Shown here in pieces: positions 1 to 64,000 of a stretch of DNA of 64,000 nucleotides (position 1 is its first letter; each line of letters begins with the position of its first letter). This DNA is from Akanthomyces muscarius (Eukaryota; Ascomycota; Sordariomycetes; Hypocreales; Cordycipitaceae). The position numbers and the translations under genes were made by a program. The stretch lies in assembly GCF_028009165.1 (NCBI RefSeq), contig NC_079241.1:6882001-6946000 (forward strand), written 5' to 3'. The notes under the pieces were generated by a model. It was not told the origin of the DNA. It saw only the letters and a list, made by a program, of their open reading frames with translations, and did not search any database.

Positions 1-908
1 CGCTGTAGAGAGCAGTGGTTTCGTCCCACTTGCGGCCCTTGGCGCCGTTGGGCAGGTTGCAACCGTATTCGGCCATGAAGACGGGAACGCTGAAGTCTTG
101 GAAGAATTTGACCTGCTGGTCGTAGCCAGACTCCTGCATGGAGCTCTTGCCGCACCAGGAGTAGATGTTGTAGCCCCAGAAGTCAATGGATTCCTCAGAC
201 TTGCCGCAGTTGAAGTAGTCGGCAATTTCGGCGCGAATGTCCTTGTCGTCGTTGGCAGCATAACCGACACCGATCCAGCGCTTGTTGTTGTCCTTGATGT
301 ACTTCTTGGTGTCGCGAACGGCGGCCTTGACGTAGGCGGAAGCGCCGGTGTTGTTGGCAGAGTTGCTGACTTCGTTGCCGGCGAAGAAACCAACAACGTT
401 GGAGTACTTGCTCATCTCGTCAACGACAGCCTTGTAGCGCTCATACAGCTCAGTGTTCCACTGGGGGTCGTCGCGGTTGATGGAGGTGGCGGGCTCGGAG
501 AGATCGGAGACGACATAGATGCCGGCATCTTGGAGGAGACCCATGCAGTAGGTATGGTCCTCCTTGGGGTCAATGGCGTAGGTTCGGATGATGTTGATGT
601 TGAGATCCTGGAGGTAGGGGACATCGCGCTTGCAGGCGTCCTTGTCGGCGAGGGGGTCCATGTACTTTGCAGTAGGGTCAGACTTGGCGCCAGCAGCGCC
701 AATGTCGCGCTGGTAGGCAATACCCTTCATGAAGAACTGGGTGCCGTTGGGGTAGAAGAACTTGGAGCCCTAAAGAAGACAGAATATTTAGCATTGTGTT
801 GGGATATGTGCGCGGTTGGTAGCGTTGACTAACCTTGGCGATGATGGAGGGCAGGTCGGCAGCAGAGGCCGCGCCGGCGAGGGCGAGGAGGGAAACAGCG
901 GACTTCAT
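1..908 (-). CDS. GH72 beta-1,3-glucanosyltransferase (Gel/Gas family), 3' end beyond window
   Basis: This is a cell-wall transglycosidase that cuts beta-1,3-glucan and transfers the new end to another chain; the family is normally GPI-anchored at the plasma membrane. Exon 1 is 908-834 and exon 2 runs from 769 off the left edge; the 64-nt intron has a GTTAGT donor and a TTTAG acceptor, phase 0. The 281 visible residues start with a signal peptide (about residues 1-16, ending AASA). Both family glutamates are visible: GNEVS (Glu158, acid/base) and FMAEYGC (Glu259, nucleophile). The C-terminal Cys-rich (X8/CBM43) or Ser-rich part and the GPI signal, if present, lie outside the window, so the GEL paralogue cannot be named. 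The start is the only Met in front of the signal peptide. Confidence 0.95.
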
Positions 909-3900
909 CTTTTCGAGATTCGCAGTAGGTATATTGGATATCGGTCAACGAGATTCGGGTTCGGAAAAAGAAATTGGTAGGAAATTTGTAACGCGGTGTG
1001 TGTGTAAATGAGTGTAAGAAACGGCTGAATTTGAATGAGGAAGCCAACCCCCAAATAGAGTAAATAAATAAAAAAGCGAGAGAGAGACGGAAAGACAATA
1101 ATGAAGAAGGAGGGAAAGAAGGGAAAAGAGGTCAGAAACGAAGCTATACAAATATCAGCAAACGGAGAGCGAGGGACGGGACGGGGCAGCTGGGCAGAGG
1201 CTGGGCAGGCGGCCAGGGTACGCTCAAGTCTGCAACACCAAGGCTGGCCCAGACTCGAGCCCAGACGGTAGCGCCGCAGGACGGTGGAGTTGGCCTTGTT
1301 GGACGACAGGCGTGCGGGCCTGGCGCTGCCGCATGTTCCTGGCACTAGCCGGATGTGTGGGAGCACCGCGGGGCTAATCAGGTGGGATTGTGGCATTCTA
1401 TTAATTGTTATTATTAGCCAGACAGCGCCAAAGACGACGTCGAGCAGGGGAAGAGGCAGAGCCGGACAGGGTTGGGTACAGCGGGCTAAGGAGCGTCCCG
1501 CAGAGGTTGAATTGCGCCAAGGAGCCCTGAAAGGGCGCTATAAACAACAGCATCGCAGCGCGCACCTCGCTGTAAAGCCCACTGTAACTTGTTAGCGCTG
1601 CCCAGGGAATGTCCAACGCTCTGCAGCACCCACCATCTTTTTGAGGCAAACGGCAAACTTTCCACAACACAAGCCTTCATCCTTTGACAGGGCCCCCTGT
1701 CTAGCCTCAGATGGCAACGATATTAGACTGCAACCAAAAAAGCCCGTCTGCAATTTCACAGCCTGCGCTGAAGCCTGAAGCTACAAGTCATCACCGTCTG
1801 CCCCTGCCGCCGTCCAACACGTGCGAGCCGTTTTCCCGAGCAAAGCCATCACTTTACAGTACTCATCAGCACCAGAGTGCCAAGGGAGGCTTTGCTCGTG
1901 AACTAATCTTGGCCAGAAAAGGTCGGCGGGCTTTGTGGCCACCGAGCCTAATTTTTCATTGTCCGTATTGACCCACAGACGCAAGGTACAGGAATCCGTC
2001 GCCCAGATATTGCAATTCGCTGGCTAGTTTTGAAAAAGGGGTGTTACACACGACTGGGCGGCTTTTCTGTCCTCCTTCTCCACCGAGATCTTGGGCCACT
2101 CACTGTATTAACTGTTTTGGCGGACGGGATGGGACAGTGAAAGAGCATTGCCAAACTTGCCTCGACGGTATCACATATGTATCCCCTGCCCCTCTGCAAG
2201 ACGGTGCAGACATCTCGCGTTTCTCAACCTGCATTGACGCGGACTGTTGTCGGCCATGCCCGCGGGTCACAGCCCACTGCCGTCGTGTGCGACTCAGGTT
2301 TCTACACCTCGGAAACTGAGGGAAAAACTTATGGCCTCATATTGGCCGACGGTCCATGGCGCAGCAACCCTCCATCCGTCACGGGCGGGGACACGCTGGC
2401 TGGCCCTTCCATCCATCTCATTCCGACCACCATTTTTTGGCGCATCTTGGCAGCCATTCCTCAAGCCCATTGTGGCGTGCCCAGAGTTGGCAGATTACGC
2501 GGCAGGGAGTGCTATTGATCACCACTGTTCACTGGCAAACTCAACTTCTTGACGGCATCCGTTGGCTGCTCTCGTTGTTCTTGTTCTGCTCATAGGGACT
2601 GTTGTGGATTTACAGCTTGGCATTTGCTTGCCCACTCCTTTCGGCAAACTCAAAACACATGGAATCGGGGGGCAGTGCAAGAGGAAACAAGTCACATCCG
2701 CAGTCATGGCCGATTTCGACATCGCAACTGGCTCGCAGCATTCTGAAATCGAATATGCGAGCTGGTGGCTGCCCCGATATTCCGTTCGCCGCAATCGCCC
2801 TGTAGCCCACGTCGCCCTATTTTTTTGGTCGGCGCTTTTAAGCATAACGGCGCCACCACAATGCCGATCCAAACTGATGCCGGGCGCCGGAGCACACACT
2901 AAGTTATGGCATACACTGTGGTACGGTGTGGACTGGCAAATAGCCAGTTTAACTCTCCCTTTCATTACCGCCTTGTTCATAGGTAACGCTGCGATGCTTG
3001 TTTGATGCAGTAGTCAGCTTCGTCTAACGACCTGCCTGTTGCATGATTCGTGGCGTCGGCTCGCGCCATGTAGCATCTCGAGCACCGAAAGCGATCCTGC
3101 CACAAAACACCTACACGCGCCGCGTCCCGAATCGTAACGCTTGATTTGTAGCAAAGTTATGTCCAGTACTCAGTTCAAATTGCAGACAACGAATGGCAAT
3201 GGTTACTCTCACAGAAAGCGAGATTGCTAGGGCAGCATTTTACGCTCAGTTGCCGAGCCTAGAAAATAGATACTCAGTTGCGGCTCTGTAGAGAGGCAGA
3301 TTTGTTCCGTAAATTGCAAAGCGGTGAAAAGGCATACTTGGTCCGGCCAAAGGAAGCTAAAACTGACAATTTCGCCTCCTATGTCGAGTCCTCGGCACTT
3401 CCTCCCGGCCAGCACTCTGCCCAGAGTCTAGAAATACGAGCCTCTGGGCATTCAGGCGAGCGACGCGCAAACAGCAAAACAACAGGATTTCCAGTTTTAG
3501 CCAGCTCGACAAGAAAGTCGCCATGGTTTTCGAAAGCGACAGATAGTATCTGAGTACCACGTTCTTGTCTCGTAAATGAATGCTTGCCAAGGCGAGGTTT
3601 TGCATCTCTGCCACCGCTGCTCGATGGCGTCTTGGCCGGGGCGGTGCATGCTCCTGGGCAGCTGGGTTGCTGGGCAAAATTCGTCTTGGCTGCTCTTCTT
3701 AGATTCCGATCAGCATCACAAACACTATTAAGCCAAGATGGAGGAGATTGTCCAATGTTTCTGTCATCTACGCGGGGAAAAGCAACGGCTCGGCGGCGCG
3801 GGCCATCGACGCATGTTAGTGACGGAACAAAATTGCCACTCTAGGCAGAGGTATGTTGCTATAATTAGGCCTTCTGTTTTTTTTCGGTCATCTTCTTACT

Positions 3901-5599
3901 TTTCTTATTTTCAAGTCACTTTTTGTTCTCTTCCCTTTTAGGGTTTTTATCTTTGTTTGCAGTGATCAACTACTGCGCGCTTTGTCTGGCGTCTCCCTTC
4001 GGCGGTACTGTTGTGTTGCACCGCGGCGAATCAAAAGATGCAATCTCCAGCAAAGATTCAAACACTCACTGATCACTGTTCTTTAGTAGCTCTGACAGTT
4101 TACAACAGTTCCATTGCTAGTGTACAAGCCAAAGTAGATAAACGTGGTATGAATCCCCAACGCCAATGCCATTAATAACGACAGCCGCGAATACTGGCCC
4201 TTCCAATGCACGCCGATAAGGAGGAGTGAAGACTGATGCGAATGTTGCCCGAAATCTCACCCAAACGCCATATCCCGTCTCGTCATGGATTGTGTACAGC
4301 CCAACAATGTCTGTTGGACCATTTATTTGTTCGCCTCGGTCGGCCGAAATCAATAGCCACAAGCTTTATAGTATAGCGAGCCGATTCCCACCAGCACGTT
4401 GTCCCAGAGATCGTGTGTGCGTCGCCAAATGCCAATCTCTGTATGCCACGGCTCCGAGGATTGGCGTTCAAACTCTGGCTCCGAATACGATCTGTAGTGC
4501 TCCATGTTTGCTGTCCTGGTCCACGTTAGTCAGAGCATGCCACATCAGTAAGCATTCGCATTTGTCCGCACTGTTTGGCTTGTAAGAAGTCGAGGTATTA
4601 ATGATGGTGTCTTTGATGAATTTGGCGCTCGAATACATTAAGTGTCCCGACTTCTTTGATTTGCAAGGTACACATCAGATTTGCCTCTTGATGAGGTGCA
4701 CATGACGAGGCGCATGCCGCCCGCGATGCGCCCGGCCGGCCCCACTGGTCCGTCAGCTGCTCCCGCATCAATGAAACGGTCAGGCACGTCGGCACTACAG
4801 AGGGCAATTCGTGACTGTTTTTTTGAATCATTTCTCTGTGATTCATGACTAGAAGAATCATGAGAGGTAACTCTTCGCTCCTAACAGCGTTGATGGCAAT
4901 GTGACGTCATGTACTCTTTGCATCATCCGGAGCTGGAGCACCGCCCGGAGCAGAGTGACCTGGAGTGGTTGCATTTATCCAATTTTATATGAGGGCCTGC
5001 ATCGTTATTCTAAGTTCTGTATCTGATTGCTGTCACGCGAGTATTGTGCCGTGTTGCACAGCAGCCGGCGAGGAGTTGCTTGCATGATCTGCCTCGAACT
5101 AGTTCAGGGTCCAGGCACACGAGCATCCGGCTGTGTAAAGGTTTTTGTATCCGTAGCTTGACGCGAAATGTTTGATGGCATGCGTGGTGGCTTGTAGTTA
5201 GTCGATAGTGCCCAGTTGCTAGTTGACAGCAATGCAGCCACAACCATGGAACTCGTCGTCGTCGATCAGCGGCTAGATCCAATAAAGCAGGCCTACTATA
5301 CTTGCAGCGCTCTGTCCAGCGACGCCATATGTCCATGATGTAATCATTACAGCATTTTGGTTCAGGTTGAAGTGGTGGAAAATAGTTGGGACAATTACTG
5401 GACAGGTCGAGGGCAGCTCCAGAATATGTCTGCTTAGGCCCGGACACCATGATGTCATTTTGAGATTCGAGATTTGTTGTGAACTTGGCTTGAAATAGGT
5501 ATTTAAAGGTCTTCGTCACTTGCATAAAGGGCTTTTGGGTGGCTTAAGCACTGCATCTATTTTAATTTATTACCCGTCACTTCAATCTCAGTTCTCATC
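909..5599. other. Long intergenic region, no gene recognised
   Basis: This 4.7-kb stretch separates the GH72 gene from the small hydrophilic-protein gene. The part next to the GH72 start (about 1000-1140) is purine-rich on the plus strand, so it is pyrimidine-rich in the sense direction of that gene, as is usual for fungal leaders. Open frames inside are short, lack domain-like sequence and are not joined by convincing introns. No tRNA or repeat was recognised. Confidence 0.6.
5500..5507 (+). promoter_or_regulatory. TATA-like element
   Basis: The sequence TATTTAAA lies 93 bp upstream of the ATG at 5600 and is the best TATA-like match in that upstream region. The assignment is positional only. 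Confidence 0.35.
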
Positions 5600-6138
5600 A
5601 TGTCCCACAACACCCACGGTACAAAGGTAGGGCAGATCTACAGTCATGCCTGTACGTGACGTATACTTACAATTGACAGGTCGACCTTGGTAACAAGGCA
5701 CCAGAGCTGAACGAGCGCGCCGGCATCGTCGCCGACGACTCCCTCGCTGGCGAATCCTACCGCAACGACGGCGAATTTTCCAAAAATGCCGGCGCAAAGC
5801 CCGAGCACTTTGGCAACGACAAGAACATCCACAGCGGCCCCAAGGCGGCGCAAGACGGCAATGGCGGCGCGGCGCCGTCGTACCTTGTCGACACACAGCT
5901 GCGCGACCAGGGTGGCCCTCATGGCAAGAACATCCGCGAGGAGAACCTCGATCTGCTGGACAACCGCGACGGTCTGAAGCGCGCGCTGCGATCAGAGCCT
6001 GGTTCGGAAGACGATCCCAGTCGTTTGGCGGAGCAGCAGATGCAGGGACGCAACGCCATTCCCGGCGCGGCACCACCAGTGCGGGACACGGAGGGTGGTA
6101 ACAGCTTTGAAGAACTTGACCGCAAACTGTCTGCCTGA
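5600..6138 (+). CDS. Small hydrophilic protein of unknown function
   Basis: A 161-residue protein from two exons, 5600-5626 and 5680-6138. The 53-nt intron has a GTAGGG donor and ends TTGACAG; removing it keeps the frame. The first exon encodes only nine residues. The product is rich in Gly, Asn, Asp, Glu and Lys, has no membrane segment or signal peptide, and no catalytic motif is visible. Segments such as NKAPELNERAG, GNDKNIHSGPK and GGNSFEELDRKLSA suggest a largely disordered chain ending in a short charged helix. That composition resembles stress-associated hydrophilins, but this is inference; no family was recognised. The 459-nt open second exon with biased third positions, unlike the flanking DNA, supports a real gene. 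Confidence 0.7.
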
Positions 6139-7926
6139 TTCTTGAATAATTTAATGATGCGAATAGCATATGATAATACAAAAAGTTAAGACTACTAGTA
6201 CAATAATCTACAGTTGTGACGGTGGCATGCTTGCAAGATTCAAATGAGGTGTACCTCAAATTCAATAGAATGTGCCAGGCGTTGATGATCCTTATACATC
6301 TAGAAGCTAAAGTATAATGCATGGAGGTTAATTATTCATTCTGCTGCCTAACACCTAACAAAGCTTGCGCGCCCAAATGGCTGCTGATGGCGTGTGCTTC
6401 GGATGCTATGGGGCAAGGGCTAGGCACCCGTATTCTGCAAAGGCGGGTGGCGTTCTGGGCGACGAATATCAAGTGCGTGTTGGCCTCGCAATGCAAAAGT
6501 GAAGCTCGCATAGAAAAGCCATATTCATCAATATCTGCAAATATACCGACTCTCGGCCGTTGTCATTTACAGATGTCCATGTCAGACGCGACATCTACAC
6601 CACGATCAAACAAGAGAAGCTGCACTCTCCCATTCTGCGTGATGATGCATGCATGTCTAGCCTGGTACCGGCGCCGCAAAACTCGACCCGAGAAGGAGAG
6701 CAAAAGACCGTGCAGCGATTCGACGCTGGTACCGAACAGCGAGGTTGATGATTTCAGTATGAAAATGGGCTCTATACCGATGGACAGCCCGGTCATTATC
6801 AAAAATCAGCCCAAACCACCACGACCAGCTGTCCCGGCAAGTCATATTGCCGAGCCGCAAAGATTTTGCAAACACAGCTCGGAGTTTGACAGAAGAAACT
6901 GGGGAGAATTGCAGCCGCAGGTCGTCCCCTCGGACATGGTACTGCAGCGGGTGAAGCTGTCATCGATGGACAGCTCACCTCTACGAGCCAGTCTAGAGGT
7001 GGCAGCTCACGGCTGAAGACGCACACGACACAGCGCAGCATGTCCTAATTTTTTTTTACACAATTTATTCAGAGCAAGATACCCACCCCTTCTACTTCTA
7101 CTTATCATTCCGGATATGGATTCACAGCGCTTGGAATTGGGCAGACGTCGAGTGGTTTTCCACAAAGAGATCTAGGGTACGGAGCTGCCCCGAATCTGGT
7201 CTGCTCCATTGGGCAAGGACGGGCATAAGCGCCATGACGTCAAACTGGGCCGATGCGAAGAAGATTTTTGAGGCTTTGGCAAAGACAAGGGCATATGATA
7301 GGAAAGGCAGGAAAAGGCCAAAAAAGGCGAAAAAGGCAAAAAAAGAAAACGAAATTGTTAGACAGATAGAAAGATTATTCTCAGGACCAACCCGACGCCC
7401 ATGTGTACAACAAGGTCGTCTGTCTTTCGCTATCGTAGGTCGAGTCTGCAAAGTGTACCCGGTACAAGCTACGCACGGCCAAACGGTGCGCCAGCCGGGT
7501 GCTTGCAAGTAGCTTCTACCTGTGTAAAGCTTGCTGCCTGACTGGCTCGGACGTACCGTCATTTTGAAGCGCAGCAGCTTATCAACAGCCAAAAAACCAA
7601 AATTTTGAGGGGCGCCCCACCGAAAAAGAAAAATCACCCCGCCTATGAATCAAACAAAATTTCAGCAGCCACGAAATTTATGCTACGACTTTCTCCTCCT
7701 CCAGCATCCACCATCATCACCCGGGGACCCGTCAATCTTTGCTGAAATCCAGGTGTCCTTTTTCATACGGGCGTGACAGAACAAAACGAGGCTCGAATAT
7801 TTCATTATTCCTCGAGTCCGAGCTGCAAAGTTGTAAAAAACCTTGCCACCACCACCCCGCCAAAAACCCCGCCATATCATCCCCTCCCCTCCCTCATCAC
7901 AACCACAACCACAACAAATCGCCAAA
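6139..7926. other. Intergenic region between the hydrophilic protein and ARB1
   Basis: About 1.8 kb. A 231-codon plus-strand frame (6321-7016) and a Lys-rich frame (7234-7512) occur here, but neither shows domain sequence or coding-like third positions, so they are not called. The last 150 bases are C- and A-rich, like the leader of a highly expressed fungal gene. Confidence 0.6.
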
Positions 7927-9832
7927 ATGCCTTCCGCTTCCAAGGAGAAGAGACTCGCGAAGAAGGCCGCCGAGGGCAAGCTCAAGGGCAAGTCCGGCAC
8001 CAGCACACCCAAGGGCAAGCCGGAGCTCGATGCCAACGGCAACCCCATCCAGGGCGAGGGCCCCGCCACCACCGACATGGACGAGGTTAAGCGTCTGACG
8101 GAGCAGATGGACAAGCACGGAATCTCGGACCGTGTCACCACCGGTAACCTGGCCTCGACCGCCACCAGCAAGGACGTCAAGATCACATCCACCAGCCTGG
8201 TCTTCCACGGCCGCGTCCTCATCACCGACTCGACTCTCGAACTTTCCTATGGTCGCCGTTACGGTCTTCTCGGCGAGAACGGCTGCGGTAAATCCACCCT
8301 CCTCCGTTCGATCGCCGCACGCGAGTTCCCCATCCCCAACCATCTTGATATCTACCTGCTCAACGAGGGTGCTCCCCCCTCCGACTTTGGTGCCCTTGAG
8401 TGGGTCGTCAAGGAGGCTGAGGCTGAGATGGACCGTCTTGACAGGATGGCCGAGAAGCTGCTTGAGGACGAGGGCCCTGAGAGCCCTGTCCTGATCGATC
8501 TCTACGATGTAAGATTTTTCCGACACCCGCGCCTATTTACGTTTCAATGCTAACGCCCTACAGCACATGGACCGCATGGACCCTTCCACCTTTTCTACCC
8601 GTGCCTCCCTCATTCTCACCGGTCTTGGCTTCAACAAGAAGACCATCCACAAGAAGACCAAGGATATGTCCGGTGGCTGGAGAATGCGTGTCGCCCTGGC
8701 CAAGGCCCTGTTCGTCAAGCCCTCCGTCCTGCTTCTCGACGACCCAACTGCGCATTTGGATCTCGAGGCCTGTGTGTGGCTGGAAGAGTACCTCAAGAAG
8801 TGGGATCGCACCCTCATCCTGGTCTCCCACTCCATGGATTTCCTCAACGGTGTCTGCAACAACATGATTGACATGCGCGGAACCAAGCTGATGTACTACG
8901 GCGGTAACTACGACTCGTACTCCAAGACCCGTGCCGAACACGAGACGAACCAGATGAAGGCCTACCACAAGCAGCAGGAAGAGATTGTTCACATCAAGAA
9001 GTTCATTGCCAGTGCTGGTACCTACGCCAACTTGGTGCGTCAGGCCAAGTCCCGCCAGAAGATTCTCGACAAGATGGAGGCCGATGGTTTCATCCAGCCC
9101 GTCGCCGCCGACCGTGTCTTTACCTTCCGCTTCGCCGACGTCGACAAGCTGCCCCCTCCCGTTCTGTCCTTTGACGACGTCACATTCTCGTACTCTGGCA
9201 ACCCCGAGGACGACCTGTACCGCAACCTTGACCTCGGTTTCGACATGGACTCGCGTACTGCCCTGGTCGGCCCCAACGGTGTTGGCAAGTCGACTCTGCT
9301 GCGCCTCATGACTGGCAAGCTCTCCCCCACTGGCGGTTCCGTCACCCGCCACACTCACTTGAAGCTGGGCCTGTACTCGCAGCACAGCGCTGAGCAGCTC
9401 GACCTGACCAAATCTTCGCTGGACTTTGTCCGCGACAAGTACAGCGAGAAGTCTCAAGATTACCAGTTTTGGCGCCAGCAGCTTGGCCGCTACGGTCTGA
9501 CTGGTGAGTCGCAGACTGCTCTCATGGGTACTCTGTCAGAGGGCCAGCGCAGCCGTGTCGTGTTTGCCCTGCTCGCCATCGAGTCTCCCAACATGCTCCT
9601 GCTGGACGAACCTACCAACGGTCTCGATATCCCCACCATTGACAGTCTGGCGGATGCCATCAACGCCTATAGCGGAGGTGTCGTTGTCGTCTCTCACGAC
9701 TTCCGACTTCTCGACAAGATTGCCAAGCAGATTCTGGTATGTGAGAACCAGACCATTCAGAGCTGGTCGGGCAGCATTGGCGACTACAAGAACTACCTCC
9801 GCAAGAAGATGATTTCCGCTGGTGCCGTCTAA
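7927..9832 (+). CDS. ARB1: ABCF ATPase ARB1, ribosome biogenesis
   Basis: A soluble twin-ATPase ABC protein without membrane segments. The yeast orthologue shuttles between nucleus and cytoplasm and is needed for 40S and 60S subunit maturation. Exons 7927-8508 and 8564-9832 (55-nt intron, GTAAGA donor, CTACAG acceptor, phase 0) give 616 residues, close to yeast Arb1. A Lys-rich N-terminus (about 1-50) precedes two ATP-binding cassettes: Walker A GENGCGKS at 116-123, signature MSGGW at 229-233, Walker B LLLDDPT at 250-256; then Walker A GPNGVGKS at 430-437, signature LSEGQ at 518-522 and LLLDEPT at 539-545. The linker (about 310-375) has the long charged helix typical of the family. Cassette 1 has Asp where the catalytic Glu usually sits (DDPT), which may be a family trait. 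Strong codon bias fits high expression. A 299-codon antisense frame is a shadow. Confidence 0.93.
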
Positions 9833-10431
9833 GGCAGAGGAAGAAAAGTTTGCAATTTCTTCGATTGTTTGATTTTCTTGCTACTGGATACACAAACGAG
9901 ACCATAAAGGGTTATGACATGCATGATTGGGCTGGGTCGCATATAGAATCAAGGGAATGAACTTTTACCCCACGACATAAATTGGTAGAAGACTGGGAAA
10001 CAGACGAGGATGAGATGATGGGGTGAACCAAAGCGGCCTGCCTAACGAGGACTAGAGACCTTTTTTATGATGTAAAAGGCTGGGGCACGACCGCTTATAC
10101 CCTCAAGAGGCGGGAATGAGCCTGCATGCATGACACGGGCCTTTTATTTGTTGGTTCATGGGATAGACTATTAGTTCCAAATATTTTTCTTTGTTTCACT
10201 TCCGACCGAATTATGACCAAGTGAAACGTAGATGTAAATGAAAGCGAAGCGCTGATGCTTTGGGGCGCTGGACGGTGTGAGTCAGACGTGGTGGTCAAGC
10301 TAATTGATGTAGCTCGCCGGCTAGTGGAGCATGGCTCGTGGTATTGACGACGTTTTGCTTGAAGCTGGAATATAAACCCAGCCAAGTCACTGCACAGTCT
10401 TTGCGGAAGCACGTATCTGCAAGTCCATAAT
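9833..10431. other. Intergenic region, ARB1 3' UTR and GNAT promoter
   Basis: About 600 bases with no gene. It should hold the ARB1 terminator and the upstream region of the acetyltransferase. No clear element was recognised. Confidence 0.6.
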
Positions 10432-11384
10432 ATGTCTTTTCGTTCTCACGTACATCTTCACGCGGAAACGGCAGACGCGCCGAGCGTCATGCCGCCGGCC
10501 AACATCACCATCCGCCCCGGCACGGCCGCCGACGCCGACGCCATCAGCCAGGTGCACTACGAGGCGCTGGACCAGTTCCACGAGTTTTACGGGGCGTTTT
10601 TCAAGAAGCACCCGCGGGAGATGCTGCCCCTGATGACGGCGCAGGCGTTTGCCAAAAAGGAGCCGGCGTGGGTGTTTTACGTGGCCGAGGAGGGGGACGA
10701 CGTGGTGGGGTTTGTGCGGTACTGCTTCGAAGAGGCCAAGGACAGTGACGAGAAGAAGGAGAAGAAGGAAGAGGAGAAGGTTGATGGGAAAGAGGAGGGG
10801 GAGAAGAAGAAGAAGAAGGAGGAGGAATCGCCGTATGCCTGCAAAGAAGAGCTGAAAGAGTTGTGGAAGGCGTTTAACGATGCGCAGACCAAGGCGGAAG
10901 AGACGGTGGAAAATGCGGCCAAGGGGCAGCGACACATGTGTAAGCCCGATTCCTACCTCCTCCTACCATTTGTTGCGATCAGAGGATGGATCGTTATTCG
11001 ACCGAACAAGCAACCAGAAGGGAAAAAAAGAAAGGACAGATTGCTAACAGCGTTGCACAACGACAAACAGGGATCCAGCATCTCATGATTCGGCCCTCGC
11101 ACCAGCGTCGGGGCATCGGCCACGCGCTCCTCTCGACGGCGCTGCAGCATGCCGACGAGCAGACGCTGCCGGCGGTGATTGTGTCGTCGGCCGAGTCGGT
11201 CGCGCTGTACAGGAAGTTCGGATTCGTCTCGCAGGGCAGCTTCCAGATCGACAACGGGCACTGGGCGCGCGAGGTGGCGCGGGTGCAGCCGGGGCAGGCC
11301 AGCGAGATGCTCGTGGAGCGGTACGACGGCGTGTTTGAGGTGGAGGATGTGATGGTGAGGGCGGCGTTGGGTAGAGAGTATTAG
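10432..11384 (+). CDS. GNAT-family N-acetyltransferase with Glu/Lys-rich insert
   Basis: An acetyl-CoA-dependent N-acyltransferase; the substrate cannot be told. Exons 10432-10939 and 11071-11384 give 273 residues. The 131-nt intron has a GTAAGC donor, a GCTAAC branch site and a CAG acceptor; it splits the Trp codon of a WIQHLMIRP strand. The N-terminal part (IRPGTAADADAISQVH) is the usual first strand and helix; the acetyl-CoA loop Q-R-R-G-I-G is at 181-186, followed by ALYRKFGFV. Residues about 101-132 are an almost uninterrupted run of Lys and Glu inserted between the early strands and the cofactor-binding half. The first Met is used here, but Met20 (10489) lies directly before the conserved fold and could be the true start. 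Confidence 0.82.
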
Positions 11385-13686
11385 ATGTATTGTGATTTTT
11401 TTATAAAACTTTTTTTCCTTTTGCTATTTTTACTTGATTGCATCTGTAAAGTGCCGTGTTACGAGTAGGCTGGCACGCTGGCTAGGTTCTGGCTCGGGGT
11501 GGCCTGGGATCGTGATGCCGCTGACATGACGCGTCCTCTGCTGAGAAGAATGAAATAAGCCAGGCTGCTTGGACTTGCTGCGAGGCCAACGGTTGGAAAA
11601 GAAAGATCAGATTGGACAGCCTGGCAACTGGATCAGCGATAAGTGCGGGTGGCAAAACCGGAGCCTTGTTGCAAGGGGCAAGTTTTGCTTGGGTCGGTCC
11701 GGGAAAGCAGCAGAACAGTCAATGCCGCGCGGGCGCGCCGCTGTGTAATACTGGTACAGTGCTGACACGCGATGGTGGTGCGAATGTCGCAGTTGAGCTG
11801 GGACAGGCCGCAAGGAAATGGCAGGCAGCGGGCAAACATGGTATTGCGAAAACAAACTACAGAGGAATTAAATCGGAAACATTCTTTCAGGTATCTTGGG
11901 GCGTTCCGTGTGATTATTGCAAAAAGTAGACTGCGTGCATTTTTATGCCCTGGCTCGTGAGGCCAGATTGGCGGCATTCTGTAGCGCGTGAGAAATGAGG
12001 CTATTTCGAAGCGATGCGTGTTTCGGTGGTTGTGTGAAATGTAGCTTGACGACAGACAAAATCCCCCAGCCAAAAGGATCATGGTCATCCTGTCGGAAAG
12101 TGTCCCCTTTGATTGAAGCACTGACGACGGCAGCATCGGGCGAGGAGAAGAGTGCTCGGTGGCGCGAGGCATTCAGTGGGTTTCATGGGGTGGGTGGTGG
12201 TGGTGGTGGTGCGAGACGGGAGAGTTTTTTCCTTGTCGCGCTCTCACTCTCCTCGTCTGGTGGTGCTGGCTGGGATTTTCTGGCTGCAGTACCCCTGGGC
12301 GGCGCTGTTTTTAGTGACTGCGTGGCGCGGATCATGGAGCGCTGTTTGCTGGAGCGGAACCTGCGGGCGGCGAGGCACCTACCTAATAACGCGAGGGGAT
12401 TTATAATTTTTCTTTTTTAGCTGCCAGACCAAGGAGAGATCGGATCGTTGTGCGTTCTGGGGGCCCGCGGGCTGGCGAGGCCGTGAGTGGGAACATATGT
12501 AGAGGTACTTGGGATGGCACTCTTGCTGGAGCGAGCCCTGAGCATTGGCACGTACATGTACTTGCTGACTCTAGTCGCACTTGCATGCTGCAGCTGCACA
12601 CAAGCCAACTCAAAAGGTTGACAAGTCTCTCCGGCTGCTCCCATCCGCCATCCCATTGCCATCCTGGCCGTCTCCCAGCACTTGGGCTGGTCTGAGCCTC
12701 GCAGGCACTCCAAGGTTTTTTTCACGCCTCCCCTCTTCTCTCGCCGCCGGGTTCGGTAATCCTAGGGACGTCCACCGCGATTTCATTACACCGCTGAATG
12801 CTATTGATATTCTCATCTCGCGATTCGTCTCTGTTTTTTTTCTTGCCTGACCATCAGCTCCTTTCACCACCAAAACCTTCATCACCATCACCAACACGAC
12901 AAACAAACGCCCGCTCCCACACACCACCAGCACTAAAGGCCCGGCTCCCGCTCATGAATTGAGCAAGGCCAACCGAGCAGCCAGCCAGCCAGCCATCCAT
13001 CTCTTTTGGCTTCCATGACTGTAAATAGATGTGTCTACTGCACTACTAGACGTACTACCTACTCCCGCCGCCAAGCCCTGTAGCCAAACGCTCCTCGTCA
13101 GCCCGGCCGAGATACGCAGCACACCCGGCTTCTATCCCCAGAAAGGCGCCTTTTGTCGTCGTGACTGCTTCCGCTTCCTCCACACGCGCATTGCCTCCCA
13201 CACCTTTTCACTTTTTTTGTCTCTGCATTCTTGCCTTTCCATCCTCACATCTCCCACCTCGTCTTTCCTGTCTCTTTCCCTCCTTCACATCCACCATCCA
13301 CCCCAACCGTTTCAACTACGCCCAGCCGCCACCTGTCGCCGGCATCACCACATTCGCGCCGCGACCTCACCACCACCCACCAATTCGGCTTTGGCCGACT
13401 CGCCGTCAACGCCGCCCAGCTTGCTCGACTGGTACCCATGGAATCTACTCGGACACTACGTGTTTAATTGTTCGCGCCGTCTTTGTGTCTCACTGTCGAG
13501 ATTTTTTGGATGGTCACTTTTTTCTCGGCTCCCAATTTCATTTCATTGGTGACACCATCTCGGGGTTAAGAGCTCACACAAAGAGAGGCGTCGCGGGCCC
13601 GTCAGAATTTTAATCTTGGTTTGCAGCGGTCACACTGCCACTCACAGTGCCCCAGGCATCCGCTCACGTTCACTTTTCCAACAAAA
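11385..13686. other. Intergenic region with long pyrimidine-rich INO80 leader
   Basis: About 2.3 kb without a recognised gene. The half nearest INO80 (about 12640-13686) is strongly C- and T-rich on the plus strand and contains several short upstream ATGs, consistent with a long 5' leader or promoter. A GGT-rich simple repeat lies near 12190-12210. Short frames here read as low-complexity Ser/Pro/His sequence and are not called. Confidence 0.6.
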
Positions 13687-16600
13687 ATGAATGAGCCATA
13701 TCGCTCCCAGGGCCTACCGCGGCTGCACCCCGATGAATCAGATCGTGGCAGAGACCGGAACCGAGACCGAGACAGAGACAGAGACGGACTCGAGCATGGG
13801 CGCGACGTGATGAATCAAGGGAGCGCCAGCGCCAGCGCCAGTGCTGCGACTGCGACAGCGACAAGCTCCAGCACCTCCTCCAGCACCGCGCACCGACACT
13901 CCACCTTCAGCCTTCGCTCGCCCACTCGCGCCCCGGCCCAACACCACCATCCTGCTACCAGTTCCTCTGCTGGTCCTGGTCCTGGTCCTGGTGCTGCTGG
14001 TGCTGCTCCTCCTTTTGCCAGTGATTCTGTCGCCGCTTCCGCTTCTGCTTCATCCAACTCCGCGGCCAGCCTTCACCACCATCACCACCATCGCCACCAT
14101 CACCATCATCATCCCGACGCGACCCCCGGCTCGACCTCCCATCACCACCACCACGCGCAGCCGTCGCCCGCGGTATCTGCCTCGCGACAGCATCACCACC
14201 ACCACCATCATCATCACCCGGACACTCTTCCCGCCCCCTTTGTCACCGCGCCTGCGCAATCCCCTCCTGCTGCGGCGGCCACGCCCGCATCGACCTCTGC
14301 TACAATGACTGGCGGCTCTGCTCCTGGTGGGCTGCCGCCCCTGGGCCCGGGTGCTGGCTCTCCAAACGCCAACCATCACCAGCATCATCCGCATCACCAG
14401 TCCACGCCGGCGCGCGCTCGCTCTCCGCTGCGTCCCTCCTCCGGCTACTATCCGCCCGCCGCCGATGCCCATGCTCGCGACACTAAGCCTCCCGGCAGCT
14501 TCTACGATCCGCTTACCGATACTACAATGAAGGAGCGTAGAGTCTCGGATTCTTGGCACAAGGCGCCTCCTTCGGCTTCACCCAAGGTGAGATTTTTCCT
14601 TTCTTTTTTTGCTCGAATCGCTACCAATTCGTCTCGTGGCGCGCAATTTTTTTTGCACTCGACGATACTTTGACATTGCCCATCGCCTCCTTCCCTTGCC
14701 TTGTCCCTTGCGCGCTGCTTTCTACGCCGCGCCCACAAAAATCCCCATTCATCTCAATTGTCTGTCTTTGCTCTCCTAGTGCCTGTGCACCAAGCCAGCA
14801 AAAGCCAGCAGAACCATCCCATCCTCCAATCTGCATCCGTACCACCGCCACAAATTTCCATTTCGCCAGCTCTTCATCACCATCATCCCCCTTCGTCATC
14901 CTCCATCTTGCACACTGCATCCCATCACCGGCATTTCGCTGCACTAAATACTAATCGTCTCGGCAGAGTCGCGAAGGCTATCCCTACAACCCGTCGCCCT
15001 CTGATTCTAATCAGCCCGGTTATTACAACGGTCACTACGCGTCCCCCCGAGACTCGCGTCCATCGCCGTCCTACAACCGACCTCGAAGTCCGCTGACGCA
15101 TTCGCATCCCAACCTGCCTGCGGGCTCCCACAGCCCTCCTACCAGGCAATCACACATGACTTCGCCCACCCATCACCATGCTCCCGTCAGCTCGACCCCC
15201 AATGGCTCGGCTACCTTGCTCAGCAAGCCGGATCTAAGAGGCGTCTCGCCTCTCAGACCCGTTGCTCCAGCGCCCTTGAGTGTAAGTGCCAGCTATGCGT
15301 TGCCTCGATGCATCGTTTCGATCCCTGCTAACACCTCCCAGACACCTAGTCGCGCTGACCCAATGTCGTTTTCCAACATTCTCTCCAGCGCTGAGCCGGC
15401 CAAGCCTAAGTCGCCTCCACCAGCCATCGCTCCAGCCCCTGCCACGGAACCTCGTGTAAAGGAGCAGAACGATGATACCGAGGCCGAAAAGGATGTAGAG
15501 ACTGAAACTGAGCCTGCCAGTGTCAAGGATGCTGATCCGCTTGTCGTCAAGAAAAAGGCAAGTCGTCGCTCGACAAAAGGTAGAGCCTCTGATATTCGCG
15601 ATGCCGCGGCCCCCAAGAGCCGTCGCTCTTCGTCGAGAAAAGAGTCTACTCCTCGTGGCGCCTCGAAACGCCAGGCCGATGGACAACCCAAGCCCAAGAC
15701 TTGGTCTCCCGAGATGGAAAAGAAGATTTCCAACTACGAGGAAAAGATTGACAATGCAACCGTCGATCTCGACCCCAACGAGTTTGACGAGATCGAGTAC
15801 AAGCAGCGCGCCCAGAAGCGTCGCCGTCTCATGGACGACATTGACACCCGTCAGCAGCGTCTAAGACGTGATGACTTTTCGGACAAGCAGAGCAAACGGC
15901 TCCTCGAGCACGCCGAGCTCGGCAAGAGACGTTACGACGACATGTACTATGATACCGCTCTGCAAGAGGTTCGGAACCAAGAAGTGTTTGCCGAAAAGGA
16001 GCGCAAAAAAGACATGCAGCGTAAGCGCCGTCGCGAAAAGTCCATGGCCGTCACAATGGAACTTAAGGAAGCTGCCCTTGCGCGCGCCGAGGCTGCCCAA
16101 GATGAGGAGGAGCGCCAGAAGCATCTCCGCGACGCCGAGCGCGCCAGCAAAAAGGCTCAGCAGACCAAGCTCATCCTGCAAAAGGGCATCAAGGGTCCTG
16201 CGCGCAACCTCGACATAAGCTTGGATGGCTCCATGTCCAGTTTTGTCGCCTCCGACGCCGAGTCCGGCAAGAAAAAGCCTCGCGGTGGCTCCCGACCCAA
16301 GAAGTCCAAGGAACAGAAGCAGGCCGAAAAGGATTCTGCCGCTGCTGCGCAAGCTGCCATTGACGCCGGCGAAGAGCTTCCGGCCAAGGAAGAGGGCAAG
16401 GTCCGCATCAAGATCAAGGGCCGCTCCAAGAAGGACGGCGGCAAGGAAAAGGAAAAGGCCGAAGGCAAGGACAAGGCCGACGAGGTCCCCGAAGCCGAGA
16501 AGAAATTCATCTCGAAGGGCTACAACCAGATTTACGACCAAATCTGGCGCGACATGGCCCGCAAGGATGTCAACAAGACCTTCAAGCTTGCTGTCGACTC

Positions 16601-19600
16601 GTACGTCACCAAGAGCTCCAATCTCAAAAAGACGGCCATTCTCGCCTCCAAGGAAGCCAAGCGCTGGCAGCTCCGCACCAACAAGGGCACCAAGGACCTA
16701 CAGGCTCGCGCCAAGCGTGTCATGCGTGACATGATGGGCTTCTGGAAGCGCAACGAACGTGAAGAGCGTGACTTGCGCAAAGCCGCCGAGAAGCAGGAGC
16801 TTGAAAACGCTAGAAAGGAAGACGCAGAGAGAGAATCAGCCCGTCAAAAGAGAAAACTCAACTTCCTCATCTCCCAAACCGAATTGTACTCTCACTTTAT
16901 CGGCAAGAAGATCAAGACGGACGAGGTCGAGCGCAGCACGGATAACCCCGATATCGCTCCTGTCAGTGGCGCCGTTTCTGATAACAAGCTCAAAATTGCC
17001 GAGCCTGCTGGCCCATTGGGCGGCAAGGTTACCAACTTTGAGGACCTCGACTTTGACGCGGAAGACGAATCGACTCTCCAGGCTGCCGCCATGGCCAATG
17101 CCCAGAATGCCATTGCCGAGGCCCAGCAAAAAGCCCGCGAGTTTAACCAGCAGGGTCTGGACATGGATGAAGAGGGTGAGATGAACTTTCAGAACCCCAC
17201 CGGTCTCGGCGAGGTCGAGATTGAGCAGCCCAAGCTCCTCAACGCCCAGCTCAAAGAGTACCAGCTCAAGGGCCTCAATTGGCTCGTCAACTTGTACGAA
17301 CAGGGTATCAACGGTATTCTTGCCGACGAAATGGGTCTCGGAAAGACGGTCCAGTCGATTTCCGTCATGGCCTACCTTGCCGAGAAGCACGACATTTGGG
17401 GCCCCTTCCTGGTCGTCGCCCCGGCGTCCACCCTGCACAACTGGCAGCAAGAAATTGTCAAGTTCGTACCCGAGTTCAAGATTCTCCCCTACTGGGGCAG
17501 TGCTGCCGACCGAAAGGTCCTGCGGAAGTTTTGGGATCGCAAACACTCGACGTATCGCAAGGACGCTGCTTTCCACGTTTGCATCACCTCGTACCAGCTG
17601 GTCGTGTCCGATGTTGCCTACTTCCAAAAGATGAGATGGCAGTACATGATTCTTGACGAGGCCCAGGCCATCAAGAGCTCGTCAAGTTCCCGTTGGAAGT
17701 CGCTGCTTGGCTTCCACTGCCGTAACCGTCTGCTGCTCACTGGTACCCCTATCCAGAACAACATGCAGGAATTGTGGGCTCTGCTTCATTTCATCATGCC
17801 TTCGCTCTTTGACTCTCACGACGAATTCAGCGAGTGGTTCTCCAAGGATATCGAATCCCACGCGCAGAGTAACACCAAGCTCAACGAGGACCAGCTCAAG
17901 CGTCTGCACATGATCCTGAAGCCCTTTATGCTTCGTCGTGTCAAGAAGCACGTGCAAAAGGAACTTGGCGACAAGATCGAACTCGATGTTTTCTGCGATC
18001 TCACCTATCGCCAGCGCGCCATTTATGCCAACTTACGCAACCAGATTAACATTATGGATCTTGTCGAGAAGGCAACCATGGGTGATGACCAGGATTCCGG
18101 TACGCTGATGAACTTGGTCATGCAGTTCAGAAAGGTTTGCAATCATCCTGACCTTTTTGAGCGTGCCGATGTCACCTCGCCCTACTCCTTTGGCTACTTT
18201 GCCGAGACTGCTTCGTTTATTCGTGAAGGCAGCCTGATTACTGTCGGCTACTCAGCGCGCAGCTTGATCGATTACAACCTGCCCTCGTTGGTGTGGAATG
18301 AAGGTGGTCGAATCTACAAGGCCGGCAACGACAACCAAAAGGCTGGCTGGAGAAACAAGGCTCTCAACCACATGATGAACATTTGGACACCGGAGAACAT
18401 CAAGCAGAACACCGACGAGAACAAGGCCTTCTCCTGGCTACGCTTTGCAGACGCCAGCCCCGGCGACGTCTACAAGACCATGCACACCGGGGTCTTTGAC
18501 CGTGCTGCCAACGAGCTCAACAAAGGCAACCGACTGAGCCAGTTTGCCATTGCTTACGACGATGAAAACGAGACTTTTACGCCTGCCCACGCCCTGTTCA
18601 AGATCACAGAGCGCAACAATCGCAAGCCTCTGGCGGACATTACCAAGGACGGCATTCTGTCGCGCCTAATGAATGTCTCTGGCCAGGCTTACGAGGACAG
18701 CGGCATGAGCCGCCTGGATCTTGCTGGAAGACCTCGCGTCTCCGCGCCCCCGATGGTCGCCTCCTCCAGCAGTGTCGACTCTAGCAGAGAAGCCCACGAT
18801 GCCTTATTCAATGCTCATATCCGCAAGCGACTCTATGGAACGACTCCCAACGAGGAGCTGGCTCTTGTCCGCAGCAAGGTGCCCTACAAGCTGTATCCCC
18901 AGCCCAAGGTTCTGCCCGAGCCTGATAATGAGAAGAGGCGCTTCACTAACATTGACGTTCCCTCCATGCGCCGCTTCGTAACCGACAGTGGCAAGCTCGC
19001 CAAGCTTGATGAGCTACTGTTCAAGCTCAAGGAAGGTGGCCACCGTGTTCTTCTGTACTTCCAGATGACTCGCATGATTGACATGATGGAGGAGTATCTG
19101 ACCTACCGCAACTACAAGTACTGCCGTCTCGATGGTTCTACTAAGCTTGAGGACAGACGTGACACTGTCGCTGATTTCCAGACGCGCCCCGAAATCTTCA
19201 TCTTCCTGCTGTCGACCCGTGCCGGTGGTCTCGGTATCAACCTGACGTCTGCCGATACTGTCATCTTTTACGACTCTGATTGGAATCCCACCATTGATTC
19301 GCAAGCCATGGACAGAGCCCATCGTCTGGGTCAGACGAGACAGGTCACTGTGTATCGTCTCATTACCCGCGGCACCATTGAGGAGCGTATCCGCAAGCGT
19401 GCCATGCAAAAGGAAGAGGTGCAGCGTGTCGTCATCCAGGGTGGCGGTGCCAGTGTCGATTTCTCCGGCCGTCGCGCTCCTGAGAACCGCAACCGCGACA
19501 TTGCTATGTGGCTGGCGGATGACGAGCAGGCGGAGATGATTGAGCGCCGTGAAAAGGAGCTCCTCGAGTCGGGTGAACTCGACACGAAGAAGAAGAAAGG

Positions 19601-19868
19601 CGGACGCAAGAAGAAGGCCGAGGCGCCTGCCAGTCTCGATGACATGTATCACGAGGGTAAGTCAAGTCATATCTTGAACGTGTTTAACCCGAAATGCTAA
19701 CAGCTCCCAGGCGAGGGTCACTTTGACGACGGTAGCCGTGCTGGTGCTTCTGGGACTGCCACCCCAGCGGAGAGCGAGCCTAAGAAGCGAGGCAGAAAGC
19801 CGGGCGGCAAAAAAGCCAAGACGGCCAAGCAAAGGTTAGCCATGGCCGACGGCATGGTTGACGGGTAA
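13687..19868 (+). CDS. INO80: INO80 chromatin-remodelling ATPase
   Basis: The catalytic Snf2-family subunit of the INO80 complex, which slides nucleosomes and acts on H2A.Z in the nucleus. Exons 13687-14586, 14967-15281, 15342-19656 and 19711-19868 give 1895 residues. The N-terminus is low-complexity (Arg/Asp repeats, Ala/Ser runs, long His runs). A charged coiled region precedes the DBINO domain (about 795-930). The ATPase lobes follow: motif I DEMGLGKT at 1067-1074, DEAQ at 1177-1180, then a long inter-lobe insertion typical of INO80, and the C-terminal lobe (about 1640-1760) with motif [10 protein letters not shown] at 1729-1736. A basic tail ([20 protein letters not shown]) ends the protein. 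Intron 2 is 60 nt, a multiple of three and stop-free, so retention would add 20 residues; its GTAAGT, GCTAAC and CCCAG signals are good. Confidence 0.93.
14071..14217 (+). repeat. CAY (His-codon) microsatellite tracts inside INO80 exon 1
   Basis: Three runs of CAC/CAT triplets (about 14071-14112, 14139-14153 and 14190-14217) encode poly-His stretches of the disordered INO80 N-terminus. Such triplet runs are prone to length variation. Confidence 0.85.
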
Positions 19869-20461
19869 TACAGGACTGGAGCCGAGGCGGCTCATTTTTG
19901 TATCAACATAATACGGATAAATGAGCGGGGGTTTTGCATTTTACTTGCTCTGCGGAGTAAAAGTCTTTTGGTTTTTGTTGGTATTGTTTTGATACGTGTC
20001 ACACTCGCTGTGTTATTTCTTTTTTTTTCCAATTCTGTCACTGGCTCTACGATATTATTTGATTTCGAGGTTGAATGGCTGGGGCTTATGTGCGCCTGAG
20101 CCATTAGCCAGGCGGTGCCGCTTTTTGGATGCATGTATTAGTATTAGAAAGGAACGCAAAAAAAAAAGGCGTATTGACTGCGGAGGATAAATGACTGCAT
20201 TTTATATGGATCTGCCGAATACAAGACTTTTCCCTCATTGCTTTGTTGTGTTTGCAGTTTGTGTCCTTGATGAGTTTGGTGGCGGGGCTGGGAAGCGAAG
20301 TGAATGGCAAGGTGAGATGGCGCTGAACTGGGTTGTGAATCGAGTTGACTGTGAAAGACCTCACCTGGAAAAGTCCTCGAATTTTGACACTTGCACCTTT
20401 TTCACGTAACAGGCGATTACGTGTGGCTGATTTTCTGCTTGTGCTTTGAATTGAATCATTC
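19869..20461. other. Intergenic region INO80 to C2H2 gene
   Basis: About 590 bases holding the INO80 3' UTR and the upstream region of the zinc-finger gene. No RNA gene or repeat was recognised. Confidence 0.6.
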
Positions 20462-21760
20462 ATGTCTGTTGAAACGAGCATCATGTCGGCCTTGGAGCTC
20501 GATGAAGCCGCTTCGCTACTTATACGGCTGCGATCCGAATCGCCTGCACCAGCTTTCAATACTGCTGCCCTCGGCCATGTTAGAAAAGGCAATGCGATTG
20601 CTATAGACGACACAGCTGAAGACGTCAACACGGTCGAAGACGATGCTGATGTGAAAAGTGCTGCGAAAACCTTCTCTGTCGAAGACTATTTCGGCGTCCA
20701 ATACGATGACCTCGGGCGACTGCACATAGTCCATGCCTGCCCGCGGCCGGACACGCAATGCGACGGCTTTTCCTTTTCTTCCATCCAAGAATGCCTAGAC
20801 CATGAGAGGGATTGGCATGAAGGGCCTTATAGATGCTTCGTCTGCGGGCAGGTCTTTGCCTCGGGCGCCAGGCTACGACGCCACGACCATTACAAAGACT
20901 CGAAGTTGCGAGAGGAGGAGATCGAAGCAACAGAGACCCGAAAGAGCGGCTGTCGGGTTTATCACGGCAACGACCCAGCACGACGAAGAGCTCGAACCCT
21001 GGCCAAGCTTCTCAAAAAAGAAGAGGCTGAATGTAAAACGAAGCACGGCAAGGAAATCAAGAAGCGGGACCGGGAAATGGTGGCGTCAGTCAAAAAGGAG
21101 CTGGCTAGAAAGCGAAGGAAGGATGGTCCGTTGGTGGTGATTGGCGCAGGAGACGGGGTGGCTGTGACGGATGAAGACGGCAGAGATGGTGTCAAGGGCT
21201 GTGAAGAGCCATGCTGTCCATGCTTTGAGAAGTACTTTATCAACAAGGCTGTCTATAAACGACACGTCGCTTCCCAGGGCCACCTTCATGCCGCACGAAT
21301 GAGCGCAGCCTTGCTTCAGCAGTTGACCATCATGACCATGGCAAAGACATCCGTGCAGGACGCTTCTCCCCCGCCCGACGTGGAAATGTCTGGCTGCAGC
21401 AGCAGAAACCACCAGAGAGAGGGTACACCGGCACCGACTCATCCGATTGACACCCAAACCCAGCTCCTCTCGCCGCCACCGACACCGCATGGCACGCAGC
21501 AAGACGCCGAAGGCAGCGACGATGACAACGATCGCGACTGGGACGATGCGGAGAGGACACCCATGGCGCTGGAGCTGCGCCTGGCCAAGACGCAGAGGAC
21601 GCTGAGAGAGTTGAGATGCAACGCGCCAGGGTGCCCCATGTATGATCGGCGGATGGCGAGCTCTCAGGGCTACTGGGGCCATTTGGCTTCGGAGGCGCAC
21701 GCGGCGGCGCTGAAGGCGTGGAGCGACCGTGGCGGCGACGCGGTGTATGTGGATGTTTGA
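20462..21760 (+). CDS. C2H2-type zinc-finger protein
   Basis: An intronless gene for a 432-residue protein, probably nuclear and nucleic-acid binding. Candidate zinc-binding sets are Cys93/Cys100-His114/His119, Cys125/Cys128-His141/His143 (the most canonical, YRCFVCGQVF), Cys251/Cys254-His268/His274 and Cys386/Cys391-His407/His413. Spacings differ from a classical TFIIIA finger, so some are degenerate. A basic stretch at about 172-222 (RRRARTLAKLLKK, KKELARKRRK) could be a nuclear signal. The centre (300-365) is Pro/Asp-rich and disordered. No orthologue was recognised. Met1 at 20462 is used; Met8 at 20483 is an alternative. Confidence 0.8.
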   Translation: MSVETSIMSALELDEAASLLIRLRSESPAPAFNTAALGHVRKGNAIAIDDTAEDVNTVEDDADVKSAAKTFSVEDYFGVQYDDLGRLHIVHACPRPDTQCDGFSFSSIQECLDHERDWHEGPYRCFVCGQVFASGARLRRHDHYKDSKLREEEIEATETRKSGCRVYHGNDPARRRARTLAKLLKKEEAECKTKHGKEIKKRDREMVASVKKELARKRRKDGPLVVIGAGDGVAVTDEDGRDGVKGCEEPCCPCFEKYFINKAVYKRHVASQGHLHAARMSAALLQQLTIMTMAKTSVQDASPPPDVEMSGCSSRNHQREGTPAPTHPIDTQTQLLSPPPTPHGTQQDAEGSDDDNDRDWDDAERTPMALELRLAKTQRTLRELRCNAPGCPMYDRRMASSQGYWGHLASEAHAAALKAWSDRGGDAVYVDV

Positions 21761-24094
21761 TTGTTGCTTGTTCGAAAACAGATGTACTTGTCAAGGAAAC
21801 GAAAGGGGGATGATATTTGCAAAGAAAATGATGTATAGAGCTGGAAAGAAAAGGACTTGTGAGAAGAACAATGACGCTTGGCTAATGATGGAGATGCATT
21901 GGTGGAATAGCTTTTTGGCTTTTGCGTCGAAAAAGAAAAGAAGGTCTGCAGTATTGAGGACATGTTACTTTCGGCTACTTGAGTCGCATGGTCATAGATG
22001 GACGAATTTTATAGGTTGGCGAAAACAAGAAGAGCGTTTTGTTTCCCCTCTCACGAGCCTTTCATTAATTCACGTTCAGAGCGGACAGCATCACCCACGG
22101 TGATAACCCGGGCGGCGGGACGGCGACCGAGGACAGGACGGCCATGAAGCGGCGGTAATGATCGCCGGCCAGGCCCTCCTCTCGCGGCCGAACCGGGCCA
22201 TGACGGCCTCGTACGAGCTGGTGGGCCAGCTGCGCACCACGCTCCCCGTGGAGACGCGCCTCTTCTCGGTCGAGTGCGCAACTTCGAGCGCAAGCTAGGT
22301 ACGCACGCGCTGGGGAGAAGTGCTGCACGTCGCGATCGGCCATCAGCTCGGCAGCGGTGCGGTAGACTAGGCGTGGGCGTGTCCTATCTACAACTGTTTA
22401 GCAACAACACAAACGAACTGTGCTCTCGAAGCAATCTGGACGAAAAGGTGTCACCGAACCCCTACATGATGCAGTTGTGGCCGTCGTCGTCTCCATGGCC
22501 GTACGGGTAGGGATTGCCAGTCTCGACGGGAAAGTCGACTGTTGCTCCGCTCAGAGCCGGTGCGCGGATGATTTGCCCATGAGCCGCCGCCGGCACCCCA
22601 GCAGCACACTTGTCAAACTGCTGGACAATGTCTTGCAACGCGGCCTTTGGAAGAGAGGAAGGCCCTCGTTGTATACTGTGGCGATGGGTTGACGAGCTTG
22701 GATCATTCTGCGTATCTTCTTCTGCCGGCTCCATGGAGGGCAAGGCAGCTCCGCAGTCGAGAGGACAACGGATGGCGCCTGGTCGGGCAGCTGGGCAGGC
22801 ATCACGGCGAATCCCTCGACGTTGGGGGTATCAGTCCACCCTTATGGAGACGGGGGACGCAAGACGATGCGGGCTTGACAGTAAACAATGCTCTTTTCTT
22901 CTTCCTTTGGTAGTGACCCAAAGATGTCAAGAAAAGATACGTTGCACAAGTACAAACATGCGTCGGATATTTCTGCTGCTCATGCAGCTACGGTTATTCA
23001 AACGGCGTCTGATGTCCCCCCATGTTTCTGCAGCACAGTGCGTGCAGATCGACGACTTTTCTGGCCGAGGTGGAGGCCGGGGGCCCCTCATTCGTGGAAC
23101 TGGGTTCCCCCGGGGCCAAAATCCTTCAATCAGAGGACTGCATCACCCAACGTTCAGCCTGGAAAAATTATAGCTGAGATCGCAAGGAAAGAAATATGCC
23201 GGTGGCTTTTCTAGCCTTTGAACCCCGTGGGGAAGCCTGGTGGGCTTGAATGTCGAAGCTACAGGCTCGTGTTCCTGCCAGCTTGGCGTCGACTCTCCTG
23301 GCACGAATGGAAAGAATCACCATCTGAAAACAAGGTTTGACGGCTCGAGGTTTTGTAGTTGCATTGCCTTTGCTAGTAAAAAAAGATCTGAGCGAAACAC
23401 TACCCTACCAGGAAACCACAGGTATTGCGGTTAACCATCTGCGAGACACTGTGCAGTGTTGGAGTCTTTGACAAGCAGAACGACGTCAGATAGCTTTACA
23501 GAAATTCAGACATGAATCCCTGCTAGTCATCAATAGCCGGCCAACCAACTAACGAATCCTGTCTCAACCAACGCAGTGGAGCGCACGCAATTAATTCCTG
23601 GGGTAATCCCAGGCTTTACCTGTCCAGCACGGGTGCAAGTCCAGCCCCAAAAGTCGCCCAGCCTCCTCCGCACAGTGCGGCTTGGCTGTCACCACCACCG
23701 GCAGATGGGCAGAGCTAGTTGCATCTAGTCCATCGAGCTATGGTCGTCTCTGCAGCCGCCACATTGCAGGAACCGGGGTAAGAAAGCTGCCTCTTCTTCT
23801 CCTTCTCTCTTTTATTATAGAAGAGGCCGGCATTGCGCGTCTGCTCTTGGTCATAAGCCCGTTTGCTCCCCCCCTCTTCTCCAGCCAACATCGTTTCTCT
23901 CCATCTCCCCGTCTCTCCCCTCATCTCACCAGTCTGGAGAAAGCCTCAACTCAAAAACCGCCGAATCTCACTCCTCGCGTTTAAAGCTTCCATCTCCGTC
24001 TGGCGACTTGGCAGCAGCTTCGTCTTCCCCCCCCCCCTCCTCGGGCATACCTACCAGCTTCTATACACAGACACACCCGCCAGCCCCCGTCATC
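21761..24094. other. Intergenic region C2H2 gene to MFS gene
   Basis: About 2.3 kb. Apart from the GC-rich coding-like island at 22085-22312 nothing gene-like was seen. Frames at 22610-23173 and around 23682-23990 are short and without domain sequence. The 300 bases before the MFS start are CT-rich and probably leader. Confidence 0.55.
22085..22312 (+). pseudogene. Possible relic of a coding sequence (GC-rich island)
   Basis: A sharply GC-rich island inside AT-richer intergenic DNA. One plus-strand frame reads about 65 residues with coding-like composition (HEAAVMIAGQALLSRPNR, then SYELVGQLRTTLP and VETRLFSVE) before a stop at 22295; a shift of frame just before it would continue as VRNFERKL. 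No start, end or family was recognised, and the opposite strand is also open. A decayed gene fragment is one reading; chance in GC-rich DNA is the other. Confidence 0.25.
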
Positions 24095-25850
24095 ATGGCG
24101 CGCCTGGCCACCGTCCTCCGCGCCATCGTCCGCAACGACGCCATGAAGGAGGACCCTCCGCAGATCTACAACGGCCGCGTCCTCGCCCTCGTCTGCGCCG
24201 CCTGCTTCGGCGGCATGCTCTTTGGCTGGGACACGGGCGCCATCGGCGGCATCCTGCACATGCCCGCCACCCAGGCCCGCTTCGGCTTCCTCGACAAGAC
24301 GGACAAGCAAAAGGCCGACCAGGAGCAGAACATTGTCTCGACCCTCCAGGCCGGCTGCTTCTTCGCCTGCTTCTTCACCGGCTGGGCCGCGGATCGCTTC
24401 GGCCGCCGCCGCGCGCTCGTCGCCGCCGGTGTCTTGACCGTCATCGGCGTCGTCTTCCAGGCCGCGTCGGCGGCCCGCGGCACGCTCGCCGTCATGTACG
24501 TCGGGCGCTTCGTCGCCGGCCTGGGCTGCGGCGCGGCGTCGGCGCTCACGCCCATCTACGTGTCCGAGTGCGCCCCGCGGGCGATTCGTGGCGGCTTGAC
24601 GGCGTTTTATCAGCTCTTCAATGTCTTTGGTATCATGGTTGCCTTCTGGTACGAAACCTGCCGTTGCCGTATAAACAAGCAGATTGTGCTAACCTTGCTG
24701 GTAGGGTCAACTATGGATGTCTCCTCCATGTCCCGGCCCCCGCCAGATATGTCATCCCGCTGGCGCTGCAGTCGCTGCCTGCCATCCTCCTCGTCATCGG
24801 CATGTTTCTCTCCCCCGAGTCGCCCCGCTGGCTCGCCAAGGAGGACAACTGGGAAAAGGCAACCTCGACGCTCGCGCGGCTGCGAGACCTCCCGCCCACA
24901 GACACCTACGTGCAGGCCGAGATTCAGGAAATGGCCGACCAGCTCGAGATTGAGCGTCGCTTGACGGGTGGCAGCTCGCCCAGGGCCCTCTTCCGCGAGA
25001 TGTTTTCCATCCCTGGCAACCGTAACCGCGCCCTCATCTCGATTATGCTCATGATCTGTCAGCAGCTCACTGGTGTGAATGCCATTGTGAGTATTTGTTC
25101 TGCTCTCGTGGCTTCGAAACCAAAATTGTTACTGATGTTTTGATGCAGAATTACTACGCCCCTCAACTATTCGCCAACCTGGGCATGGACGCCACCGACT
25201 CGTCCCTCTTCGCCACGGGCATCTACGGCGTCGTCAAGGTCGTCAGCTGCGCCATCTTCCTGACCTTTGTCGCCGACTCGCTCGGCCGCCGCCGCAGCCT
25301 CATGGCAACGGCCGCCTCGCAGGGCGTCGTGCTCTTCATCATCGGCATCTACGGCCGCGTGCAGCCGCCCGTCAAGGGCGAGCCCGTCACGGCCTTTGGC
25401 TACGTCGCCATCACCTGCATCTACCTCTGGGCCGCGTCCTTCCAGTTCGGCTGGGGCCCGGCCTGCTGGATCCTCGTCAGCGAGATCCCCACGGCGCGCC
25501 TCCGCGCCCTCAACGTCTCCCTCGCCGCCGCCACCCAGTGGCTCTTCAACTTTGTCGCCGCCCGCACCGTCCTCACCATGCAGAGCACCATGGGCAAGGC
25601 CGGCTACGGCATGTACTTTCTCTTTGGCAGTTTCTGCTTCCTCATGGGCCTCTTTGTCTACTTCTTCGTGCCCGAGACAAAGGGCCTGTCCCTCGAGAAG
25701 ATGGACGAGCTCTTTGGCGTCACCGAGGCCTTTCACCGCAAGTTTGACGCAGACTCCGAGACGGGTGCCGCCGGCGGCGGCGATGCGCCCACCATCAATA
25801 CTGTCCACGAAGTGCACGCCGCAGACAAGGACGGTGATCGAAAAGAGTAG
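24095..25850 (+). CDS. MFS sugar transporter
   Basis: A 12-helix proton-coupled sugar/polyol-type transporter of the plasma membrane. Exons 24095-24648, 24705-25086 and 25149-25850 give 545 residues. Intron 1 (56 nt) splits the Trp codon of FW-VNYG; intron 2 (62 nt) lies between GVNAI and NYYAP in phase 0. Family signatures are visible: DRFGRRRAL between helices 2 and 3, SPESPRWL before the central loop, QQLTGVN at helix 7, DSLGRRRSL between helices 8 and 9, and [15 protein letters not shown] after helix 12. The N-terminus ([18 protein letters not shown]) matches fungal hexose/quinate-type carriers, but the substrate cannot be deduced. The tail is hydrophilic and Gly/Asp-rich. Confidence 0.92.
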
Positions 25851-28800
25851 AATGCTGCTGCGCGAGCGACGTGTTGCGTGTTGTTGCCACCTGTCGCTTT
25901 CTGTTTCGTCCTTTTTTTTTTCTTGCAATATTACGAGATCCATGTTTTGTGTCGAATACTTGCCTCGTGTCCAATTTTGCTCATCGCTCGGCAATTCTAT
26001 TCCTCGCCCTCGCCTTTTTGCTTCTTTTGCCGCTCGGCCACCGTTCGCAAGCGTTCTGAGCTTATCGTCTCACTATCAAACCACATCCCGGAATTAATTA
26101 TACCCTTTTTCGCTCTTTGCCGGTCTCTCTACAACCCCGTCAATTCCTTGCACATGCCGATAGTTTCGTAGCATGACGATGTTTTCGTGACATGCCGATT
26201 GGTTTCGTGACATGCCGATTGGTTTCGTGACATGCCGATTGGTTTCGTGACGTGCCGATTGGTTATACGACCTGTCTCGACTTTTGAATGAGTCAAATCC
26301 CCCCCAGCACCGTCCACCTCGGCATCTCTTTCCACGCCTCGGCGCGTCTCGCGCCCTCTCTCTTCCGTGCCATTCCGAGAACGGCACATGGCCGCCAGTT
26401 GGAACAATAATAAACACACAAAAAAGGACGCATAACTGATCTCCATGTAATCGTGCCCGCGTTTCAAAAAAAAAAAAAAAAAGCACATGTTCTCATGACG
26501 TGTGTTTTTCATGACGCATGATGTTGAGGCCTTTTTGCCCTGGCTGCCTGGTTCGGCCTCGCCGGGGGGTGTGCGCAGCACCTGTGAAACACAACGTTCC
26601 ACGGTCTGCCTATACGGCAGATATGTTTTTCCTCTGGTATGATTTACGTTGTAGCCGATTTCCAGGGGGAAAAAAAGGCCTAAATAAAGTAACAAGGGTG
26701 TTGAAAACAAGGCAGGAAACGCTGTGCTGCGCATTGCGAGCTGCTATTTTCCGCCGTGGTAGTGAGGCTAACCGTCGTCGTTTAGTCGGTACACATGCAC
26801 TTGGTTTTCATTTTTAAATTTTTATTCATGTAATTCTTTTGACTGCATTTTCTTGTGGGCTTCTACGTCTTTTACTTTACTTTACTTTCTTTCTTTGTGC
26901 AATAGCTAACAGCCACTGGCGTCTTTTTGGCACCCCCCGTGCTAGGCATGGAAACAAAGTCACGGAAACTCTTCACCGCAAACACGGGCTTGCAAGCCTC
27001 GTTAGTCAAAAGATTTGCTCGTCTGTACATAATAATGACTGGCTCTTGTATGACCCTCCAGGCGGCGATGTCCCGGCGATATGCCCTGATCCGGTTTTGT
27101 AATAACTAAGCGACGGCACCTTCTCCCGCCTCCTGCCTTGCGAAAAGGGCAATATACACGAGGAGACAAAGAGACAAAGACATGGGCCATGGCTCATAAG
27201 GCTTTGTTTGGTATCATTCTGGAAGCGAGGCGGAGTCTTTTGTGATCTCATTAGCCAGTGCCTGTTGTCATTGGATGGCGTACCGCTAGGGGTTATTGGG
27301 GTCTTGGGGGTCTCTCTCGTGTCCTACATATGCGGCGACAGAGGCGGCGCAGACGCACAAGCCAATACACCCTAGTCAGCGCGGGTAGCCCGCGGGACGC
27401 TTTTGACCTCTTCTGGAATAAACAGTCTCACAAGGTAAAAAGCCCCGAAGTATACATGTAGCATCGGCGACGGGGCCCCTGCCAAGGCTGGTTGACTGGG
27501 TTGTACCAGAAATTCCGGGCATTCATCGCTGACATTGGCTGCAGCCAGTTATCCGTCAATGTGGACAAAGTGGCGTTACTTTGACCCTGCCTGCATGCAT
27601 ATCCGGCTCTGTTGGAATAGGAAGCTGCTCGGAAGAGGCTGTCACACACATCCGCAGCTGCACGCCCTCATGCCGGCTGGCTTATTTGCCGGTAGCATGC
27701 GCGCGGTGGCTGACGCTCGGCCGTACTTGGAACACAACGGCTTTGATCACGATTCAATCGCCTCTGACGCTTGTTTCTTAGATGATTCACATAAGCTGAG
27801 GCGTTTCTCATCTGATTATTTGGCGTCCTCCACACCCCTCAAGTCACTCTCTAGACTCCCGACTGGGTGGGAGGGGCGGGACCGGGTGGACGGACAGGGA
27901 CAAGGCCTCTTGGGCCTGTAGTTGAGGAGGCTACCACTGACCAGTATCTCCTCTGAATGGCTGGACCATGGGTAGGGATGCCTGTTCCCACACAGGTGAA
28001 ACCCGCGGGTTGGTAAGCTCCTTGTGATATAATTGTACTGGGTAGGCAGTGAAGGTGGTCGCACGCGTCGCTTCAGCGTTGCTGCTGGATTTTTGTTTGA
28101 TACCTGTCAAATGCCAGGACTTAATGTCAGCATTTCAGCCTTGTCTCGGCTGTCATCCGCATGCACGGTCTTTCTGACGTCGAGCTCGTCGTGCATAATG
28201 GTGCATTATGCATGATGGCTTGGGGAACCAACAGTAGTATACCGACATGGCGACCCATTCGTGAGCATCGCCGTTAGCTAACCCTGCTGGTGTCTGGAGT
28301 GACGCAAGCCTGTGCAGGCATGCGCTGCTCTTGGTCTGTCGCGTCCGCCGAACAAGGCAACTAGCAGGGGACTAGCAACTGGCAACTGGAAATTACCGGC
28401 CAGCAGAGCGCGGGGGTTCCACCACCCCGGCTCGAAGACTCAAGCAGCCAAACCTTGTTCTCCACGCGCTCCTGGCGGGGCACAAAACCTGTTCTCTGGT
28501 AGTATCATCGATTTCACTGCACTGTCTTGCTGGCGTTCGAGCTGCATTTGCATTCGATCGGCGCATATCCATTCAGAACAGACTAGCGCGTCTAGCTTCT
28601 TCAATCGCAGCAGCATTGGCACAAAGACTAGACTGTAGGAAAGAGCGTCAAGATCGTCGGCTGGCGTTTCTCTGATGATGCCGCAGAGGACGCCCCATGT
28701 AAGTCACTGCGTACTTGGCCCTAGCAGGCATGCAATGCCGCTAAGAATGGTGCTCTCCCCACGGCGCTCTCCCCACGGCCTCTCCTGCAAGGCACCGCCG

Positions 28801-31499
28801 CACCATTCGTCAAACAGGCTTAGGCAGTTGGGTTTGGCGAGCGAGAACTTGCTTCTAGCCCTTCTACTGGGCTTCCATATTCTTGGGGGTAGAGGGAGTA
28901 TTTCTTTGCTGGCCCCGTCCGCCGACACATCGCCGACATCTCTCAGCCCGAGTACTAATGGTGCTTTGAGAATAAACTGCGCCTTTCGGAAGACGTCCGC
29001 AGCTTACAAATCCTAGCCCAAACTCATCAGAGGCCAAGAATATATGCTTGAAGTGCACGTCGTCGGCCAGACTCCGCGTAACTGCTCGCGCTCCGCGTGT
29101 CTGCTGAGTTCGCGACGGGGGCCGCGCCACAAAACGTGGCTTGCAAATAACTGACTCGGTGACACGGTGTCTACTTACCGGAATCCTGGTTCGTTCGATT
29201 TCCTTAGAGACACGGCCCATGTCAAGTATGTACCACACAAGCCAGCCAGTGATTGTAGACTTCTCTCTGTGTAATTGACGGCTCGCTAACACAAAAAAGC
29301 AACAGAGATGGCCAACACTCTTCAAAGCCTCAGCCGCGTTAGCCACGTTGAGCGCCACAGTGAGCACAGGTGGAAAGAGCAAAGAGAAAGGAAGGACAAG
29401 ACAACAGGAGGAAACAAAGATAGGCAGACCCAGCCCACTGGATCGGCTGAGTCGCCACGTTTTTGTCCAATCTCCAAGTCGACCTGCAGTGCATATACCC
29501 CTGTGCTTGCTGCTGCTCACTTGGAGGACAGGGGAACCCAGTCATACTCTGGAAGGCTAGTAGAAAACGTTACTAAATGTCTCGGGATTGTGGCTCACTC
29601 TCGGTGGTATTTTCTCGTAGCAGAATAACGAATTGGATGTGTTGATGAGAATTAAACAGCTCCGGGAAGAGGCCTGAAGAGCGAGGCATGGGAAGATGGT
29701 GAAGTGACTAGCTTGCGCACTAAAACGCGGCGTAACATTTCCGCCCCTCCAAGCTCGGTACATGAGTGCTGAGAGAGCTTGGCTTTTAGCCTTGGTCAGT
29801 AATCCGTACGATTCAAGATCATGCAATTGTCAGGGTTGCAGTGGTGAGGAAAACCTTCACCTTGAGTATCGTCGGCCACGAGGGTGGGATATGCCGGCGC
29901 GAGTCCCGCACTCGAGAAGAGCGCCGGGGCCTATTCGCCGGCGGCTTGAGGGGGCAGCAAACAAAAGAGTCACACAATAAAGGGTGGTTAAAAGAGAGTT
30001 GCAGCCGGTCGCGCCGATCATTCAGACCTGTGACTTGAATGTGGATGTTGAGCCGCTGTCTGTGCCAAACAGACGGAACCCAACTACCAACCCAACCCGC
30101 CAGAACTCCACGAAAGTGGCTGCCTCGGGAGTCCACACCTTTGGTGGCAGCGGGGGGCTGGGCAAGAGGCTGAGGAAATTCCTATTGAGGGAGGAGCTCC
30201 AAGAGCAGAGATTCGGGGAAGAGGCTCCAACTCGCGTACCAGTCAGTATGATGGCGACGCGGCAAAATTGGGCCTGGCTAGGACGTGGATTCTTACGGCA
30301 CTTCCCACGTTTGAAGGCCCATCTATCTCGAGTGCTGGATCCACGCCCCCCTGATGTGTAGCTGCTAGCGAGGGGGAGCTTCATGACGGACATGCCATCC
30401 CGAGTTGAGCGGCGTTTGTGAACTCGGTGGGCTTGGTGCCGTTGAGCGGCGAACGAGGCGGCTTGTAGCTTTCAGCCCTTGTCCTAGATCGTTGAACAGC
30501 CCCGGTCAGACGGGCTTGGTGCCGTGCTGTTGCCCGTAGTCCAAGTCCACACATAAGGCCAAGGAGCTCCTGTCGTTTCCGAGTATTTGTCGCGACTTGT
30601 TCTCTGATCGTCTCGACTTTTCCTCTTGCCTCCCTCCCAGCTCGCAGCAGGGCTGTTTCTGGCATATTAAACCGACCCTTACTCTGCATCTTTGCTGTCT
30701 TGCTGGCAAACTGTCTGCTGTGATAGCCACTCGCTCTCCGTCCGCAAACGCCGACCCAGCCCGCCGACGCCCAGCACATCGTTGCGACGTACTCGTGCCA
30801 GAAGCCCCGCGGCCTCCCCAGCCCGCTTCCTGCTGTCCGCTGTTCGATTATCAAAGTCTGAAGCAATACGAAGGCGTCTTTTGGGGCCGTGTCAATGTCG
30901 TGAAGGCGGGCGAAACGTGTTTGCTAGAGCACAAACGCCCACTGCCCGCTGTCCAACTTATACAAACAGCGCGCCTGCCATATGGCCTCCGCCAGCCGGC
31001 CGCCAGCTGCAAGGCATGACAGCGCATCAGCTGCCAGCCGTTCGACGTTTAGTGCTCCCCCATCGCACGCTTTCCGTAAGTCTACGCGTCGACCTGTGTT
31101 GTGAATAGCTTCATTTCTTTTCTTTTTGACTTTTTGCTGTGTTTTTTTTTTTGCTGCGCCCTCGTCCTCCTGTCCCTTCCATTTACATACTTGACGTTTC
31201 CACTGGCGCCGCGCCAGGCCTGTTGCATATGCAGCGCCCATGCCATCAGCCCATTTCCAAGCTACGGCCTACAGGGCTATCCAGGCCCGCCGAGGCCTCT
31301 GCCAAAGACAGCCGGCGCCCCCTCCACTTCCCCGCCACGCCGTCTGGCAGCAACTTATTCTTGTCTGTTCTTGTCAACGCTCTCGGCCTTTTCATCTCCC
31401 GGCGCGGTCCCCTAGCATTCCAACCACCGACGTTATTTGTTCATCGTTCCGTGCTGCTAGATATGAGATTGCTTTCCTGACAATTGCTTTTTTGCTACC
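25851..31499. other. Gene-poor region
   Basis: About 5.6 kb without a convincing gene. It contains the CCAAT minisatellite at 26182-26262, a poly-A run near 26467-26482, and CT-rich DNA close to the SDR start (about 31100-31450). A 218-codon minus-strand frame (28864-29520) and other frames look random in composition and were not called. Confidence 0.55.
26182..26262. repeat. 20-bp tandem repeat of CCAAT boxes
   Basis: Four near-perfect 20-bp units of the form TTTCGTGACATGCCGATTGG lie head to tail, the last with one change (GACGTG), after a diverged unit from about 26164. Each unit holds ATTGG (a reverse CCAAT box) at 26198, 26218, 26238 and 26258, so the boxes are spaced at exactly 20 bp. 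There are no spacers, so this is not a CRISPR array. Confidence 0.9.
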
Positions 31500-32718
31500 A
31501 TGGCTGACAGCTCGCCGCCTCCTCCAGCTACCCACAACTCGCCGCGCACATGGCTTCTCACAGCTGCATTGTCGCCGCTTGCAGTGCGCCTCACACGACA
31601 GCTCCTCGCCCACGGTGACTATGTTGTCGCGTGCCTCCCTCCTCACGAAATCGAAGACGACGACCGAAGCGCCGAATTTCGCGACCTCATTAGCGAATGC
31701 AAAAGCGCCAGAAAGGACCGCGAAGGCTGGAAAAACCGCATCCGCTCCATTCGCTGCGATGGGAGGGCCATCAGTGGCTGCGGGGCAGCCATCGATGAGG
31801 CTGTGCAGGTATTCGGTAGAATTGATATTCTGCTCTGCTGCAAGTCTGAAGGTACGGCATTCGACACCGTGTCAGCTTGTCGCAGAAATTGGCTAACGGT
31901 GCTTTGTAGCTGTCATCGGAACCGTTGAGGAGCTCTCCAACTCTCCTGGCACCCAGAACCTCGTCCGCGACCAATTCGAAACCATCTTCTTCTCTCAGGT
32001 CAACTTCATCAAGGCGGCGCTGCCCGTTTTCCGAACCCAGCATACTGGCCACATCATAGCCCTGACGAGTATTGGAGGCCACATTGGTACCCCTGGCATG
32101 TCAATATACACTGCGGCCACGTGGGCATTGGAGGGGTTTTGCGACTCGCTGGCATACGAAGTTGCACCATTCAACGTCAAGGTGACAATCGTGCAGCCGA
32201 ATAAGGAGATCCAATCTTTGACAAATCGCATCACCTTTGCGCCACAAATCGCAGCCTACGCGCCTAACTATAATCCAGCACCAAGCGTTCGTGATATGCT
32301 TGTCAATGTGCTTAACACAAACCCCGACACGGCCATGCCGCCCAGCCTTGAGGTACCAGACTCACCAACTACGCCTGAGGCGGATTTGGAGTCCATCTCG
32401 CTGGAACCAGATGCTGGTGTCGGTGAGATTCTGCATCGCTATCCGGCGCTGCCACATGCAGCTCTGGAAAAGCTTGTTGCCGAGACAGTCCACGCCTTGA
32501 CAGCAATTGGCGGGCACGAAAACCCTCCTTCGCGACACATTGTCGGGACAGAAGGCGCTTTTGCTGTGCAGGAGAAACTGAAGACGGTTGTGGAAGAAAT
32601 GGAGGACTTTGTAGACGCAAGCCTCGCGGTTGATATTTTTGAGAGCGAGCTGAATAAGGAGGCTCGCGAGCGAAGGGTTACAATCGAGTCGCAAGAAGCA
32701 GGACCCTCATCTGCGTAA
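31500..32718 (+). CDS. Short-chain dehydrogenase-like protein with lost active-site motifs
   Basis: A 386-residue protein from exons 31500-31851 and 31910-32718 (58-nt intron, GTACGG donor, GCTAAC branch, TGTAG acceptor). The central part follows the SDR fold: GRIDILL, then VEELSNSP, FIKAALPVF, HIIALTSIGGHIG, IYTAATWALEGFCDSLAYE and VKVTIVQP. Against that fold, the Gly-rich cofactor loop (TGxxxGxG) reads TAALSPLAV at 21-29, the NNAG position reads CCKS, and the catalytic YxxxK reads Tyr184-TAA-Thr188; Ser171 and Tyr184 remain. The C-terminal 150 residues are acidic and not typical of SDRs. I infer that the protein no longer uses NAD(P)H normally and may act as a scaffold or sensor. It lies 504 bp upstream of TRS120 on the same strand. 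Confidence 0.85.
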
Positions 32719-33222
32719 TTGTATATAGAGAGCATGTCGATGCCGTCACTGGTGGCGGCGTACAGGCGTTTGGGTCGCACATGGAGTTTACGTCACATTC
32801 TAAATACCCATTTACTGCTATTGTTTCAATTGATTCTACGAGCAATATTCTCTCAGATGATCTTTCTCTCTTCAGTTTGGATGTTGAATAGTCAGCTACT
32901 GGAACATTATCGCAGAGACAAGCTGGCGCGTGGCCCCAAGTTCTGCCGTGCTGGCACCAACCAAGCTCCCCACCTGCGCCAAACTGGTGTTCGCAGACCG
33001 ACATCTCCTGGTCCCACCAAGCTCCGCGACGACATCTGCGACGCGGCCCTCTGCAGCACTCCTTGGACGGCGTTTTCTGCGCAGCTTTGAACCCTGGCCT
33101 GCACGATTGAATTTCTTTCGCCTTTCTGTCCATAGAAGCAGTCGTCGCACAGCCGGCGCCGCCACTGCACATCTCAGCCCCACGAACGTTGTGTACCATG
33201 GTGCAGCGCACTACTCGCTAGA
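32719..33222. other. Intergenic region SDR-like gene to TRS120
   Basis: About 500 bases containing the SDR-like 3' UTR and the TRS120 promoter. No element was recognised. Confidence 0.6.
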
Positions 33223-36200
33223 ATGAGCCTGGACCCTTTGCTTCCCATTGCGCCCGCGAGGGTGAAGGCTCTTCTTCTTCCTGTTGGAAAGGTCAAGGCA
33301 GACAGATTTGCCTCCTTTGTCGAGAGGCTTCAGACCGAAAATGTCGTCTACCTACGAGACATCACCGCCGATAGCCGGCCGAATAGGAGTAAGTCGTGGT
33401 CGCCCTTGGAGCTACAGCTGGCACCGCGCAGGACAACTCTTGCTACCGACTCGACGATGTAAAATGCTGATCCCATGATAGATATGTTCTCGCCCCTCGC
33501 TTACCCGGACGGCGTTATCCTCTACGATCTCATCTCCCACGCACCCCCACCTTCCCACCTGGCCCTATCACCATTCGACCTCTATCGCGAGCCGCTCGCC
33601 ATTATCGCGATTGCAGACGGCAGCGAGCTTGGCGATGCCACATTCAGCAAACGGCATTCTTCTAATGGTACAGGCCCTACGATAATAGAGCGAAATATGC
33701 GTTCGCTATACCAAGAGCTCGAGGATCTTCGGGATGTTTACCCCAAGTCGCTGGTCCACCAGGTCCTGGTCTTTGACTACGTGCCTCCCGCCGGCGAGGT
33801 CCACGTCCCTGAAGACGTCACAACGATACCTACTCTCGAGGCCTCGAAACGAACAACGATCAAAACAGTCATGTGTAGCATCTCGTCGTTGCTCCTCGCA
33901 GAAATGACTACACTAGCCAAGTCGGTCGAAGCCATGACCTCGATAGATTCTCCCGGCTCATACGCCGCCAAACATATGCGATCAAATGATGACTGGAGCA
34001 ACGGTGCTGCTCGACGCAATTCCCATCTGCCATCGCACCTCATGCGATCAAGCTCAGGCTCGGCCGATCGAGCGCAAACGAGAATGTCAATGCCCCCTGT
34101 GCCGACGCGAACCCAGTCTGTATCAAACGGCTCGACTCCTCGTCCCGAAACACCGGTCAATAAAGAGCGTCGAAACAGTGCTGCGCCGTCAGGCGACGGC
34201 ACAGAGAGCGGCCCTACTAGCTCACCAGCCTCTCCGGAGCCTAAGATTCCTATCTCAAGAAGTGGTGATGTGTCGCGCGATGTAAGTCGAGACCGAGTTT
34301 CGGTACAAGGCTTTGGTCCCGGCGGCGCCAATGATCGATGGCGGCTCAGAGGAAAAGGCCGTGCTGGCGTTGTCATTGGGTCCATGTACTTGCAGGCAGG
34401 CCGATGGAGCGATGCACTCCGAGAGCTGAGTGAAGGTGCCCAAGTTGCACGCTCCTTGAACGATCACATCTGGCATGGAAAGGCTCTGGAACTGATCCTC
34501 ATGAACCTATTTCTGCTTGGCTGGTTGAATCTAGAATTCCAGATACCCATCGTTTGCTTGCCAACGCATGACCGGCCGACCTCCCAAAAAGGCGAAGAAT
34601 TGGTCGACCCGAGCCAACCGAAACACCTGCGCAATTTGCAACTGCTGTTGCCTGAGCTTCTGGATCGTATTCTCAGTTTGTATTCCAGAATATCAAGTGA
34701 GAGCCTTCCACCCTTGCCCTTCTCGGAAACCACCATTCGATTCTGCAAGGTTCTCTCATCGCTGCATAGCTGCAACGGCATCTTAAATCAGCAGTGCCTC
34801 GACATGATTGTCACTGGCCGGCCTCCCGAGCTGTACTTGACGACGTCACCGAGACTAATCATCACTCCTAGCCGCCAACAAATCGTGAATACTTTGTTCA
34901 AGGCTTTCCCGTCGTCGGCCACCGAGCTATTGACTACTGCAGACAGAGTCCAGATTCTAAGTGGAATTGCTGGCGTTTTAGGCCAGATAGGATATCATCG
35001 AAAAAAGGCTATGGTCACAAGAGAGCTGGTGTCTGTTCTTATTGGCGGTCTTGTTGAAGCACGCACCAAGGGTGCCGCCGAGGCAGGTGTGCATCCTGCG
35101 GCAGGGCTCATACCTCTTGGCGCAAGTGGTGACAAGGCAAGAGGTGCCGCAGTGTTGGATCTTGGGGAAGCAGACATTGAGCAAGGCATAGAGGCGTTTC
35201 TCGATCTTCTCTGCAGGTCTTACGGTGTGGTCAGCTTCGACCCTCTGGGCAAGACTGCCGACGTACCCGATGTGAAGGAAGATTTGGACGCTGCCGTCAT
35301 TTCCAGAATCCAAAGGCAGTTGGCCACGCGGTTTTTTGGCTTCCCAGACATTAAGCTGAACGTTCTGCGCTCGTGTATCAACTTCGCAGAAGCATTGCCG
35401 GACTTCAATGGAGTTCTAAAGTACTCTAGCGACTTGATGCGCACAGCTGGCTCGGGCGTTGCGCCGGCATCGCGAAAGGAGCACTCTCCACCCCTGATTT
35501 TCAAGGAGGAGCAAGTGCGTTTGGCGGCTAACATTTCTCGCACGTGGGCCCTCGCTCAGCGACTGGGCATGACATATCTTGATGCTGAGTATTGGGATGA
35601 GTTTCTGGTTCGTGGCATGGAGTTGGAGCCTTTGCCGTTAACGAGGACCCCAGTGCCGCATGCTCGCAGCGTTTTGCCGGGAGCAACAGCGAGTCGTGCG
35701 TCTCAAGACGTGAACCCTTTCATCTACAATCCGTTCCTCAAAGAGGCTGCAGAGGTCGCCGCCAAGAACCTAGTTACTGGCGAGATTGCAAACTTTAGGG
35801 TTACGCTACAGAATACATACGATATCGAGGTCGAGATCGAGAGCATCCGGTTAGAAGCAACTGGAGTCGAATTCGAAGCACTGTCGAGCCAGGTCACTCT
35901 TGGCCCCTACCGTACTCAGACGGTCGTTCTTCAAGGACGGCCGAAAGCGCCAGGAATTGTGGTAATAGTGGGCGCCATGGTCAAAGTCCGCGGCTGTCGA
36001 GAGCGCCTCTTTCCAATCTTTACAAACTCTTGGACTCCCCAACGCGCAGACAAGGTCAAGTCAAAAGGCCTGGCTTCCCTCGACATCGGTCCTCCTGTGC
36101 CGACCAAAGGCAAGCCCACCACCCGACAACTCTCGGCGGACACATTTAGCGTGAATGTGGTACAAGCGCAACCCTTGATTGTTGTCAAGTCGACGACACT

Positions 36201-37593
36201 ATCACAATCCTCCGTCATGGTTCTAGAGGGCGAGAGACATGTTTTCTCAGTGACACTGCAGAATTTGTCTGATACCGCAGTCGACTTCATGCTCTTTTCC
36301 TTTACGGATTCTACTCAAGAGCCCTTGCAAGCAGCACTGAATAACAGAGACGTGTCTGCGGCAGAAATGTACGAGTATGAGCTTATTCTTATGAAGAAGC
36401 AGGCACTGCGGCTGCCGAAGAGCGAGCCAAACAGACACATTGCCCCTGGCGGTGAAGCTACTTTCGATTTTGAGCTTCTTGGTAAGCCAGGTCTCACGAA
36501 TGCAACTATCCAGGTTGACTACACTTATCTCGGCGTCCCCATTGAGGAAATTACCGAGCAATTTTTCACCAGACAGCTTTCTCTAGACTTGGCCGTGACG
36601 GTCAATGCGAGCGTTGAACTATCAAGAATAGATACCCTGCCCATCTACGGCGGTATTCCTCAGAATCTGCTCAAACGAGTTGGTGGCGATGCGTCGCCTG
36701 ACGATGACCAGTACTGCCTTTTATCGATGGATATGCGCAACTCGTGGCCCAGCCAGATGGCAATCCGATTGGAGGGTAGCGACGGGATGGCGGTAGAGGA
36801 CAACATTCTCCCCGGTAAAACGACGCGCCTTGTTCTGCCAGTCAAGCGCATTCTGCTCGAGGATCCGCACACTTCGATACCGAGCCTAAACCCAAAGAAG
36901 ACGAGGCAATTCGTGGTTAGCTCGAGCAAGATTTCACCAGAAATGGAGCGTGCCAACCGAGAGGCGTTTTGGTATCGCGAGAAGATTCTCGACTCTCTGA
37001 AAGCTACGTGGAGAACTACATCGGTGCCGAGAAAAGAGGGTGTCATTGATCTACGCAACATACGGCTGACGACGCGCATGATTGAAGCCATCAAGATTGA
37101 CGAAGTCGACATTAGCATTTCTATGGAGCCTATCGACGGCGGAAAGGGTAGTGGGACGGCAAACGACACTAACCTGGCGATTATTGACGAGTTCATGAAC
37201 CTAAAAGTACACATCGCGAACCGCACAAGCCGGCCCATCATGCCTATGCTGCGGCTGATGCCCGCGCTCTGCCACCGTCCTCTCACGGTGGCGCTGGACT
37301 ACACGCGCAAGATTGCGTGGAACGGCACGCTGCAGCAGCTACTCCCCGAGCTCAAGGGCCACGAGAGCCAGGACTTTGTCCTGGGCTTCACGGCGCTGTG
37401 CCGCGGCGAGTTTGAGATTACGGCGTCGGTCGAGGAGGTGCTGGTCTGGGAGCCGGACAAGGCGGAGAAGCAGCGGCACAGCAGACCGCGATCCAACACC
37501 CAGGAGGCGATGGATGCGGCGCTGGGCGTCAAGCAGCGGAGGATATGGCACTCGCGACATCCGTTCCAGCTTTCTGTCAAGGACGAGGAGTGA
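33223..37593 (+). CDS. TRS120: TRAPPII complex subunit TRS120 (HypA/TRAPPC9)
   Basis: A large subunit of TRAPPII, the exchange-factor complex that activates Rab11/Ypt31 at the late Golgi; the Aspergillus homologue is HypA, needed for polarised hyphal growth. Exons 33223-33388 and 33482-37593 (93-nt intron, GTAAGT donor, GATAG acceptor, phase 1) give 1425 residues, in the range of filamentous-fungal homologues. The N-terminus (SPIAP-type start PLLPIAPARVKALLLP, then MFSPLAYPDGVILYDL) is characteristic of the family. A Ser/Pro-rich segment (about 180-270) is disordered; a helical-repeat middle (about 285-700) and beta-sandwich C-terminal domains follow. No break is seen. It converges with the ankyrin gene, leaving 295 bases between them. 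Confidence 0.92.
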
Positions 37594-37888
37594 ATGCGGC
37601 GTCGGGGTGCGGTCGAGTCTATGGCGGCACCGACTGTGTCTGCTCTCGTTAATTAAGTATCCATGCGGCAGACCTAATATATCAGATTCGTCTACAATGA
37701 AGATAGCGCCAATCATAGCTTAGTCCACAATGGTCGCAAGAGTGACAGTCACGAAACGATAAAGGAGAGCACCACAGACTGGCTGCGACTATGCGCCGGT
37801 GAACTTTATTATATACAGACATGCCAGCTCACATCAACGCCGACGTTACCCACAAATCACCAACACAGGCGAGGCCGCTCAGTAAAAG

Positions 37889-38890
37889 CTACGAGAATAG
37901 GAAATAGCCACCGCCCAATCGTTCCGTCGCGCCGCTCTCTCTCAAAACCCTCGCCGCCTCGTCGTGCCCTGCCGCCAACGCGCTCTGCAGGGCGGTATGT
38001 CCCCGTCCTCGCTTCCAGCTGCGCGCGTTGATATTCGCGCCCGTCGCCAGCAGCATCCTGATCACGTCCGCGTTTCCCCCCTCCGCGGCCGCGTGGAGCG
38101 CCGTGCCGTCCCCGTGCATGCCTCCCAGGGCGTCGACGTCCACGGCCCGCAGCTGCAGCAGGCGCTCGACGATGTCGGCATGGCCGCCTCGGCAGGCGCC
38201 CTGCAGAGCGGTGTATCCCTTGTGCCTGGCCGCCGCAGCATTCGCGTCCGCTCCGTGCTGCAGGAGGAGCTCCACGATGGGGAGGTAGCCGCCGCGCGCG
38301 GCGGCCTGTATGGCGGTGCACCCGGCCGTGGGCGACGGCGGGGCGTTGACGTCGGCGCCGAGCCGCAGCAGCCGCTCGGCGAGATGCTTGTGCCCGCGAT
38401 CGCAGGCTGCCTGGAGCGCCGTCCTTCCGTTGTATCTCGTGACCTTGATGCGAGACGACGGCCCCGACGACGGCTGCTTGTGAGCACGGCCATCAGACGC
38501 CGACATCACCTCATTCACCCTCGCCCCGGCGGCCAACAGCATCTCAACAATCCTGTCGTCGCCGTTGCCGCACGCAATCTGCAGCGCATTTCTCTGAAAG
38601 TTGTTGCCCCCGCTAAAGTGCACGTCGGCGCCGACGTCGAGCAGCAGCCGCACGGCCGCCTCGTGGCCATGCATGCAGGCGGCCTGCAGCGCCGTCTGGC
38701 CGTAGTACCCGCACGGCGGGTCGTTGGCCGCCGCCGGGTTCTCGGCGAGGATGCGCTGCATCTCGGCGATGTCGCCGGCGCGGGCCGCCAGCTGCAGCGG
38801 CGTCCAGCAAAACTCGTCCGTGTCGGGCGTTGCGAGGCTCGGGTCCCAGGCTGCGCTCAGTGGCGGCAAGGCCGTGGTAGTCTGCGTCAT
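37889..38890 (-). CDS. Ankyrin-repeat protein
   Basis: A single-exon gene for 333 residues if the Met at 38890 (MTQTTTALPP) is used; a frame extension to 39037 would give 382 residues but adds no conserved sequence. Almost the whole protein is ankyrin repeats; I count eight starting from WTPLQLAARAG, GQTALQAACMHG, RNALQIACGNG, GRTALQAACDRG, CTAIQAAARGG, GYTALQGACRGG, GTALHAAAEGG and GHTALQSALAAG. A 25-residue insert interrupts repeat 3/4. No enzyme or signalling domain is attached, so it is a free-standing interaction module of unknown partner. It is the last gene before the AT-rich element and is transcribed away from it. GC-rich codons give long shadow frames on the other strand. Confidence 0.85.
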   Translation of the reverse strand: MTQTTTALPPLSAAWDPSLATPDTDEFCWTPLQLAARAGDIAEMQRILAENPAAANDPPCGYYGQTALQAACMHGHEAAVRLLLDVGADVHFSGGNNFQRNALQIACGNGDDRIVEMLLAAGARVNEVMSASDGRAHKQPSSGPSSRIKVTRYNGRTALQAACDRGHKHLAERLLRLGADVNAPPSPTAGCTAIQAAARGGYLPIVELLLQHGADANAAAARHKGYTALQGACRGGHADIVERLLQLRAVDVDALGGMHGDGTALHAAAEGGNADVIRMLLATGANINARSWKRGRGHTALQSALAAGHDEAARVLRESGATERLGGGYFLFS

Positions 38891-39790
38891 GGTAGTGGGC
38901 TCTCGCTCTGCCCACGGCTTGCGGCCGACGGTATGGAAGCGCAGTGCAAGGTCAGCCAGGATGGGGTGGAAGCAAAAGGAAAAGAGGTGAGCATGAGGAC
39001 CAAACTGAGATATCAGTAAGCCGTTGAGGTGGCGCATATTTTATGCCGGTTCGTTCGTTAGCGTGCGCCTTTCAGGACGAGAGTCGTGTAAGTCCGATGT
39101 CAGCACCGCAGCATGTGCCATCCAAGTACGCCTTTCCCGCGACGCTCTGCAGCAGCTTGGCGACTGCCTCTAACATTTGAGCATCATCGCGTGTTTCTGT
39201 CGCATAAGGGCGTCCATACAGAGATGGAATCTCATATTAACATCACTTAAGTAAAGCCAAAAAAAAAAAAATAGTTGTGGTTCAGCTATAACACCACTCC
39301 TTTTACATTCTACCCGTATAAACTTCATTAGCCTGTCATTGCTCAAGTTCTGTGGCACAAAGGGCGTAATGCGAACTGTTCATAGTGGACCTGTATTATT
39401 CGGAATTCGGAATTTCAAATCTACTTTTACTAGTATTACTTTGCCTACTCTCTTCTTGTTTTTGCCAAGTAAAAATAGGCTTCCTGAACTCCGTAACGTA
39501 GTGATTTGTGGAGCGAGTTCCGACTGGCCAGCCCTGACTAGGGCCTCTGCTAGGCTGATACTTCTGTATCGGGATACAGTAGTTAGACGCCTTAATTCTT
39601 GGTATTCAGTTTTTGCTCATCCGCGGATTGGAGTCAAGGACTCTGCACCAGGGTATTAGCGAGACCTGGAAGACGTGAACTTCGGAGGCGGAAACTGTAC
39701 AGGCCGCGCTAAAATTTTCAGTCTGGCGGGGACAAAAGATACGAACCGGGCAAGCTGCCGCGTGATTGCCTGAGGCTGTTCTGAGCACTA
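38891..39790. other. Upstream region of the ankyrin gene, left flank of the element
   Basis: About 900 bases that become more AT-rich towards the element. They include the ankyrin-gene promoter and a poly-A run near 39259-39271. No gene was recognised. A B-box-like GGTTCG on the minus strand near 39740 is not part of a foldable tRNA. Confidence 0.55.
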
Positions 39791-39845
39791 AGCTCACTGG
39801 TGGTGGTGGCGAAGCTATTAGAGGCTAGGGTGGGGCAAAAAGCGG
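39791..39845 (+). repeat. Left terminal inverted repeat
   Basis: The first 50 bases match the reverse complement of 47312-47361 at 43 positions by my alignment. The shared core includes CTCACTGGTGGTGGT, AAGCTATTA and GGTGGGGCAAAA. Both arms then reach AGCGG, with an 8-base length difference. Confidence 0.85.
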
Positions 39846-40128
39846 CAGAAAAATGATTCTCTGCTATAAATGCTCTATATATACAAGGTACCCGCCTTTT
39901 CACTCAAATTAGTATATGCCTCTTTATTACTCTAATCTAAAGTTAATCTGAGTAATAGATAATAAAAAAGATTATAATGAATTCACTTCCTTTAAGATAC
40001 CTCACGTGCCCTAGCTAGTGCTTAGGAACAATTAACTTATATACCTAGATCCTACTCCTCTTCTCCTTTCTCTCTTCTTCATCATTATCAAATTCTATAT
40101 ACAGGCCCTGCCCCTAAAGCAAGCACCT

Positions 40129-43100
40129 AGTATATACTGACTAGATAGGTAGTAGATATATAATAACTATACGCGCCCCCCCGCTATTATTAAAGGTAAG
40201 TTTACCCCTATTCCTAAAGTACACTTAGTATATACTAATAAATATAGATAGATTCTTTTAGAAGTAAGTTTTTATATAGTATAATAACTTAAATATATAC
40301 TAAGTATATACCTAGCAACTTTTACTAACTAGGAGCTAGTTAACTATATTAGGGCACCTAATAAGATAGCCCTTAGTATCCACTATAGTAAGCATAAGTT
40401 AAGTATATACTTAAAGCCTATATACTAATTTTTTTCTAGGCGATATAGGCATTAAAGGCCACCCCCCCCCCCCTCTATAAGCTTCCTATTAACTAATTCT
40501 AAGTATATACTAACTAATTTTCTTAGGCTTAATTTAGATCACTAAGGTTAACACTATAGTATAAGTAATACTAAGTATAAATATATACCTAGCTAATTCT
40601 TAAAAGGTGTAGCGTTAAGAATAAGCTTAGCGTTATATATAGCACTATAATTACCTACTTAGGTAACTCTAGCTAAGTAAGTGTTACGTATCTTCTAGGT
40701 ATATACTAGGCTAATAAAAAAAATAGATAAAGAAGCATATTAAGACGATATATAGCTTTAACTATAAGTAAGCCTAAGTAAGTTCTAAATATATACTAAT
40801 ATTAGTAGCCGTTTCCTCTAGTTAATATAACTTAACTACCACTAATAAGGCCACCGCCTACTAGTAAGTAGTTTTAGGCTAATACTAAGTATATACTGAC
40901 CTGTAATAGCTCCCTCCTCTAATATGTCCTCTCCTAAGAGTAGAAAAGGGCCGCCTTCCTAGACGAGCCTAGGTAAGTAAAAGAAACCGTCTAAGTATAT
41001 ACTAAGCTAATAACCTCTAGTACCAGTCCCCTTAACGGCCTAATCTAAAAGATTATAGATTTTCTAGAGGCTAAGGTATAAGTAGAGAATCCTATATAAA
41101 TAAGCTAAGCATATACTAATTAATATTAGTCACGTTAATCCCGTCTAACACGCTATAACTAGCAATAAGACTAGTTATTTCCACTACTCCCCGCCTACTA
41201 TAAGTTTTAGTCTAAGTATATACTAAGTACTTAAGATAATAATACTTTTTCTAGGCGTAGACTACCCTACGTAAACACGGTTATAGTGTAAGTATTAATT
41301 ACTACAAATATATACTAAGTATATACTAATAAGGAATAGGCTGCTATCCTAGACCGCTCCCCCTCCCCCTCCTAGGGCCCCCCCTATAAGTATCTAAGTA
41401 TATACTTATAAGGTTCTAGGCTAACCCTTAATAAATAGCCCTATTAAAGAAGCGCCGCCTTAATAAGGCGGCTATAAGCACTAAGGGTGCCGCCCCTAGT
41501 AAGTAGTACGCTAAGTATATACTAATAGTATTCTAATAATTAATAGCTGCTATACACACCTCTACACGCTAGGCCTAGCCTTCTAAGAAGGCTGCCGCTA
41601 ATAAGGCCTAAGTATATACTTAGCCTTTCTTTAAGACTTAGATAGTTTTTTACTTTATTATTTTTATAAATTTTAGGAGGGTACTTAGTATATACTAAGA
41701 GGTAGGCGGTAATATTTTTATTCCTAGTAAGTAAACTAGAAGGATACCCTTAGTATATACTGAAAAATAAAAAGTTATTTCCTAATCTTTTCTATCCCTT
41801 ATATATATATTATAAGTATATACTAAAAGATTTAAATAGCTATAGGCTACTAGCTACGCCTAGCTAGCGTAAGGCAGGCAGGCTACCCTACAGACCGTAC
41901 AGCAAGGCAGTTAACTTTTTTTCAGTATATACTAAAATCCTAAGGCGTAATATAGCCTCTAACAGGCAGTTATCTTTTTCAATATATACTAAAATTCTAA
42001 TATATAATATAGGCTAGTAGTAGGCAGGCAGCCCCTAGACACTTACTAGGTTATTTTATAATCTAGTATATACTTACTATAAGTTATACTTACTATAAAG
42101 ATATTTCTATATAGAGGAAAAATATATAAGCTATAGATTAATAATAATCCGTCCCGCCTAGTATAGAAATTAATTAGGTATATACCCCTCTTCCTCCTTA
42201 TATCTTCTATTAAGATTCCTATAAGATAGCGTGATAACTTCTATTAGAGTATATAGATATTAATATAATAAATATATTAAATTTATTAAAGTTTAGCTTT
42301 TATTATAGTTAGAATATTTATATTACTTTATTAGTATATACTAACTCTATTTTAAGACTAGTTAAGAAGAAAAACATATAAATTCTCTCTTATGTTAACA
42401 CACATATTTATAATATTATTATTAATAGTACTAGTAGAATATATAGAAGGGTATATACTAAGAATATGAATATAGGTAGCCTAATATATACTAGGCGCTT
42501 ATTAGGGATATACTTATTAAATACTTTAGTTTTATTGTTATATTTAAACAGTATATCCTTACTATATCCGCCTCCTAAATAAGGCAAATATATTAGATAA
42601 AGAACGCCTAATTAGAGAGAAGTAAGTATTCTTTTAGAATAGACGTAATATATACTTATACTTAGTAGTACTATTCGCGCCTAGGTTCTTAATAGCGGTT
42701 AGCGTAATACTTAGTACTAATATAAGCTAAAAAACCTACTAAAGACCTCATTTTTATATAAGGTAACGACTAAGCTTAAGTATCTTATATAAATATCTAC
42801 TATTTATATTATACGTATATACTAATAATCTTATAGCTAATAAGACCTAGTATTTATATAGGAATATAGTAGATAATTCTATCGTTTAAGTTTCTAATAG
42901 ATATTATTTAAAAATATATTTAACACACTATATATATATACTTATAGTGTGCTAGTCTCTCCCATATTAGATCCTATAAGCATATAATTAGAGTGGGATT
43001 AAACTAGCATATACTTAGATAACAGTCAACTAGACACTACAATTAACACAGACTCCTCACTTAAGGACACAGCTAGAATGTATATAGCTAGCAGTCAGTA

Positions 43101-46100
43101 TATACCTAAGGATATTACCTCTATAAAGTCCGTAATAAGAGTTAATAAGTCGTAGAGTATATACTATATAACTACTTTACCTAAAAAGACTACCTAGGCT
43201 TTATAAAAGTTATTATAAGTAAGCCACTTAGTATTTTCCTAGTATATACTTATTTAATATCTAATTTTTAATCTAGTATAAAAAAATAAAAAAAAACTAG
43301 CTTATTCTTTTTTCCTTTCCTATATATAAATTAGTTAAGTATCTTTTAAAACTATCTTAAGTATATACCTTATTTAAGTCTTTAACACTTTTCTTTTATA
43401 TATTAAATATCCTCTTAAATAAGATCTTTATACTCCTCTCTAACTACCTTCTACTATAAAAGAAGTACAGAAATCTTAACATTATTAAATTAATCTATCT
43501 CTAGTATATACTAGGGCCGTTTTAGTTATAGAGATATCTAAGAAATTAATAGTAGTAAGCACGTTACTAATAAGCTTAAGCGATCCCGTTTTTATTATTA
43601 TAGTGTTTTTAGTTCCTAGAGAAAGTTAGTCCTAAGAATATACCTATATTATATCTATTACTTACTAGTTTATAATCTATATTAGTAATTAGTCTAATAC
43701 GGCTTAGTATTAAAGCTCTTATACTAATAATTAATAGATTATTATCCTAGTATATACCTACGGCTAGGACTATAGATAGATTAATTATTTCTAACTAATT
43801 ACTATCTAATAGGCTATTAAGCTTAATTATAGTTATATACCTAACTAGTACTAGTACTATAAGAGACTCTAATAATATAGTTAATACCCTATTAGTTTTA
43901 GGCGTATACCTACTAACTGCTAAGGAGGGCTAGGGCGTACCTATCCCCTATATTTATAGATATACTAGTTATTATATAGATATATACTCTACTAATATCT
44001 ACGTATCTTCTTATAGTATATTTTATAGTAATAAAGTAGGTAGTGTTATATATATATTCTTAGTATTATATAGGCCTATATTATTAGCCTATATTATATA
44101 TTATAATAAAAAGATTGCCGGTATATACTTAGAACCTATTAAGGACGGGGGCTTAGAGGGTTATAAGGATCTTTATAGGATAGGAGTTATTAGTGTATTA
44201 GAGGCATATACTAACATAGGGCTTAAGCCTTTAGGTTAAACATAGTAAGGATTCTATAAGTTAAGGGGTAGGTTTAGCTAAGAGATACGTTAATCTTATA
44301 CTATACGATTAGTAGTATCTCGTTAAAGATATACTTAGCTTATATAGGCAACAGGCCCTTAATTATGCTATATTACTGCTACTCCTAGGTCTATTTATAT
44401 TTAGACCTTAAAGCATTTCTCTAGCACATACTAATATAGCCCTAGGATACCTAATAGTAGGCTATAGTGCTATCCTATAGCAGAGTAGTCTTCCTAATAG
44501 CTACTCTCTATAATATTTGTATTCTTCTAAGTATATAATCGCTATTTTAGAGGCACCTTTAAGGCACTTATAATAAGCCTAGTAATAACCTAAAGAGCTA
44601 TTTTTACTTTAAACTAACTTACTCTCTTAGGGTGTGCCTTAATAAGCTAATATACTTCCTTATTATAGATCTTAGTAGATAGTAAGTCTAAGAGTGATAT
44701 ATATATATACTTATTAAGAGCATTAAGATAGTTATATCGCTAGTTCTATTAGATATATACCTAGTAGAAGATAAGTATATACTCTAAATGTTCTTACTAG
44801 GTCTATTATAAATTAAGACTTTATAGGTAATTACTAAGTCCTAATAATATTAGCTATATTCTCTATATATACTATATAGCTACTTACTATATACTTACTT
44901 CCTATCTATATCTATCGTCACTATATAGAATATAAAAGGAGGTCTTCTATATAGTATATACTTAAGATAGTGCTAGCGTATACTAAAGCCACTAATATCA
45001 CTAAGCCACTAAAACATTACTATAAACATCTATTTAGATTAGTAGTGTCTTAGGTATATACTAGGCACTTACTTATATTAGTATATACCTTTATAGTTAT
45101 AATTATTATTATAGTATAAATATATATTTTATAAACTAGATATATAGGTTAGAGATAGGTATTATTTAGACTAGGTATATACTTATAATTAGAAGTGTTA
45201 TTCTAGCTTAAAATACTAAAAATATTTACTTTCCTTTAAATTATCTTAAAAGATAAATTAATTTATATATATCTTACCTTCTAAGTAGTAAAAGCCTAGC
45301 TTTTTAAGCATATAATAATCTAATACTTAGAGCTATAGAATTTAATCTTATATATCTATTACTAGTTTAGCTTACAGATTTAGTTAAGGCAGAATTCTTA
45401 TTATACACCTAGTATAGTTAGTATATATACCTATAACATTCTAAATAGCACTTACCTATAATATTATTACCCTTAGGGTATTTAAGGAATTATATATATA
45501 TAAGTATTATATATATTTTATCCTTATAATTTAATACTAGATAGATACTCTAAATATTCTTAGCCTTATATTTTTTAAGGAATTTATTAAGTAAAGGGCT
45601 TAAAAATATTTTCCCTATAAGGTATATTATTAGTATATACTTTAAATAGTATAGAATAATACTTATAAGCAGTTAGATATAATAAATTATCTCGCTTAAA
45701 GAGGGTATAAATAAGATGTTTAAGAATATCTTATAGTATGTTTTTTAGTAGCGGTAGAATGTAGGTATAGATATTATGTATACTAAATATATACTAAGAG
45801 AAACGGCAGTTATTAATTAGTATATAGACGTTAAATTTAATATAATAACTATATAGACGTAGGCGGGATATATCCTTATACTAAAATACTATATATTATT
45901 AGTATATACTTACTCTATATTCTATATATTCTTATTACTTACTATAGTCCTTTCTCTATATATTTAAGGCATCCTAAAAAGAGTAAGTATTATATAGAGG
46001 CTCCTTAGGCTCGTATAACCTATACTTAACTATATACTAAAGATATACTAGGTTAATATTACTAATAATAACTTAGAGCTATATATGCTAACAGGCCTTA

Positions 46101-47235
46101 TTTAATATTTATAGACAGCTAATAAAGTACTACCTGTTAGTCTAGACCTAGGTTATTAGTTACTCTTTATAGTATATACCTAGTAGACTCTTAGGGTCTT
46201 CTAATATAGAGAGTAGCTAATAAGGGCGTTATAAACTATCTTATATCTTCTTATATACTAGGTATACTACTTCTATCTTTATTTATATATGTTCGTTAAT
46301 CTTTATAGTATTAATACTTATAGTATATATTTAGCGTATATAGCTAATATTCTCTAGGTTAAAACTATTATTCTAGTCGTCTTAGTAGGTTATAAGATCT
46401 TATTTGATTTTTAAGTAGACTTATATTCTAGTATATTTAAAGGCTATATACTAGCACTATACCTACACTCCTTTTCTAAATATCTACTCCCTATCTCTAG
46501 TCAGTATATACTTAATATCTATACACTTAAAGAATTTACTTATAAGAATACTAAAAAAACAGTTATATATTTACTAACCTAAGTTAAACTAAACTATACC
46601 TAGTAGATAGTAAGTATAATACTAATATATACCTAGTATTACTTATAATACTTATTTACTCTTATATAAAGTTTATCACTTCCTTAACCTTATTACTAGT
46701 ATATATTAGGGATATATTTAGTATAATATATACTAATCTATCTATTAATACTTTTAGATAGCTTAGAAGAGTAATATAATTAATCACTTTATAAACACTT
46801 ATAGTACACACTCTATACCCACTAAGTATAAGCCTAGACTCTTTAATAATCTCTTTTAGGATATTAAAAAAGCTTATAGGGTTATCGTCTTTAAGAGTAT
46901 TAGCGAATAGGTCCTTAATATTATTAGTATATACCTAGAGCCTTATTAGGGTATTCTTACCTTATTATACTAAAATAGCTACCCTTAAAGGTTTACCGCG
47001 CTTAACTCTAATAATAATATTATATAATAATATTAAAGTTGATTTTTATTATATAATACTAGTATATATATAGTATATATAAGGCTTATATGCTTTATTA
47101 TTTTTCTCCTTATTATCTCTTCACTTAATTTTCTGACTGTCTTTTACGCTATAGTATAAGAATTCTTCTATACCGTATTTATAGCTAGGGGCATATATAG
47201 AGCTAGCTGCTAGTATATATATAGCGTATATAGAT
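40129..47235 (+). repeat. Dispersed palindromic decamer array (AGTATATACT)
   Basis: By eye about 65-70 copies of AGTATATACT or one- to two-base variants are scattered through the element. In the first 2.5 kb the TATATAC core starts at 40131, 40229, 40294, 40305, 40404, 40419, 40504, 40582, 40700, 40790, 40890, 40996, 41110, 41217, 41309, 41320, 41399, 41516, 41613, 41689, 41754, 41817, 41926, 41983, 42067 and 42179. Intervals are mostly 60-120 bp with a few close pairs 11-15 bp apart. The sequence between copies is not repeated. Copies are sparser towards the right. Confidence 0.85.
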
Positions 47236-47298
47236 AAGCTTTCCGATAAGCGTATAGTATGTCTATTATATATACATTATATATACGGTTAACACTTA

Positions 47299-47361
47299 CC
47301 GCTTTTTGCCTTTTTGCCCCACCTGAACCTTTAATAGCTTTACGACCACCACCAGTGAGCT
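47299..47361 (-). repeat. Right terminal inverted repeat
   Basis: This is the partner of 39791-39845. It contains an extra 8 bases through a local duplication (CTTTTTGCC followed by TTTTTGCCCC). Five of the seven mismatches with the left arm are C/T or G/A, and in each the right arm carries the T or A, as RIP would leave it. Confidence 0.85.
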
Positions 47362-47495
47362 AGTCCCCCGGCTGTTCTTGACTACAATACGTTCAGGATA
47401 AAGAAAGGTTTTTCCAATTATCTACTTTCAAATAAACGGCGCTTTAAATCCATCAAGTATGGAACGGTGAAGCGCTTATAGACAAGAGCATTGCC

Positions 47496-48891
47496 TTGGT
47501 GACTATAATTGCCCTTGCTCTACAAAATAACTTGGGGCGCCGAATGGCCTCCGTAGAGCAGTGCGAAGACCGCGCCAGGATAGGTCTACATCTCGCGACA
47601 ATGAAAAGACAACGCACATTGAAAGCCGCGATTGTGGCTGTCCTTTTTGTCCTGACTCTGTGGGGAATTGCTCCGAGTGGCATACTGCGGCGAAGAGAAT
47701 CTGAGAAGCTCGAGGCTGGTTGGGAAGATTTCCAGGGACGGTTAGGAAGGGGATGGGACGACAGTGATTTTGCTGTGGGCTTTCATCTGGGACACTCATA
47801 CTTGTACGTATTCATTTATAACTGTCACTTCTTTGAATGAATTGCTCACACATTGCTTCCAGAACAGCTGTCGCTTGGCTTCGAAATGGAACGACTATGA
47901 ACTTGGCCAAAGTCGACGGAAGCCTAGAGTACAAGCTGGCCATGGAAGCTGCGATAAATGGTCAAGCGGTTTTGCCCTCGTATGAGGAAGCGCTTGCTGA
48001 AAACATTGACAAGCTTGCAGATATGTCCGAGTCTCGGCTAGGGGAGCCCATTCGGGACTTTCAGCTGGCGGCTCCCTGGCTCGAGATATTCAGTTATCCC
48101 ACGCAGGGAGACGACGTCTTCACACGAGCGCTCCGATTGACGCGAGCTGCGGCAAATCGACCTCCAGAAGTCCTGCATGTGAGCGAGGCCGTCGCGGTCA
48201 ATGTTGCCAACGGCCGCCAGCATTGCAAAGAATCCTACTGCGTTGGCGCTGGACACTGGGGCTCGTTTCGCCGCCTCTGTTACATTAGGTACGTAAAGAT
48301 GTCTATGTGGAAGCAACGATGCACGCAAAACTAATTGGCATTTGTGATGCCAGTTTAACAAACGACGCTCTCTACTCTTCGGCGCAATCAGACAGCTGTC
48401 TCCATCTCTCCTGGGGCGCCAGAGCTCAAATAGACACAGAAGCGGGCTTGAACATGCTGGATGGCCGAAACCCAGACACGTACTGGGCGCATCTTCAGCA
48501 GCAAATGAGCGTTACCGTCAGACACTGTATCGGAGGGCCGTGTCTGCCGACGACGATACTCGCAAGCGGCGAAGCAGTGACGAACCCAAAGGTTCTGTCC
48601 ATACTACAAGCGGTGACTCGCGGCGCACAAGCCCACTGCGATGAGCACCCGCCGGAGCCTTACACGAACAACCGTGGTGAGCTCGAGCCAAAGCCGACGG
48701 TGCAGTTGCTCGTTTCCGAAGATGCGGTGTTTGCAGCAGCCAAAGGGGCGGCGTTCAGTATGAGTCGGCACTGTTGGAATTACTGCGAAAGTGTCAACAT
48801 AACTGAAGCGAACAATGTTTATTGGAATCCGGATTACGACGATGGTGGCTATTGGAATCCAGTTAAAAAAACAGGTCCCGAGATGTATTGA
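47496..48891 (+). CDS. Membrane-anchored protein with actin/Hsp70-ATPase-like features
   Basis: Exons 47496-47803, 47863-48288 and 48354-48891 give 423 residues; the introns (59 and 65 nt) have GTACGT donors and CCAG acceptors and keep frame. Met17 (47544) and Met36 (47601) are alternative starts. One hydrophobic segment (about 43-58) follows a basic stretch, suggesting a type II membrane protein. The part after it opens with FAVGFHLGHSYLTAVAW, reminiscent of the phosphate-1 loop of Hsp70/actin ATPases, and ends with AVFAAAKGAAF, like the closing segment of fungal Hsp70-like proteins. Acidic catalytic residues are not obvious, so activity is doubtful. The C-terminus is Cys/Trp/Tyr-rich. The gene begins only about 135 bp from the TIR element, so its promoter may overlap it. 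Confidence 0.7.
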
Positions 48892-49485
48892 AAAGAAATA
48901 GAGGTTATAACCGTGGCTTTGGCAGCTTATTATTAGTCGCTTTAGAATTAAGTATTAAACTAGAAGAGTCTTTGTTCCCTGTAATCATGGCTATCCTCTG
49001 CTTGAAGACAAAAGGGGATCAAACTTGATAAACGACTTGCCGCTAAAAATAAACTTGCAACTCGTCAGCGGACGAGGCTGGCTCCTGAATCCCTGTTAAA
49101 GAGCATTCGTGGCCGCATTACGCAGCCTGGTCCGAAGTGCGAGGTGCTCAGCCATGATTAGCTCCAAGCTCGGCGCTCGCGGGCAACTGCGCGCGAGAGC
49201 GAAGCGCACGCGCTAGTGGGAGACGAGTGCGAGAGCAGTCCGAGGGTGGTGATGCTGTCCACGGGCAGCAGAAGAAGGTGAATAACCAAATATATAAAAA
49301 GAGGGCATACTCCAGTATATTTTGGTTCTGTTTCATGAGAATACAACAAAGTTGGTCTCATTTTACCAGTTGCACAAGAAACACACCAAAGCGCCTGTAC
49401 CACTCAGTCCACCTACACAATCACTTACACGGTCACCTCCACACACATACTGCTTGCCAACCAAAACCACTTGTACATCCTCACA
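48892..49485. other. Intergenic region
   Basis: About 590 bases between the Hsp70-like gene and the SYLF gene; the last 150 bases are CA-rich leader-like sequence. No other feature was recognised. Confidence 0.6.
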
Positions 49486-50690
49486 ATGACCACTACGCAT
49501 CTACTTTCAGAGAAAATGCTTCCAGGGAAAACTCCACAAGCCACCGAAATGAACCCGAAAAACCCTCCCACATACGCCGAGTCCGTCGCCTCCGAGCCTT
49601 CCCCGGTCCAGCCCATCGTCAGCCGCCAGGCCTCCTCCACATCTCAGCACAATATTGCTGCTGCCGACCAGCAGCCCTCGCAGCTTGGCAAGAAGAGGTC
49701 TAGTCGCTTCAGCCAGCATCTCAGCTCCGTCAGCTCCAAGGTCGGCTGGCCGCTCAACAAGGCCGCCAACGTGGTCGGCGCCGAGGGCTGGTGGCCGACG
49801 AGCGTGGAAAAGGAATGCGACAAGGCCGCCCGCATCCTACACTCCTTTACCTGTACTTTCTCCCTTTTCCCCTATCTCCCATGCAAAATCCGATGCTAAC
49901 AACGCTCACAGCGCTTGGGACACCTAACCTGCCCTCCACAGACGCCCCCGTTCATCCCCTCGGCATCACGCGCAAGTCCATGGTCACGATCCCCCCCGCC
50001 GTGCTCGCCCGCTGCGCCGGCCTCGCCGTCTTCAACGTGCTCCGCGCCGGCACCTTTCACGGCTCCCTCGCCGGCGGCTCCGGCCTCGTGGTCGCGCGTC
50101 TGCCCTCGGGCTGCTGGTCCGCGCCGTCGTCCTTTGTCGTGTCGACCGTCGGCGTCGGGCTCGCCGTCGGGCTCGACATGTACGACTGCGTGTGCGTGCT
50201 CAACACGCCCGCGCAGGTCGCCGCGTTCACCAAGCCGCGCGTGTCGCTCGGCGGCGCGGCCTCTGTCGCCGTCGGGCCGGTAGGCACGGGCGGGAGCCTG
50301 GACGCGGCGCTGTCGAGGACGGCAAGGCCCATGTGGAGCTACATGAAGAGCCGCGGCCTGTGGGCGGGCGTGCAGGTGGACGGGACGGTCATGGTGACGC
50401 GCGGGGATGCGAATGCGGTGTTTTATGGCGAGAGGGCCGCGGCAGGAAGGATATTGCAGGGCGAGGTGCCGTGGCCGGAGGGCAAGGGCGCGGCGCTGCA
50501 GGAGGTGCTGAGGGCGGTGGATGGACGGCAGGATGGGAATCTTGGGATGACGCGGGAGGTGGTGAGTGAGAAGTTGCAGGATGAGGATGTGCATGCGGAT
50601 GAAAAGGCGGCTGTGGAGGTGGCTTCGCAGGAAGCACAGTATGAGACGGCAGAGGAGGAGAAGGCGAGACTGGCACGGGAAGAGCATTAA
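49486..50690 (+). CDS. SYLF-domain (Ysc84/LSB3-like) protein
   Basis: A 381-residue protein with a phosphoinositide- and actin-binding SYLF domain, linked in yeast and metazoa to endocytic patches. Exons 49486-49852 and 49912-50690; the 59-nt intron has a GTACTT donor, a GCTAAC branch and a CACAG acceptor. A second in-frame acceptor at about 49943 would remove about ten residues. A Ser/Pro-rich disordered N-terminus (1-95) leads into KECDKAARILHSF, then PPAVLARCAGLAVFNVLRAG, GGSGLVVARLPSGCWSAPS, GLDMYDCVCVLNT and FTKPRVSLGG, the core of the fold. The C-terminal 70 residues are acidic (Glu/Asp/Lys) and probably coiled. There is no SH3 domain, unlike yeast Ysc84. It converges with the PAP2 gene (197 bp apart). 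Confidence 0.88.
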
Positions 50691-50887
50691 AGCTTGGTGA
50701 TGACACCTTTTGTAACATTCGTCTTGTTTGCTTCGTCTGACGTAGTATGGTTTCTTTTGTACAGTGGCAGGCACTTATTATTTATTCTGTTTCCTTTTAT
50801 TACCATGTTCACGTACTTGACGTCGCTTATTATTAGTATTATATTGACAAGCCATCTTCGTTCTCAACTTGAGAGCAGCAAATCAAG

Positions 50888-52015
50888 CTACACAGCATTT
50901 GCCGCGGTTTGTGAACTTGCACCGTTTGCCAACGTGCTCTGCGAATGTGCATCGTCGCCATCGTGCCAGCCAAACGTCCGTCTGCCCACCGCACCGCTGC
51001 CACGGGGCTCCTCCTCCGACAGCCAGCTCGTCTTCGCCGCGCCCCAACCCGCCGTCTGCGAGATGGTTATGGCCACGTGGTCCGCCTCGCCCTCGGCATC
51101 GTACGAGAACGGCTGTCCCGGAAGCAGCGGGATATGGTTATACCGCCAGTCCCAAACCGCCGCGTACGAGGAGCGGTACGACGCCAGCGCCATGGCCATG
51201 CCAATCGTGGCGCCCGCCGCAATGTCGTACCAGTTGTGCGCCGCATCCACCGTCAGCGCGCAGGCCATTGTCACGGCAATCAGCAGCGGCAGCAGCGTGA
51301 GCGCGAGCTTCCAAAACGCCGGGCGATGGTCCGCCCAGACCTTGAGCTTGGCGTGCGTCCAGAGGAAGAGGAAGCCGAACCCGGCAAAGGCGGCGGTGGC
51401 GTGGCCGCTGGGAAACGAGGTGATGGCGTTCTTGAGCACCCAGGGGTCCGGCTGGGTGCAGATCTCGGTCGTGTACATGACGCGCTGGAAGCCGACGCCG
51501 TTGAGGCCGGTGGTGTTGTGGCCGGGCAGGGCTGCCAGGGCCGGGTCGGGCATGCAGACGGCGAGAAAGTAGGGGCGGAAGCCGCCGATGAGCTGCTTGA
51601 GGACGACCTGGAAGAGCGAGCCGAGCAGGGCGGCCCAGGCGGTGCCGAGGACGGCGTTGCTGGCGTCCCAGGCGCTGCGGACGCGGGCCTGCGCGGCGAG
51701 GTAGACGAGCATGGGCCCGCCGAGGGAGAGCGCGCCGGCCTGGTTGGCCGGCATGATCCAGCCGCGGTAGGGGTAGGCCCATTGCGGGTAGACAATGTCG
51801 CCCGAGTGGTCAAAGGTGATGGGGAACGTGCGCGTGGACGGGATGGGCGCGTAGTAGATCTGGGTAAAAGGTTAGTGTGACGGGAGAATGAAGGAGTGAG
51901 GGCGACATACGGTCATGGCTACGGCGCCGACAGTGGCCATGGCGAGGAGGTCGGGCCACACGGTCCGGATCCATTGTCGGAAAAAGACGTTGGCGGATGC
52001 TCGTCGAGAGGGCAT
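50888..52015 (-). CDS. PAP2-type lipid phosphate phosphatase with altered third motif
   Basis: An integral membrane phosphatase that would hydrolyse phosphatidate, diacylglycerol pyrophosphate or a similar lipid phosphate. Exons 52015-51911 and 51859-50888 (51-nt intron, GTATGT donor, CTAAC branch, CCCAG acceptor) give 358 residues. About six hydrophobic segments are visible, the first at residues 17-35. Motif 1 (KX6RP) is Lys123 to Arg130-Pro131, motif 2 (PSGH) is 185-188. Motif 3, normally SRX5HX3D, reads Ala236-Leu237 ... His243 ... Asp247: the nucleophilic His and the Asp are present but the Ser-Arg pair is replaced. The tail (about 285-358) is hydrophilic and cytosolic. The gene is divergent from UBC1. 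Confidence 0.88.
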
Positions 52016-53262
52016 CTCGACGGGCGTGAAGAGTAGTAGTAAAACTGGGCGGTGGGTCGTGCTACATGCCGCACAGGAATAAAGTACTTCGTGAGGCCTG
52101 TTTGGCACACGGTCTGCGGCGCAAGTCGATAAAGCACGATGGGGAAAACGTCGTGGAGTGAAGAGGTAAAGTGTTTGCAAGTGGTGTCGCGTGCTCAGGT
52201 GGTGATGTCTGAGCCGGCCATGACGGGTTTGGGTTTAGTTGACGTCATGTGCGCTCGTGGCCGCCACAGTGGCTATAAGCCGTCTTCGCCTCTGTCCCTC
52301 GCTTATTTGAAAACAAAAGAGTTTCCTTTGGTGAATTTTGATTTCTTTGTATGCAATTTGATCTTCATCACGGTGACGGAGTATTGCTGTGCCTAGTGAT
52401 TAGGCAGCCGGGCGCATGGTCGTCTGCAGCCGCAGCCTTCACATAGGTACATGAGTACCTTGTCGGTTCAGGGTCCCAACCAGATGTGCAGGCAAAGTAA
52501 ACTCGGCTTTCGGCAAAAGAAAAAAAGAAAAAAAAAAAAGATCAATCAAACAATACAAGAGCATGCACCTATTCACTACAAGTCCAAGCAGTAGTGATGT
52601 GCCGACTCCCAGGCACTGATCCGTCGCAGTAATCCGATGCAGCTTATTCGTCCCGGGTAGGTACATAGGTCAGTCAGGGTGGTGCCTACCTATGGCCTCA
52701 CCCAAAGCCCAATGACGTTCTTGGGCTGTCCTTTATTATCAGGCTTTGATGCCTGTTTTAGAAATCTAACGCAACGTCAATCTGACAAAATTTTTGCCAA
52801 GAAATCTAACCCCCAGCCTTGCCATTTCGCTGTAAAAAATCCAAAAATGCCTGGGCGCATTTATCGAGGCGCAGCGACACACACACACAACCAATCCACG
52901 TCACCAAGCGGCGGCCAGCCAGCCAGCCAGCGCAGGCATTCACTAACCTTCAGCCACCCCAAACCCGTCCAGCCCGTCCGTCTTGCGTTACTGGTACCTT
53001 TCGGTCCCTTCCATGCTGTCCCACTTATGAGCCGTTCCCCTCCACCCCAAGCGAGACCACCTCTACCTTTTTCTCCAAACATACATATCGCGTGTGTTGC
53101 TGCCATCGTCGGGCCCAGCTCTTTTCTTGTTTTGGCCCTCTTTCTTCTTCATTCTTACTTACCCTTTCGCATTAGCCATTTCTCAGCTCCCCAGCCCACC
53201 ACCACCGCCGTCGACCATCCGATCAGCTCACCGAGCGATAATACTCCCCTCCTCCCCCCACC
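52016..53262. other. Divergent promoter region, PAP2 and UBC1
   Basis: About 1.25 kb shared upstream DNA. It contains A-rich runs (52516-52540), a short AGCC repeat (52915-52935) and a pyrimidine-rich leader before UBC1 (about 53100-53262). No gene was recognised. Confidence 0.6.
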
Positions 53263-54297
53263 ATGACTACCAGCAGAGACCGCCGCGTCGCCAAGGAGCT
53301 CGCCGACATCCAGTCCGACAAGGACAACTCGGGCGTCTTTGCCGCTCCCGCCGACGGCGTCTCCCTGCGACACCTCGTAGGCATGTTCCCCGCGCCGCCC
53401 GACACGCCCTACGCCGGCGGTACCTACGAGGTCGAGGTCGAGATCCCAGACAGCTACCCCTTCAAGCCGCCCAAGATGCGCTTCAAGACCAAGATCTGGC
53501 ACCCCAACGTCTCCTCCCAAACCGTACGTTTTTTTCTGCTTTTCCTCGCTTCGCTCGACGTGGAGTGGTGGAAGCAACTCTTTCTTTTCTTTCTTTTCCT
53601 CGCTTCGCTCGACGTGGAGTGGTGGAAGCAACTCTTTCTTTTCTTTCTTTTCCTCGCTTCGCTCGACGTGGAGTGGCGGAAGCAACTCTGTCTTTTCTTT
53701 CTTTTCCTCGCTTCGCTCGACGTGAGACGGTCAAGCATGATGACAGCATTTGGTCTTGCTGACTTGCTAACAAAAAAAAAAACAGGGCGCCATCTGCCTC
53801 GACACCCTCACCACCGGCTGGTCCCCCGTCCAGACCATCAAGACGGCCCTCCTCTCCCTCCGCATGCTCCTCGAGTTCCCCAACTCCAAGGACCCCCAGG
53901 ACGCCGAGGTCGCCAAGATGATGAACGACCAGCCCGAGCGCTTCGCCCTCGTCGCCCACGAATGGGCCGTCAAGTACGCCGCCGCCCCGCGCCGCCAGAT
54001 TGACACGACCCAGTTTGCCGCCGCCGGCACCGCCACCGCCGCGGCCCCCAAGGACGACCCAGCGAGGTATGTGTGCTTTGCCTGTTTTTCCAAGTAGCTC
54101 GATTGACGTGCGTGTGTGACAGATACGACGGCTATAATAAGAACATGGTCGACAAATTCACCAGCATGGGCTTCGACGTCGAGGCCGTCGTCGACGCGTT
54201 CCGCTTTGTGGGCATCGATAAGAACAACGGTCGCTACTACGAGCTCGAGGAGGCGTACATGGGCGACATTACCGCCCGACTGCTTGGCGAGCAATAG
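53263..54297 (+). CDS. UBC1: Ubiquitin-conjugating enzyme E2 with C-terminal UBA (UBC1/UBE2K class)
   Basis: An E2 that accepts ubiquitin from E1 on a cysteine and builds Lys48-linked chains in proteasomal turnover. Exons 53263-53523, 53786-54066 and 54123-54297 give 238 residues. The UBC fold spans about 1-155 with YPFKPPKMRF, the HPNVSS segment and the active-site Cys91 in GAICLD. A short Ala-rich linker leads to a UBA domain (about 190-235: MVDKFTSMGFDVEAVVDAF). Intron 1 is unusually long (262 nt), carries a 54-bp tandem repeat and is stop-free in the frame that continues from exon 1, so an unspliced transcript would read on into exon 2 out of frame and lose the active site. The gene converges with LSC1. 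Confidence 0.93.
53540..53722 (+). repeat. 54-bp tandem repeat inside UBC1 intron 1
   Basis: The segment TCCTCGCTTCGCTCGACGT recurs at 53543, 53597, 53651 and 53705, exactly 54 bp apart; three full units and a partial fourth. Units differ by only a few bases (GGTGG/GGCGG, CTCTTT/CTCTGT), so the expansion is recent. The unit is a multiple of three and open on both strands. Confidence 0.93.
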
Positions 54298-54818
54298 TCG
54301 CTTTGAGCTCATGACTGTACTGCCTTCCCCCCGGCGGAACCTCTCTATTTTTTTTTTCATGCATTGATTAGGAGTTTGAGTTCTTTTGTTATTCACATAC
54401 ATACCATGGGAATTAAGTTTAATGAAACAGCCTTGTTGACCTGGGCATAACTTGATGCCCAGCCATTACTTCATCATCAGTAGCCGTTGTACGTGCACGC
54501 ATCGTTATACAACCAGTTTGGTTCACGGTTCTAGAGCACACCGGCTGTCCCATTTTGTATTGTTCCATAAATCTATCACATAGTAATGACACTGGCGGCA
54601 TGCACTGGGCAGAGTTCAGTCTACCCAGAACAGGCCTCCTCAGAAATCTTCATGTCAAAAAGATTTCCTTTCGAAAAAATTAAAATCAAGGAACGCAAGT
54701 CACAGCTTCCGTGTCCTCTAGACATAAAAAAAATGACCCTTCAAAAAAGAAATCGCACACCTCCCAAGCATCCATTATCCCCCTTCTCTCAGACACCTCG
54801 TCGACGAGCGGGTTATAA
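54298..54818. other. Convergent 3' region of UBC1 and LSC1
   Basis: About 520 bases between two converging stop codons; it should hold both terminators. Nothing else was recognised. Confidence 0.6.
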
Positions 54819-56133
54819 TTACAGGAGATCGCGGCGGACAAACTCGTCGTAGAGAGCCTTGCCGAGACCGGCGGGGGAGCGCTCGACAATGACGCCGGCA
54901 CCCTCGAGGGCGGCAATCTTGGAGTCGGCGCCGCCCTTGCCGCCAGAGACAATGGCACCGGCGTGACCCATGCGGCGGCCGGGCGGGGCGGAGATGCCGG
55001 CGATGAAGGAGACGACGGGCTTGCCGCCGTTGACCGTGTTGTTCTGCTTGAGGAACTCGGCGGCGTCCTCCTCGGCGGCGCCGCCAATCTCGCCAATCAT
55101 GATGATGCCGTCCGTGTTCTCGTCCTTGAGGAAGACGCTGAGGCAGTCGATGAAGTTGGTGCCCGAGAAGGGGTCGCCGCCGATGCCGACGACGAGCGAC
55201 TGGCCCAGGCCGGCCTGCGTCGTCTGGTTGACGGCCTCGTAGGTGAGCGTGCCGGAGCGCGACACGATGCCGATGCGACCGCGCTTGTGGATGAAGCCGG
55301 GCATGATGCCAATCTTGCACTGGCCGGGGGCGATGATACCGGGGCAGTTGGGGCCGACAAGACGCGTCTTGTTCTGCGTCTTGAGCATGTCGGTGATGCG
55401 GACCATGTCTATTAGGGGTGGAGTCGCCGGTTAGCTGTCTGGGCTCGGATTTTTTCGTGGCAGTCGGGGTCTGTAGTTACCATGTTGAGGAATGCCTTCG
55501 GTGATGCAGACGGCCAGGGGAATCTCAGCCAGGAGAGCCTCCTCGATACCGGCAGCAGCCAGAGGGGGGCTAATGTCGGTCAGTGATACGGCGCTCAGTT
55601 GGATCATCGAGTGCGAATTCGCGCTTACGGGACGAAGAGGGCGGTGGCAGTGGCGCCGGTCTGCTTTACGCCGTCGGAGACGTTCTTGAAGACGGGGAGG
55701 TCGAGATGGGTCTGGCCAGCCTTCTTGGGGTTGGTGCCACCAACAACCTTGGTGCCTGTGTATACATGGTCAGCATGTCAATCGCTCGAATCGGTGTGCC
55801 CTGCGTGCGCAGAGTCGCGGCTATTGGTTCGGATTCGTACCATATTCAATGGCCTGGCGGGCGTGGAAACTACACATGGTAGCACGTCAGCGTCTGGATC
55901 TGGAAGTCGCGGGACTGCTCATCAGCAGCAAACACCCGCTGCAGCCGACCCAATTGGATGAAATGTACGTACGTTCCCTGCTTGCCGGTGAAGCCCTGGA
56001 AGAGGACCTTGGTGTCGCTGTTGATGCGCAGGTTGTCGACCGTCTGGGAGTAGGGGGACGACGAGGAGCTGTATGAGCGGCTCGAGACCTGGCGGAGGGC
56101 CGAGCGAGCGGCAGATCTGGGAACGGCCTGCAT
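54819..56133 (-). CDS. LSC1: Succinyl-CoA ligase alpha subunit, mitochondrial
   Basis: The alpha subunit of the TCA-cycle enzyme that converts succinyl-CoA to succinate with ATP/GTP formation in the mitochondrial matrix. Five exons: 56133-55973, 55869-55841, 55755-55629, 55569-55481 and 55408-54819, giving 331 residues; exon 2 is only 29 nt. The N-terminus ([20 protein letters not shown]) is Arg/Ser-rich without acidic residues, a typical presequence. The CoA-binding fold starts with [27 protein letters not shown] and [10 protein letters not shown] follow; the phosphorylated His284 is in RRMGHAGAI. Length matches yeast Lsc1. The beta subunit is not in the window. Confidence 0.94.
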
Positions 56134-57090
56134 TGTGGACGGCGGTGGTGTGGGAGGAGAAGAGGAGATGCAAAAGAGAGGAAAAGGGGATGCGCCGACG
56201 GTACCGTAAAGGTGTGTTGTGTTGGTGTGTGTGTGTGTGTGTGTCGTGGAACGGATGAAAGGGAGCTTTTGCAGTGGAGGTTTTTTTTTCCTTGGGGGAG
56301 CTCTTTGGTTGGCTGGCAACTGGCTGGGGGCTCTGCGCTCTGTAGAGCTGGCCAACTTGGTCTCTGTGAGCGTTATTTTGGGTGGTGAACTGGTCATTAC
56401 AGGTACCTATCTCACGACCAGTACTGGTAGGTGCTAGCGCTGGCCGCTGCGAGTCGTGCTCTCGGGTGCTACCGGCCCCAGCGCACCCCAACGGCGAATG
56501 ACTTTTTCCGGTGTCTTTTCGTGCGTGGACCATTGGCGCGCTGTAATTGACTGCAACTCCCCATGTTTCAGAGGGTCCAGTCCACGACATCCCTGGCCGG
56601 GTTTGAAGCTATTACATATAGCAAACAAGACAAACAAAGACGGCGGCAGTGGGTTCAATTGCGGCATCCACTTTCAAAGTCGATTCGATTATTTCGCATC
56701 TCTATCGATATGCTATCGAGGCTGTTCTGCATTTTGAGACACCATGCCGCTATTGAACACAAGTAAAGGTCTGAAACCCTTGCTACCAGGTATTATTATT
56801 ACTGGACTCAATCGAAAAATAATAATGATTGCGTGTCAGAAATCTAATCATGCCTATTTATGGTACATTCTGGCTGTACCTCCATTCAGTTTGTAGTTAT
56901 ATTATCCCAAGTATCCAACATCACATCATGAAGTCGTCGCCAAGTAGTTCCCGCACCACTCTTCCAAGGACGATAACCCAAAATCCAAAAGCAAATATGT
57001 ATCGCCGCAACTAAATATACATGCAGACGTAAAACGCCATGCAAAAAACAAAAAAACAAAAACAACAACAACAACAACGTTGCCAAGACA
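56134..57090. other. LSC1 upstream region
   Basis: About 950 bases containing the LSC1 promoter and leader, with the 3' UTR of the Zn2Cys6 gene at the far end. A (GT)10 tract is at 56225-56244. Confidence 0.6.
56225..56244. repeat. (GT)10 microsatellite
   Basis: Ten uninterrupted GT dinucleotides lie about 90 bp upstream of the LSC1 start, probably in its 5' leader, where they read CA. Confidence 0.9.
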
Positions 57091-59026
57091 TCAGAACCAT
57101 CCCAGGCCGTGACTCATCCGAGGGCCGTCCGTGTTGGCCACCAGCGGCGGCAGATGCCCGCCCAGAATCCGCCGCAGCAGCTGGCCGATGGGGATGCCCA
57201 GGATTGGAGTGCTGTACAAGCCCTGCACCATCTCGACCTCGTTGCCCAGGATGCAGAACGCGGCCGGGTGCAGGTAGTAGCGCAGCATCACGGCCAGCGA
57301 CATGAGCCCCGCGGCCGAGTGCGCAACGCCCGCGTCGGGCATGAAGAAGAAGCCCATGGCGTAGACCTCGCGCGTCGCGTACATGGCCGACTCCCACAGG
57401 TAGTGCTCCGTCACGGACACGCTGGGTGCTGTCGTCGTTGTTGACGACGCCGACACAGCAGAGGCGGGCGAGTGGGAGTCGTCGTCGTAGCCGTAGGAGG
57501 AGTTATTCGCCGGCGACGACGACGAGGCTGGCGTGCCGGCGGCCGCGCCCCCGTAGGTCGTGTACCACCCTGGTGGTCGCTGCGGTATGCGCTCCTCGCC
57601 GTACCGAGACGTGAAGAAGCTCTTGATGCACGCTAGCATGCCCGCCGTGAACCAGTAGATGGTCGTCATGTGGTGAAAGGCAAACTCGACGTCGTTTTTC
57701 GGCGGCTCGATGGGGCCGATGTTCGCAAAGCAGTCGAAGCGCTGCAGGGACTCGCCGCGGTCGGTAGCCCAGGCGTCGAGGTCGGCGCGCACCGCGTTGC
57801 ACCGGCTCATGATGAGCATCTCGAGATCCTGCCGTCGATGCGGGTCGGTAGAGGTCTTGAATTCGTCAATGTACTCGAGAATCTCGGGCACGTCCTGCAT
57901 CATGTCTATGAGCTCGTCCTTGACGGCTTTGGGGTGCTTCTTCCACGGGATCTTATCCCATGCAGGGCTAGCAAAGGGGGAGCGTTTCCGTTGGCCCATA
58001 GAAAGCATGACCTGAGACGTATTAGTACAGGAAAACAGAACGTAGGTTGGGCCGACATACCATATTTATGCGGGCATCAGAGTATAATTGATGCGCTGGC
58101 CCTGTAGCAAACGCCGCGGGGCCACGCGCCAAGAAGATGGCTTGCTGCCCTTGGTTATGACCTCGCCAAGCCAAAGGCTCAGGAGTGTCTTTATCTTTCG
58201 AAATAAATAACAACTGCAGTGAGTCGTTAGCTTTATGCTTCGAGATAATCAGCCGTACGTCTTCACCTCAAATGTGGCCATTATGCGGGCCGCTGTCAGC
58301 AACCCATCGCGCTTATACCAATTAGTCCGCTGTAGCCCCTTGACCATTTCGACCACGGAGCTGTTGTAGGCCTGGATGCCCTTGACCTGCAGCTGCTTGT
58401 CGTTGTGCAGTGTGGCGATGATGGCGCTCGAGGTGGCCATGGCGGCGGACCGGACCGCGGGGTCCGTCTCGTACAGCGGGCCAATGTGCTTGGTCCAGCC
58501 CATCGAGGCGAAGCTCATGGCCTGGTCCGAGGGGATCGTCGTCCCCGCGGCGAGCAGCGTCGAGCCAAAGTAGCCCATGTAGAGCTGCTCGCGCGCGGAC
58601 CGGGCCAGGTGCGCCGGCAGCAGGATGTCGGGCGGACGGGCCCGGTCCGAGTCCGGGCTGCTGCCGTCCGGGCTGGAGGAGGAATTCGTGTTTGAGTCAT
58701 CATCATGAAGAACTAGTTGCTGGCCATGCGCCGAGTCTGGCTGCTGCTGCTGCTGCCTTAACCGTACTTGCAGCTTGGGGCGATTGTCCACGGTGCGGTT
58801 GACCCAGACCAGGCCGTCGGTATACCCCTCACATTCTAGGCCGGCCTTTTCACACTTGAGGCACGTAGGTGCAGTCTTGTCACACTGGATGACGCGGAAA
58901 ATAAAGACGTCTCGTTAGCAAGGACAAACAATTCGCTCCGACGACCGAACCAGGGAATCACCGTACCTTTTTCTTTCGGCGGCGGCAGGTCAGGCACGAG
59001 ACTGATCTGGTGGGGATGCCAACCAT
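57091..59026 (-). CDS. Zn2Cys6 transcription factor
   Basis: A fungal binuclear-cluster regulator acting in the nucleus. Exons 59026-58967, 58884-58267, 58213-58061 and 58011-57091 give 583 residues. The cluster is complete: Cys11, Cys14, Cys21, Cys28, Cys31 and Cys38 with spacing 2-6-6-2-6, and an intron falls exactly between Lys20 and Cys21. A Gln-rich and Ser/Asp-rich linker (about 58-100) follows. The rest resembles the fungal-specific factor domain 2: LARSAREQLYMGYF, ALYNSSV-type helices, LARGPAAFATG, DLEMLIMSRC and a hydrophobic C-terminal half. A Ser/Thr/Ala tract (about 430-475) is disordered. The donor of intron 2 (GTGAAG) was chosen because it alone keeps the frame. The target genes are unknown. 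Confidence 0.87.
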
Positions 59027-60202
59027 CTTTGGGGTGTCTCGCTCGCCCGCCTCGATGCATCAACGATGGCCGAGACGGAATCCGATGGCAGTCAGGACGA
59101 ATACAAAGATGCGCAGAGGACAGTCTGAGATACGTCCGCTTGCTCGGCGTCGACGTCAACGGCGTTGAATGATGGCGCCAGGTATGGGATTGGAGGGGTG
59201 AGATCCGACAATTCGCCGGGCAGAAAGGCGCTCCAATGGCGCCTATTTTTTAGGTTGCGAGCGTTGCGACGGGGTGCTAAATACCCCCAGAACCTTGTGC
59301 GCTTTGGACCCCAAAAAGTTCCATCTCGTTCACAACTGCCGTGATTTTTTTTCTCTTGCTGACCACCTCCCCGATTCTGTTCCCTCCGCCTTCGTGGGCT
59401 GGTGAAAATGGTTGTGCAGCCGAAAGAGGACGGGCATGTGCGCATACGAAAGGGACATTGCATCGCCTCCGTTCATCGTCGGCTTTCGACACGCGCAATT
59501 TTGTGAGAGGAAGAAAACCAAGTTTCTATTAAAAGATTGCTCGGAAGACGGTTTGTGGAGTAGCAGGCTGGGCTTGCAGCAGACGCTGCAGACGACAAAA
59601 GCGTCCGCCACCAACTTGGTACTAGGCGCTGGGGCAAAGCTGTTCAGCTCGCTGCGGGCTGAACCGCCCTACCTGGCCCTGAATGGGCAAGATACGATAG
59701 AAGTAATAAAGCAGCTGGAGTCGCGTCCGGGAATTAAATAGGGTGCGTTGTCATCTCTACCGACAGGCCGGAAGCCGGCTTGCGTTTCCACACTCGTGTG
59801 GGCGCTGTAGAACGAGGCTTGCCATTTTCGTCGACTGGCTCCAGAGGAATATCTGCTCCGTGAAACTTCGGGCAATGCAGCCATCGTGACCGAATACCTA
59901 TTTTGAAAGTCTGGCGTCGAGCGCGATTGAAAAGAATTGCCATATAGGTTGAAAAATAATTAAATATAATAACATCACATTAAAGACCGCTGCGTAGGAG
60001 TTAGCAACGGATTACCAGACAGTGTGCACTAGAAACTGGCTACTTTGCATAATTCCGGTGAAATCTGGCACGGATCTGATCTAGCGCGCTAAAGGAAATT
60101 GGCTATGTTTGGTGGTGCTGTTATTATTTTGTTTCGCTAGAAAAGTGTGCCATTTATTCCTCCTTTTGCTGCACGCAAACATAGACATGTGACTAGCATT
60201 TA
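59027..60202. other. Intergenic region, Zn2Cys6 promoter and NLR 3' side
   Basis: About 1.2 kb. No gene was recognised; short frames at 59330-59740 look random. The stretch at 59940-60000 is AT-rich. Confidence 0.6.
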
Positions 60203-63200
60203 TCATCCTCGTAGTTCGCTCTCAGGCTCGTAAGGGTATACCCGATGACCAACTGGCATCCGCCATGGGGGGATACCAAGACTCATCAGTAAACCAGCAT
60301 CTAGATTACAATCATGAACTAGATACTTCGCCACTTCATCTGCCCAAGGCTCTTCCTGCCATTCTCTAATGCCCTCGCCACCCCAGGCCCATTCATCCTT
60401 TTTCCTCCTGGGTCGAAAATATGCCAGTTTCCCGGGATCTGCGTTCTTTTCCTCAATAAGAAATTTGACCATTGGAAGGTGGGATTCCAAGATAGCAGCA
60501 GCCAAGGCGCTGCCGCACTCTCCAAACTCCAGATAGTTATTGACCTCGGCGCCGTGATCAATTAGAACACGAACACAGTCTACAACATCGGAAGATGCAG
60601 CTGCTGCCAAAGGGCTGCCGTACAGTCCAAATTCCAGGTTGCTTTTCGCATCCGCGCCATGCTCTATGAGAAGGTCAATGCAGTTTTGCCAGCCCTCGCT
60701 CGCAGCGGCTGCCAAAGCGCTTCCATACTTTCCTGACTCGCAGATCGCGTTGACTTTCGCACCCCGCTCGAGTAGAAAACGAGCACAATCGACTTCCCCC
60801 TGGGCTACAGCAGCAGCTAGTGGGCTTCCAAAACTACCTCCAAGGTAAGCCGGATTTACATCCGCACCTCTTTCTATGAGAGCTCTCGAGGCATCAATGT
60901 TGCCCCAGTAAGCCGCAGCGGCTAATACGCACCCGAACTTGCAGCTATCGTGATCGCTATCGTGATCAGTATGCCCACTGTTACACCTGATACTATGATC
61001 CACGCCTGCCTCTAGCAGAAGCTGTACATGCTCAGTTCTTGCTTGCGCCGCTGCGCAGAGAAAATTGTGGTTCCCAACCTTGCGATATGGATTTGCTCCA
61101 TTTTGTAGGAGTAGTCTAGTGAGTTCCAGGTCCCGTCTCACAATTGACAAGCCCAACGGAGTGTCTCTTATTTTTTCAACATCTCTGTTGAGATCACACC
61201 CTCGACGTATGAAATCTAGGCACAGGTCGGTACGTCCGCAAGAGATAGCGCATAGAAGCAAGTCTGGTAGCAACGTATGGTCCAGGTCCTTTTCCCACCA
61301 TCCTTCCAAGCTTCGATGGAGGCCCAGTGCAACAACTCCAAAAACAGAATTAGTCATGGACATAGTAAACGCTTCCATGCATAAGGCGTAAAGAGGTTCG
61401 CTGGCCATAAAATACTTGACAAATATTTGATATGCGCTCGAGACTCGCTGCGGACTTTCCCCAAGGAATTGCTTCAAAGCATGGACCAAAGCCGTGCATT
61501 TGCTATCTTGGTCCGACAGATGGTGGATGTGATCCATCCAGCTAAGACGAGTATAGGCTTGAAGAGGATGCCAAGGGTTCGAAGTATTATCGAGCTTGTC
61601 TTTCCTTCTGTGCAAAATTCGAATCCACTCTTTCAGACCCGTGTCCCGGCGTGCCGATAACAAAACAGAAGGGGCGCTTGAGCAGCTATCTGTCAAGCAA
61701 TTAATCAAGACGACTGCCACCTCTGCTTCGGCATTTCGTATCCATGGCTCGTCCTTGCCCCCAAAGTGCTCTGCCACTGATGCATGCGGGAATCTCCAGA
61801 CTCCAAGTTCCGAGTCCAATACGATCAAGTTCCGACAGACGATCTTCAGAATGTTCTCGTTGATATCCGACTTATTCCACGAGTTCTCATTGCCAAGCTG
61901 CGTGGTTTCCGCTCTGATTGCTGAGAGCAATACGTGGGTGTCCATGGGTTTGCGGGCGCACAGGACCCATCTTACAGCCCGCTGCAGTATAGTACGTTCG
62001 CAACCCTCGGGGCATTGACCGTAGATCTCGTCGTACAAGTCTGATAGCGTCTTCGGAAGCCTCCCAAGTCTCTCTTTGATAGCGGAGCCTATTGTGTACT
62101 CTTTGAGCTGCTCCCACTGTAGGTATGTCCATCTGAACCTGTTTTATGCCTGTTAGTCTGGCGGTGAGAATGGCATGTTGTAACTTACATTCCATCGCTC
62201 TTTTCCACGAGCGTGCTTTTCACAAGCCCCTTCGTCTCCGATGTAACGTATTTCCAATTCATAGGGGCATTGTCGATTTCCGTGTTCACAAACTTCTCAA
62301 TATCGACGCGGTTATCCGCGGTGGTAATTGGGATCAGCATCCGTGGAACTTGGAAAGACGAGAAACATTCTTCAATGTCGGTCTGTATACGACTGGCCAT
62401 GAAGACTTTTAGCGGACGATTACTTGTCTGAACAAAACGTTTAAAAAGGTCAGAAATCTGCTTTTTCGTTGCTTGCTCACACTCATCCAAGGCGTCCAGC
62501 ACCAAGGTTGTTCGGGGGTAACTGTTGATCATCTGGAGTAACGCGATCTCGCATTCTTTCATGCTTATGTCGTTCTGGATTTGGGTCATCTTGTTGTAAA
62601 GAGAGTACGAAGCCTCGTGGACTTTGTCGGGCCGGCGAGGTATCTCGCTGAGTTGTCGGATATAGCTTCGCAGAATGTAGCGAAAGCTCCGCCGAGTTGG
62701 ATCACCTCTGTCACAATAAAAAAAGGCGAACCCTTCGTCATGATCACCGTGTGAATGATTGGTGGTTTGATCACCGTCCAAATAGCGATCGATTACTTTA
62801 GAAGAAAGAAACGATTTCCCTGTACCGACTGAGAAATAGTATGGTAGTCAGTGGTTGCTTCAAGTAATAGCATTGCGGAAGCAGCACTCACTGTTACCTT
62901 GCAACCAAAGTACAGAAGAACACGCCGATTCTTCCCATTGGTGAAAATCATCATGGCTCACCAACCACTCGCAAGTGCCTTCTGTTCTTTTCTCCATTTT
63001 ATCATTGTGGTGGGCCCCGACTGGAACTTCGCTGATGTACTTCATGGCCCTTTTCCGCTCATTCTTTTCAAGAGTCGTAAGTACCGCTAGAACGCCATCG
63101 TCGACGCGCTTTAGTGGTCTCTCTAGACTGCGCAGTAGTTTTTGATGCTCGAAGCCTGCTTTAGCATCGCAAGTCTGTGCTGCTAGCCATATATACTCCT

Positions 63201-64000
63201 CAAGGGATCGTACTTCTGCTACTCGTCCCTCTCCCTGGCCAGGTTTCACGAGCGCAACGAAAAATCGACCCAAATGTCCCTTTCGTAAACTTTCGTCCAC
63301 GAGAGCGAGAAACTCCAAGCAGCTCTTGTACGCCTTAATTAGCGTTTGCTGCAGACCCTCTTGGTCTGCTGACTGAGAGGCGCCGCTGAAGTATACTTCT
63401 TCATAAACTCTGCCGCGCCTCACAATGCAAAGAACCATATCTGTGCACCCCATGATGGCCACAAGGTCTTCGCATTGCGTCACATTGGCCTGATACTCGT
63501 CAGATATGTATCACGTACTGGCTAAGATACGTACCTTCAAAAGCACTCTAACCGCCGACCAGAAAGTTGCAGATGGCGGAGGCGCGAAGTTGACTGCAAT
63601 GTCTCCGATTGCAGTAACCGCAGAGATGACCCTGTTTGTATAATCCCTCCATAGTACCTCACGGTCGCCGACCTTTAGTTTCAGAGTTTTTTCTAGATGT
63701 GTCTCCTCTGCGCGACGGACTAGATCCACCAGCTCCTTGGTCGGGTCCCCAGCAGCGGTATCTGACAGGGCTTCATCGATCCAGGTTCGTGTTTTCGGGT
63801 CGACCTTGCCATAGGCTTCTTGCCATAGACTGACCGTCTTCGTTGGACTATCGATTGTGTTCGACTTTTGGTCATCGGTAGAGTGGGAAGTTGGAGCATG
63901 TTCAACTCTTTGAGATGGTGAAACATGCGATCCGGCGGGCGACGAAGCCGGAGCTTTGGCAAGGTGGTTCGACGAAGTAGGTAACTTGTCAGGAGTTCGA
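60203..64000 (-). CDS. NACHT-ankyrin STAND (NLR-like) protein, 5' end beyond window
   Basis: A signal-transducing NTPase of the type linked to fungal non-self recognition and programmed cell death. Exons: 64000-63535 (continuing off the edge), 63489-62892, 62828-62189 and 62138-60203; all introns (46, 63 and 50 nt) keep frame. About 1212 residues are visible. The order is: a disordered Ser/Thr/Lys-rich start; a helical N-terminal domain (VSLWQEAYGKVDPKTRTW, SATFWSAVRVLLKANV) resembling DUF7708-type fungal STAND domains; a NACHT module with Walker A IGTGKS and Walker B TLVLDALDEC; a helical winged-helix-like section (FRWTYLQWEQ, LPKTLSDLYDEIY, RAVRWVLCARKPM); and seven or eight ankyrin repeats (GSPLAAAVAQG, GSALAAAASEG and others) to the end. 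The complete N-terminal effector type cannot be judged. Confidence 0.87.

Follow-up and report, generated by a model that had tools for sequence, protein, structure and literature searches.

Several described systems come close to the one reported here. Hop is a transposon with terminal inverted repeats (TIRs) and a 9-bp target-site duplication (TSD), Mutyl has Yarrowia as its host, and introners are copies of whole introns that appear at new positions in many genes. A comparable layout is that of the VANDAL elements of Arabidopsis. In the accessible part of its description, the anti-silencing protein VANC21 binds arrays of the motif YAGTATTAY that a Mutator-class element carries in its introns and in its spacers (PMC5735166); the original prediction, to which no described element laid out like our locus was known, is to be corrected on this point. 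The literature that we consulted, largely without subscription journals, contains no description of the present element or of its array, and no fungal transposon is found among the matches listed for GCATATGC, the word of which the array is made.

The window, i.e. the whole stretch of 64,000 nucleotides that was analysed, comes from the insect-killing fungus Akanthomyces muscarius. It holds one copy, damaged by RIP, of a 7.6-kb DNA transposon, with the following boundaries:

39783..47369, plus strand: RIP-damaged transposon copy, with ends GAGCACTAAGCTCACTGG...CCAGTGAGCTAGTCCCCC, delimited by alignment with five full copies
39774..39782, no strand: left TSD GGCTGTTCT, 9-bp direct repeat flanking the element
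47370..47378, no strand: right TSD GGCTGTTCT, 9-bp direct repeat flanking the element
39791..39842, plus strand: left TIR, 52-bp core, 87% complementary to 47310-47361
47310..47361, minus strand: right TIR, 52-bp core, 87% complementary to 39791-39842
39866..39884, no strand: left subterminal motif pair with 11-bp spacing, GCAGATGC and GCATATGC in the other copies
47191..47286, no strand: right subterminal motif cluster, where the other copies have exact pairs 22 bp and 11 bp apart (ancestral site starts 47191, 47213, 47268 and 47279)

The interval 40129..47235 that had first drawn attention was slightly short of this whole element and its TSDs. Five further full copies (C2, C3, C6 and two in C4, named C4a and C4b), about 82% identical to that of the window, are undamaged or nearly so. 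All six full copies display a 9-bp TSD, the length of which is ambiguous in C4b through the terminal Cs of the element, and each of the five is flanked by a TSD different from that of the window copy. The TIRs, imperfect and about 52 bp long, contain CACTG. A 278-bp fragment of the left end is present in C10, where it keeps the closely spaced motif pair at one mismatch.

The window copy is a RIP-mutated repeat. When it is compared with the full copies, 1362 of 1375 substitutions are C to T or G to A; mutation affected 416 of 526 CpA (79%) and 498 of 553 TpG (90%), as well as CpG (174/291 and 184/291), and the transposase gene is left with many in-frame stops. It is in this damaged context that the decamer AGTATATACT was noticed. 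At no more than one mismatch it occurs 54 times in the window, always within 40129-46935, against a mean of 1.17 and a maximum of 4 when the whole window was dinucleotide-shuffled 100 times. Within the element we count 25 perfect decamers, 54 at up to one mismatch and 99 at up to two, while 200 shuffles of the element itself give a mean of 0.58 perfect ones and a maximum of 3. The decamer array announced by the original prediction is thus real, and where about 28 copies had been seen in the first 2.5 kb we count 27 at up to one mismatch; the overall figure of 65-70, by contrast, hangs on the mismatch rule that is chosen.

The decamer had also been taken for the functional sequence, and this it is not: it is the RIP product of GCATATGC. 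None of the 45 exact GCATATGC sites survives in the window copy, 30 of them having been turned into GTATATAC. At the 25 places of the perfect decamer, the core in copy C4a is an exact GCATATGC 22 times and departs from it by one mismatch three times; among the 54 decamers at up to one mismatch, 46 derive from sites zero or one mismatch away from GCATATGC, and the remaining eight from more distant ones, with two or three mismatches. No protection of the motif from RIP was seen in the window copy, its cytosines being mutated at least as often as other cytosines (43/49 and 49/49, against 373/476 and 449/504). RIP makes the site array look like a different, TA-rich array, and undamaged copies are needed for reading arrays in RIPped DNA.

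In the undamaged copies the array word is a palindromic 8-mer, mostly embedded in RGCATATGCY. Each copy has 45-46 exact GCATATGC, against 0.3 expected from shuffles of the copies, and 80-81 at up to one mismatch, against about 6; the second commonest palindromic 8-mer of C4b occurs twice. More than 4 bp away from the core the flanks are nearly free of information (no position exceeds 0.17 bits), so what repeats is the site itself, and the absence of any common unit beyond it bears out the view that this is not a simple satellite. The 22 ancestral sites of the left array are spaced by 92.1 bp on average (sd 17.8 bp, CV 0.19, against 0.93 for random placement), in agreement with the intervals, mostly of 60-120 bp, reported at first. 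Close pairs are 11 bp (six), 22 bp (three) or 35 bp (three) apart, and those spaced by 11 bp are found near both ends of the element. A non-random palindromic array with subterminal sites in a mobile element, as had been proposed, is indeed what we see. The densest part of the array is the left 2 kb rather than both ends symmetrically, and a search for 10-11 bp phasing over the whole array gave no clear signal (R 0.10-0.29).

The genome contains 831 exact GCATATGC, of which 227 belong to the five copies, which make up about 0.1% of the genome; the remaining 604, in about 36.15 Mb, compare with about 550 at a uniform 4^-8. Two sites 60-90 bp apart lie in the transposon family in 48 of the 50 places listed (60 were counted). 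The dense array is specific to the element and occupies its introns and spacers, as in VANC-type arrays. A host-wide splicing signal is rejected, GCATATGC being near uniform expectation outside the family. A centromere, an origin or a heterochromatin array is likewise unsupported, closely spaced sites being nearly confined to one transposon family, and the origin-like or heterochromatin nucleation array once suggested finds no support from the sequence.

Three intron-rich genes occupy the region of the array:

40130..42073, no strand: dense left array of 22 sites, exact GCATATGC in C4b, all mutated in the window
40248..41611, plus strand: remains of gene plus1, with 14 exons and 13 introns in C4b, 238 aa, zinc-finger-like
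41612..42073, no strand: gene-free stretch from plus1 to plus2, motif spacings of 76, 65, 63, 109, 56 and 84 bp
42226..43360, plus strand: remains of gene plus2, with 7 exons and 6 introns in C4b, a 269-aa paralog of plus1
43346..47023, minus strand: remains of the transposase gene, with 11 exons and 10 introns, 1062 aa in C4b

The interpretation as a site array needs to be completed accordingly: the region is also genic, and an exon plus an intron of about 50 bp accounts for much of the quasi-regular pitch. Between plus1 and plus2, where there is no gene, the spacing nevertheless stays even (7 intervals, CV 0.23), and a 56-bp unit with one motif from this stretch is absent from copies C6 and C2. 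Exact GCATATGC sites reach 13.7 per kb in introns, 10.5 in gene-free DNA and 2.1 in exons. Plus1 crowds 13 introns within a reading frame of 717 bp, with one exact site in each of them and none in its exons. Altogether 28 of 29 modelled introns bear a site at up to one mismatch, where this density would predict 18.7 (Poisson P 5e-5). In the gene models, given for copy C4b, the splice choice rewarded branch-like CTRAC, and the motif often lies right next to such a sequence. Among the three genes an independent model exists for plus1 only, the NCBI protein LMH87_011223, 98% identical to it over 100%. Spacers hold exact sites as well, and so do exons at ten places, in codon phases 0, 1 and 2 in two, four and four cases; the exonic counts are 4 and 6, where synonymous shuffling gives 0.5 and 1.8 on average, and because shuffling of the transposase exons also reached 6, their excess over the level implied by the protein is weak.

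The plus1 and plus2 proteins are 26% identical, and four of the six introns of plus2 agree with those of plus1 in position and phase; all eight introns at these four shared positions bear the motif, six exactly and two with one mismatch. We probably deal with paralogous zinc-finger proteins: plus2 matches PF00096 (C2H2) below threshold (E 0.0074, 17.1 bits against a cut-off of 25.2) and plus1 has a basic, AT-hook-like tail, although its Pfam scan (E≤1) returned no zinc finger, and the two scans together gave this sub-threshold C2H2 match and one to Pinin. With its coding parts made of a transposase and two zinc-finger-like genes, the region is, as had been argued, not a decayed repeat-protein gene. 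The zinc-finger alignment, used to search proteins, retrieved P0003 only, without recovering P0004, which has its locus in Gnomoniopsis. At the thresholds used, with the best candidates scored, no diverged relative of the three genes was found in the A. muscarius genome except for two weak 57-residue matches to the transposase (33%, E 0.009), and viral contigs gave no relatives.

The transposase is colinear with two remote relatives, P0001 and P0002, 33-40% identical (39-40% over the region searched), and D491, D574, E693 and C607/H610 are invariant in the three sequences. The transposase may be DDE-like, and is unclassified. None of the three has a Pfam match at E≤1, PF10551 included, and no solved structure matches the alignment of the transposase at E≤1. 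Of the two AlphaFold models, neither is good enough for use (mean pLDDT 40.5 and, for P0001, 33.2). The A. muscarius genome has four matches to PF10551 MULEs, and hhalign of the transposase family against 345 residues of a host MULE ORF (one sequence entered twice as a profile) gives a probability of 0.1%. The 9-bp TSD falls within the 8-11 bp range of MULEs stated in the accessible text of PMC6446971, and the 52-bp TIRs, 87% complementary, are also as in MULEs, whereas the transposase matches neither PF10551 nor the host MULE ORF. The element would thus be MULE-like only, being a strongly diverged MULE or else a member of some different lineage with a 9-bp TSD. CACTA/EnSpm, considered for the CACTG of the TIR, is rejected, the TSD being of 9 bp and not 3. 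Lineages with TET/JBP genes, which include KDZ and Plavaka in the part consulted of PMC12730594, were considered as a possible identity through Pfam scans alone.

The remote transposases, known as peptides and not as DNA, carry what looks like a footprint of the word. Peptides that GCATATGC would encode (AYA, HM[PLHQR] or [CGRS]IC) occur nine times in each, against 0.7 and 0.8 expected, and none of 5000 shuffles reached nine. Outside the conserved core there are 4 and 5, against 0.08 and 0.14, in regions chosen after the first count; several of those within the core may be there for reasons pertaining to the protein.

We lean, if only slightly, towards an array of palindromic double-stranded DNA sites kept by selection, and probably bound for self-recognition by a protein that the element encodes, by analogy with VANC and VANDAL. 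An array of protein-binding sites, as first proposed, is the best reading, with putative sites that are not the decamer itself. GCATATGC is likely a double-stranded site for a symmetric (dimeric) protein; its presence and spacing are likely maintained by selection at the DNA level, introns and spacers being the likely cheapest places for holding sites. Less certainly, the binder would be encoded by the element, most likely as one or both of the putative zinc-finger-like paralogs, and the transposase perhaps joins at the subterminal pairs, which are candidate sites. Because the rest of the genome has single sites but almost no closely spaced ones, a protein that binds cooperatively would be confined to its own element, the chromatin of which it would keep open, or which it would mark for transposition, much as VANC acts on VANDAL. 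Since every exact site is mutated in the window, such a RIPped copy would forfeit not only its coding capacity but also its recognition. As a tentative and rather doubtful extension, this would be a fungal transposon with its own sequence-specific self-recognition, probably anti-silencing, where a paralogous zinc-finger-like pair reads a palindrome at a pitch of about 90 bp and tiny introns, unusually many of them, are kept as site carriers.

The alternative that survives best would make GCATATGC part of the transposition machinery only, a site for the transposase or an accessory protein needed at both ends, with internal copies for titration, target immunity or assembly. Subterminal repeats are present in many DNA transposons, and the closely spaced pairs near both ends, one of them kept in the C10 fragment, would suit this role; yet the sites extend over 7.6 kb and nearly every modelled intron, far beyond subterminal need, and their density in the left 2 kb is not mirrored on the right, and we see this explanation as unlikely while deserving attention. 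We find it improbable that the motif is an intronic RNA signal, associated with the branch point and tying splicing to an element-encoded factor: it is present in nearly all modelled introns and often runs into branch-site-like CTGAC/CTAAC, but gene-free DNA is similarly dense, terminal pairs and exonic copies exist, the motif lies away from the likely branch site in several introns, and a signal read on one strand would have no need of the perfect palindrome that the motif has as its core. Multiplication in the way of introners, the introns being copies of each other and the motif their common remnant, is quite improbable. Introners occur in Pezizomycotina (PMC9860276, in its accessible part), and 42 of 406 intron pairs share 7-mers outside exact motifs, against a mean of 21.4 and a maximum of 33 in shuffles, in a comparison that left one-mismatch motifs and motif flanks unmasked; this modest excess remains, but more than 4 bp away from the core little sequence is common, the split of the paralogs is younger than four of their intron positions with their phases, the motif is also in spacers and exons, and introns near-identical lengthwise at many new positions were not found. 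Finally, a pure mutational by-product, RIP yielding TATA-rich decamers in any AT-rich repeat, hardly deserves credence: this possible undoing, named by the original prediction itself, is true of the spelling AGTATATACT, with its RIP-made letters and its eight decamers from more distant sites, and refuted for the array, which stands far above shuffles in all five other full copies and from which the 46 other decamers stem.

If the doubtful extension were true, tiling at the DNA level would shape how the genes are built and, in distant relatives too, even the sequence of a protein. A question that is seldom asked also arises, whether selection for site density can keep introns and mould exons. 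For fungi, with their RIP and small genomes, this would be a possible second system where a transposon is recognised by a tiled motif and not by its ends alone. Should the zinc-finger-like proteins bind GCATATGC, the idea of motif density as a self-mark, derived from VANDAL, would become more general.

Among known systems, Hop and other PF10551 MULEs share TIRs and a 9-bp TSD with the A. muscarius element, unlike which they have a transposase with a Pfam match; ours has no profile similarity to the host MULE ORF either (345 residues). Fungal introner-like elements resemble it in their short introns with common sequence, but here the site alone is common and several intron positions are old. 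VANC is not, to our knowledge, a zinc-finger protein, whereas the accessory proteins here are zinc-finger-like; a VANC-like gene was not seen in the Pfam scan (E≤1) of plus1 and plus2. Mutyl, a MULE of yeast whose second ORF is mutB, has a C2H2 finger in the tables of its description; it differs by its two ORFs and 22-bp TIRs, and the accessible text describes no tiled motif (PMC6446971). As in VANDAL21 and Hiun, in so far as the available parts of their descriptions go (PMC5735166, PMC10398659), there are three genes and one short motif, dense in the element's own introns and spacers and forming clusters peculiar to it; motif units are gained and lost there as tandem repeats, and here one 56-bp unit differs between copies. 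The YAGTATTAY motif of VANDAL21 is not palindromic, keeps one orientation, lies mainly outside coding sequence and diverges fast (PMC5735166, same part); here the motif is a palindrome, occurs in nearly all modelled introns and in some exons, and has a peptide footprint in remote relatives, within an element that, unlike VANDAL21, has TIRs. It would be, if the doubtful extension of our reading is true, an independent and palindromic counterpart of the plant VANDAL/VANC system.

A single copy of a DNA transposon occupies positions 39783-47369 of the window. The host, whose genome measures 36.2 Mb in 12 contigs, has five further full-length copies, on contigs C2, C3, C4 (two copies, C4a and C4b) and C6, and each of the six, the window copy included, has its own 9-bp target-site duplication (TSD). 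In aligned pieces, the five other copies are 99.4-99.95% identical to one another, and about 82% identical to the window copy. Lesser remains are, on C10 (L048), a 278-bp piece of the left end that includes a subterminal motif pair and, on C11 (L049), a 70-bp stretch resembling a terminal inverted repeat (TIR), 81% like the left one.

The original prediction was that a decamer, AGTATATACT, recurs in this region far above chance. This is borne out, with 25 exact copies in the element and 54 at no more than one mismatch, where about one is expected; within the window, its occurrences are restricted to 40129-46935. With the column-wise majority of the five other copies as reference, the window copy displays 748 G->A and 614 C->T substitutions, all others amounting to 13. 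Mutated dinucleotides are CpA (416/526), TpG (498/553) and CpG (174/291 and 184/291). These changes are the work of repeat-induced point mutation (RIP). Exact copies of a palindromic octamer, GCATATGC, are the source of 34 of the 54 window decamers; one-mismatch sites account for 12 and other sequences for 8. Conversely, the 45 exact GCATATGC sites of copy C4b became GTATATAC (30), ATATATAC (9), GCATATAC (3), GTATATAT (2) and GCATATAT (1), so that exact survivors in the window copy number 0/45. Protection of the sites from RIP is not seen there.

A published A. muscarius isolate is reported to be without active RIP and without rid alleles (PMC11354060); the present genome bears a clean RIP pattern at window 39783-47369. 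The C5 DNA-methylase family PF00145 is matched at two places, C2:4639982-4641190 and C3:2362046-2362912. Copies C4a (L043) and C3 (L044), both with in-frame stops in the transposase, have roughly two dozen C->T/G->A changes in common. Many of these are at CpA, and most affect one strand and the transposase half. Since these copies differ in site and TSD yet carry the same changes, it seems that a copy already lightly RIPped, and so with transposase stops, was later mobilised, presumably in trans.

The array itself is best seen in the five other copies. Each holds 45-46 exact GCATATGC (mean 0.26-0.40, highest 4, in 200 shuffles per copy) and 80-81 at no more than one mismatch (shuffle mean 6.1-6.6, highest 17); the second commonest palindromic octamer of C4b occurs twice. 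In the symmetrised flanks, R is favoured at position -1 and T at -3, and positions beyond -4 contain no more than 0.17 bits. The 22 exact sites of the left array are spaced by 92.1 +/- 17.8 bp, a CV of 0.19 where random placement gives 0.93 (0.1% quantile 0.53). Among sites with up to one mismatch, distances of 40 bp or less are 11 bp (six times), 22 bp and 35 bp (three times each), and 6, 24, 33 and 36 bp (once each); several 11-bp pairs lie close to both element ends. No clear helical phasing extends over the whole array (R 0.10-0.29, periods 10-11). Genome-wide, 227 of 831 exact GCATATGC fall inside the five copies. The reversed word, a control containing two CpG, occurs 224 times. The 11-bp pair pattern, at up to two mismatches, gives 59 forward matches against 5 for its reversed control, and two sites 60-90 bp apart give 60 against 0; among the 50 places listed of these 60, 48 belong to the family, a separate count within the copies giving 55. 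A 56-bp unit with one GCATATGC (el 2137-2192 of C4a), with a similar unit after it in the copies that have it, is absent from C6 (L046) and C2 (L047): one site has visibly been gained or lost.

Three open genes were modelled on copy C4b (L045), between the inverted ends.

Features of the element (genes as modelled on copy C4b)
Ends: imperfect inverted, 52-bp core, 87%
plus1: 14 exons, 238 aa
plus2: 7 exons, 269 aa
Transposase: 11 exons, 1062 aa, strand opposite plus1 and plus2

The last exons of transposase and plus2 overlap by about 15 bp. Over 100% of its length the plus1 protein shares 98% identity with LMH87_011223 (Akanthomyces muscarius), an independent NCBI model that ours matches except in a few N-terminal and splice-junction residues; for plus2 and the transposase the models are based on homology, open frames and splice signals. 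The transposase model is colinear with two remote relatives, P0001 (34% overall) and P0002 (33% overall), identity rising to 40% and 39% over residues 330-760. The proteins plus1, plus2 and P0004 (from Gnomoniopsis) align as a single family with a C...CG...HIxxxH core. C2H2 matches of plus2 and P0004 are sub-threshold, and the Pfam scan found none in plus1. The plus1 string TPRKRGRG is AT-hook-like; no profile supports an AT-hook there.

In these gene models, 20 of the 29 introns contain an exact GCATATGC, and 28 a site with at most one mismatch (plus1 13/13, plus2 5/6, transposase 10/10), against 18.7 expected from equal-density Poisson scatter (P 5e-5). Exact sites reach 13.7/kb in introns, 10.5/kb in gene-free DNA and 2.1/kb in exons. 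All three codon phases are represented among the ten exonic sites, and therefore the constraint acts on DNA, not on one peptide. Synonymous shuffling yields a mean of 0.5 (maximum 3) for the four sites of plus2 and 1.8 (maximum 6) for the six of the transposase. Four of the six plus2 introns match plus1 introns in alignment column and phase; a fifth is one column off, in another phase, and the sixth has no partner. The motif is found in 8/8 introns of the four paralogous pairs (exact in 6); its offset clearly differs within three of the pairs and is nearly equal within the fourth. This fits old introns that would have kept a site, by conservation or replacement.

P0001 and P0002, whose source tag lgn we take to mean assembled public reads, were compared at the peptide level. 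Each contains nine peptides of the kinds encoded by GCATATGC (shuffles 0.70 and 0.79), of which 4 and 5 lie in poorly conserved ends (expected 0.08 and 0.14), regions picked after the first peptide count. These counts suggest, short of proof, that distant relatives may be tiled with the same word.

As for its family, the element fits a MULE-like assignment, its TSD and TIRs being compatible with Mutator-like elements. We say MULE-like rather than MULE because, although these features agree, no Pfam family is matched by the transposase, and its family profile has no similarity to the part of one ORF compared from a host PF10551 element. At C3:344000-346400 of G000 (L050) lies a host MULE whose open reading frame matches PF10551, one of four genome matches.

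The motif is best read as a predicted site for a dimeric DNA-binding protein, because it is palindromic, evenly tiled, constrained at the DNA level, common in non-coding sequence and also found in coding sequence. Both the binder and the effect of binding we infer by analogy: the plus1/plus2 proteins would recognise the array and mark the transposon, and the subterminal pairs might perhaps also be used in transposition. Against this mechanism stand the sub-threshold zinc-finger matches, structure models that proved unusable, the lack of protection from RIP in the window copy, and that of helical phasing over the whole array. The nearest tested precedent for the GCATATGC array is VANC21 of Arabidopsis VANDAL21, which binds YAGTATTAY motifs densely arrayed in its own element, within introns and spacers, and causes derepression as well as loss of DNA methylation (PMC5735166, PMC10398659).
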